From: Acidobacteriota bacterium
GTDB lineage: Bacteria > Acidobacteriota > Vicinamibacteria > Fen-336
Assembly: GCA_016199625.1 (NCBI GenBank)
Contig: JACQGI010000009.1
Location: 1 to 36,033 of the forward strand
DNA: 36,033 bases
Direction of reading: 5' to 3'
Within the stretch, counting starts at the first letter, position 1, and each line of letters begins with the position of its first letter. A model generated the notes under the pieces. It was not told where the DNA came from. It saw nothing but the letters and a program-made list of their open reading frames with translations, and searched no databases. This document shows, piece by piece, positions 1 to 36,033 of the stretch. Made by a program: the position numbers and the translations under genes.

Positions 1-1350
1 ACCGGCCTCTCCGTGGCCTTCGACCTGCCCACGCAGATCGGCTACGACTCCGACGACCCCCATGCCGTGGGTGAGGTGGGGCGCGTGGGCGTGGCCATCG
101 ACAGCCTCGAGGACATGGAGACGCTCCTCGACGGGATCCCCCTGGACCGCGTTTCCACGTCGATGACCATCAACGCGACGGCGGCGATTCTCCTCGCTCT
201 CTACGTCGCAGTGGCGCGCCGGCGGGGGATCGCCGAGTCGGCGCTCTCGGGCACCGTCCAGAACGACATCCTCAAGGAGTACGTGGCGCGGGGGACGTAC
301 ATCTACCCGCCCAGACCGTCGCTGCGCCTCGTCACCGACGTCTTCGCCTACTGCGCCGAGCGTGTGCCGAAGTGGAACACCATCTCGATCTCGGGCTACC
401 ACATCCGGGAGGCGGGGGCGACGGCGCCCCAGGAGATCGCCTTCACGTTCGCCAACGCCCTGGAGTACGTCCGCGCCGCACAGGGGGCGGGCCTCGACGC
501 CAACCGGTTCGGCGAGCGGCTCTCGTTCTTCTTCGCCTGCCACTCGGATTTCGTCGAGGAGGTGGCGAAGTTCCGTGCGGCACGGCGGCTCTGGGCGCGC
601 CTCATGATGGAGCGCGGGGTCACGAACCCCAAGGCGCAGCAGCTCCGCTTCCACGTACAGACGGGGGGCGTGACCCTCACGGCACAGCAGCCCGACAACA
701 ACGTCGTGCGGGTGGGGCTCCAGGCCCTGGCCGCGGTCCTCGGGGGCTGCCAGAGCCTCCACACCAACGCGAAGGACGAGGCCCTCGCCCTGCCCAGCGA
801 GGCCTCGGCGAAGCTCGCGCTGCGCACGCAGCAGGTCATCGCCTTCGAGTCGGGCGTCGCCGACACCGTGGATCCCCTCGGAGGCTCGTACGCCGTCGAA
901 GCCGCCACGGAGCAGCTCGAAGGCGACGCGCGGAAGATCCTCGACCGGATCGAGTCGAAGGGCGGCGCCCTCCGCGCCATCGAGCAGGGGGAGATCCAGA
1001 GGGACATCCAGGAGTCGGCCTACCGGTTCCAGAAACAGGTCGAGGCGGGCGAGCGCGTGATCGTCGGCGTCAACCGGTTCCAGGAGACCGACGAGGCGCC
1101 GCCGACCGACATCCTCCGCATCGACCCCGAGCTCGAGAGCGCCCAGGTCGCGCGCCTTCGAGGGCTGCGGGCGCGGCGCGACGCCGGACGGTGGGCGGCT
1201 GCCCTCGACGCGCTGGCCGAGCAGGCGCGGGGGGGCGGAAACCTCGTGCCGTGCCTCTTGGACGCCGTCCTCGCGTGGGCCACGGTCGGGGAGATCGCCG
1301 GGCGGCTCCGCGAGGTCTTCGGCGAGCACCGGGAAACCCTGGTGCTGTGA
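1..1350 (+). CDS. Methylmalonyl-CoA mutase, stand-alone catalytic (large) subunit, 5' partial
   Basis: Adenosylcobalamin-dependent isomerase that interconverts methylmalonyl-CoA and succinyl-CoA in propionate metabolism. The frame is open from base 1, so the N-terminus (roughly the first 100 or more residues, including the substrate-contact Tyr region) lies outside; 449 residues are visible. Family hallmarks seen are [37 protein letters not shown] (catalytic His codon at 400-402) and GGSYAVE. The Arg at 289-291, in the position of P. shermanii Arg207 that contacts the methylmalonyl carboxylate, is kept, which favours methylmalonyl-CoA over isobutyryl-CoA. The protein ends shortly after the TIM barrel, so the C-terminal B12-binding domain is absent and must be a separate gene, not present in this window. 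The stop overlaps the next start (GTGA). Confident on family; substrate is inferred. Confidence 0.93.
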
Positions 1351-2285
1351 GGCGGCTCGTCTTCCGCCTCCGGGTCGAGGAGGCGATCGCGCTGGGTTTC
1401 CTCCTTCCCACGACCTACCTGACCGTCGTGGCCAACGTGTACGCCGACCGCGCGGGGATCCTGGGCGACCGCTACCCCGGCGGGATCCCTCGCCTCCTGG
1501 CGGCCGTCCTCTTCCTCGGCATCCTGGGCCTCAGCCGGCGACACTGGCCGGCCTCGCCGTGGGTGACGGGCCTCCGCGAGGCGCTGCCGTTCCTCGCGTG
1601 CATCCTGATCTACACGAACCTCCACGACACCATCGGCTTCGTGAACCCCCACGACGTCCACCACTACCTCGCGGCCCTCGATCGGAAGATCTTCGGCGTC
1701 GTGCCGTGCCTCTGGGCCGAGCGCTTCATCACGCGGGGCCGGACGGACCTCATGAGCTTCTTCTACCTGAACTTCTTCTGGATCGCCCCCTCCACGTCGC
1801 TCCTGCTGCTCCTGCTGGGCCGCTGGTCCGAGTTCCGGCGGACGACCCTCAGCGTCGTCGTCTGCTTCTACATGGGCTACGTCCTCTACGTGGTCTTCCC
1901 GGCCGCTCCGCCGCGCCTCGTGCTGGTCTACGAGTTCAACCGGACCCTCCGGGGCTACCCGAGCCTCTTCGCCGACGTGTCGGCACGAGCCCTGGAGCTC
2001 CTGCCCGTGGACAGCCGCGCCGCCTTCCCGTCCCTCCACGCCGCCGTGAGCCTCGTGGCCCTGGTCTTCGCCTGGCGCCACCTCCGGGCTTGGTCCTGGG
2101 TCCTCGTGCCGTTCGTCCTGGGCCTGTGGGTCTCCACCATCTACCTGCGCCATCACTACGTCGTGGACCTCCTGGCCGGCTGGGCCCTGGCGCCGGTGGC
2201 GATGGCCGTGGCTCCGCGGTTGGACGCGTGGTGGGCCGCCCGCCAGCGAGCCCTCGGCTACGAGCCGGCGCGCGGAGCGCCGTGA
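1347..2285 (+). CDS. PAP2-superfamily membrane phosphatase / inositol-phosphotransferase-like protein
   Basis: Polytopic inner-membrane protein of 312 residues. The C-terminal half carries the phosphatidic acid phosphatase type 2 signatures: FPSLHAAVS with His231 and [11 protein letters not shown] with His270 and Asp274. A PAAPPR segment before them resembles the Aur1/inositolphosphorylceramide-synthase-like branch (PAP2_3). About six hydrophobic segments are visible. Such enzymes remove or transfer phosphate-linked headgroups of lipids at the periplasmic face; the actual substrate cannot be read from sequence. The GTG start at 1347 overlaps the mutase stop by four bases, and the stop overlaps the GTG of the next gene in the same way, so translation is probably coupled. 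Coupling to a GT-C-like gene suggests a lipid or glycolipid role (inference). Confidence 0.85.
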
Positions 2286-4594
2286 AGCAGACGACCAGCC
2301 GGGGCTCGCGGCGCGGTGCGCCGCCGGCCCCGGTCGTAGCTGGGGCGCCCCCGTCGCCGGCCTCGGTCGGTCGTATCTCGGCGGGAGCGGCCCTCCTGTA
2401 CGTGGTCCTCGCCGTGGCGTGGGCCTCGCCCTCGTCGCTCTCGCCGGCGGACACGGTGCCCAACCTCGGGGACCCGCTCCACCTCGCGTGGGTCATGGCC
2501 TGGGACGCCCACCAGCTCGCGCGGGATCCCCTGGCGCTCTTCGACTCGAACTCCTTCTACCCGTACCCGCAGAGCCTGGCCTTCGGCGATCACCTGCTGC
2601 CGGAGGCGCTGCTCGTGGCGCCGGTCTACTGGACCACGGGAAACGCGCTGCTCGCTTCGAACGCGGCCGTGGTCGCGGGCCTGGCGCTCTCGGCATTGGC
2701 GATGTTCGCGCTGGTGCTGCGCCTCACGGCGTCGGGCCCGGCGGCCCTCCTCGCGGGGCTGCTCTACGCCTTCAACGGCCTGACGCGCCACGAGCTGCCG
2801 CGGGTGCACGTACTCCACCTGCAGTGGTGGCCCCTCGCGCTCCTGTTCTTCCTCCGGTTCCTGGATGAGGGACGGCGTCGCCACGCGGCCCTGGCGGCGG
2901 GGTGCCTCCTACTGCAGTGCCTCTCCGGGACGTACGACCTCGCGTACACCCTCCTCCTGCTCCCTCTCTGGCTCGCCGGGCCCTTCGTCCTCGGGCGGCG
3001 CCTGCCCACGTCCCGCGAGGTTCGGATCCTCGGCGTCGCCCTGGCCCTCGCCGCCGTCCCGCTGGGTGCCGTCGTGACGCCGTACCTCCGCCAGTTCCGC
3101 GCCCTGGGCCTCGAGAAACGGCAGGCCGAGGCTCTGCTGGGTCTGTCGCCCGCCGACCTCGCGCGCCTCCGCGACGCCGGCTTCGAAGGCGGGTTCGCGC
3201 CGGGAGCCGACCTTCTCTCCTACATGGACCCCGAGGAGGGCAGCGTGCTTTGGGGCCGCTTCGCGGGGATTGCGGAATCCGAGCTGCCGCACTTCCCGGG
3301 GCTCCTCGGCGGGACGCTCGCGGTGCTGGGCGCTGGGTCGCTCCGGCGCCTCCCTCGTCCCGCCCGCGACGCCGGCGCCCTCGCCCTGGCGACCGCGCTG
3401 ACCGCCCTGCTCCTCTCCCTCGGGTCCCGCGTCCGCGTCGGCGGCGCCGACTGGGGACCTGGCCCGTACGACCTGCTGCACCGCTACGTGCCTTTCGCCC
3501 GGGGGATGGCGAGTCCCGAGCGCTTCGGCGTCCTCGTGGGCCTCGGCGGGGCGATCCTCGCAGGCTTCGGCGCGGCACGGCTCCTGCCCCTCGTCGCGCC
3601 ACGGTGGCGCCTCGGGGCCATGGCCGCCGCGGCGGCCTTCGCCGTCCTCGAGCACTGGGGGCCTGTCGGCGCGGCCGCTCCGGTGCCCACGGGGCGTGAC
3701 CTGCCGCCGGTCTATCGCTGGCTCGCCACGGACGGCGACGGTCCCGTGATCGAGCTGCCGCTCTACTCCGAGCGGGACAAGAAACAGTGGGCGGCGTACC
3801 CGTTCTTCTCCACGTACCACTGGCGGCCCGTCCCGATCGGGCGGACCTCGTTCTACCCGCCGGCCCACGACCGCCTCGCCTTCGAGCTGCGAAGCTTCCC
3901 GGACGAGACGTCCCTCGCGCTCCTCGAGCGCCTCGGCCTCCGCACCGTCGTGGTCCACCCACTCGTCTGGACGCCTGAGGAGCGTGGAGCACGCCTCGAG
4001 GCCCTGGACGCGGAGCCCCGCCTCGAGCGCGTCCGGGTGTTCGACGAGGCCGTCCCGGCGCGCTTCGCGGCGCTGCGGCTCGGGCACGAGCGTGTTTACA
4101 GGCTGAAGGCCGTCTCGCATCCCCCTCTCCCGCCGTGCCGTCCCGAGGCCGAGCTGCCGAGGGCGGACTGGCGCCTCTACGGATCGGGTATCGCTCCGCC
4201 CCACCGCGTCCGCGACGGCGATCTCGGGACCTCCTGGATGACCCTCGCGCCGCAGCGCCGCGGCGACCACCTCCAGGTCGTGCTGCCGCAACCCCAGACG
4301 GTCTCCGCCATCGCACTCGAGATGGCCTACCCCTACGAGGAGTTCCCGCGCGGCCTCGATCTTCTCGTGCCCGATGCCGGGGGCTGGCGGCCGGTGCCGT
4401 ACGCCGATGGGCCCGAGGAGGCGTGGGAGCGCCTGGACGACCTCGTGCGCCGCCCCCGCGAGGCGCGAATCGTCCTCCGCTTCCCGTCTCGGAGCCTCAC
4501 GACCTTCACCCTGGCGCTGGGGACGCGGGACCGGGACTGGGCGAGCCCACGCTGGTCGGTGGCGGAGCTGCGCGCGTATCGCGCGTGCCGCTAG
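2282..4594 (+). CDS. GT-C-like multi-pass membrane protein with C-terminal discoidin-like domain
   Basis: A 770-residue protein. After a short Pro/Ala-rich cytoplasmic N-terminus there are about 11 to 13 hydrophobic segments (from residue 35 to about 460), with a loop after TM1 containing GDPLHLAWVMAWDAHQL and NSFYPYPQSLAFGDHL, a pattern seen in GT-C/YfhO-like lipid-linked sugar transferases. The extracytoplasmic part then has an alpha/beta region (DGPVIELPLYSERDKKQ) and, from about residue 625, a stretch resembling F5/8 type C (discoidin) domains: WRLYGSG, DGDLGTSWMT, LPQPQTVSAIALEMA. This suggests a glycosyltransferase-like enzyme with an appended carbohydrate-binding module. No donor or acceptor can be assigned. 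GTG start overlaps the upstream stop; its own stop lies only six bases from the convergent gene. Confidence 0.8.
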   Translation: MKQTTSRGSRRGAPPAPVVAGAPPSPASVGRISAGAALLYVVLAVAWASPSSLSPADTVPNLGDPLHLAWVMAWDAHQLARDPLALFDSNSFYPYPQSLAFGDHLLPEALLVAPVYWTTGNALLASNAAVVAGLALSALAMFALVLRLTASGPAALLAGLLYAFNGLTRHELPRVHVLHLQWWPLALLFFLRFLDEGRRRHAALAAGCLLLQCLSGTYDLAYTLLLLPLWLAGPFVLGRRLPTSREVRILGVALALAAVPLGAVVTPYLRQFRALGLEKRQAEALLGLSPADLARLRDAGFEGGFAPGADLLSYMDPEEGSVLWGRFAGIAESELPHFPGLLGGTLAVLGAGSLRRLPRPARDAGALALATALTALLLSLGSRVRVGGADWGPGPYDLLHRYVPFARGMASPERFGVLVGLGGAILAGFGAARLLPLVAPRWRLGAMAAAAAFAVLEHWGPVGAAAPVPTGRDLPPVYRWLATDGDGPVIELPLYSERDKKQWAAYPFFSTYHWRPVPIGRTSFYPPAHDRLAFELRSFPDETSLALLERLGLRTVVVHPLVWTPEERGARLEALDAEPRLERVRVFDEAVPARFAALRLGHERVYRLKAVSHPPLPPCRPEAELPRADWRLYGSGIAPPHRVRDGDLGTSWMTLAPQRRGDHLQVVLPQPQTVSAIALEMAYPYEEFPRGLDLLVPDAGGWRPVPYADGPEEAWERLDDLVRRPREARIVLRFPSRSLTTFTLALGTRDRDWASPRWSVAELRAYRACR

Positions 4595-4600
4595 CCTCCT

Positions 4601-6460
4601 TCAGGGAGCCGTCGCCGCCAGAAGCTCGGCGACGGCGAGGCGCAACGCGGTGAGCTCCACCCGGGCGGGGTAGTGGTCCGTGGCTCGCTCCATCTCCGGC
4701 ACGCGCAGCTCCCACGTGAAGGCCGGCACGGCGCGATAGCGCGGCGACGCGAAGGGCGAAGCGTAGCCCGGGAAGCCCGCCGAGTAGACCCGATATCCGT
4801 CGGCGCGCCAGCGGTCGACCTGGTCCCAGAGCGCCTCCGGCGGGCTCCCCCCCTGCAACACGAGCGCCTCGACGCCGTGCCGGAGGCGCAGGGGCAGCGC
4901 CACCGCGTACACGGCTGGCTTCGGCCAGAGCAGGACGACCGAGCGTGGGCCCAGCCGCGCGGCGAGGTCGGCGACCTGCGCCCCGGCTCCCGCGTACTCC
5001 GCGTGGTCGAGGAGGGGCTGGCTCGCCCGGCCCGCGTGGAGGGCCGCGGCGCCGGCGAGCAGGATCGGCGCGACGTCGCGGGCGACGGGCCAGGGCTGCC
5101 TCGCGAGGACGGCGAGTGCCTGCGCCGCGAGCAGGAGCAGGGTCGGAAGGGCGAGGGGGAGCCACCGCCGGATCGCCCAGTGGTAGTCAGGGGAGACCGC
5201 GGGCTCGACGACGAGTTGCGCCACGGCCGGCAGGCCGAGCGCCAGCCAGGGCCAGAGGCGCGGCAAGGGGCCCGCTGCGGCGACCCGGATGGCGCCGGCT
5301 GCGGCGAGGCCCAGCATCCACGGCGCCACGTACCAGCTCAGGGCCACGAGGGTGGGCCAGCGCGCGAGCAGCGCGGCGGCGACGCCCAGGGCGAGCATCG
5401 CCGCCAGCGCACGGCGCAGCGGGCCCTCGTGCGCCGCGAGCCACGGGCGGAGGCGGAGGGCTACCGGCATCGCGAGGAGAGCGAGGGGAGCCACGAGCGC
5501 CGCCGTGCGTGCGGGCGGCGTGTGGGCGAAGACGAACCGCAGGTACGTAGCGCCGGTCGTCGTCACGTAGACGACGGCCTGGAGCAGGAGCGGGACCTGG
5601 AGGGCGAGGAGGGGCCATGCGGGCCTGCCGCGCCAGCGGGCGGCCACGACCGAGACCGCGAGGAAGAGCGGCGCCGCGAGGAGCAGCTCGGCCCGCGTGA
5701 GCGCCGCGAGGCCCCAGCAGGTCCCCGCGAGCAGTCCCAGGCGCCGGTCGGCACCGTCGAGGTATCGGGCCGCAGCCGCGAGCCCTCCCCACAGCCAGCA
5801 CTGCGCGGCCGCCTCCGCCATCGGGTAGCGGGCGAACCACAGCTCGGCGGGGCAGAGCGCCAGCAAGGCCGCGGCCAGGAGGCCCGCGCCGCGGCCGACG
5901 AGCGTGCGGCCGGCGGCCCACACGCCCAGGCAGCCCATCACGGCGTAGACGGCCGGGACGCGGAGCGCTCCCGCCGTTCCCGCGAGCGCGTGCCCCAGGC
6001 CCAGGCTCACCGCGTGGAGCGGCAGGAAGATGGGGCCGGCGAGGCCGAGCGCGGGATCGAGGTAGGGGACGCCCCGGAAGCGCTGGAGCGGGTCGGTGGC
6101 GCGGAGCTGCTCGAAGAAGACGGGCCACAGGTCGGACGGGATCGCGGCGCCGAACGCGTCGGTCCAGACGAGCCCGCCGGTCTGCTCGACGACGAGGCCG
6201 AAGGCGACGTAGTAGCCGGGATCCCGGTGGCCCAGGACCCACTCGAATGGGTGGACGAACGTGGGCGCCAGGATCCCGAGGATCAGGAGCGCTCCCGCGT
6301 CCCAGGCGCTCGCGCCGCGCCTGCGTACGAGCCCGCCCGGCGCCGCCGCGCAGGCGAGGGCCGCGCCGCCCAGCGCCACCGTGATCCGGGCGGAGAAAGC
6401 GCCGGCCTGAGCCAGCGCCGTGGCCACCCCTGCCAGGGCGGCGAGGCACGCGAGGGCCAC
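4601..6460 (-). CDS. GT-C-like multi-pass membrane glycosyltransferase homologue
   Basis: A 619-residue polytopic membrane protein with about 12 hydrophobic segments. The first loop has HRDPGYYVAFGLVVEQTGG and later ARYPMAEAAAQCWLWGGLAAAARYLDG, typical of the dolichyl-phosphate-mannose-protein mannosyltransferase-like (PMT/ArnT-related) GT-C fold, where an Asp or Glu in the first loop is catalytic. It would use a polyprenyl-phosphate sugar donor at the outer membrane face; specificity is unknown. The GTG at 6458-6460 begins within the first hydrophobic segment, and the frame stays open upstream with a plausible cytoplasmic stretch (LARRSRPRREPPPP...) but no ATG, GTG or TTG, so a CTG start upstream is possible. 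It faces a second GT-C-like gene tail to tail with six bases between stops. Confidence 0.78.
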   Translation of the reverse strand: MALACLAALAGVATALAQAGAFSARITVALGGAALACAAAPGGLVRRRGASAWDAGALLILGILAPTFVHPFEWVLGHRDPGYYVAFGLVVEQTGGLVWTDAFGAAIPSDLWPVFFEQLRATDPLQRFRGVPYLDPALGLAGPIFLPLHAVSLGLGHALAGTAGALRVPAVYAVMGCLGVWAAGRTLVGRGAGLLAAALLALCPAELWFARYPMAEAAAQCWLWGGLAAAARYLDGADRRLGLLAGTCWGLAALTRAELLLAAPLFLAVSVVAARWRGRPAWPLLALQVPLLLQAVVYVTTTGATYLRFVFAHTPPARTAALVAPLALLAMPVALRLRPWLAAHEGPLRRALAAMLALGVAAALLARWPTLVALSWYVAPWMLGLAAAGAIRVAAAGPLPRLWPWLALGLPAVAQLVVEPAVSPDYHWAIRRWLPLALPTLLLLAAQALAVLARQPWPVARDVAPILLAGAAALHAGRASQPLLDHAEYAGAGAQVADLAARLGPRSVVLLWPKPAVYAVALPLRLRHGVEALVLQGGSPPEALWDQVDRWRADGYRVYSAGFPGYASPFASPRYRAVPAFTWELRVPEMERATDHYPARVELTALRLAVAELLAATAP

Positions 6461-6595
6461 GAAGAACAGCCACTCGGGCAGGTCCAGGAGCGGGGGCGGC
6501 GACGCGGTGGGCGCGACGTCGCGGGCCGGGGGCGGTGGCTCGCGGCGGGGGCGAGAGCGTCGGGCCAGGGTCCCTCCCTCGTGCGGCGGAATGGA

Positions 6596-6622
6596 GCCGG
6601 GGGCGGCGCTGCCGCCCCCGGC
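6596..6622 (-). terminator. GC-rich hairpin after the DUF2911 gene
   Basis: A perfect 12-bp inverted repeat (6596-6607 against 6611-6622) with a 3-base loop sits 10 bases past the stop codon of the DUF2911 gene on the minus strand. There is no clear U-run after it, so it may be a factor-assisted or pausing hairpin rather than a classical intrinsic terminator. It separates that gene from the GT-C-like gene downstream. Confidence 0.6.
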
Positions 6623-6632
6623 GGCGACGGGC

Positions 6633-7217
6633 CTACTTGGGGGCTTGCAGGGCGATCGACCAGCTCTCCTCGCCCCACGACAGCTTCATCGTCGCGCCGT
6701 CTTTGGCCGGCGCCATCTCGATGGTGAACGTGTCGACGGGGGTCGTGACGGCCTCCTTCTGCATGGCGGCCCGGAGGACCTCCTTGTCGGCCACGCTCTT
6801 CTCGTAGCCGTCGAGGCGCGGCCAGGGCTCGTTGGCCAGGTTGGGCGGGGCCTGGGCCCAGATCTTGATCAGCGGGATGCCCAGGTCCTTGTTGAGGACG
6901 AGGTTGCGCGCCCCGTCGGCGGGAAGGTGGACGTAGACCGAGTATTTGCCGGCGGGCACCCTCTTGCCGCCGATCACGAGGTCGGCCTCGGTGGTGAAGG
7001 TCGTGACCTGGTCGTCGCCCGCCCGCCAGATGCGCTCCTCGGGGAGCTGCTTCAGCAGGTCCGCGAGGGGCCGCCCCTTGAGGAGGGGCCGGCCGTAGTC
7101 GACCGTCACCTTCTTGCCGTCGATCGTGGCCGTCGCGCCGCCGCGCTGGGAGGCCCCGAACGCCAGGCCGGTCCCCAGGGCGAGGACGGCCGCCGTGTGA
7201 GCGATACGCACGCGCAT
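6633..7217 (-). CDS. DUF2911 family exported protein
   Basis: A 194-residue protein with an N-terminal signal peptide (MRVRIAHTAAVLALGTGLAFGAS) and then a DUF2911 domain over nearly its full length. Characteristic stretches are VTVDYGRPLLKGR, RIWRAGDDQVTTFTTEADLVIGGKRVPAGKYSVYVH and the C-terminal TPVDTFTIEM, ending WGEESWSI. The family is common in Bacteroidota and Acidobacteriota and has no known biochemical function; a beta-sandwich periplasmic role is likely. The ATG is preceded by a good AGGAG Shine-Dalgarno and a TAACAT -10-like box at 7237-7242 that overlaps the gatB stop, so it may be transcribed both from its own promoter and with gatB 22 bases upstream. A strong hairpin follows the stop. 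Confidence 0.88.
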   Translation of the reverse strand: MRVRIAHTAAVLALGTGLAFGASQRGGATATIDGKKVTVDYGRPLLKGRPLADLLKQLPEERIWRAGDDQVTTFTTEADLVIGGKRVPAGKYSVYVHLPADGARNLVLNKDLGIPLIKIWAQAPPNLANEPWPRLDGYEKSVADKEVLRAAMQKEAVTTPVDTFTIEMAPAKDGATMKLSWGEESWSIALQAPK

Positions 7218-7236
7218 GTCTCCTGACTCCTTCCGA

Positions 7237-7242
7237 ATGTTA
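7237..7242 (-). promoter_or_regulatory. -10-like box (TAACAT) for the DUF2911 gene
   Basis: On the minus strand TAACAT lies about 20 bases before the ATG at 7217 and includes the gatB stop codon. An AGGAG ribosome site follows between box and start. No convincing -35 was seen, so this is a position-based guess. Confidence 0.3.
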
Positions 7243-8715
7243 GCCGCCCAGAGATTTCTTCAGCAGGGAGTTCACCACCTGCGGGTTCGCCTTGCCTCCG
7301 GTCCTCCTCATGACCTGGCCGACGAACCACCCGAGGGTCGTCGCCTTGCCTTTCCGGTAGGTCTCGACCTGCTGCGGGTTCGCGGCGACCACCGCGTCGA
7401 CGGCCGCCTGGATCGCCGCCTCGTCGGAGACCTGGACGAGCCCCTCGCGCTCGACGATGGCGTCCGGGGCGTCGCCCGTGGCCCACATTCTCTCGAAGAC
7501 GTCCTTGGCGATCCTGCCGCTGATGGTGCCGGCCTCGATCATCCGGATCGTCTCGGCCAGGCGTTCAGGGCTCACCGGACACGAGGCGAGCGGCCGGTCG
7601 TCCTCCTTGAGCTTCCGGAGCACCTCGGTCATCACCCAGTTCGAGGCTGCCTTGGCGCTGCCGCTCGTCCGGGCAGCGGTCTCGAAGTAGTCCGCCACGT
7701 CCCGCCCGAGAGTGAGCACGCCGGCGTCGTACTCGGGGATCCCGTACTCCTCCACGAAGCGCCGGCGCCTCTCGGCCGGAAGCTCGGGCAGCGACGCGCG
7801 GACCTCCTCGATCCACTCCCTCGACAGGACGAGGGGCGGGAGGTCGGGCTCGGGGAAGTAGCGGTAGTCGTGGGCCTCCTCCTTCGAGCGCATCGAGGCC
7901 GTCTCGCCGCGGTCGGCGTCCCACAGGCGCGTCTCCTGGACGATCCGGCCGCCGGCTTCGAGCACGGCCACCTGGCGGGCGACCTCGTAGTCGACGGCCC
8001 GGGCCACGTTGCGGAACGAGTTCAGGTTCTTGATCTCCGTCCGCGTGCCGAACGCCTCGGCGCCGCGCGGGCGGACCGAGACGTTGGCGTCGCAGCGGAG
8101 GGAGCCCTCCTCCATGTTGCAGTCGGAGACCTCGGCGTAGAGCAGGACCGACTTCAGGGCCGAGAGGTAGTCGTGGGCCTCCTCGGAGCCGCGGAGGTCC
8201 GGGTACGAGACGATCTCGATGAGCGGGACGCCGCTCCGGTTGAAGTCCACGCCGCTCTTCTCCCCGGACCAGGGGAAGCCCTCGTGGAGGAGCTTGCCGG
8301 CGTCCTCCTCCATGTGGATCCGCTGGACCCGAACCCGGCGGAGTGCGCCGCCCGACGGGATCTCGACGTAGCCCTCCGTGGCGAGCGGCCGTTCGTACTG
8401 GGAGATCTGGTAGCCCTTCGGCAGGTCCGGATAGAAGTAGTTCTTCCGGGCGAAGACCGACGTCTCGTGGAGGGTGCAGCGGGTAGCGAGGGCCGCCTTG
8501 ATAGCCAGGGTGACGGCCCGGCGCGAGAGGACGGGAAGCGCTCCCGGGAGCCCCAGGCACACGGGGCAGACGTTGGTGTTCGGCGCGTCGCCGAAGCGGT
8601 TCCGGCACGAGCAGAAGATCTTGGTCGCCGTGAGGAGCTGGCAGTGGACCTCGAGGCCGATGACCGGCTCGTACTTCGCGAGGACCTCCTCGTTCTTCCT
8701 GGTCGCCGTGGCCAT
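7240..8715 (-). CDS. gatB: Aspartyl/glutamyl-tRNA(Asn/Gln) amidotransferase subunit B
   Basis: GatB of the GatCAB complex, which amidates mischarged Glu-tRNA(Gln) and/or Asp-tRNA(Asn) in the cytoplasm; this subunit carries the kinase active site. 491 residues, the usual family length. Seen: the N-terminal YEPVIGLEVHCQLLTATKIFCSC, the zinc-type Cys set (FCSC ... CPVC), the KNYFYPDLPKGYQISQYE stretch, the signature VDFNRSGVPLIEIVS, and the C-terminal GatB/YqeY tRNA-binding domain ending QVVNSLLKKSLGG. ATG at 8715 was preferred to an in-frame GTG two codons upstream. gatA and gatC are not next to it. A TAAGAT hexamer ends nine bases before the ATG with no Shine-Dalgarno, suggesting a leaderless transcript. 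Confidence 0.98.
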   Translation of the reverse strand: MATATRKNEEVLAKYEPVIGLEVHCQLLTATKIFCSCRNRFGDAPNTNVCPVCLGLPGALPVLSRRAVTLAIKAALATRCTLHETSVFARKNYFYPDLPKGYQISQYERPLATEGYVEIPSGGALRRVRVQRIHMEEDAGKLLHEGFPWSGEKSGVDFNRSGVPLIEIVSYPDLRGSEEAHDYLSALKSVLLYAEVSDCNMEEGSLRCDANVSVRPRGAEAFGTRTEIKNLNSFRNVARAVDYEVARQVAVLEAGGRIVQETRLWDADRGETASMRSKEEAHDYRYFPEPDLPPLVLSREWIEEVRASLPELPAERRRRFVEEYGIPEYDAGVLTLGRDVADYFETAARTSGSAKAASNWVMTEVLRKLKEDDRPLASCPVSPERLAETIRMIEAGTISGRIAKDVFERMWATGDAPDAIVEREGLVQVSDEAAIQAAVDAVVAANPQQVETYRKGKATTLGWFVGQVMRRTGGKANPQVVNSLLKKSLGG

Positions 8716-8724
8716 GAGCACAGG

Positions 8725-8730
8725 ATCTTA
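8725..8730 (-). promoter_or_regulatory. -10-like box (TAAGAT) for gatB, leaderless arrangement
   Basis: TAAGAT on the minus strand ends nine bases before the gatB ATG at 8715. Transcription would begin at or within a few bases of the start codon. No Shine-Dalgarno is visible in the gap. Confidence 0.4.
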
Positions 8731-8736
8731 GCACGC

Positions 8737-8752
8737 AGGGTCGAGCGACCCT
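8737..8752. promoter_or_regulatory. Operator-like palindrome in the gatB/phosphoesterase divergent region
   Basis: A perfect inverted repeat, AGGGTCG-AG-CGACCCT (7-bp arms, 2-base centre). It sits between the two divergent promoters, seven bases upstream of the gatB -10-like box and touching the TTGACA of the phosphoesterase promoter. The short centre is more like a dimeric protein-binding site than an RNA hairpin. The binding protein is unknown. Confidence 0.4.
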
Positions 8753-8781
8753 TGACACGTGGTGCCGCCACCCGGTAAGAA
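8752..8781 (+). promoter_or_regulatory. Sigma70-type promoter of the metallophosphoesterase gene
   Basis: A full consensus -35 TTGACA at 8752-8757, 18 bases, then a weak -10 TAAGAA at 8776-8781. The GTG start is at 8793, so the transcript would have a leader of only a few bases. Confidence 0.45.
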
Positions 8782-8792
8782 GGGCGCGCCTC

Positions 8793-9905
8793 GTGACTCT
8801 CCTCCTCTCGCTCCTCCTCGCCGGCACGACCGTGACCGGCCTCGTGTGGGACGACGCCGACGGGAACGGCCGCCGGGAGGGGCGCGAGAAGGGCCTCGCC
8901 GGCGTCGTGGTCTCCGACGGCCGCGCCCTCGCCGTGACGGCCGCCGACGGGAGCTATCGACTCGAGGCGGGTGGGCGGAACGTCTTCGTCGTCCTCCCGG
9001 GCGACCTGCGGCCGACGACGCCCTGGTGGCGCCCCCGTGCCGAGGCCGTGGATTTCGGCCTGGCCGCGGACCCGGCCCTCGAGGCCTGGCGCTTCGCGCA
9101 CCTCTCCGACACGCACCTCCACGCCGGCAACGTCGAGCGGACACGGAGGGCCTTCGCGCTGGCGCGCGAGGGAAAGGCCGCGCTGGCGATCGTGAGCGGC
9201 GACCTCATTCGCGACGCGCTGCGGGTCGGTGAGGACACGGCGCGGGGTGAGTTCGCGCTGTACGCCGCCGAGGTCGCCCGTGCCGGCCTCCCGGTCTGGA
9301 GCGGCATCGGCAACCACGAGGTCTTCGGCGTCGAGCGCCACCTGAGCCTCGTGCCGCCGACGCACCCCGCGTACGGCAAGCGGATGTACGAGGAGATCCT
9401 CGGCCCGCGGTACTACGCCTTCAGCCGCGGTCGCGTGCACTTCCTGATGCTGGACACCGTCGCCGTGGACGACATCTGGTACTACGGCGCCATCGACGTC
9501 GACCAGCTCGAATGGATCCGCAGCGAGCTGGCCCACGTCCCGCCGGGTACGACCATCGTGACCGTCGGCCACATCGGCTTCCGGATCGGCGCCCAGTCGC
9601 GGTTCTTCGCCGCCGAGGGGCGCGACCGGACGCTCCTCACGGTGGAGGGCGTGACGTACTACCGCCACGTGGTCCGCAACGCCTCGGCTTTGGCCGAGGT
9701 CCTGAAGCCCTACCGCTGGACCCTGGCCCTCCAGGGTCACACCCACATGGGCGAGCGGCTCCGCTTCCTCGACGAGACCCGGACGCGGTTCCACACCGCC
9801 CCGGCGGTGGACCGCGCCGCCTTCGCCCCCGTCCCCTCGGGGATCGCCGTCTACTCGGTGAAGGGCGACGCCGTGGACGACGGCGACTGGGTGATCATCG
9901 ACTAG
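8793..9905 (+). CDS. Exported calcineurin-like metallophosphoesterase
   Basis: A 370-residue protein with a short N-terminal signal-like segment (MTLLLSLLLAGTTVTG), then an SdrD-B/MetallophosN-like beta domain (VWDDADGNGRREGREKGLAGVVVSDG) at about residues 15-90, then the calcineurin-type catalytic domain. All metal-binding blocks are present: LSDTHLH (Asp106, His108), SGDLIRD, GNHE, VGHI and QGHTHMG. It probably hydrolyses phosphomono- or diesters outside the cytoplasm; the substrate is unknown. The GTG start follows a TTGACA promoter closely. The stop is 33 bases from the convergent tautomerase gene. The N-terminal domain is like that of CapA/CalC-type MetallophosN proteins, where it helps fold or bind substrate. 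Confidence 0.9.
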   Translation: MTLLLSLLLAGTTVTGLVWDDADGNGRREGREKGLAGVVVSDGRALAVTAADGSYRLEAGGRNVFVVLPGDLRPTTPWWRPRAEAVDFGLAADPALEAWRFAHLSDTHLHAGNVERTRRAFALAREGKAALAIVSGDLIRDALRVGEDTARGEFALYAAEVARAGLPVWSGIGNHEVFGVERHLSLVPPTHPAYGKRMYEEILGPRYYAFSRGRVHFLMLDTVAVDDIWYYGAIDVDQLEWIRSELAHVPPGTTIVTVGHIGFRIGAQSRFFAAEGRDRTLLTVEGVTYYRHVVRNASALAEVLKPYRWTLALQGHTHMGERLRFLDETRTRFHTAPAVDRAAFAPVPSGIAVYSVKGDAVDDGDWVIID

Positions 9906-9938
9906 AAGTGAGAGGGACGCCGCGGCGACCGAACGCCG

Positions 9939-10325
9939 TCACGGCGCCGGGGGGTAGCTCATCACGCCGCCGCCGAAGCACCAGTTCTCCCTCGTCACTT
10001 CCACGAGGTTGACGAGCACGTCCTCGCGGCGGAAGCCGGCGGCGATGCCGGCGTCGGCGATGCGGGCGTAGAGGGCCTTCTTCACGTCGACGGTCCGGCC
10101 CTGGTTCAGGAATATCTGGACGAAGGCCATCGGCCCCGTGTGGGCGAGCCCCAGGTAGGTCCGGCTGAAGATCAGGTTGTCCGGCGGGACCTCCTCGATC
10201 ACCTGGAAGCGGTCGTCGGGCGGGACGCTCGCCGTCTCCACGAGGGCGCCATGGACGCCGTCGGCCAGGGCGCGGCGGCGCTCCGCGGGGACTCCCTGGG
10301 GCACGGTGATCCGGACGAGGGGCAT
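9939..10325 (-). CDS. Tautomerase family protein (Tautomerase_2-like)
   Basis: A 128-residue protein starting MPLVRITVPQG, so Pro becomes the N-terminal residue after Met removal; this Pro is the catalytic base of the 4-oxalocrotonate tautomerase superfamily. Its length, about twice the 62-residue 4-OT subunit, and internal features (PDNLIFSRTYLG, VQIFLNQGRTVDVKKALY, DVLVNLVEVTRENWCFGGG) match the Tautomerase_2 group with two fused beta-alpha-beta units. Substrate is unknown; relatives act on enol-keto tautomers or dehalogenate. The frame extends far upstream without a stop, but the ATG at 10325, preceded by an AGGAGG-like site, is the only sensible start. It is divergent from a DinB gene across a 69-base region with a perfect palindrome. 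Confidence 0.9.
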   Translation of the reverse strand: MPLVRITVPQGVPAERRRALADGVHGALVETASVPPDDRFQVIEEVPPDNLIFSRTYLGLAHTGPMAFVQIFLNQGRTVDVKKALYARIADAGIAAGFRREDVLVNLVEVTRENWCFGGGVMSYPPAP

Positions 10326-10347
10326 GAGGTCCTCCTGTCGCCCGCGG

Positions 10348-10372
10348 ATTCTAGCCGAGCGGCGGCTAGAAT
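10348..10372. promoter_or_regulatory. Palindromic bidirectional promoter between tautomerase and DinB genes
   Basis: A perfect 10-bp inverted repeat, ATTCTAGCCG-(5)-CGGCTAGAAT. Each arm holds an outward-reading TAGAAT -10-like hexamer (10367-10372 rightward, 10348-10353 leftward). The distances to the two start codons (22 bases to 10395, 22 bases to 10325) are equal, and each side then has a Shine-Dalgarno. The structure fits a symmetric bidirectional promoter or a shared operator. Confidence 0.55.
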
Positions 10373-10394
10373 ACGGCTCTCCGGGGAGGGAAGG

Positions 10395-10919
10395 ATGCTG
10401 CAGAGGGCCGACGCCGCCCGGCTGTTCGGGTACGACTCCTGGGCGAACCATCGCCTGATCCGCGCCGCCGCCACGCTGACGACCGAGCAGTTCAAGAGGG
10501 ACCTCGGCTCGAGCCACGGCGGCGTGCGGGGCACGCTGACCCACGTGCTGTCGGCCGAGTGGATCTGGCTCGAGCGCTGGAAGGGCGTCTCGCCGTCCCG
10601 GATGCTCGACGAGTCGGAGTTCCCCGACGTCCTCGCCCTCCGGGAGCGCTGGCGGGCGGTCGACGAGCACCGCGACGCGTGGTTCGCCTCGCTCAAGAAG
10701 GGCGCCCTCTCGGCGAAGGTCCGCTACCGGAACACCGAGGGGAAGGAGTGGGAGGCCCCGCTGTGGCAGCTCATCCAGCACGTGGTCAACCACTCCACGT
10801 ACCACCGCGGCCAGGTGACGACCCTGCTGCGCCTCCTCGGCGCCAAGGCGGTGTCCACCGACATCGTGCTGTGGGACCGGGAGCGCGAGGCGAAGAAGGC
10901 CAGGGGCGGGGCCGCCTAG
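10395..10919 (+). CDS. DinB-family metal-dependent protein
   Basis: A 174-residue DinB/YfiT-like four-helix bundle protein. The three metal-ligand histidines are visible: one in LTHVLSAEWIWL (near residue 55) and two in HVVNHSTYHRGQV (near residues 135-143). The N-terminal LFGYDSWANHRLI is a standard opening of the family. Members are putative metal-dependent hydrolases or thiol transferases; function here is unknown. The ATG has a strong GGGAGGGAAGG-type ribosome site. It shares a symmetric divergent promoter region with the tautomerase gene, so the two may be co-regulated. A GC-rich hairpin follows the stop. Confidence 0.9.
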   Translation: MLQRADAARLFGYDSWANHRLIRAAATLTTEQFKRDLGSSHGGVRGTLTHVLSAEWIWLERWKGVSPSRMLDESEFPDVLALRERWRAVDEHRDAWFASLKKGALSAKVRYRNTEGKEWEAPLWQLIQHVVNHSTYHRGQVTTLLRLLGAKAVSTDIVLWDREREAKKARGGAA

Positions 10920-10940
10920 CCGGCGGCCGCCTCCGCCGGC
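10919..10940 (+). terminator. Hairpin after the DinB gene
   Basis: A perfect 8-bp stem (10919-10926 with 10933-10940) and a 6-base loop, starting at the last base of the stop codon. No U-run follows. The same kind of hairpin follows several other genes here. Confidence 0.45.
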
Positions 10941-10967
10941 TCGCCGGTGAGGTGCAGGGCCAGGGAG

Positions 10968-10973
10968 TAGACT
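10968..10973 (+). promoter_or_regulatory. -10-like box (TAGACT) for the secreted hydrolase gene
   Basis: TAGACT lies 36 bases before the ATG at 11010, with an AAGGTGAGG ribosome site in between. It is the only -10-like hexamer in the 90-base gap after the DinB hairpin. No clear -35. Confidence 0.3.
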
Positions 10974-11009
10974 GGTTCCTTGGGGGCGTGCCGAAGGTGA
11001 GGTGTCGCC

Positions 11010-12308
11010 ATGCCTGCCACGGTCCCGCGGCTCCTGCTGCTCGCGGCCCTGACTTTTCCCAGCGTCGGCTCCGAAGACAAGGTCGATCCCCTGAGACGAC
11101 GCGCCGCGTTCCCGAAGGAGGCCTATTCCTGCTGCGACGTCCTCTACGACTCCGTTCTCACGGATCGCGGCCAGCGCGTGCGGACGATCGTCACGCGGCC
11201 GAAGGGTGCGGCGGGCCGCCTCCCGGCGGTGCTCTTCGTCGGCTGGCTCTCCTGCGACTCCGTCGAGCAGTCGCTCGAGGCCGAAGCCGACGGTTGGGGC
11301 CGGACGCTCCGCGGCCTGGTGACGGACACGGGCATGGTCACCATGCGCGTGGACAAGCCCGGCGCCGGCGACAGCGAGGGCGTTTGTTCCGAGACGGACT
11401 ACGAGGGGGAGGTGGCCGCCTACCGCGCGGCGCTCGAGGCGCTGCGCCGCTCCGCCCTCGTGGACCCCGACGCCATCGCGCTCTTCGGCGGGAGCATGGG
11501 CGGCGCGACGGCGCCTCTCGTGGCCCAGGGACAGAAGCTGCGAGGTGTCGCCGTCTGGGGCACCTTCGCGAAGAGCTGGCTCGAGCACATGCTCGAGCAG
11601 GAGCGCCGGCGCCTCGCTCTCGCCGGGGACCCGCCCGGCCGCGTCGGGGAGAAGATGCGCGGCTACGGAGAGCTGTACGGCCTCTTCCTGACCCAGAAGC
11701 TCGCCCCCCGCGAGGTCCTGCGCCGGAGCCCGCACCTCTCGCCGCTCTGGCACGGCGGCCCCGAGGACCTCTACGGCCGCCCCGCCTCCTTCCACCATCA
11801 GGCCCAGGACCTGAACCTGCCGGCCGCGTGGGAGGCCCTCGACGTACCGGTCCTGTCCATCCACGGGGAGTACGACTGGATCATGAGCCGCGAGGACCAG
11901 CAGATGATCGTGGACGTGGTGAACCGCGCGCACCCGGGGCGGGCGCGGTTCGTTGGCGCGCCGAAGACCGACCACCACTTCATGGCCTTCGACGACCCCG
12001 AGGCCGCCTTCCGCGACGAAGGCGGGCGGTGGAACCGCGAGGTCCTCGATGAAGTCGTCGGCTGGCTGAAGGAGGTCACGGCGCCGGCGTCGGCCGCCGC
12101 GAAGGCGAGCCCGTCCTCCTTCGATGCCTCGGTGCGCCCCGTCCTCGAGCGCCGCTGCGTCCCGTGCCACTTCCCCGGAGGCTCGATGTACGCGCGCCTG
12201 CCCTTCGACGCCGGCGAGACGATCCGCTCGCACCGCGAGGGGGTCCTGCGACGCCTCAAGGGCGACGACCGGGCAGCCGTCGAGGCCTGGCTCGGTCCGG
12301 CAGAGTGA
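11010..12308 (+). CDS. Secreted alpha/beta hydrolase with C-terminal c-type haem (CxxCH) segment
   Basis: A 432-residue protein with a signal peptide (MPATVPRLLLLAALTFPSVGS). Residues about 30-355 form an alpha/beta-hydrolase: nucleophile Ser162 in GGSMGG, Asp289 in HGEYDW and His322/His323 in KTDHHFM; the RVDKPGAGDSEG stretch resembles the dienelactone-hydrolase/peptidase S9-like branch. After an Ala-rich linker the tail (about 372-432) has FDASVRPVLERR followed by CVPCH (Cys383, Cys386, His387), the covalent haem attachment motif, with Met393 as a possible sixth ligand. That tail resembles the single-haem segments of planctomycete/acidobacterial cytochrome c domains. An esterase or peptidase tied to a haem group outside the cytoplasm is unusual; neither substrate nor haem loading is proven. 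Confidence 0.85.
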   Translation: MPATVPRLLLLAALTFPSVGSEDKVDPLRRRAAFPKEAYSCCDVLYDSVLTDRGQRVRTIVTRPKGAAGRLPAVLFVGWLSCDSVEQSLEAEADGWGRTLRGLVTDTGMVTMRVDKPGAGDSEGVCSETDYEGEVAAYRAALEALRRSALVDPDAIALFGGSMGGATAPLVAQGQKLRGVAVWGTFAKSWLEHMLEQERRRLALAGDPPGRVGEKMRGYGELYGLFLTQKLAPREVLRRSPHLSPLWHGGPEDLYGRPASFHHQAQDLNLPAAWEALDVPVLSIHGEYDWIMSREDQQMIVDVVNRAHPGRARFVGAPKTDHHFMAFDDPEAAFRDEGGRWNREVLDEVVGWLKEVTAPASAAAKASPSSFDASVRPVLERRCVPCHFPGGSMYARLPFDAGETIRSHREGVLRRLKGDDRAAVEAWLGPAE

Positions 12309-12310
12309 GG

Positions 12311-12331
12311 GACGGGCGGCCCGCGCCCGTC
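12311..12331. terminator. Bidirectional hairpin between convergent hydrolase and FHA-regulator genes
   Basis: An 8-bp perfect stem (GACGGGCG at 12311-12318 with CGCCCGTC at 12324-12331) and a 5-base loop. It fills the 24-base gap between the two converging stop codons and could act in both directions. No U-run on either side. Confidence 0.5.
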
Positions 12332-12332
12332 G

Positions 12333-12983
12333 TCAGTCCGTGTGGTCCGTGGCCGTCGTGTCGCTCGAAGCCAGGGCGCAGAAGACGAGAACGGTGGAGC
12401 CGAGGCAGATCTCGTCGCCGAGCGCCAGGCGGACGGGGCCCGTGACGCGCCGGCCGCTGACGAACGTCCCGTTCTTGCTCGCCAGATCCTCGATCACGGC
12501 CTGGCTGCCGGCTACGAGGATGCGGGCGTGGAGGCGGGAGACCTTGGCCTGGTCCACGCGGATCGCGCACTCGGAGCTGCGACCGAGCACGTTCTCGCCC
12601 TCGCCCAGGGTGAGGGTGCGTCCTTTCCAGAGCAGGCCGCACTCCGCCGGCGGCTTCGGAGGCTCTTCCGCGCCCAGCTCCGCAGCCTCACCCGCGAAGG
12701 CGTAGCCGAAGCCGTGGGCGGTGCGCAGGAAGCGCGGCGTGCGCGTCTGGTCGCCGAGGGCCTTGCGGAGCTCGGTGACGAGACGCGGCAGGCTCGTGTG
12801 GGAGACGAAGGTCCCGGGCCACAGCAGGTCGTGGAGCTCCTCGCGGGGCACGACCCGCGGCCGCCGCTCGAGGAGCGCCTCGAGGAGCCGGAACGCCTTG
12901 GGTGTGAGCGGGATCACGCGCCCCTCCCGCGCTACCTGGCGCGCCGGGCCGTCGAAGACGCATTCGCCGAAGCGTAGCCGCAT
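12333..12983 (-). CDS. Winged-helix (OmpR-type) / FHA transcriptional regulator
   Basis: A 216-residue cytoplasmic regulator. Residues 1-95 form an OmpR/PhoB-type winged helix (LTPKAFRLLEALLERRPRVV, TELRKALGD, IRTAHGFGYAF-like ending). Residues about 112-205 form an FHA phosphothreonine-binding domain with its conserved blocks GRSSE, SRLHARI and DLASKNGTFVSG. The order matches mycobacterial EmbR, a target of Ser/Thr kinases, but the BTAD domain that lies between in EmbR is missing. DNA binding is therefore likely controlled by phosphothreonine recognition (inference); the kinase at 21154-23487 is a candidate partner. ATG start; it is divergent from a lipoprotein gene across a 97-base region with repeated CCGAAG motifs. 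Confidence 0.88.
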   Translation of the reverse strand: MRLRFGECVFDGPARQVAREGRVIPLTPKAFRLLEALLERRPRVVPREELHDLLWPGTFVSHTSLPRLVTELRKALGDQTRTPRFLRTAHGFGYAFAGEAAELGAEEPPKPPAECGLLWKGRTLTLGEGENVLGRSSECAIRVDQAKVSRLHARILVAGSQAVIEDLASKNGTFVSGRRVTGPVRLALGDEICLGSTVLVFCALASSDTTATDHTD

Positions 12984-12989
12984 GGCGCT

Positions 12990-13033
12990 CCGAAGATCTC
13001 AAGATACCCGAAGAAAGCCCGAAACACCCGAAG
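12990..13033. promoter_or_regulatory. CCGAAG direct repeats in the regulator/lipoprotein divergent region
   Basis: CCGAAG occurs at 12990-12995, 13008-13013 and 13028-13033, with CCGAAA at 13019-13024; another CCGAAG lies at 12967-12972 just inside the regulator gene. Spacings of 18, 11 and 9 bases include the roughly helical-turn spacing used by OmpR-type winged-helix proteins, which bind direct repeats. Likely operator of the adjacent FHA regulator (inference). Confidence 0.45.
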
Positions 13034-13080
13034 CCGTCGCGGCCGATCTTTCCCGTGACTTTCTCGCAAGGAGGAAAGCC

Positions 13081-13578
13081 ATGAAGACCACGGGATCGAA
13101 TCCGAGATCGACCTTCGCTGCGCTCCTCGCGCTTGGGATCGCGGCGAGCCTGGCGGCCTGCGGCGGTGGCGGGGGCAACGACATCCTCACGAACCCGCCG
13201 CCTCCGCCGCCGACCCAGCCTTCTCAGCCCAGCCGGGCCAACGTCGCGATGTCGATCGCCAACCCCTCGCTGCGCCTGTCGCCCCGGGGCGGCTTCAACT
13301 ACCGCCTCGAGTTCGACGTGACGGTGCGCGAGTCCGCGGGCGTCGGGGCGACGCTGAACTTCATGCGGGCCGACTTCCTCGACGCCGGGGGGGCGTTCCT
13401 CGAGCGCCAGGAGGCGGGGTCCAACGTGCTCAACCGCCTGCAGGCCAACGGGACCCTGGCGGGCCACGCCGAGGTGGACTTCAACACGGGCCGCGTCTCC
13501 GTGGCCGTGATCACCCTGGGGTATCGGGACGACCGAGGCAACTCGGGCGAGCAGCAGGCCCGGATCCTCTTCCAGTGA
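13081..13578 (+). CDS. Hypothetical lipoprotein
   Basis: A 165-residue protein of unknown function. It has a lipoprotein signal with a lipobox (LAAC, Cys about residue 24) followed by a Gly run, then a Pro-rich linker (NPPPPPPTQPSQPS), and a C-terminal beta-rich domain (about 55-165) with FNYRLEFDVTVRESAGVGATL and GRVSVAVITLGYRDDRGN. The mature form should be anchored in a membrane with the beta domain in the periplasm or outside. The ATG has a very strong AAGGAGG ribosome site. It is divergent from the winged-helix/FHA regulator and is the obvious candidate target of it. A perfect hairpin follows the stop. I do not recognise a named family. Confidence 0.82.
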   Translation: MKTTGSNPRSTFAALLALGIAASLAACGGGGGNDILTNPPPPPPTQPSQPSRANVAMSIANPSLRLSPRGGFNYRLEFDVTVRESAGVGATLNFMRADFLDAGGAFLERQEAGSNVLNRLQANGTLAGHAEVDFNTGRVSVAVITLGYRDDRGNSGEQQARILFQ

Positions 13579-13584
13579 TCGCCG

Positions 13585-13611
13585 GCGCGGACGGTCCGCT
13601 CCCGTCCGCGC
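13585..13611. terminator. Bidirectional hairpin between lipoprotein and amidohydrolase genes
   Basis: A perfect 10-bp stem (13585-13594 with 13602-13611) and a 7-base loop, in the 60-base gap between converging genes. It lacks a U-run but its position suits a two-way terminator. Confidence 0.55.
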
Positions 13612-13638
13612 ACCTCCAGGGGGCGGCGCCGCCGGCCG

Positions 13639-14949
13639 TCAGGGCCGCGCGGCGTCGTTCCGGACGACCGTCCCGCCCTTCATCACGAAGCGCACTTTCT
13701 CGGTGAGCTTCACGTCGGCGAGGGGGTCACCGGGCACGGCGACCACGTCGGCTTCCTTGCCCGGCTCGAGGGTGCCGACGCTCTCGTCGAGGCCGAGGAG
13801 GGCGGCGGCCGAGGAGGTGGCCGCGCGCAGCGACGCCGCCGGCGTCATGCCGTGGGCCACGAGGAGGGCGAACTCCTCGGCGTTCCGGCCGTGGGGGCTC
13901 ACGCCCGAGTCGGTGCCGAAGGCGATCTTGACGCTCATCTGGATCGCCTTGCGCAGGGCGCTCGCGTGGGCTTCTCCCGCGGCTTTGGCCTTCGCCGCGA
14001 TCTCCGGCGGGTAGTTCCGCGGCCGGCGCGCCGTGTACTCCACGGCCATCGCCGTCGGGACGAAGAACGTGCCCCGCTCCTTCATCATCCGCAGCGCCTC
14101 GTCGTCGAGGAACGAGCCGTGGTCCACGGAGTCGATCCCGGCGTGGATGGCGACCTTCGCCCCCTCGGCGCCGTGGGCGTGGGCGGCGACGCGCTTGCGG
14201 AGGCGGTGCGCCTCCTCCACGAGTGCGGTCATCTCCTCCTGGGTGAGCTGCGGTGTGTCCACCTCGTCGGAGAGCGAGAGCACGCCGCCCGTGGCGCACA
14301 CCTTGATGGCGTCGGCGCCGTACTTGACCTGGAAGCGGACGGCGTCGCGGAAGCCGTCGGGGCCGCTCGCGATGCCGTCGGCGATCCCCGACTCCTTGCC
14401 GAACAGCATGTACGGGTAGCCCGTCCGGTCGCAGTGCCCGCCCCGCGCGCCGAGGGCGTTCACGGTGACGAGGACCCGGGGCCCCGGGACGACGCCTGCG
14501 CCGATCGCGTTGCGGAGGCCCACGTCCACGAACTCGCCGGCTCCGAGGTCCCGGACCGTGGTGAAGCCGGCCGCGAGGGTCCGGCGGGCGAACTCGCCGG
14601 CACGGAGGGCGGTCTCGGCCACGCTGCGCCGCAGGTCCTCGACGGTGCCCCGGTACCAGTTGTCGGTCGCCTCGCCCGTCAGGTGGACGTGGGTGTCGAT
14701 GAGGCCCGGGAGCAGCGTCGCGTCGCCGAGGTCGATGACCGTGGCGCCCGCCGGGATCGGGAGCCGGGAGCCGACCGCCTTGATCTTCGTCCCCTCGACC
14801 ACGACCACGGCGTCCCGCACGAGAGTGTCCCTCGTGCCGTCGAAGAGGCGCGCGGCCTTGACGACGGTGACCTGGGGCGCTCTCTCGGCGGGAGACGCCG
14901 GGGCGGCGGCGAGGATCGCGGCGAGCGCGAGGGCGGGGCGTGGCGTCAT
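13639..14949 (-). CDS. Exported amidohydrolase (imidazolonepropionase/prolidase-like)
   Basis: A 436-residue protein with a signal peptide ([22 protein letters not shown]) and a metal-dependent amidohydrolase fold. Metal-site blocks are present: DTHVH after LLPGLI, the bridging Lys in [21 protein letters not shown] and the catalytic Asp in FGTDSG; the C-terminal beta sandwich returns with [10 protein letters not shown]. It belongs to the large group of secreted Xaa-Pro dipeptidase/imidazolonepropionase-like enzymes abundant in Acidobacteriota, likely hydrolysing a small peptide or cyclic amide; the substrate is unknown. A good AGGAGGT ribosome site precedes the ATG and a TAGCAT -10-like box lies upstream at 14977-14982. 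It is divergent from the threonine aldolase gene. Confidence 0.92.
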
Positions 14950-14976
14950 TCGTGACCTCCTGGCGTCCGGCCGGGA

Positions 14977-14982
14977 ATGCTA
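14977..14982 (-). promoter_or_regulatory. -10-like box (TAGCAT) for the amidohydrolase gene
   Basis: On the minus strand TAGCAT lies 27 bases before the ATG at 14949, with AGGAGGT in between. No convincing -35 was found. Confidence 0.35.
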
Positions 14983-15010
14983 CACCCCGGCGCAGCGGGG
15001 CCGCCGCGGC

Positions 15011-15039
15011 TTCACAAAGATTCACAGCCCTGCTAGCCT
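15011..15039 (+). promoter_or_regulatory. Promoter of the threonine aldolase gene
   Basis: TTCACA at 15011-15016, 17 bases, then an extended -10 TGC-TAGCCT (hexamer 15034-15039). The GTG start at 15048 follows after only eight bases, so the mRNA is likely leaderless. TTCACA is repeated exactly 10 bases downstream (15021-15026), on the same helix face. Confidence 0.5.
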
Positions 15040-15047
15040 TCGGCCTC

Positions 15048-16070
<1,023 letters not shown>

Positions 16071-16077
16071 CCCGGCG

Positions 16078-16096
16078 CCGGCGCTACCTGCGCCGG
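16078..16096 (+). terminator. Hairpin after the threonine aldolase gene
   Basis: A 7-bp stem (CCGGCGC at 16078-16084 with GCGCCGG at 16090-16096) and a 5-base loop, seven bases past the stop and just before the next promoter-like element. No U-run. Confidence 0.45.
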
Positions 16097-16108
16097 AGGG
16101 GGCGGTGC

Positions 16109-16114
16109 TATCGT
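16109..16114 (+). promoter_or_regulatory. Extended -10-like box (TGC-TATCGT) for the glycerol-3-phosphate dehydrogenase gene
   Basis: TATCGT with a TGC extension lies 19 bases before the GTG at 16134, directly after the aldolase hairpin. A GTG at 16122 is out of frame with the gene. No clear -35. Confidence 0.35.
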
Positions 16115-16133
16115 CCCGCCTCGTGAGGGTGGC

Positions 16134-17597
16134 GTGAAGCGGGACCTCGGGCGCCTCACGGCGCGGGAGCACGACCTCATCGTCCTCGGCGGCGGGATCG
16201 TCGGCGCCGCGGCGGCGTGGGACGCGGCGCAACGCGGCCTCGACGTGGCCCTCGTGGAAGCCGTGGACTTCGGCGCGGGCACGTCCTGGAACAGCCTCAA
16301 GACCATCCACGGCGGCCTGCGCCACCTGCAGCGCGCCGACGTCGGGAGCCAGCGCGAATCGGTGCGCGAGCGTCGGGCGCTCCTACGGATCGCCCCGGAG
16401 ATCGTGCGCCCGCTGCCGTTCCTGGTTCCCGCATACGGTCACGGCCTCAAGGGACGAGAGGCGTTGGCGTGCGGGGTCTGGCTCAACGACCTCCTGAGCG
16501 CCGACCGCAACCACGGCCTGCCTCTCGAGCGGCGCATCCCGCCGGGACGCGTGCTCTCGCGCCGCGAGGTCCTCGACCTCGTGCCCGGCCTTCCCGAGCG
16601 CGGCATGACCGGCGGCGTCGTCTGGACGGACGCCCAGGTGACCCACGGCGAGCGGCTCGTGATGGGGTTCGTCCACGCTGCGGACGAAAAGGGCGCCGCC
16701 GTCGCGAACGCCGTGGAGGCCACAGGGCTGCTGCGCAGCGGCTCGCGGGTCACGGGGATCCGCGCGAAGGACGCACGCACCGGCGAGGCCTTCGACGTGT
16801 GCGCGCGCGTCGTCCTCAACACCGCCGGCCCCGCCGTGAGCGGCGTGCTCGCCCTCGCAGGAATCACCCGTCCTCCGGTGCCGCTCCTCCGCGCCATGAA
16901 CCTGGTCCTCTCGCGGCCCGCCGTGACGACTCATGCCGTCGGCGCGAGCAGCGGCCGGCGCTACCTCTTCCTCGTGCCCTGGCGGGGCCGGGTCCTCGCC
17001 GGGACCGCGTACGAGCCCGGCGAGATCCCCGAGGCGGCGGGGGAGACAGACGCGTTCTTCGACGAGGCCGCGCGGGCGTTCCCCTGGGCCGGCCTGCGCC
17101 GCGAGGACGTGGCCCTCGTGCACCGCGGCCGCGTGCCCGGACGGGGCGACGCGGCGGGGCTCTGGAGCCGCGCGCGCCTCCTCGACCACGAGACCGAGGA
17201 CGGCGTGCCGGGACTGCTGTCCGTCGTCACGGTCAAGTACACGACGGCCCGCGGCCTCGCCGCGAAGGCCGTGGACCGCGTCGTGGCGCGCCTCGGCAAG
17301 ACCGTCGCCCCCTGCCGGACGGCGACGACGGTGCTGCCGGCTGCGCGCCCGCTCGTGGGGAGCCTCGAGGAGCAGGCACGCCAGGCCGTCCGCGACGAAA
17401 TGGCCCTGACGCTCGCCGACGTGGTCTTGAGGCGGATGGACCTCGGCACCGCGGGACGACCCGCACCGGCCGACCTGCAGGCGGTCACGGGCGCCGTGGC
17501 GCAGCAGTTGGGGTGGGACGCGGCGCGTCTGCGCGAGGAGAAGGACTCGCTCGAAGCCGCCTGGTCCGGAGTTGCGGAAACCCCACCGGCCCGGTAA
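16134..17597 (+). CDS. glpD: FAD-dependent glycerol-3-phosphate dehydrogenase
   Basis: Oxidises sn-glycerol-3-phosphate to dihydroxyacetone phosphate and passes electrons to quinone at the inner membrane. 487 residues, slightly shorter than the common 500-560. Visible: the FAD dinucleotide-binding motif GGGIVGAAAAWDAAQRGLDVALVE near residues 19-42 (given in part: GGGIVG), the family block FGAGTSWNSLKTIHGGLRHL, LNTAGPAVS, and the VKYTTARGLA signature before the C-terminal helical domain (about 395-487). No glpK or glpF adjoins it. The GTG start has a weak GAGGG ribosome site. A promoter-like element for the next gene overlaps its 3' end. Confidence 0.93.
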   Translation: MKRDLGRLTAREHDLIVLGGGIVGAAAAWDAAQRGLDVALVEAVDFGAGTSWNSLKTIHGGLRHLQRADVGSQRESVRERRALLRIAPEIVRPLPFLVPAYGHGLKGREALACGVWLNDLLSADRNHGLPLERRIPPGRVLSRREVLDLVPGLPERGMTGGVVWTDAQVTHGERLVMGFVHAADEKGAAVANAVEATGLLRSGSRVTGIRAKDARTGEAFDVCARVVLNTAGPAVSGVLALAGITRPPVPLLRAMNLVLSRPAVTTHAVGASSGRRYLFLVPWRGRVLAGTAYEPGEIPEAAGETDAFFDEAARAFPWAGLRREDVALVHRGRVPGRGDAAGLWSRARLLDHETEDGVPGLLSVVTVKYTTARGLAAKAVDRVVARLGKTVAPCRTATTVLPAARPLVGSLEEQARQAVRDEMALTLADVVLRRMDLGTAGRPAPADLQAVTGAVAQQLGWDAARLREEKDSLEAAWSGVAETPPAR

Positions 17598-17600
17598 CCT
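17572..17600 (+). promoter_or_regulatory. Promoter of the diguanylate cyclase gene
   Basis: TTGCGG at 17572-17577, 17 bases, TAACCT at 17595-17600, overlapping the glpD stop. The GTG start of the cyclase follows 18 bases later. Reasonable spacing, imperfect hexamers. Confidence 0.35.
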
Positions 17601-17618
17601 CGCCTGCAGCAGGCCAAA

Positions 17619-19088
17619 GTGACTCCCCAGGATCCGCCATCGCGGACGAGCCCCGACGCCGTCGCGCAGGACCGGACGATCCGGGCCCTGATGTCCCTGG
17701 CCGACGACCTGACGGTGGAGCGCGACGAGGAGGGGCTGCTCCACTCGACCCTCGAGCACGTGGTCAAGGCTCTCGGGCTGACCGGGGGCATCACGTTCCT
17801 CCTGGAGGAGGACGAGATCGTCCCGTCGGCTGAGATCCTCCTGCCCAGCCCGGACATGGCGGTGACGCGGGAACTGGCCCGGTCGGCGGTGGACCGCGAG
17901 CGCCCGATGCTCTGGGAGATCCCGGGGGGCGGCTGGCTCGCCGCGACGCCGCTCACCACCAAGCAGCGTTGCCTGGGCGTCCTCACGCTCCACGACCAGC
18001 GCACCGAGGGGCTGGCCCCCGACCTCGAGCTCCTCGAGGCCGTGGGGAAGCAGATCGGCACGGGCCTCGACAACGTGCGGACGTACGCCGAGCTCCGGGC
18101 CTCGTCCACACGCGCGCTGGTGCTCAACCGCATCGCCGCCACCCTGACGTCGAGCATGGACCTCAAGACCGTGATCCCGGCGTTCGCGAAGGAGATCGCG
18201 TCGCTCATGGCCTTCGACCGCCTGGCCTGCGCCTTCGTGAACGAGTCGGGGGACTACATCGAGGTCGTGGCCCATCCCGAGGACGCGACGTGGGGCCTCG
18301 GCAGCGTCATCCCCGTGGTGGGGAGCGGCCCTGGCTCCGTCGTCCTCAACGGCGCCCCGATCCTCCAGCGGGACCTCCTCCACAGCCATCGGTTCATCGA
18401 GGACATGCGGTTGCTTGAGGAGGGGATCCGGTCCTACGTGCTCCTCCCCCTGGTCTCCCGGGGCCGAGCCATCGGCGTCCTGGCCCTCGGCTCGCAGCAG
18501 ATCGGGGCCTACGACGACGCGACGGTGCGCCGGCTGCAGCCCCTCGCGGATTCCGTGGCCCTGGCCTTCGAGAACGTCCGCCTCTTCCAGAAGACCCGGG
18601 AGCTGTCCATCACCGACGAGGTGACGCCCCTCTACAACTTCCGCTTCTTCCACCAGATCCTCGAACGGGAGCTGAAGCTCGTGGACCGCTACAAATCGGT
18701 CCTCTCGCTGATCTTCGTGGACCTCGACCGCTTCAAGCCCATCAACGACCAGTACGGGCACCTGCGAGGGAGCCGCGTGCTCCGCGAGGTGGGCTTCCTG
18801 CTGCGCGCGGCGGTCCGAGAGACCGACTACCCGGCGCGGTACGGCGGGGACGAGTTCGTCATCATCCTCCCGCAGACCGACAGCGAGGCGGCCCGCGTGC
18901 TCGCGGAGAAGCTGCGAGCCCTCGTCGAGGGCCACACCTTCCTCCAGGAGGAGGGCATCAACGCCACCATCGGCGTGTCGCTCGGCGTCGCGACCTACCC
19001 GAGCGAGGCGCAGACCAAGGAGGCGCTCATCCGGATGGCCGACGAGCGGATGTACCAGGACAAGGAGGACCGGAAGGCCGGCCGATGA
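17619..19088 (+). CDS. Diguanylate cyclase with two GAF-type sensor domains
   Basis: A 489-residue soluble protein that should make cyclic di-GMP. Residues about 20-165 and 175-325 look like tandem GAF domains (LLHSTLEHVVKALGL, GVLTLHDQRTEGLAPDLELLEAVGKQI; LASLMAFDRLACAFV-like, ... GVLALGSQQIGAYDDATVRRLQPLADS). Residues 330-489 are a GGDEF domain with the intact active site YGGDEF (Gly409-Phe413) and an intact inhibitory I-site RETD (Arg400-Asp403) exactly five residues before it, so product inhibition is likely. There is no transmembrane segment, so the signal is cytoplasmic. The stop overlaps the ATG of peptidase E (ATGA), coupling the two genes. Confidence 0.94.
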   Translation: MTPQDPPSRTSPDAVAQDRTIRALMSLADDLTVERDEEGLLHSTLEHVVKALGLTGGITFLLEEDEIVPSAEILLPSPDMAVTRELARSAVDRERPMLWEIPGGGWLAATPLTTKQRCLGVLTLHDQRTEGLAPDLELLEAVGKQIGTGLDNVRTYAELRASSTRALVLNRIAATLTSSMDLKTVIPAFAKEIASLMAFDRLACAFVNESGDYIEVVAHPEDATWGLGSVIPVVGSGPGSVVLNGAPILQRDLLHSHRFIEDMRLLEEGIRSYVLLPLVSRGRAIGVLALGSQQIGAYDDATVRRLQPLADSVALAFENVRLFQKTRELSITDEVTPLYNFRFFHQILERELKLVDRYKSVLSLIFVDLDRFKPINDQYGHLRGSRVLREVGFLLRAAVRETDYPARYGGDEFVIILPQTDSEAARVLAEKLRALVEGHTFLQEEGINATIGVSLGVATYPSEAQTKEALIRMADERMYQDKEDRKAGR

Positions 19089-19780
19089 GGCTGATGCTGC
19101 TGTCCAACTCGACCAACCACGGTCAGGGGTACCTGGATCACGCGATGCCCGTCGTCCTCGAGTTCCTGGGGTCCGCGGGGCGGCTGCTCTTCGTCCCCTT
19201 CGCCCTCTACGATCTGCCGGGCTATACCGAGAAGGCTCGCGCGCGGTTCGCCCGTGAGGGCGTCGAGGTCGTGGGGCTCACCGCCGATGCCGGGGATCGC
19301 GCGCTCCTGGAGTCGGCCGAGGCGGTGTTCGTGGGGGGCGGCAACACGTTCCGCCTCGTGGATCGGCTGCAGCGCTCGGGCCTGCTCGAGGTCCTGCGCC
19401 AGCGGGCCCAGGGCGGCATGCCGTACCTCGGCGCGAGCGCCGGGACCAACATCGCGGCGCCCACGATCCGGACGACCAACGACATGCCCATCGTCCAGCC
19501 GCCGAGCTTCGACGCCCTGGGCCTCGTGCCCTTCCAGATCAACCCCCACTACCTCGACGCCGAGCCCGGCTCGCGCCACATGGGCGAGACGCGCGAGGAC
19601 CGACTTCGCGAATACCTCGAGGACAACGAGCGCCCGGTGGTCGGCTTGCGCGAGGGCGGCTGGCTCCGCCGCGAGGGGGCGAGCCTCCGCCTCGAGGGCG
19701 CCCCGGCCCGGATCTTCCGCCGCGGAGCCGATCCGGAAGAGGCCGTGCCGGGAGCCGTCCTCGATCAGCTCCTGGGCTGA
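19085..19780 (+). CDS. pepE: Peptidase E (alpha-aspartyl dipeptidase, family S51)
   Basis: Cytoplasmic serine peptidase that cleaves N-terminal aspartyl dipeptides (Asp-Xaa). 231 residues, the family length. Seen: MLLSNSTNHGQGYLDHA at the start, FVGGGNTFRLVDRL, the nucleophile Ser118 in GASAGTN, PFQINPHYLDA carrying the catalytic His, and the GLREGGWL region with the active-site acidic residue. It is translationally coupled to the diguanylate cyclase by a four-base overlap; a functional link to c-di-GMP is not obvious and co-expression may be incidental. The 3' end is followed by a region with a relic of another gene. Confidence 0.94.
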   Translation: MRLMLLSNSTNHGQGYLDHAMPVVLEFLGSAGRLLFVPFALYDLPGYTEKARARFAREGVEVVGLTADAGDRALLESAEAVFVGGGNTFRLVDRLQRSGLLEVLRQRAQGGMPYLGASAGTNIAAPTIRTTNDMPIVQPPSFDALGLVPFQINPHYLDAEPGSRHMGETREDRLREYLEDNERPVVGLREGGWLRREGASLRLEGAPARIFRRGADPEEAVPGAVLDQLLG

Positions 19781-19820
19781 CGGCCCTGGGGGCGCCACAG
19801 GCTTCGTCCCGCGTCCCGAG

Positions 19821-19855
19821 GCGATGAGCCTGTAGCCCGACGTCCAGGGCAGCAG
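19821..19855 (-). pseudogene. Relic of a methyltransferase 3' end (35 bases)
   Basis: In the 179-base gap between pepE and the next lipoprotein, 19821-19855 matches 23573-23607 at 32 of 35 bases. At 23573-23607 this is the C-terminal coding end of the methyltransferase gene; read on the minus strand here it gives LLPWTSGYRLIA against LLPWASGYMLIA there. No start, no catalytic part and no stop remain, and the frame runs into antisense of pepE. It looks like the last trace of a paralogous or copied gene. Short length leaves chance or conversion possible. Confidence 0.5.
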
Positions 19856-19916
19856 TTCCGCCCTCGCTTCGTCGGCGCGGGTGCGTTCGGTTGTCGTCGC
19901 CAACGCCGTCTCCTCG

Positions 19917-19922
19917 TATGAC
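19917..19922 (+). promoter_or_regulatory. -10-like box (TATGAC) for the lipoprotein gene
   Basis: TATGAC lies 37 bases before the ATG at 19960, with AGGAGG close to the start. A TTGTCG at 19891-19896 is spaced 20 bases away, longer than ideal, so the promoter is uncertain. Confidence 0.3.
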
Positions 19923-19959
19923 GGGCCGCAGGACGCGGCCGTTCGAGAGGAGGCATGGG

Positions 19960-20529
19960 ATGAGGGCCATCGCGGTTGGGATCGTCCTGGGATCGGCCGT
20001 TCTTGCCATGGGCTGCCTGACGCAGGTCTCGTCGCTTCAGCCGCTCTTCGACGCCGACGAGGCGGTGGCCCTGCCGGAGCTGGAGGGGTCCTGGCTGGAG
20101 GAAGAGGGTTCCACGGTCTTGACGTTCCGGCAGATCGGGCCGGAGTATGAGATGGGCATCACCGAGGACGGGAAGAGGGAGAACGGCAGGCTGCGCCTCC
20201 GCTTCGGACGACTCGGGGACGACGTCTTCTGGGACCTCACGGCGCAACCCTCCGAGCACGAGGGCCTGTGGGGCGAGCACCGCCTCCCCGTCCACAGCTT
20301 TGCCCGCGTCCGATTGGAGGACGACCGGCTCGAGGTCGCCTTCCTGAATCCCGATTGGCTGGAGAAGGCCATGGCAGAGGGCCGCCTCGAGCCGGGCCAC
20401 GAGGGTCTCCGGGATCTGATCCTGCTGACGGTCCCCACACCCGAGCTGCAGCGTCTGCTCCTCGAAAACGCCTACGAAGAGGAGTTCCTGAGCAGTGCGG
20501 CGGTCTTTCGCCGCCAGACGGTCGAATAG
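19960..20529 (+). CDS. Hypothetical lipoprotein
   Basis: A 189-residue protein of unknown function with a lipoprotein signal (MRAIAVGIVLGSAVLAMGC, lipobox Cys at residue 19). The mature part has LEGSWLEEEGSTVLTFRQIGPEYEMGITEDG, reminiscent of small lipocalin-like or META-type beta barrels that describe an expected value against a background, and ends with a helical segment ELQRLLLENAYEEEFL. The ATG at 19960 is preceded by a strong GAGAGGAGG ribosome site; an ATG five bases upstream is out of frame. It is 45 bases upstream of the sigma factor start, same strand, and may be under the same control. No named family recognised. Confidence 0.82.
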   Translation: MRAIAVGIVLGSAVLAMGCLTQVSSLQPLFDADEAVALPELEGSWLEEEGSTVLTFRQIGPEYEMGITEDGKRENGRLRLRFGRLGDDVFWDLTAQPSEHEGLWGEHRLPVHSFARVRLEDDRLEVAFLNPDWLEKAMAEGRLEPGHEGLRDLILLTVPTPELQRLLLENAYEEEFLSSAAVFRRQTVE

Positions 20530-20554
20530 TCCTCTTTCGTGGCGGTCGCGGCGA

Positions 20555-20563
20555 TGCTAGCCT
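20555..20563 (+). promoter_or_regulatory. Extended -10-like box (TGC-TAGCCT) for the sigma/kinase genes
   Basis: The nine bases TGCTAGCCT are identical to those of the threonine aldolase promoter. They end 11 bases before the ATG at 20575 with no Shine-Dalgarno between, which suggests a near-leaderless mRNA. The -35 region is weak. Confidence 0.4.
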
Positions 20564-20574
20564 GCGCTCGGACC

Positions 20575-21157
20575 ATGGAGAGGGACAGCGCTGCGGTGCT
20601 TCTCGCGCGAGCCCGTGAGGGCTCGCCCGAGGCCCTGGGGGAGCTGCTCTCGCGCTGTGGGGAGAGGCTGCTGGCCCTCATCCGCCTGCGGCTCGGGCCC
20701 ACGCTCAGGGCGCAACTGGAGTCGCGCGACATCCTCCAGGCCTCCCTGGTCAAGGCGATCGAGGGCTTCGACACCTTCGCCGGCGCCGAACGGGCGTCCT
20801 TGATGGCTTGGCTCGCCCGCATCGCGGAGAACGAGATCCGCGACCGTGCGGACTTCCATCGCCGCCAGCGACGCGACGCCGCGCGGGATGTGCCCCTCGA
20901 GGAGGCGGGCGGGGCCTGGGAGCTGGCGGCCGGAGTGCGCTCGCAGACGAGTCGCATAGCCCTCGGCGAGCGCATGGTGTGCCTCGAGCGGGCCATCGAG
21001 GGGCTGAGGTCCGAGCACCGCGAGGCGATCGTCCTGCGCCGCCTCGAGGAGCTTCGGAGAGATGGCTTCCCGGATGGGCCGAAGCCCGGACGCCTGCCGG
21101 ATGCTGTTCGCGCGGGCGATGACGGCCCTGACGCTGGCCATGGGGGAGAAGGGATGA
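20575..21157 (+). pseudogene. ECF-like RNA polymerase sigma factor, frameshifted before region 4 helix-turn-helix
   Basis: From ATG 20575, 158 codons encode a sigma-70 region 2 and linker (LLARAREGSPEALGELL, LESRDILQASLVKAIEGFDTF, LARIAENEIRDRADFHRRQRR) and the start of region 4 (RSEHREAIVLRRLEEL). At 21049-21052 the frame is lost; the rest of region 4.2 is read one frame over from 21050: SFGEMASRMGRSPDACRMLF, ending at TGA 21155-21157. That tail is the DNA-binding helix-turn-helix. A normal LEELSFGEM-like junction would need five more bases, as if one copy of a tandem gagct were lost. The unshifted frame instead runs on into the kinase. The true stop overlaps the kinase ATG (ATGA), the normal arrangement of sigma/kinase pairs. 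Mutation, assembly error or programmed shift are all possible. Confidence 0.75.
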
Positions 21158-23487
21158 GCGGCGAGCTGGAGGCGCTGCTCGCGAAGTACGTCGAGGCCCA
21201 CGTGACGCGTGGCGAGCGGCTCGACCCGGGCGAGATGTGCGCGGACCACCCGGAGCTGCTCGCCTCCCTGCGGGTCCTCGTCGACCGGTACGAGTCTCTG
21301 GACGGATCCCTGGCTTCCTCGGGCGACCCCCCCAGGCAAGAGTCGCCCGGGGCGCCGGCGCCCCTCCCGTCGTTCCCCGGGTTCCGCACCCTCGAGCGGC
21401 TGGGCCGAGGTGGGGGGGGAGAGGTCTACAAGCTCCAGGACGTCACACTGGGCCGCGTCGTGGCGGCCAAGGTCCTGCGGCGGGACAGCCCCCTCGCGGC
21501 GAGCGTCGGCGATTTCCTGCGGGAGGCGCGCTCCCTGGCGCTCTTCGAGGACCCGCGTATCGTGCGGATCCTGGAGTATCGTCCAGCCGATCCCCCCGTG
21601 CTGTTCATGGAGTTCGTCGACGGCTTCGGCGTCGACGAGATCGGCCCCTCCCTCGAGTACACGCAGCGCGCGCGGATCGTGGCCGAGGTGGCCGAGGCCC
21701 TCGAGGGTGCCCATCGTCTGGGCATGCAGCACCGGGACTTGAAGCCGAGCCACATCCTCGTCGATGCCCGCCTGCAGCCGAAGATCCTCGACTTCGGCCT
21801 CTCGCGGGGAGAGCCGGACCGCGGCCACGGCGTCGGCACGCTCGCTTACATGGCCCCCGAGCAGCTCGACGCGGGCCGGCTCATCGACGGCCGCAGCGAC
21901 GTCTACGCTCTGGGGGTGGTCTTCTACGAGCTGCTGTGTGGCGTCCGTCCGTACGCGGGCGACGGCGACGAGGATCTGATCGCGGCGATCCGTGCGGGCG
22001 AGCCTCGACTCCCGGCCGAGGTCGAGAACGGCGTCCCCGAGCCGCTCCAGGCGGTCGCCCTCAAGGCGATGGCGCTCGAACCGACCGACCGCTACGCCTC
22101 GGCGCAGGAGATGGCACTGGACCTCCGACGCTACCTTGCCGGCCGCCCGGTCCTGGCGCGGCCCGCGACCTACCGTGCGGCGCTCGCCCGGCGCGTGGGT
22201 CCCCACGTCGAGCAGATCGGCGACTGGGAGCGTCTGCGGCTGATCTATCCCCACGAGGGCGAGCGCCTGCGGGCCGCCTACAGCCAGCTGGAGGCCCGCG
22301 ACGAGGACTGGATCGTCAGCAGCCGCGTGCTCTCCTTCGCGCAGATCTCGCTCTACCTCGGCGCGTTCCTCCTGGCATGCGGCAGCCTGCTCTACTTCGG
22401 CGTCTACCTCAACGACGCGGTGAAGGGGATCGGGCGTCCCACCCTCACGCTGCTCCTGCCCTTCGTCGGCCTGAGCGTCCTGGCTCAGCGGCTCTATTGC
22501 CGGGAGCACCGGGCCGTGGCCGTGGCCTTCCACCTCAGCGCCACGGCGCTGCTGCCGCTCGCGCTCCTGATCCTGTTCCGAGAGGCGGGCCTGTTCATGG
22601 GCGGCGCGACCGGCGAGGGCGCTCTCTTCGAGAAGGTGACGAACCGGCAGCTCCAGATCGCCTTGCTGCTGGCCACGGCGTGGCTCGCGTGGCTGGCGGC
22701 TCGGACCCGCACGGTCGCGCTGGCGAGCGGCTTTGGAGGGGCCTTCCTCGGGGCACACCTGGCTCTTCTGGGCGACTTCGGCCTGCGGCGCTGGGTCGAT
22801 GAGGGCCGCTGGGACCTCGTGGCCGTGGGGCTCGTGCCCCTGCTCGCCGTGGCAGCGGGCCTGGGCCGGGGCCTCGAGTGGCGCGGCTGGGCCTGGTTCG
22901 CGCAGCCGCTCTATTTCGGGAGCGCGGCGCTCTGTGTCGCGATCCTCGAGCTGTTCGCCCTCGAGGGGCGCGCCTTCGCCCACCTCGGGGTGACCCTGAA
23001 GCCACTCCAGGACGGCACCGTCGGCGACCCGCTGCTCCTCGACACCGTGGCGGCCATGACGCTCAACGGCATCTTCATCTACGTCTTGGCGACGCTCCTC
23101 GAACACCGGGGCACGGCCCTCATGCGTACCCCGGCGCGGCTGCTGCACGCCGCCGCCCCCTTCGCTACGCTGGAGCCCCTGGCGTACCTGGCAGGGACCG
23201 GAGAGTACACGCACCGCTTCGACTGGCTCTACCTGGCCCTCGCACTCGGAATCGCCTTCATGAGCCGCTTCCGCCAACGGCGCAGCTTCTACTATGCCGG
23301 CGTGCTCAACACCGGTCTCGCGCTGCTGCTGATCACCGATCACTACCAGTGGTATGACCGGCCTGGCTGGGCCGTCGCGGTCCTGGCGGCCGGTGCCCTC
23401 GCCCTGGGCTCCGGCCTGGGCCTCGACGTCCACGACCGCCAGCGCCGCATCGTCCGGCAAGGGGGACCGTCCACTCCGCTGCGTTGA
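21154..23487 (+). CDS. Membrane serine/threonine protein kinase with polytopic C-terminal domain
   Basis: A 777-residue kinase. Residues 1-60 are a helical N-terminal segment (MSGELEALLAKYVEAHVTRG) typical of kinases coupled to sigma factors. The kinase domain (about 75-345) has the glycine loop GRGGGGEVYK, ATP Lys106, catalytic HRDLKPSH (His193, Asp195, Lys197), DFG at 213-215 and MAPEQL. The Asn normally found in HRDLKPxN is His200, an unusual change at a metal-ligand position. Residues about 400-777 hold some 10 to 12 hydrophobic segments (LSFAQISLYLGAFLLACGSLLYFG onward, in part) resembling DUF2157-like membrane domains. It probably senses a membrane or envelope signal and controls the adjacent sigma factor or the FHA regulator (inference). 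A GGGGGAGAAGGG ribosome site precedes the ATG. Confidence 0.9.
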   Translation: MSGELEALLAKYVEAHVTRGERLDPGEMCADHPELLASLRVLVDRYESLDGSLASSGDPPRQESPGAPAPLPSFPGFRTLERLGRGGGGEVYKLQDVTLGRVVAAKVLRRDSPLAASVGDFLREARSLALFEDPRIVRILEYRPADPPVLFMEFVDGFGVDEIGPSLEYTQRARIVAEVAEALEGAHRLGMQHRDLKPSHILVDARLQPKILDFGLSRGEPDRGHGVGTLAYMAPEQLDAGRLIDGRSDVYALGVVFYELLCGVRPYAGDGDEDLIAAIRAGEPRLPAEVENGVPEPLQAVALKAMALEPTDRYASAQEMALDLRRYLAGRPVLARPATYRAALARRVGPHVEQIGDWERLRLIYPHEGERLRAAYSQLEARDEDWIVSSRVLSFAQISLYLGAFLLACGSLLYFGVYLNDAVKGIGRPTLTLLLPFVGLSVLAQRLYCREHRAVAVAFHLSATALLPLALLILFREAGLFMGGATGEGALFEKVTNRQLQIALLLATAWLAWLAARTRTVALASGFGGAFLGAHLALLGDFGLRRWVDEGRWDLVAVGLVPLLAVAAGLGRGLEWRGWAWFAQPLYFGSAALCVAILELFALEGRAFAHLGVTLKPLQDGTVGDPLLLDTVAAMTLNGIFIYVLATLLEHRGTALMRTPARLLHAAAPFATLEPLAYLAGTGEYTHRFDWLYLALALGIAFMSRFRQRRSFYYAGVLNTGLALLLITDHYQWYDRPGWAVAVLAAGALALGSGLGLDVHDRQRRIVRQGGPSTPLR

Positions 23488-23547
23488 TCTGGATTCCCAC
23501 CGCCCCGTTCGCACCTGACCGTCACACCACGTGGGACGACATTCAGG

Positions 23548-24357
23548 TCAGGGGCTCTTCCGAGTGGCGGCGGCGATGAGCATGTAGCCCGAGGCCCAGG
23601 GCAGCAGCGCGTCCAGTCGGGAGACGGCCCAGACGAAGGGATAGACGGCGGAATAGGCCAGGAAGAGCCGGCGGTGCTTCCGGACGTCGGAGCCGGTGAC
23701 GACCAGGCCCTTGGACGAGCCCTTCTTCCCCAGACGCTCGACGGCGAGGTTGATCGCGGTGTCCACGAGCTCCGAGAAGAAGCGCGAGTACGTCCGGTGG
23801 ACGTCCAGGTCGAATCGGTCGCCGAAGAGCTCTTGCAGGCGGCCGGGGGTGTAGCCGGGGCGCAGGTGGCCGTGCTTCGCGTCGGTTTGGCCGAGGGCGT
23901 GGCGGAGGCGGCGCAGCGACGTCTCCTTGATGTGGGGCGTGTTCACGACGAGACGCCCGCCCGGCCTGGTGATCCGCGCCAGCTCGGCCACGAAAGGAGC
24001 CTCGGCGGGGACGTGCTCGAGCATGTCCACGACGACCACGCGGTCGAACTCGGCGTCCCCGAACGGCAGCCGTCCGCCCTCCAGGCGATGGACGTCGGTG
24101 CCCACGAGCTCCCGGATCGAAGCCACGGCCTCCTCCGTCAAATCGGCCGAGGCCCAGCGCCCGCCGCCGCCGCGCAGCAGGAGGCTCACGACGCCGTTGT
24201 CGGAGCCGAGGTCGAGGCAGCGCAGGCCGCCGGTCGGTCCCAGCATGGCCGCGATCTCCGCCAGCTTGCGCTGCTTCAGGACGGAGCGCCGGAAGAGCGC
24301 CAGGGCCCACGGCTCACCACCGGCGGCCGCAGGAGTCGGCGAGGCCACGACGGTCAC
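23548..24357 (-). CDS. Class I SAM-dependent methyltransferase
   Basis: A 269-residue Rossmann-fold methyltransferase. Motif I is LRCLDLGSDNGVVSLLL (about residues 46-62), the acidic strand-2 end is ASADLTEEAV, and strand 4 is FDRVVVVDMLEHVP followed by LARITRPGGRLVVNTP. A HGHLRPGYTPGRLQEL stretch and the C-terminal LDALLPWASGYMLIAA are distinctive of this subgroup. Acceptor unknown; lipid, quinone or surface polysaccharide are all possible. The GTG at 24357 overlaps the stop of the upstream methyltransferase (GTGA), so the two are translationally coupled. Its last coding bases have a near-copy at 19821-19855. Confidence 0.87.
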   Translation of the reverse strand: MTVVASPTPAAAGGEPWALALFRRSVLKQRKLAEIAAMLGPTGGLRCLDLGSDNGVVSLLLRGGGGRWASADLTEEAVASIRELVGTDVHRLEGGRLPFGDAEFDRVVVVDMLEHVPAEAPFVAELARITRPGGRLVVNTPHIKETSLRRLRHALGQTDAKHGHLRPGYTPGRLQELFGDRFDLDVHRTYSRFFSELVDTAINLAVERLGKKGSSKGLVVTGSDVRKHRRLFLAYSAVYPFVWAVSRLDALLPWASGYMLIAAATRKSP

Positions 24358-25100
24358 GGCCGGCGCTCCGCGCACAGGATCACCGGCGAGCCCAGAGCCC
24401 GCGTCAAGCCGAGGGCGCGGGCGGCTCCCTCGAGAGCCCGTGCCAGGGGCGCCGCGCCGACCGCCCGGTGGAGGGCCATGGGGAAAAAGAACTCGGGCCG
24501 GCGGGCCGTGACGCGGAGGCCCGCGGCCTCGAACGCCTCCTCGATCTCGCCGTCGCCGAAGACCGTGAAGGGCCGCGTGTTCCCCTCGACGCCCTTCTTC
24601 ACGCCGAAGAGGGCGTCGGCCACGACGTTGACGCTGCGGCGCGTGGGGTAGTCCACGACCACGGCGACCCGCGCCACGCGGGCCAGCTCGGCCAGGAGCT
24701 CCCGCCAGCGCGAGACGTGGGGCAGCAGGCGGTACGACAGGACGAGGTCGAACGCGCGGTCGGGCCACGGCAGGACCAGCAGGTCGCCGGCACGGAAGCG
24801 AGCGCGTCCCGCATCGACCCACGAACCGACGCGCGCACGGCAGGCCTCGTCGGAGCCGTACACGGTCACGTCGAACCCCGTTTCGACGAGGGGGCCGGTG
24901 AGCTGGCCGTGGCCGCCGCCGACGTCGAGGACGGAGGCTTTCGGCCACTGCGCCAGAAGCTCGAGGGTGATCCGCGCCTGGACGTCGAGGAAGAAGCCGC
25001 CGACGGATCCGGCGAACCGCCGGGCGTAGCCGTCGGACGACGTCTCGACGTCTGCGTCCTCGCGACGCGGCCCTGCTGCAGCCGCTGTGGCCCGGGTCAT
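24354..25100 (-). CDS. Class I SAM-dependent methyltransferase
   Basis: A 248-residue methyltransferase. Motif I is ASVLDVGGGHGQLTGPL (about residues 54-70), strand 2 ends in VYGSDE, strand 4 is FDLVLSYRLLPHVSRWRELLAELARVAR, followed by VVVDYPTRRSVN. The C-terminal half holds KKGVEGNTRPFTVFGDGEIEEAFEAAG and RRPEFFFPMALHR, similar to ubiquinone-biosynthesis-type and polysaccharide-associated methyltransferases. The acceptor is unknown. It overlaps the next methyltransferase by four bases and lies 12 bases after the gene above it, so both belong to the same minus-strand cluster. A TAGCAT hexamer ends six bases before the ATG and may give a leaderless transcript. Confidence 0.87.
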   Translation of the reverse strand: MTRATAAAAGPRREDADVETSSDGYARRFAGSVGGFFLDVQARITLELLAQWPKASVLDVGGGHGQLTGPLVETGFDVTVYGSDEACRARVGSWVDAGRARFRAGDLLVLPWPDRAFDLVLSYRLLPHVSRWRELLAELARVARVAVVVDYPTRRSVNVVADALFGVKKGVEGNTRPFTVFGDGEIEEAFEAAGLRVTARRPEFFFPMALHRAVGAAPLARALEGAARALGLTRALGSPVILCAERRP

Positions 25101-25106
25101 CCCCCG

Positions 25107-25112
25107 ATGCTA
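25107..25112 (-). promoter_or_regulatory. -10-like box (TAGCAT) close to the methyltransferase start
   Basis: On the minus strand TAGCAT is followed by six bases and the ATG at 25100. If used, transcription would start at the start codon itself. No -35 seen; the gene could instead be read through from upstream. Confidence 0.3.
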
Positions 25113-26453
25113 TCAGGTCGCCGGCGGCAGGGCGTAGGCGCGCACCGTCGGTGTGTCGGCGGTGGCGTCGGTGAGGGCGAACCAACGGCTCCGGCCGAGG
25201 AGCGCGACCGCCGAGCGGTGATACGTCGGAAAGTACCGGCGGAACACCTCGGCGCCGTCCGACGCGCGGAGCAGGACGACCGAGTCGCGGATCGCCCCGA
25301 TGTTCAACGCCGTCGAGGCGCTCACCGCCACCCACGCCCCGGCAGGGTCCACGGCGACTGACGTGATCAACCGGCCGCGCGGAACCTCATGGCGACCGGC
25401 GCCGGCGCGGAGGTCCCAGGCGACCGCGTACCGGCGTTCTTCCTCATAGCCGCTCCAGCCGACCCACCGGCGGTCGAGGAGGACGAAGCGGTCGAGGGCC
25501 TCGCTCAGGAGCGTTCCCGGCTCGGGCACGAGGGGCGGCCCGACGGGATGGCCGTCGCCGCCGAGGATCACGAACTCGCGGCCTTCGGCCTGGCGCTCCA
25601 CGACGAACGGCCCGCCAGGCCCGGTTCCGTCCACGAGGAGGAAGCCGCCGGCGAGGCCGACGATGGGGATCGCCCGCGTGCGGCCCGTCTCGAGGTCCAC
25701 GATCCGTACCGCGGCGACCGGCGGCTCACGGGGTGCGGAGCCCTCCGGTGTCGTCCGCCGCTCGATCCAGGCGGCGGTGCGGCCGTCCAGGAGCAACCGC
25801 GGCGTTCCGCTCCGCGGCTGCCACCCCTCGAGCGCGACGGGCTCGGCACGCCCCTCGCGGGCCCGGAACCACGCCGGGCGCGTCTCGGCCGGCCGCTGCG
25901 TGGCGAAAAGGGCGAGGCCCCCGGCTTGGACCGAGAGGTACGTCACGCTCGTCGGGATTGCCGTCTCGATCACCTGGCACCCGGGCATCCGCAGCAGTCG
26001 CAGCGTCTCCCCGGCTGCCGGGTACAGGAGCGCCTCGCCGGCCTCGCTCATCGCGGGTGGCGTCTCCCAGGCGTGCAGGCTCGCGGCGGGCACCGCGCAG
26101 TCCTCGGTGAGGCCCCCTCGCTCGGCAGCCGCGTCGGGCTCGATCAGGACGCTCATCGGGATCGCGAGGAGGAGGGCTGCGTTCAAGAACACGACGGCGC
26201 CGGCCCACGTCGCGAGGCCGGCCACCGCCTGCAGCCACGCCCGGGATCGGCGCGCGAGCCAGAGGGCGGCGAAGAGGCCCGCCTGGGCGAGCAGCACCGC
26301 GGCCCACTCGAGGGCCACGCGCGTCGGGCCGGTCTCCCCGCGCCGCCACGACGCGGCCAGGTAGACGCCCGTCAGCGTGACCGAGTGGACGGTGACGAGC
26401 GGGGCGGCGTACACCGCGAACGACAGGACGACGGCTCGGACACCGGTCCTCAT
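25113..26453 (-). CDS. Unknown membrane-anchored protein with beta-propeller-like domain
   Basis: A 446-residue protein I do not recognise. Residues 1-125 hold four hydrophobic segments (starting VVLSFAVYAAPLVTVHSVTL); the rest (about 130-446) is extracytoplasmic and beta-rich, with repeated blade-like stretches such as RIVDLETGRTRAIPI, AWDLRAGAGRHEV, SVAVDPAGAWVAVSAS and VVLLRASDGAEVF, which recall WD40/TolB-type beta propellers. Two cysteines (CAVPAASLHAW and MPGCQVIET) could pair. The ATG at 26453 overlaps the CBS-gene stop (ATGA) and was preferred to an upstream in-frame start that would enter the CBS gene. Position between a CBS protein and two methyltransferases gives no clear role. Confidence 0.75.
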   Translation of the reverse strand: MRTGVRAVVLSFAVYAAPLVTVHSVTLTGVYLAASWRRGETGPTRVALEWAAVLLAQAGLFAALWLARRSRAWLQAVAGLATWAGAVVFLNAALLLAIPMSVLIEPDAAAERGGLTEDCAVPAASLHAWETPPAMSEAGEALLYPAAGETLRLLRMPGCQVIETAIPTSVTYLSVQAGGLALFATQRPAETRPAWFRAREGRAEPVALEGWQPRSGTPRLLLDGRTAAWIERRTTPEGSAPREPPVAAVRIVDLETGRTRAIPIVGLAGGFLLVDGTGPGGPFVVERQAEGREFVILGGDGHPVGPPLVPEPGTLLSEALDRFVLLDRRWVGWSGYEEERRYAVAWDLRAGAGRHEVPRGRLITSVAVDPAGAWVAVSASTALNIGAIRDSVVLLRASDGAEVFRRYFPTYHRSAVALLGRSRWFALTDATADTPTVRAYALPPAT

Positions 26454-26929
26454 CCCCCGTGGGACAGGAGATCCACCAGGCACCGCAGGAGGTCGTTGTC
26501 GGTCAGGATCCCGACGAGCTTGCCGTGGCGCAGGACCGGGAGCGCGCCGAACTTCGTGGTGTGGAGGGTCTGGGCCGCATCGAGGAGCTCCGCGTCCTCG
26601 CTCACCGTGATCGGGTTGCTGATCATGATGCGGGAGACCGGCGTCCCCTCCATGACGCGGTTGAATTCCTCCTCGGAGTCGGAGAGCGTCGAAGGCTGGG
26701 AGCGCTTCAGGTCCCCCTCGGCCAGAAGGCCCACGAGGGTCTCACCGGCCACGATGGGGATCCGGCGGATGCCCCGCATCCGCATGACCTCCAGGGCGCG
26801 CATCAGGCTGTCCTCGGGCCCCAGGGTCACCGGATCCGGCGTCATCGCCTGTCGCACCGTGAGCTGTCGGATCCACGCGGGGACGCCCGCGGGGAGCGTC
26901 TCGCCGCACTTCGGGCAGCGGTGGTTCAT
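26450..26929 (-). CDS. CBS-domain protein with N-terminal Cys-pair zinc motif
   Basis: A 159-residue cytoplasmic protein. The first residues carry one zinc-ribbon half-site (HRCPKCGETLPAG), then two CBS domains: TPDPVTLGPEDSLMRALEVMRMRGIRRIPIV (about 29-60) and SNPITVSEDAELLDAAQTLHTTKFGALPVL (about 105-135). CBS pairs bind adenine nucleotides and regulate partner proteins. A single Cys pair suggests metal binding at a dimer interface (inference). The ATG has a GGAGG ribosome site and a TAGGAT -10-like box at 26949-26954. The stop overlaps the next start, so it is coupled to the unknown membrane protein downstream. Confidence 0.88.
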   Translation of the reverse strand: MNHRCPKCGETLPAGVPAWIRQLTVRQAMTPDPVTLGPEDSLMRALEVMRMRGIRRIPIVAGETLVGLLAEGDLKRSQPSTLSDSEEEFNRVMEGTPVSRIMISNPITVSEDAELLDAAQTLHTTKFGALPVLRHGKLVGILTDNDLLRCLVDLLSHGG

Positions 26930-26948
26930 GAGAGCCTCCGGCGGGTAG

Positions 26949-26954
26949 ATCCTA
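26949..26954 (-). promoter_or_regulatory. -10-like box (TAGGAT) for the CBS gene
   Basis: On the minus strand TAGGAT lies 19 bases before the ATG at 26929, in the 43-base gap after mtgA. A GGAGG ribosome site sits between. No clear -35; the gene may also be transcribed with mtgA. Confidence 0.3.
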
Positions 26955-26972
26955 CTACGCGCCGGTGTCGCC

Positions 26973-27845
26973 TCAGCGGCTCGGAGGATCGGAGGGTGCG
27001 ACGCTCGGCTCGACCCGGCCGAATGAGGGCTCGTAGGACGGTTCGACGGACGGCTCGAGCGCCGGCAGCGGTGGCTCGGTGGGCTCCGGCCCGCTCTCGT
27101 CCAAAGGCTCGACGAGCGGCGGCTCGGCCCCCAGCTTCCCGACGCTCTCCTTCACGTAGCCGGCACGGGCCATGAGCCAGAGGATCCGCCTCTGGGCCCG
27201 GGCGTGGCGCGACGGGCTGATGCGGGGGTTGATGCGCCGCGGCGAAGGGATCATCGCCGCGAGCCCTGCCGCCTCCTCCTCGTCGAGATCCGCAGCGCTC
27301 TTGCCGTAGTACCGCCGGGCCGCAGCCTCGCAGCCGTAGACGCCGTCGCCCCATTCGATGACGTTCAGGTACAGCTCGAGGATCCGCTTCTTCGTCAGGT
27401 CCGCCTCGAGCCACCGCGTGACGAAGAACTCGCGGAACTTCCGGGTGGGGCTCTTGCGCGTGTCGAAGAAGACGTTCTTCGCGAGCTGCTGGCTGATGGT
27501 GCTGCCGCCCCTGGCGAAGCGGCCCTTCTGGACGTTCTTCTCGAGGGACTCCTTGACCGACTCCCAGTCGATCCCCTCGTGGCCGAAGAAGCGTCCGTCC
27601 TCGGCCACGACCACGGCGTGGATGAGGTTGCGGGAGACGCGGGAGATCGGCACCCAGGTCTGCTCGCGGCGGGCCTTCCGCTTCGCCGCCGCGGCTTCCT
27701 CGGCCCGCTGCCTCATGACGCCCGTGACCGTCGGGTTCTTCCTCGCCAGGGCGCGGACCTCGGCCCGTGGGGGCAGGCCCCAGGCGACGTAGAGGGCGTA
27801 GGCGATCAGGAGGATCGCCGCTCCCGCCAGGCTCCTCCTGATCAC
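26973..27845 (-). CDS. mtgA: Monofunctional biosynthetic peptidoglycan transglycosylase
   Basis: GT51 family enzyme that polymerises lipid II into glycan strands at the outer face of the inner membrane. 290 residues: one N-terminal transmembrane helix (LAGAAILLIAYALYVAWGL), then the GT51 domain with catalytic Glu82 in VVAEDGRFFGHEGIDW, RGGSTISQQLAKN, RKFREFFVTRWLEADLTKK-type block and ILELYLNVIEWGDGVYG. No transpeptidase domain follows, hence monofunctional. The C-terminal 50 or so residues are an unusual low-complexity tail rich in Glu, Pro and Ser (EPSVEPSYEPSF). GTG start overlaps the M28 gene stop (GTGA). Confidence 0.94.
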   Translation of the reverse strand: MIRRSLAGAAILLIAYALYVAWGLPPRAEVRALARKNPTVTGVMRQRAEEAAAAKRKARREQTWVPISRVSRNLIHAVVVAEDGRFFGHEGIDWESVKESLEKNVQKGRFARGGSTISQQLAKNVFFDTRKSPTRKFREFFVTRWLEADLTKKRILELYLNVIEWGDGVYGCEAAARRYYGKSAADLDEEEAAGLAAMIPSPRRINPRISPSRHARAQRRILWLMARAGYVKESVGKLGAEPPLVEPLDESGPEPTEPPLPALEPSVEPSYEPSFGRVEPSVAPSDPPSR

Positions 27846-29161
27846 GGACCGGTCGGCTTCGTGAGGACGTCGACCGGCGGCCGCGGCGGGTTGACGTACG
27901 CCGCCACGGGGCTCTCATGGCCTCCGGCGCCGACGGCTGCGACGCCGAAGACGAAGTCGTCGATGGACACGCCGGGCAGCACCAGCTCCGTCGCGTCGCC
28001 CACCGCCCGCTCGTGCTCCCAGTCGGGCGTCCAGGCCGGGCGCCAGACGACCCTGTACGCCGTCGCGCCGGGCGAAGCGGTCCACCGGAGCCGCGCATCG
28101 TAGCCCGTCGGCCCGCGGTCGAGGAGCGGACGCCCGCGCTCGTCGGCGACACCGGGGACCGGAGGGGCCAGGACGAGGACCGCCGCCGCGGCCGCCACGA
28201 CCCGCGCGTTGCGGGCCAGGTACGGAGGCGAGACGCCGTCGGCCGTGTCGGCCACCGTGTGCTGACGGGCGTAGTTCTCCCGGGCTTCGCTGAACCGGAC
28301 GCCGGCGATGCCGAGCTGGTTGAAGGGCGTGTGGTCCCCGCCGCGGCCGAACCGGTCGTGGCGGGCCACGAGGCGCACCCGGTGGGCGGGCACGTAGACG
28401 GCCGCCTGTCGCGCGACGAAACGGGCGATCTGGCGCGAGGGGGAGTCCTCGGGCCCTTCGGAGAAGACGCGGACGGCCGACGCGTCGGAGACGCCGTCGC
28501 CGCCGGCGACGTTCCCGACGATGTCGCAGTTGAGCACGGCGTCGATCCGGTGCCCCTCGGCCGCAGCCCGCTTCCCGTGGAGGGTCGCGCCGACCAGGCC
28601 CTGCTCCTCTCCGGCGAAGGTCGCGAAGACGAGGGTCGCGTCGAAGTCGATGCCGCTCTCGCCGAAGGCCCGGGCCAGCTCCATGACGAGGGCCGTGCCG
28701 CTGCCGTCGTCGTTCGCCCCCGGCGCCGGGAGATCGGCCTGGCTCCAGTCGAACCGGTCTGCCCCGGCGGGCCGCGCCACGGAGTCGTAGTGGGCCGTGA
28801 CGTAGACCCGTCGGGGGCTGCGGCCCGGCAGGACCGCGACCACGTTGCGCAGCTCCACGTCGCGAGTGAGGCGCTCACCCTGCTTCAACACCGCATGGGC
28901 GTCGAACTCCACGCGTAGACGCGCGCTCGAGCGGCGCATCTCCTCGAGGATCCACTGCCGCGCGGCGCCGATGCCACGGCCGGTCGTATCCGTCGCCGAG
29001 AGCGTGTGGCGCGTCCCGAAGCCCTCGAGGGATCTCACGAGGTGCCCGAGACGCTCCTCGGAAACCGAGGCCACGAGGCCGGCGACGCGGGGGTCGGGAG
29101 CCTCGGCCGCGATGGCCGGGGCGGCGACCAGCAGAGCGCTCGAGAGCAGGGCGCAGCGCAT
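27842..29161 (-). CDS. Secreted M28 family metallopeptidase with C-terminal fibronectin-like domain
   Basis: A 439-residue exported zinc aminopeptidase-like enzyme. It starts with a signal peptide (MRCALLSSALLVAAPAIAAEA). The M28 di-zinc site is complete: VTAHYDS, GANDDGSGTA, FAGEEQGL (catalytic Glu pair), NCDIVGN and RGGDHTPFNQLGIAGVRFSE. From about residue 345 a fibronectin type III-like segment follows (ARLRWTASPGATAYRVVWR, ending VAAVGAGGHES). It likely trims peptides outside the cell. The ATG at 29161 was chosen because the signal peptide begins there; the frame is open further up without homology. It heads the minus-strand cluster and overlaps mtgA. Confidence 0.92.
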   Translation of the reverse strand: MRCALLSSALLVAAPAIAAEAPDPRVAGLVASVSEERLGHLVRSLEGFGTRHTLSATDTTGRGIGAARQWILEEMRRSSARLRVEFDAHAVLKQGERLTRDVELRNVVAVLPGRSPRRVYVTAHYDSVARPAGADRFDWSQADLPAPGANDDGSGTALVMELARAFGESGIDFDATLVFATFAGEEQGLVGATLHGKRAAAEGHRIDAVLNCDIVGNVAGGDGVSDASAVRVFSEGPEDSPSRQIARFVARQAAVYVPAHRVRLVARHDRFGRGGDHTPFNQLGIAGVRFSEARENYARQHTVADTADGVSPPYLARNARVVAAAAAVLVLAPPVPGVADERGRPLLDRGPTGYDARLRWTASPGATAYRVVWRPAWTPDWEHERAVGDATELVLPGVSIDDFVFGVAAVGAGGHESPVAAYVNPPRPPVDVLTKPTGP

Positions 29162-29216
29162 GACGCCCGGAAGTTTAGCGCCACCCCGCGTGCGGGTCCA
29201 CGCGCCCGGGGCTCCC

Positions 29217-29245
29217 TTGCCAGGCGCGCAGCCCTCCACTATGAT
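29217..29245 (+). promoter_or_regulatory. Strong sigma70-type promoter of the acyl-CoA dehydrogenase operon
   Basis: TTGCCA at 29217-29222, exactly 17 bases, then TATGAT at 29240-29245: five of six consensus bases in each box. It is the best promoter in the window and lies in the 133-base divergent gap. The predicted transcript would have a leader of about 43 bases containing AGGAGG before the TTG start at 29295. Confidence 0.65.
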
Positions 29246-29294
29246 CGTGTCCTTCACATTCCGGCCACGGACGCAGTATCAGGAGGGCCTTCCT

Positions 29295-30452
29295 TTGGAC
29301 TTCAGCCTGAGCGAGGAGCAGAAGCTCCTCAAGAAGACGGTCCGGGAGTTCGCCGAGTCGGAGCTGGCGCCGCATTCCCGGGAATGGGACGAGAAGCAGG
29401 AGTTTCCCCGCGAGGTGTTCGCCAAGCTGGGGGAGATGGGGCTCATGGGCGTCGTGTGGCCGGCGGAGTACGGCGGGTCCGGCATGTCCACCCTCGACTA
29501 CGCCATCGTGATCGAGGAGCTGTCACGCGTGGACGCCGGCGTCGCCCTCTCGGTGGCGGCGCACAACAGCCTCTGCTCCGGGCACATCTTCCTCGCCGGC
29601 AGCGACGCTCAGAGGAAGAAGTACCTGGTACCCCTCGCCAAGGGCGAGAAGGTGGGCTGCTGGGGACTCACGGAGAACAGCGCCGGCTCCGACGCCGGCG
29701 GCACCAAGACCGTGGCCGCCCGCGACGGTGGCCACTGGGTGCTGAACGGGTCCAAGACGTTCATCACCAACGGGCGGGTCGCCGACGTGGCGGTCGTCAT
29801 GGCCGTGACGGACAAGGCCAAGGGCAAGAAGGGCATCTCGGCCTTCGTCGTCGAGCGCGGGACCGAGGGCTTCCGGGCCGGGAAGAAGGAAGACAAGCTG
29901 GGCGTGCGCTCGTCGGACACGTCGGAGCTGGTCCTCGAAGACTGCCGCATCCCCGCAGAGAGCCTCCTCGGCCAGGAGGGCATGGGCTACGTCGACACCC
30001 TGAAGATCCTCGACCGCGGGCGGATCGGCATCGCCGCCTTCTCGTTGGGCATCGCCCAGGCGAGCCTCGAGGCCTCGATGCGCTACGCCCGGGAGCGCAA
30101 GCAGTTCGGCCACGCTCTCGCCGAGTTCCAGGCCGTGCAGTTCAAGATCGCCGACATGGCGACGAAGGCGGAGGCGGCGCGGCTCCTGACGTGGCGCGCG
30201 GCGGCGCTCCGCGACTCGGGCCGCGAGCACAAGACCGAGTCCTGCATGGCGAAGCTCTTCGCCAGCGAGATCGCCGTCGAGGCAGCCCTCGAGGCCATCC
30301 AGATCCACGGCGGGTACGGCTTCGTCAAGGATTATCCGGTCGAGCGTTACCTCCGCGACTCCAAGCTCGGGACCATCGGCGAGGGCACGAGCGAGGTCCA
30401 GCGCCTGGTCATCGCCCGGGAGCTGCTCGGGCTCCACGGGATGGTGAGGTAG
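29295..30452 (+). CDS. Acyl-CoA dehydrogenase (short-chain/butyryl type)
   Basis: FAD flavoprotein that makes the alpha-beta double bond in acyl-CoA and passes electrons to ETF. 385 residues from a TTG start at 29295, which gives the canonical N-terminus LDFSLSEEQKLLKKTVREFA and has AGGAGG eight bases upstream; an ATG at 29241 is in frame but inside the promoter -10 box. Family blocks: CWGLTENSAGSDAGGTKTVA, GSKTFITNGRVAD, YARERKQFGHALAEFQAVQFK, IQIHGGYGFVKDYPVERYLRD. The catalytic Glu363 lies in IGEGTSE, the position used by short-chain and butyryl-CoA dehydrogenases. First gene of a six-gene run with MeaB and epimerase, fitting short-chain or branched acyl-CoA breakdown to propionyl-CoA (inference). 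Confidence 0.95.
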   Translation: MDFSLSEEQKLLKKTVREFAESELAPHSREWDEKQEFPREVFAKLGEMGLMGVVWPAEYGGSGMSTLDYAIVIEELSRVDAGVALSVAAHNSLCSGHIFLAGSDAQRKKYLVPLAKGEKVGCWGLTENSAGSDAGGTKTVAARDGGHWVLNGSKTFITNGRVADVAVVMAVTDKAKGKKGISAFVVERGTEGFRAGKKEDKLGVRSSDTSELVLEDCRIPAESLLGQEGMGYVDTLKILDRGRIGIAAFSLGIAQASLEASMRYARERKQFGHALAEFQAVQFKIADMATKAEAARLLTWRAAALRDSGREHKTESCMAKLFASEIAVEAALEAIQIHGGYGFVKDYPVERYLRDSKLGTIGEGTSEVQRLVIARELLGLHGMVR

Positions 30453-30456
30453 GCCG

Positions 30457-31410
30457 CTGGCCGCGGACGTCCAGTCCCTCGTCGCAGGCGTCCTCGCGGG
30501 GGACGTGCGGGCCGTCGCGCGGGCCATCAGCCTGGTCGAGGACGAGGACTCGCGTGCCCCCGCGCTCCTGAAGGCCCTCTTCCCCCACAGCGGGAGGGCC
30601 TTCGTGCTGGGCGTCACGGGCCCGCCCGGCGCCGGCAAGTCCACCCTCGTGGACCGCCTGACGGCGCACCTCCGGAAGGAAGGGAAGAGCATCGGGATCG
30701 TCGCCGTGGATCCGACGTCGCCTTACAGCGGCGGCGCGATCCTCGGCGACCGGATCCGGATGCAGGCCCACGCGCTCGACGAGGGCGTCTTCATCCGGTC
30801 CATGGCCACCCGCGGGCACCTCGGGGGCCTGGCGGCGGCCACGGGCCACGTCCTCACGATCCTCTCGGCCGCGGGCAAGGACGTCGTCCTCGTCGAGACC
30901 GTCGGTGTCGGCCAGGACGAGGTGGACATCGTGGGCACCGCCGACGTGAGCCTCGTGGTCCTCGTGCCGGGCCTCGGCGACGAGGTCCAGGCCCTGAAGG
31001 CCGGGATCATGGAGATCGCCGACGTCTTCGTCGTGAACAAGTCCGACCGCGACGGCGCCGATCGCGTGGTGGCCGAGATCCAGTCCATGCTGTCCATGGC
31101 CTCTCACGACGGCCACCGGCCGGAGATCGTGAAGACCGTGGGCACCGCCGACCAGGGGATCGACGAGCTGCTCCGCGCGGTCGAGGCGTTCCGCGCGAAG
31201 GCCGGCGAGACGGGGCTTCTCGCGAAGAAGCGCCGCGCCCACCTCCGCCAGCAGTTCGAGGGGACCCTGGAGGAGCGCCTGATGGGCCTCGTCCGCTCCC
31301 GCGTCCTGGCGGCCGGTGAGGCCGAGCGCCTGGTGGACCGCCTGGCGGCGCGGGAGCTCGACCCGTTCACCGCCGCCGAGGAGGTCCTGAGGAAGATGGG
31401 GCTGTCATGA
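30457..31410 (+). CDS. meaB: MeaB/ArgK-family GTPase, mutase chaperone
   Basis: G3E P-loop GTPase that protects and reloads adenosylcobalamin on methylmalonyl-CoA mutase. Walker A is GPPGAGKSTL, followed by VDPTSPYSGGAILGDRIRM, ETVGVGQDE and the NKSD base-recognition motif. The C-terminal helical dimer arm ends TAAEEVLRKMGLS. A GTG at 30505 would start inside the normal N-terminal helix; homology-like sequence (LVAGVLAGDVRAVARAI) begins earlier, and the only possible start after the in-frame stop is CTG at 30457, with GAGGTAGG just before it. I therefore favour 30457 (317 residues), with 30505 (301 residues) as the alternative. It overlaps the epimerase gene by four bases. Confidence 0.93.
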   Translation: MAADVQSLVAGVLAGDVRAVARAISLVEDEDSRAPALLKALFPHSGRAFVLGVTGPPGAGKSTLVDRLTAHLRKEGKSIGIVAVDPTSPYSGGAILGDRIRMQAHALDEGVFIRSMATRGHLGGLAAATGHVLTILSAAGKDVVLVETVGVGQDEVDIVGTADVSLVVLVPGLGDEVQALKAGIMEIADVFVVNKSDRDGADRVVAEIQSMLSMASHDGHRPEIVKTVGTADQGIDELLRAVEAFRAKAGETGLLAKKRRAHLRQQFEGTLEERLMGLVRSRVLAAGEAERLVDRLAARELDPFTAAEEVLRKMGLS

Positions 31411-31805
31411 AGCACCTCAAAGTCGACCACCTGGGCATCGCGGTCCCGAGCCTCGCCGAGGCCGTGAAGGCGTACGAGGCCCTGGGCTTCGCCGTCGAGG
31501 CGACCCACGAGGTGCCGACGGAGAAGGTGCGCACGGCGTTCCTGCCCATCGGCGAGTCGCACCTGGAGCTGCTCGAGCCCACGGACCCGACCTCGGTCAT
31601 CGCGAAGTTCCTGGAGAAGCGTTCGGGGCTCCACCACGTGTGCGTGCTCGTCGAGGACATCGAGGCCACCCTGGCGGAGATGAAGGCCCGGGGCGTGCAG
31701 CTCCTCGACGAGATGCCCCGCATCGGCGCCGGGGGCTGCCGCGTGGCCTTCGTCCATCCCAAAGCCGCCGGCGGGGTGTTGCTGGAGCTCAAGGAGAAGG
31801 CATGA
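31407..31805 (+). CDS. mce: Methylmalonyl-CoA epimerase
   Basis: Vicinal-oxygen-chelate enzyme converting (S)- to (R)-methylmalonyl-CoA, the step before the mutase. 132 residues, the family length. Seen: KVDHLGIAVPSLAEAVKAYEALGF with the first metal His, FLPIGESHLELLEP with the Glu ligand region, GLHHVCVLVEDIEATLAEM and the C-terminal VLLELKE with the last metal Glu. ATG overlaps the MeaB stop (ATGA) and its own stop overlaps the next start. The MeaB-epimerase coupling makes the propionate route assignment firm. Confidence 0.95.
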   Translation: MKHLKVDHLGIAVPSLAEAVKAYEALGFAVEATHEVPTEKVRTAFLPIGESHLELLEPTDPTSVIAKFLEKRSGLHHVCVLVEDIEATLAEMKARGVQLLDEMPRIGAGGCRVAFVHPKAAGGVLLELKEKA

Positions 31806-32637
31806 TTCGTCTGGGCGACGTCCGGGTCCACGTCCTCTCCGACGGCGGCTTCGCCCTCGACGGCGGGGCGATGTTCGGCGTCGTCCCGCGCGTGCTCTGG
31901 GAGAAGACCGACCCGCCCGACGAGCGCAACCGCGTGACGCTGGGCCTGAACGTGGCCCTCGTGGAGACGGCCGGGAAGCGCATCCTCGTGGACGCCGGCA
32001 TCGGGGACAAGTGGACCGAGAAGGAGCGGGGCACGTACCGCATCGACCGGTCGACGACGCTCCTCGATGGGCTCGCGCGCCTCGGCGTGCGGCCCGAGGA
32101 CGTCGACGTCGTGGTCAACACGCACCTCCACTTCGACCACGCTGGAGGCAACACGCGGCTCGAGGGCGGGAAGGCCGTGCCGACGTTCCCTCGGGCGCGC
32201 TACGTCGTCCAGATGGGGGAGTGGGAGGACGCGACCCACCCCAACGAGAGGAACCGCGCGAGCTACCTCGAGGCCAACTTCGTCCCTCTGGCCGAGAACC
32301 GCCAGCTCGAGCCCGTGCAGGGGGCCGTCGAGGTCGCTCCGGGGGTGCGCGTCGTGCCCGTGGGCGGCCACACGGCGTACCACCAGATGGTCGTGATCGA
32401 GGGAGGCGGCCAGACCGTCGTCGTGCCGACGGACCTCCTGCCCACGACCAGCCACCTGCCGCTGCCCTGGATCACCGGTTACGACCTCTTTCCGGTGGGA
32501 ACCCTCGAGGCGAAACGACGGCTACTGAAGCAAGCGGCCGAGATGGGCTGGCTCATGCTCTTCTACCACGACCCGCGCCGTCCCCTGGGCCGGGTCCGGG
32601 AAGAGAAAGGCCGCTACGTCTTCGACGAGGTGAGCAC

Positions 32638-32641
<4 letters not shown>
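31802..32641 (+). CDS. MBL-fold metallo-hydrolase
   Basis: A 279-residue soluble hydrolase with the metallo-beta-lactamase fold. The di-metal site is complete: THLHFDHAGG (His108, His110, Asp112, His113), GGHTAYH (His190), PTDLLP (Asp211) and LFYHDP (His256). N-terminal RVHVLSDGGFALDGGAMFGVVP and LGLNVALVETAGKRILVDAGIG resemble the quorum-quenching lactonase/AHL-hydrolase-like and PhnP-like group; the substrate is unknown. A thioester or lactone would suit its operon of acyl-CoA and nucleoside enzymes, but this is guesswork. ATG overlaps the epimerase stop; its TGA overlaps the GTG of the phosphorylase. Confidence 0.92.
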
Positions 32642-33504
<863 letters not shown>

Positions 33505-33542
33505 CGAAGCAACGAAACGACAACAGAGGCACAGAGGCAGCC

Positions 33543-34451
33543 ATGTCGATCCTCGTCGTCGGGAGCGTGGCGTTCGACACCGTCGAGACGCCGTTCGGCA
33601 AGGCCGAGAAGGTCCTCGGGGGCAGCGCCTCCTTCTTCTCGGTGGCGGCGTCGTTCTTCGCGCCGGTGAGCCTCGTCGGCGTCGTCGGCGACGACTTCGG
33701 CGAGAAGGAGCTGGCGGCGTTCCGGGGGCGCGACATCGACGTCTCCGGCCTCGAGCGCATGGACGGGAAGACCTTCCACTGGCGGGGCAAGTACTCGTAC
33801 GACCTGAACGCCCGCGAGACGGTCTGCACCGACCTCAACGTGTTCGAGTTCTTCAAGCCCAAGATCCCCGCCGCCTACCGCGAGTCGCGCCACGTCTTCC
33901 TCGGCAACATCGATCCCGTGCTGCAGCTCGACGTCCTCGCCCAGGTGGAGAAGCCGGAGATCGTGGCCTGCGACACGATGAACTTCTGGATCTCGGGCAA
34001 GCCCGAGGAGCTCCGGAAGACCCTGGAGCGCGTGGACGTGCTCCTGATCAACGACGCCGAGGCTCGGCAGCTCTCGGGGGAGTGGAACGTCGTGAAGGCG
34101 GCGCGGGCGATCCGCGCCATGGGGCCCCGTACGCTCGTCCTCAAGAAGGGCGAGCACGGAGTCCTGATGTTCTCCGACGCGGGTTCCTTCGCGGCGCCGG
34201 CCTATCCACTCGAGGACGTCTTCGATCCGACGGGCGCCGGGGACACGTTCGCAGGCGGGTTCCTCGGCTATCTCGCCGGTGCCGGCGACGTGGACGAGCC
34301 GACGCTGCGCAAGGCGGTCATCATGGGCAGCACCCTGGCCTCCTTCTGCGTCGAGGCCTTCAGCCTCGACCGGCTGCTCCGGCTCACCCGGCCCGAGATC
34401 GACGACCGCTTCCGGCTCTTCAAGCGCCTGACGCACTTCGAGACGCTCTGA
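33543..34451 (+). CDS. PfkB-family carbohydrate/nucleoside kinase
   Basis: A 302-residue ribokinase-fold kinase. The N-terminal motif is VLGGSASFFSVAASFFAPVSLVGVVGDDFG (shown in part: GGSASFFSVAA), and the C-terminal PfkB signature is DPTGAGDTFAGGFLGYL with catalytic Asp234. The YSYDLNARETVCTDLNVFEFF region around residues 80-100 forms the lid and would set substrate choice. Being next to MTA phosphorylase suggests a nucleoside or pentose substrate, such as adenosine or a ribose derivative (inference). ATG with an AGAGGCA ribosome site inside a short ACAGAGGC tandem repeat at about 33522-33538. Last gene of the six-gene run. Confidence 0.92.
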   Translation: MSILVVGSVAFDTVETPFGKAEKVLGGSASFFSVAASFFAPVSLVGVVGDDFGEKELAAFRGRDIDVSGLERMDGKTFHWRGKYSYDLNARETVCTDLNVFEFFKPKIPAAYRESRHVFLGNIDPVLQLDVLAQVEKPEIVACDTMNFWISGKPEELRKTLERVDVLLINDAEARQLSGEWNVVKAARAIRAMGPRTLVLKKGEHGVLMFSDAGSFAAPAYPLEDVFDPTGAGDTFAGGFLGYLAGAGDVDEPTLRKAVIMGSTLASFCVEAFSLDRLLRLTRPEIDDRFRLFKRLTHFETL

Positions 34452-34712
34452 GTCCTGGGCCGGCCGCGCGCCCCGCGCCGCCGGGGAACCCTCGGGCGTT
34501 TCCGGGCACGTTTGGGAACTCTCGACCCAACCGTGACCCGCGCGGGCATCCGACCCGGCGCGGGCCGGACCTCGGCTCCACGGCGTATCTCTCGCCAGCG
34601 TCGAGACCTGGGCGGCACCCTGTGAGCCGGCACACCCGCTCTTCGTGACCGGCACATCCGTTGCTCCTTCCCTCGTCGAGCGTCCCCGAGGGGGCGCGCG
34701 GCGGAGGACGTC
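34452..34712. other. Intergenic region without a recognisable gene (261 bases)
   Basis: No open frame here looks coding. It holds two copies of GGGAACYCTCG (34484-34494 and 34514-34524, one mismatch, 30 bases apart), a self-complementary CCCGCGCGGG, and two near-identical CCGGCACAYCCG 12-mers around 34627-34660. It probably contains the promoter of the next gene, but no standard -35/-10 pair was evident. Confidence 0.35.
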
Positions 34713-35138
34713 ATGCGGACGATCGTTCTGGCGGCGGGTGTCCTTGTGGGCGTTGCGGCCCTGCCGGGGGCGACGGGGCCGGCGTCGGCGGACAACTCCA
34801 GTGGGCGTCCGCGGCTCTCGCTCCGGGCGACGCCGCGCGTCGCGTTCGTCCCCGTGAGTGTCTCGGTGGTCGGCGAGCTGCGCGGGGGCCAGGACGTCGA
34901 GGATCTTCACTGCCCCGAGATCGAGTGGGACTGGGACGACGGCAACCGCAGCGCCCACGAGTCGGACTGCGCGCCCTTCGACGAGGAGACCGTGCTGAGG
35001 CGTCGCTTCGCCGCCCGGCACGTCTACCGAGGCCCCGGCGTCTACAACGTCCGGCTCACGCTGCGGCGCGCGGGCCGCGCCGTCGCCGCTTCCGCCGTCA
35101 CGGTCGACGTGCGCGGCCCGTTCGACCCTCGGGACTGA
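34713..35138 (+). CDS. Small exported PKD-like domain protein
   Basis: A 141-residue protein with a signal peptide (MRTIVLAAGVLVGVAALPGATGPASA) followed by one immunoglobulin-like PKD domain (about 35-135): RLSLRATPRVAFVPVSVSVVGE, EIEWDWDDGNRS in the place of the usual WDFGDG, and HVYRGPGVYNVRLTLRRAG in the place of HTYxxPGxYTVTLTV. Two cysteines (HCPEIEW and SDCAPF) may form a disulfide. Single PKD domains usually mediate binding to proteins or sugars; no partner is evident. ATG with a GGAGG ribosome site. Confidence 0.82.
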   Translation: MRTIVLAAGVLVGVAALPGATGPASADNSSGRPRLSLRATPRVAFVPVSVSVVGELRGGQDVEDLHCPEIEWDWDDGNRSAHESDCAPFDEETVLRRRFAARHVYRGPGVYNVRLTLRRAGRAVAASAVTVDVRGPFDPRD

Positions 35139-35219
35139 GGTCCATCGCGACTGGCCGTCGTGCTTCTGGCGGTGGATTTCGTCGGCTCGTTCGACCGCGG
35201 GCGCGCGCTGGGGTTGAAC

Positions 35220-35225
35220 TAGACT
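35220..35225 (+). promoter_or_regulatory. -10-like box (TAGACT) just before the membrane-protein start
   Basis: TAGACT ends seven bases before the GTG at 35233, with no Shine-Dalgarno between; this fits the leaderless pattern seen elsewhere. No -35 of quality was found. Confidence 0.3.
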
Positions 35226-35232
35226 AGGCGCC

Positions 35233-35937
35233 GTGCACCTCGCGGTCCTCGTCGGCGTGACCCTCGTCACGTACCCCGTCGGCCTCGTCCTCGGCCAGCC
35301 GTGGCTGCTTCCGGCGCTGAACGCGGCGCCGGCCTACGCGACCATGGCGTGGCTGCTCCGGAAGGGGGACCGGCGGGGAGCCGTCGTCGCGATGCTGGTT
35401 TGGGCCGCCGCCCTCGCCGTCTTCGGCACGGTCTTCTTCGCCCTCTGGCCGAGCGACCCGTCGGCGCTGGTCCTGAACGGGCCGGCCTACCGCGACGAGA
35501 TGTTCCGCTGGATCCGGACGGGCGAGGGCAGCGAGGGCAGCCCGCGGCTGTTCCTGCCCCAGCACGTCGCGCACCTCGCAGCCTTCGTCGCCCTGAGCCT
35601 GGTGACGGCGAGTGCCGCTTCGATCTTCATGGGCGCCGCGCTGATGAACTACATGGACTTCTACGTGGCCTCCCTCGCCCGGGCGGGCGCGCCGGCGTGG
35701 GCGGCGGTGCTGCTCGGCTGGCAGCCCTGGGCCCTGTGCCGTGTGGCGGCGTTCTCGACCCTGGGCGCGGTCCTCGCCGAGCCGCTGCTCTCGCGTCTCC
35801 GGCCGTATGCTTACCCCGGCCTCGGCGCGTCCCGTCGGTACCTGCTGTGGGCGGCGGCGGGGATCCTGGCCGACGGGGTGCTCAAGGCCGCCCTCGCTCC
35901 GTCGTGGGGGCTGTGGCTGAGGGCGGCCCTCCCCTAG
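35233..35937 (+). CDS. Unknown polytopic membrane protein
   Basis: A 234-residue protein with about six hydrophobic segments, starting HLAVLVGVTLVTYPVGLVLGQPW and including MLVWAAALAVFGTVFFALW, HVAHLAAFVALSLVTASAASIFMGAALMNY and the last helix near YLLWAAAGILADGVLKAAL. Between the third and fourth there is an extracytoplasmic loop (NGPAYRDEMFRWIRTGEGSEG). No named family is recognised and no catalytic motif is evident. GTG start; the stop is five bases from a convergent gene. Confidence 0.75.
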   Translation: MHLAVLVGVTLVTYPVGLVLGQPWLLPALNAAPAYATMAWLLRKGDRRGAVVAMLVWAAALAVFGTVFFALWPSDPSALVLNGPAYRDEMFRWIRTGEGSEGSPRLFLPQHVAHLAAFVALSLVTASAASIFMGAALMNYMDFYVASLARAGAPAWAAVLLGWQPWALCRVAAFSTLGAVLAEPLLSRLRPYAYPGLGASRRYLLWAAAGILADGVLKAALAPSWGLWLRAALP

Positions 35938-35942
35938 AGTCC

Positions 35943-36033
35943 CTACTCGATCTTCGTCCCGCAGCTCGCACAGAACTTCGTCCCGGGCGCGAGCGCTGCC
36001 TGGCACTTGGGGCAGGCCGCCGCCGCGACGGCC
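35943..36033 (-). CDS. 3' end of a zinc-ribbon protein, 5' partial
   Basis: Only the last 29 codons are in the window. They read as a C-terminal zinc ribbon: two Cys pairs, CPKC and CASC, spaced 14 residues, ending GTKIE and a TAG stop at 35943-35945. Such tails are common on SPFH/virion-core-like and double-zinc-ribbon proteins, but nothing upstream is visible to decide. Confidence 0.7.
   Translation of the reverse strand, partial: AVAAAACPKCQAALAPGTKFCASCGTKIE

Follow-up and report, generated by a model that had tools for sequence, protein, structure and literature searches.

The window (the whole 36,033-nucleotide stretch analysed here) is contig 44 of a 1.37-Mb draft assembly (44 contigs, 63% complete), and the GC content of the genome is 71% in the 350 kb sampled. 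On its forward strand lies what is most likely a conventional two-gene unit, consisting of an ECF-type sigma factor gene and the gene for a membrane-anchored Hanks-type Ser/Thr kinase. Specifically, the frame starting at position 20575 encodes sigma region 2 (PF04542, E 1.8e-5, 24.9 bits against a Pfam cut-off of 24), a linker and the first helix of region 4, and this original-frame part (20575-21052) is 50-56% identical to its orthologs. At the frame-break site (21049-21056) the window is 5 nt short relative to all orthologs, and from there the helix-turn-helix FGEMASRMGRSPDACRMLFARAMTALTLAMGEKG is read in the +1 frame (21053-21154; 21053-21157 with its stop codon). The TGA of this tail (21155-21157) overlaps the ATG of the kinase gene (21154-21156) as ATGA, and the heptamer GGGGGAG (21142-21148), 5 nt upstream of that ATG, is a putative Shine-Dalgarno sequence. 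The kinase (21154-23487) matches Pkinase with an E value of 1.3e-35, has several hydrophobic helices after the catalytic domain and is 47-59% identical to its full-length orthologs.

That the sigma gene loses its frame at the start of the helix-turn-helix, and that the frame of the latter ends at a TGA overlapping the kinase start, had been stated in the original prediction and is borne out here. A stretch of 350 kb from this genome served to train a codon-usage model, which placed the frame switch at 21053/21054 without being given any hint; its score over 33 codons was +8.5 nats for the tail frame and -7.6 nats for the fused frame. The isolated tail matches the Sigma70_r4_2 family weakly (PF08281, E 0.035) and shares 59-71% of its residues with the ortholog tails to which it was compared, the highest value being that for the ortholog referred to as L044. 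Region 4 is thus not in one frame with region 2 in the window, as it is in the intact orthologs tested, and the frame shift is real in the sequence as given. Since the tail is free of stop codons past the break, retains its codon bias and is 71% identical to that of L044, the break is either recent or artificial.

Orthologs were searched for in genome contigs and in sets of 60, 193 and 396 whole genomes, which gave 14 distinct orthologous sigma genes, mostly from Acidobacteriota MAGs (the named relatives of the locus are for the most part Acidobacteria MAGs as well). Relative to L044, the twelve other unbroken sigma orthologs are 47-72% identical and a further one, L034, is 82% identical. The same membrane kinase is encoded downstream wherever the DNA extends far enough, with the exception of L035, where the sole kinase match in the available DNA lies approximately 3.4 kb further on. 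All 14 orthologs cross the break site in a single frame, as do six more distant sigma-kinase pairs, and the spacing from the conserved EE residues to the aromatic residue of the region-4 turn is constant in the 14. In the DNA alignment, which includes 11 other sequences, only the window shows a gap at this site, of exactly 5 columns, and L044 carries an exact GAGCTGAGCT tandem at the homologous place, which makes the loss of one tandem copy a plausible origin of the 5-nt gap, as had been proposed. No short direct repeats were found at the present break site in the window. The relatives hence have a sigma gene that is intact at this site and the change in the window is an isolated one, the outcome that had been named as refuting the original reading. 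A null mutation or an assembly error, both of which it had listed as alternatives, are supported.

We therefore favour, with a probability of roughly 0.9, a singleton frame lesion in a conventional sigma-kinase pair, in which either 5 nt were deleted recently or the assembly or consensus is wrong. The missing 5 nt fall in the turn that precedes the helix-turn-helix and are best explained either by slippage within a tandem pair of GAGCT copies or by a mistake in assembly or consensus calling; for a true loss, we infer slippage as the cause. If the lesion is real, the sigma protein would lack the helices that bind the -35 element and would be expected to be null, the kinase would probably still start at its own ATG, and the two would be joined in phase as an incidental consequence of the ATGA overlap. 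In the case of an error, the pair in the organism would be an ordinary intact one.

Between these two forms of the lesion the evidence is divided, and the weights that we give to deletion and error are subjective. To a true mutation of recent origin in the population sampled, in which slippage removed one tandem GAGCT unit to leave a null sigma allele and an intact kinase, we give about an even chance. It draws support from the GAGCTGAGCT tandem that L044 has at the corresponding site, and also from the size of the loss, because a 5-nt loss outside a homopolymer is not a typical sequencing error. Moreover, a codon scan of 350 kb of the genome, which is insensitive to shifts near gene ends, showed other frame breaks to be few and less clear than this one, so that a gross assembly error rate is unlikely. 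On the other hand, the undecayed tail means that such a deletion must be very recent, the genome is an incomplete draft in 44 contigs, and homology-validated singleton frameshifts are expected to be mostly sequencing errors (PMC3711429). The possibility that the sigma gene of the organism is intact and that the contig is 5 nt short through an assembly or consensus error, to which we assign somewhat less than an even chance, accords with the metagenome-type draft assembly and with the intact, codon-like tail; assembly is known to create false pseudogenes, and many apparent pseudogenes in assemblies are such errors (PMC11017572). Against it, the shortfall exactly equals a biologically plausible loss of a tandem unit, and frame breaks are few in the other genes of the window and in 20 other stretches. 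The scarcity of frame breaks mildly favours a real deletion, and the draft origin mildly favours an error. In the GeneTack study of prokaryotic frame transitions, homology-validated but non-conserved shifts were attributed to sequencing errors or recent indels (PMC3711429); the transition in the window is likewise homology-validated and unconserved in relatives, as are the singleton frameshifted genes of that study, and differs from them in that it also brings reading into phase with an overlapping gene downstream (PMC3711429).

This last property is what had suggested a sigma-kinase fusion. The frame from 20575 is indeed, as originally noted, without a stop until 23485-23487 and runs for 970 codons through the whole kinase. 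Where relatives share the ATGA overlap, their kinase is in the +2 frame relative to the sigma gene, and it is into this frame that a net loss of five bases brings the reading. That frame is stop-free from the break site to the sigma stop in 13 of the 14 orthologs, so that any indel shifting into it would yield a "fusion", and even the opposite strand of the same region has an open frame of 985 codons. The 970-residue product thus follows from the overlap geometry and the GC content, and the open fusion frame is no more than chance. A natural fusion was also considered for L078, which has a 1148-codon frame, but there the frame extends upstream and the sigma gene ends before the kinase. We consider it very unlikely that a real deletion has been co-opted, giving a 970-residue protein in which a sigma region 2 that lacks recognition of the -35 element is anchored to the membrane kinase: the long open frame is what speaks for it, whereas the fused segment has a codon usage like that of non-coding sequence (the -7.6 nats above), an open frame is the rule at this place given base composition and overlap geometry, and none of the orthologs is fused. 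Slighter still is the chance that the 5-nt-short allele is fixed in the lineage and expressed as the 970-residue fusion, where it would act as an RNA-polymerase-tethering or dominant-negative regulator and not as a promoter-specific sigma factor. The claim of a meaningful fusion is therefore not upheld. A more general caution concerns GC-rich genomes: where two genes overlap by ATGA, many of the indels that shift the frame close to the 3' end of the upstream gene will mimic an in-phase fusion to the second.

A programmed +1 ribosomal frameshift at GAGGAG CTT CGG, which would yield a full sigma factor and, alternatively, a kinase fusion lacking the helix-turn-helix, had been proposed as well. 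In favour of this, the +1 frame does hold an intact tail, and the Shine-Dalgarno-like GAGGAG stands immediately 5' of the CTT codon. Nevertheless, none of the 14 orthologs has a break at the site and their sequences there differ, and the zero-frame CGG is not a stop codon, nor is it expected to be rare at 71% GC. In addition, region 4 of the +1 product would be two residues short at a turn that has a fixed length in all orthologs; either product that could arise stays just below the Pfam region-4 cut-off of 25.7 bits (25.0 and 24.5 bits), and the intact orthologs score 34-51 bits. Because the site is not conserved, the relatives are free of the break and the product is two residues short, we regard programmed shifting as highly improbable. 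In a literature search on programmed frameshifting of ECF sigma factors, a single paper contained both terms, a Vibrio fischeri resequencing study. Taken together, the earlier interpretation is supported in part, and the lesion looks ordinary rather than like a new kind of fusion or a programmed frameshift.

A phase-variation switch by recurrent breakage was also considered and rejected: only L034 among the orthologs has an otherwise damaged sigma gene, with the damage elsewhere in the gene, and a phase-variable tract would typically comprise more than two 5-nt units. In L034 (positions 1060-1097, VEPF01000286.1), from a Gemmatimonadetes MAG, the sigma factor is damaged inside the recognition helix and ends in KPCS followed by a stop; the gene is approximately 30 nt shorter than that of L044 and the kinase behind it is intact. 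This is a second, independent region-4 lesion among the sigma orthologs. In L039 (positions 6060-6160, MEKT01000191.1) it is the kinase ortholog that shifts frame, at approximately residue 507-512 in the hydrophobic C-terminal membrane part. Damage to the sigma-kinase pair accordingly occurs elsewhere in MAGs. As to a paralogue that might compensate for the loss, the other sigma matches in the 63%-complete genome are distant ECFs (best E 1.6e-9), its other kinases share the catalytic domain only, and a second copy of the pair was not detected in the part of the genome represented in the assembly.

For the intact unit, the simplest model is probably that the membrane kinase senses a signal and controls the sigma factor by modifying it, possibly through phosphorylation. 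The window and the known STPK-associated ECFs (ECF43 with EcfP/PknT of Vibrio parahaemolyticus, EcfK/PknS of Xanthomonas citri, and ECF59) have in common an ECF sigma gene adjoining the gene for a Hanks-type Ser/Thr kinase, and sigma factors of this kind, such as EcfP and EcfK, are activated when the neighbouring kinase phosphorylates them in region 2.2 or the linker (PMC8999054, PMC13147305, PMC8103513). Unlike these, the sigma gene of the window is frame-broken. Its region-2.2 motif is ESRD (20719-20730), as it is in almost every ortholog; one has DSRD, and the serine is invariant. The motif aligns with EAQD of SigH in PDB entry 6in7, i.e. with the DAED position. The serine, lying in an RNA-polymerase contact motif, is a candidate phosphosite for the neighbouring kinase. 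The motif retains two acidic residues, in contrast to STTA in EcfP, and as the Glu and Asp are kept a strict dependence on phosphorylation is uncertain.

Among NCBIfam subfamilies, TIGR02984 (Sig-70_plancto1) is the best match for the sigma part of the window as well as for the intact orthologs, with 83.8 and 109-124 bits, respectively, all well below its curated cut-off of 183.75. As a by-product, the analysis brings out a patchily distributed pair of ECF sigma factor and membrane Ser/Thr kinase, mostly in Acidobacteriota, in which the serine of the RNA-polymerase contact motif is invariant. It resembles the sigma factors that are activated by phosphorylation and falls outside the nearest NCBIfam subfamily model. 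In the window's family, none of the 13 other genomes searched has the pair, which does occur in other families of the same class and phylum, a distribution that perhaps reflects horizontal transfer.
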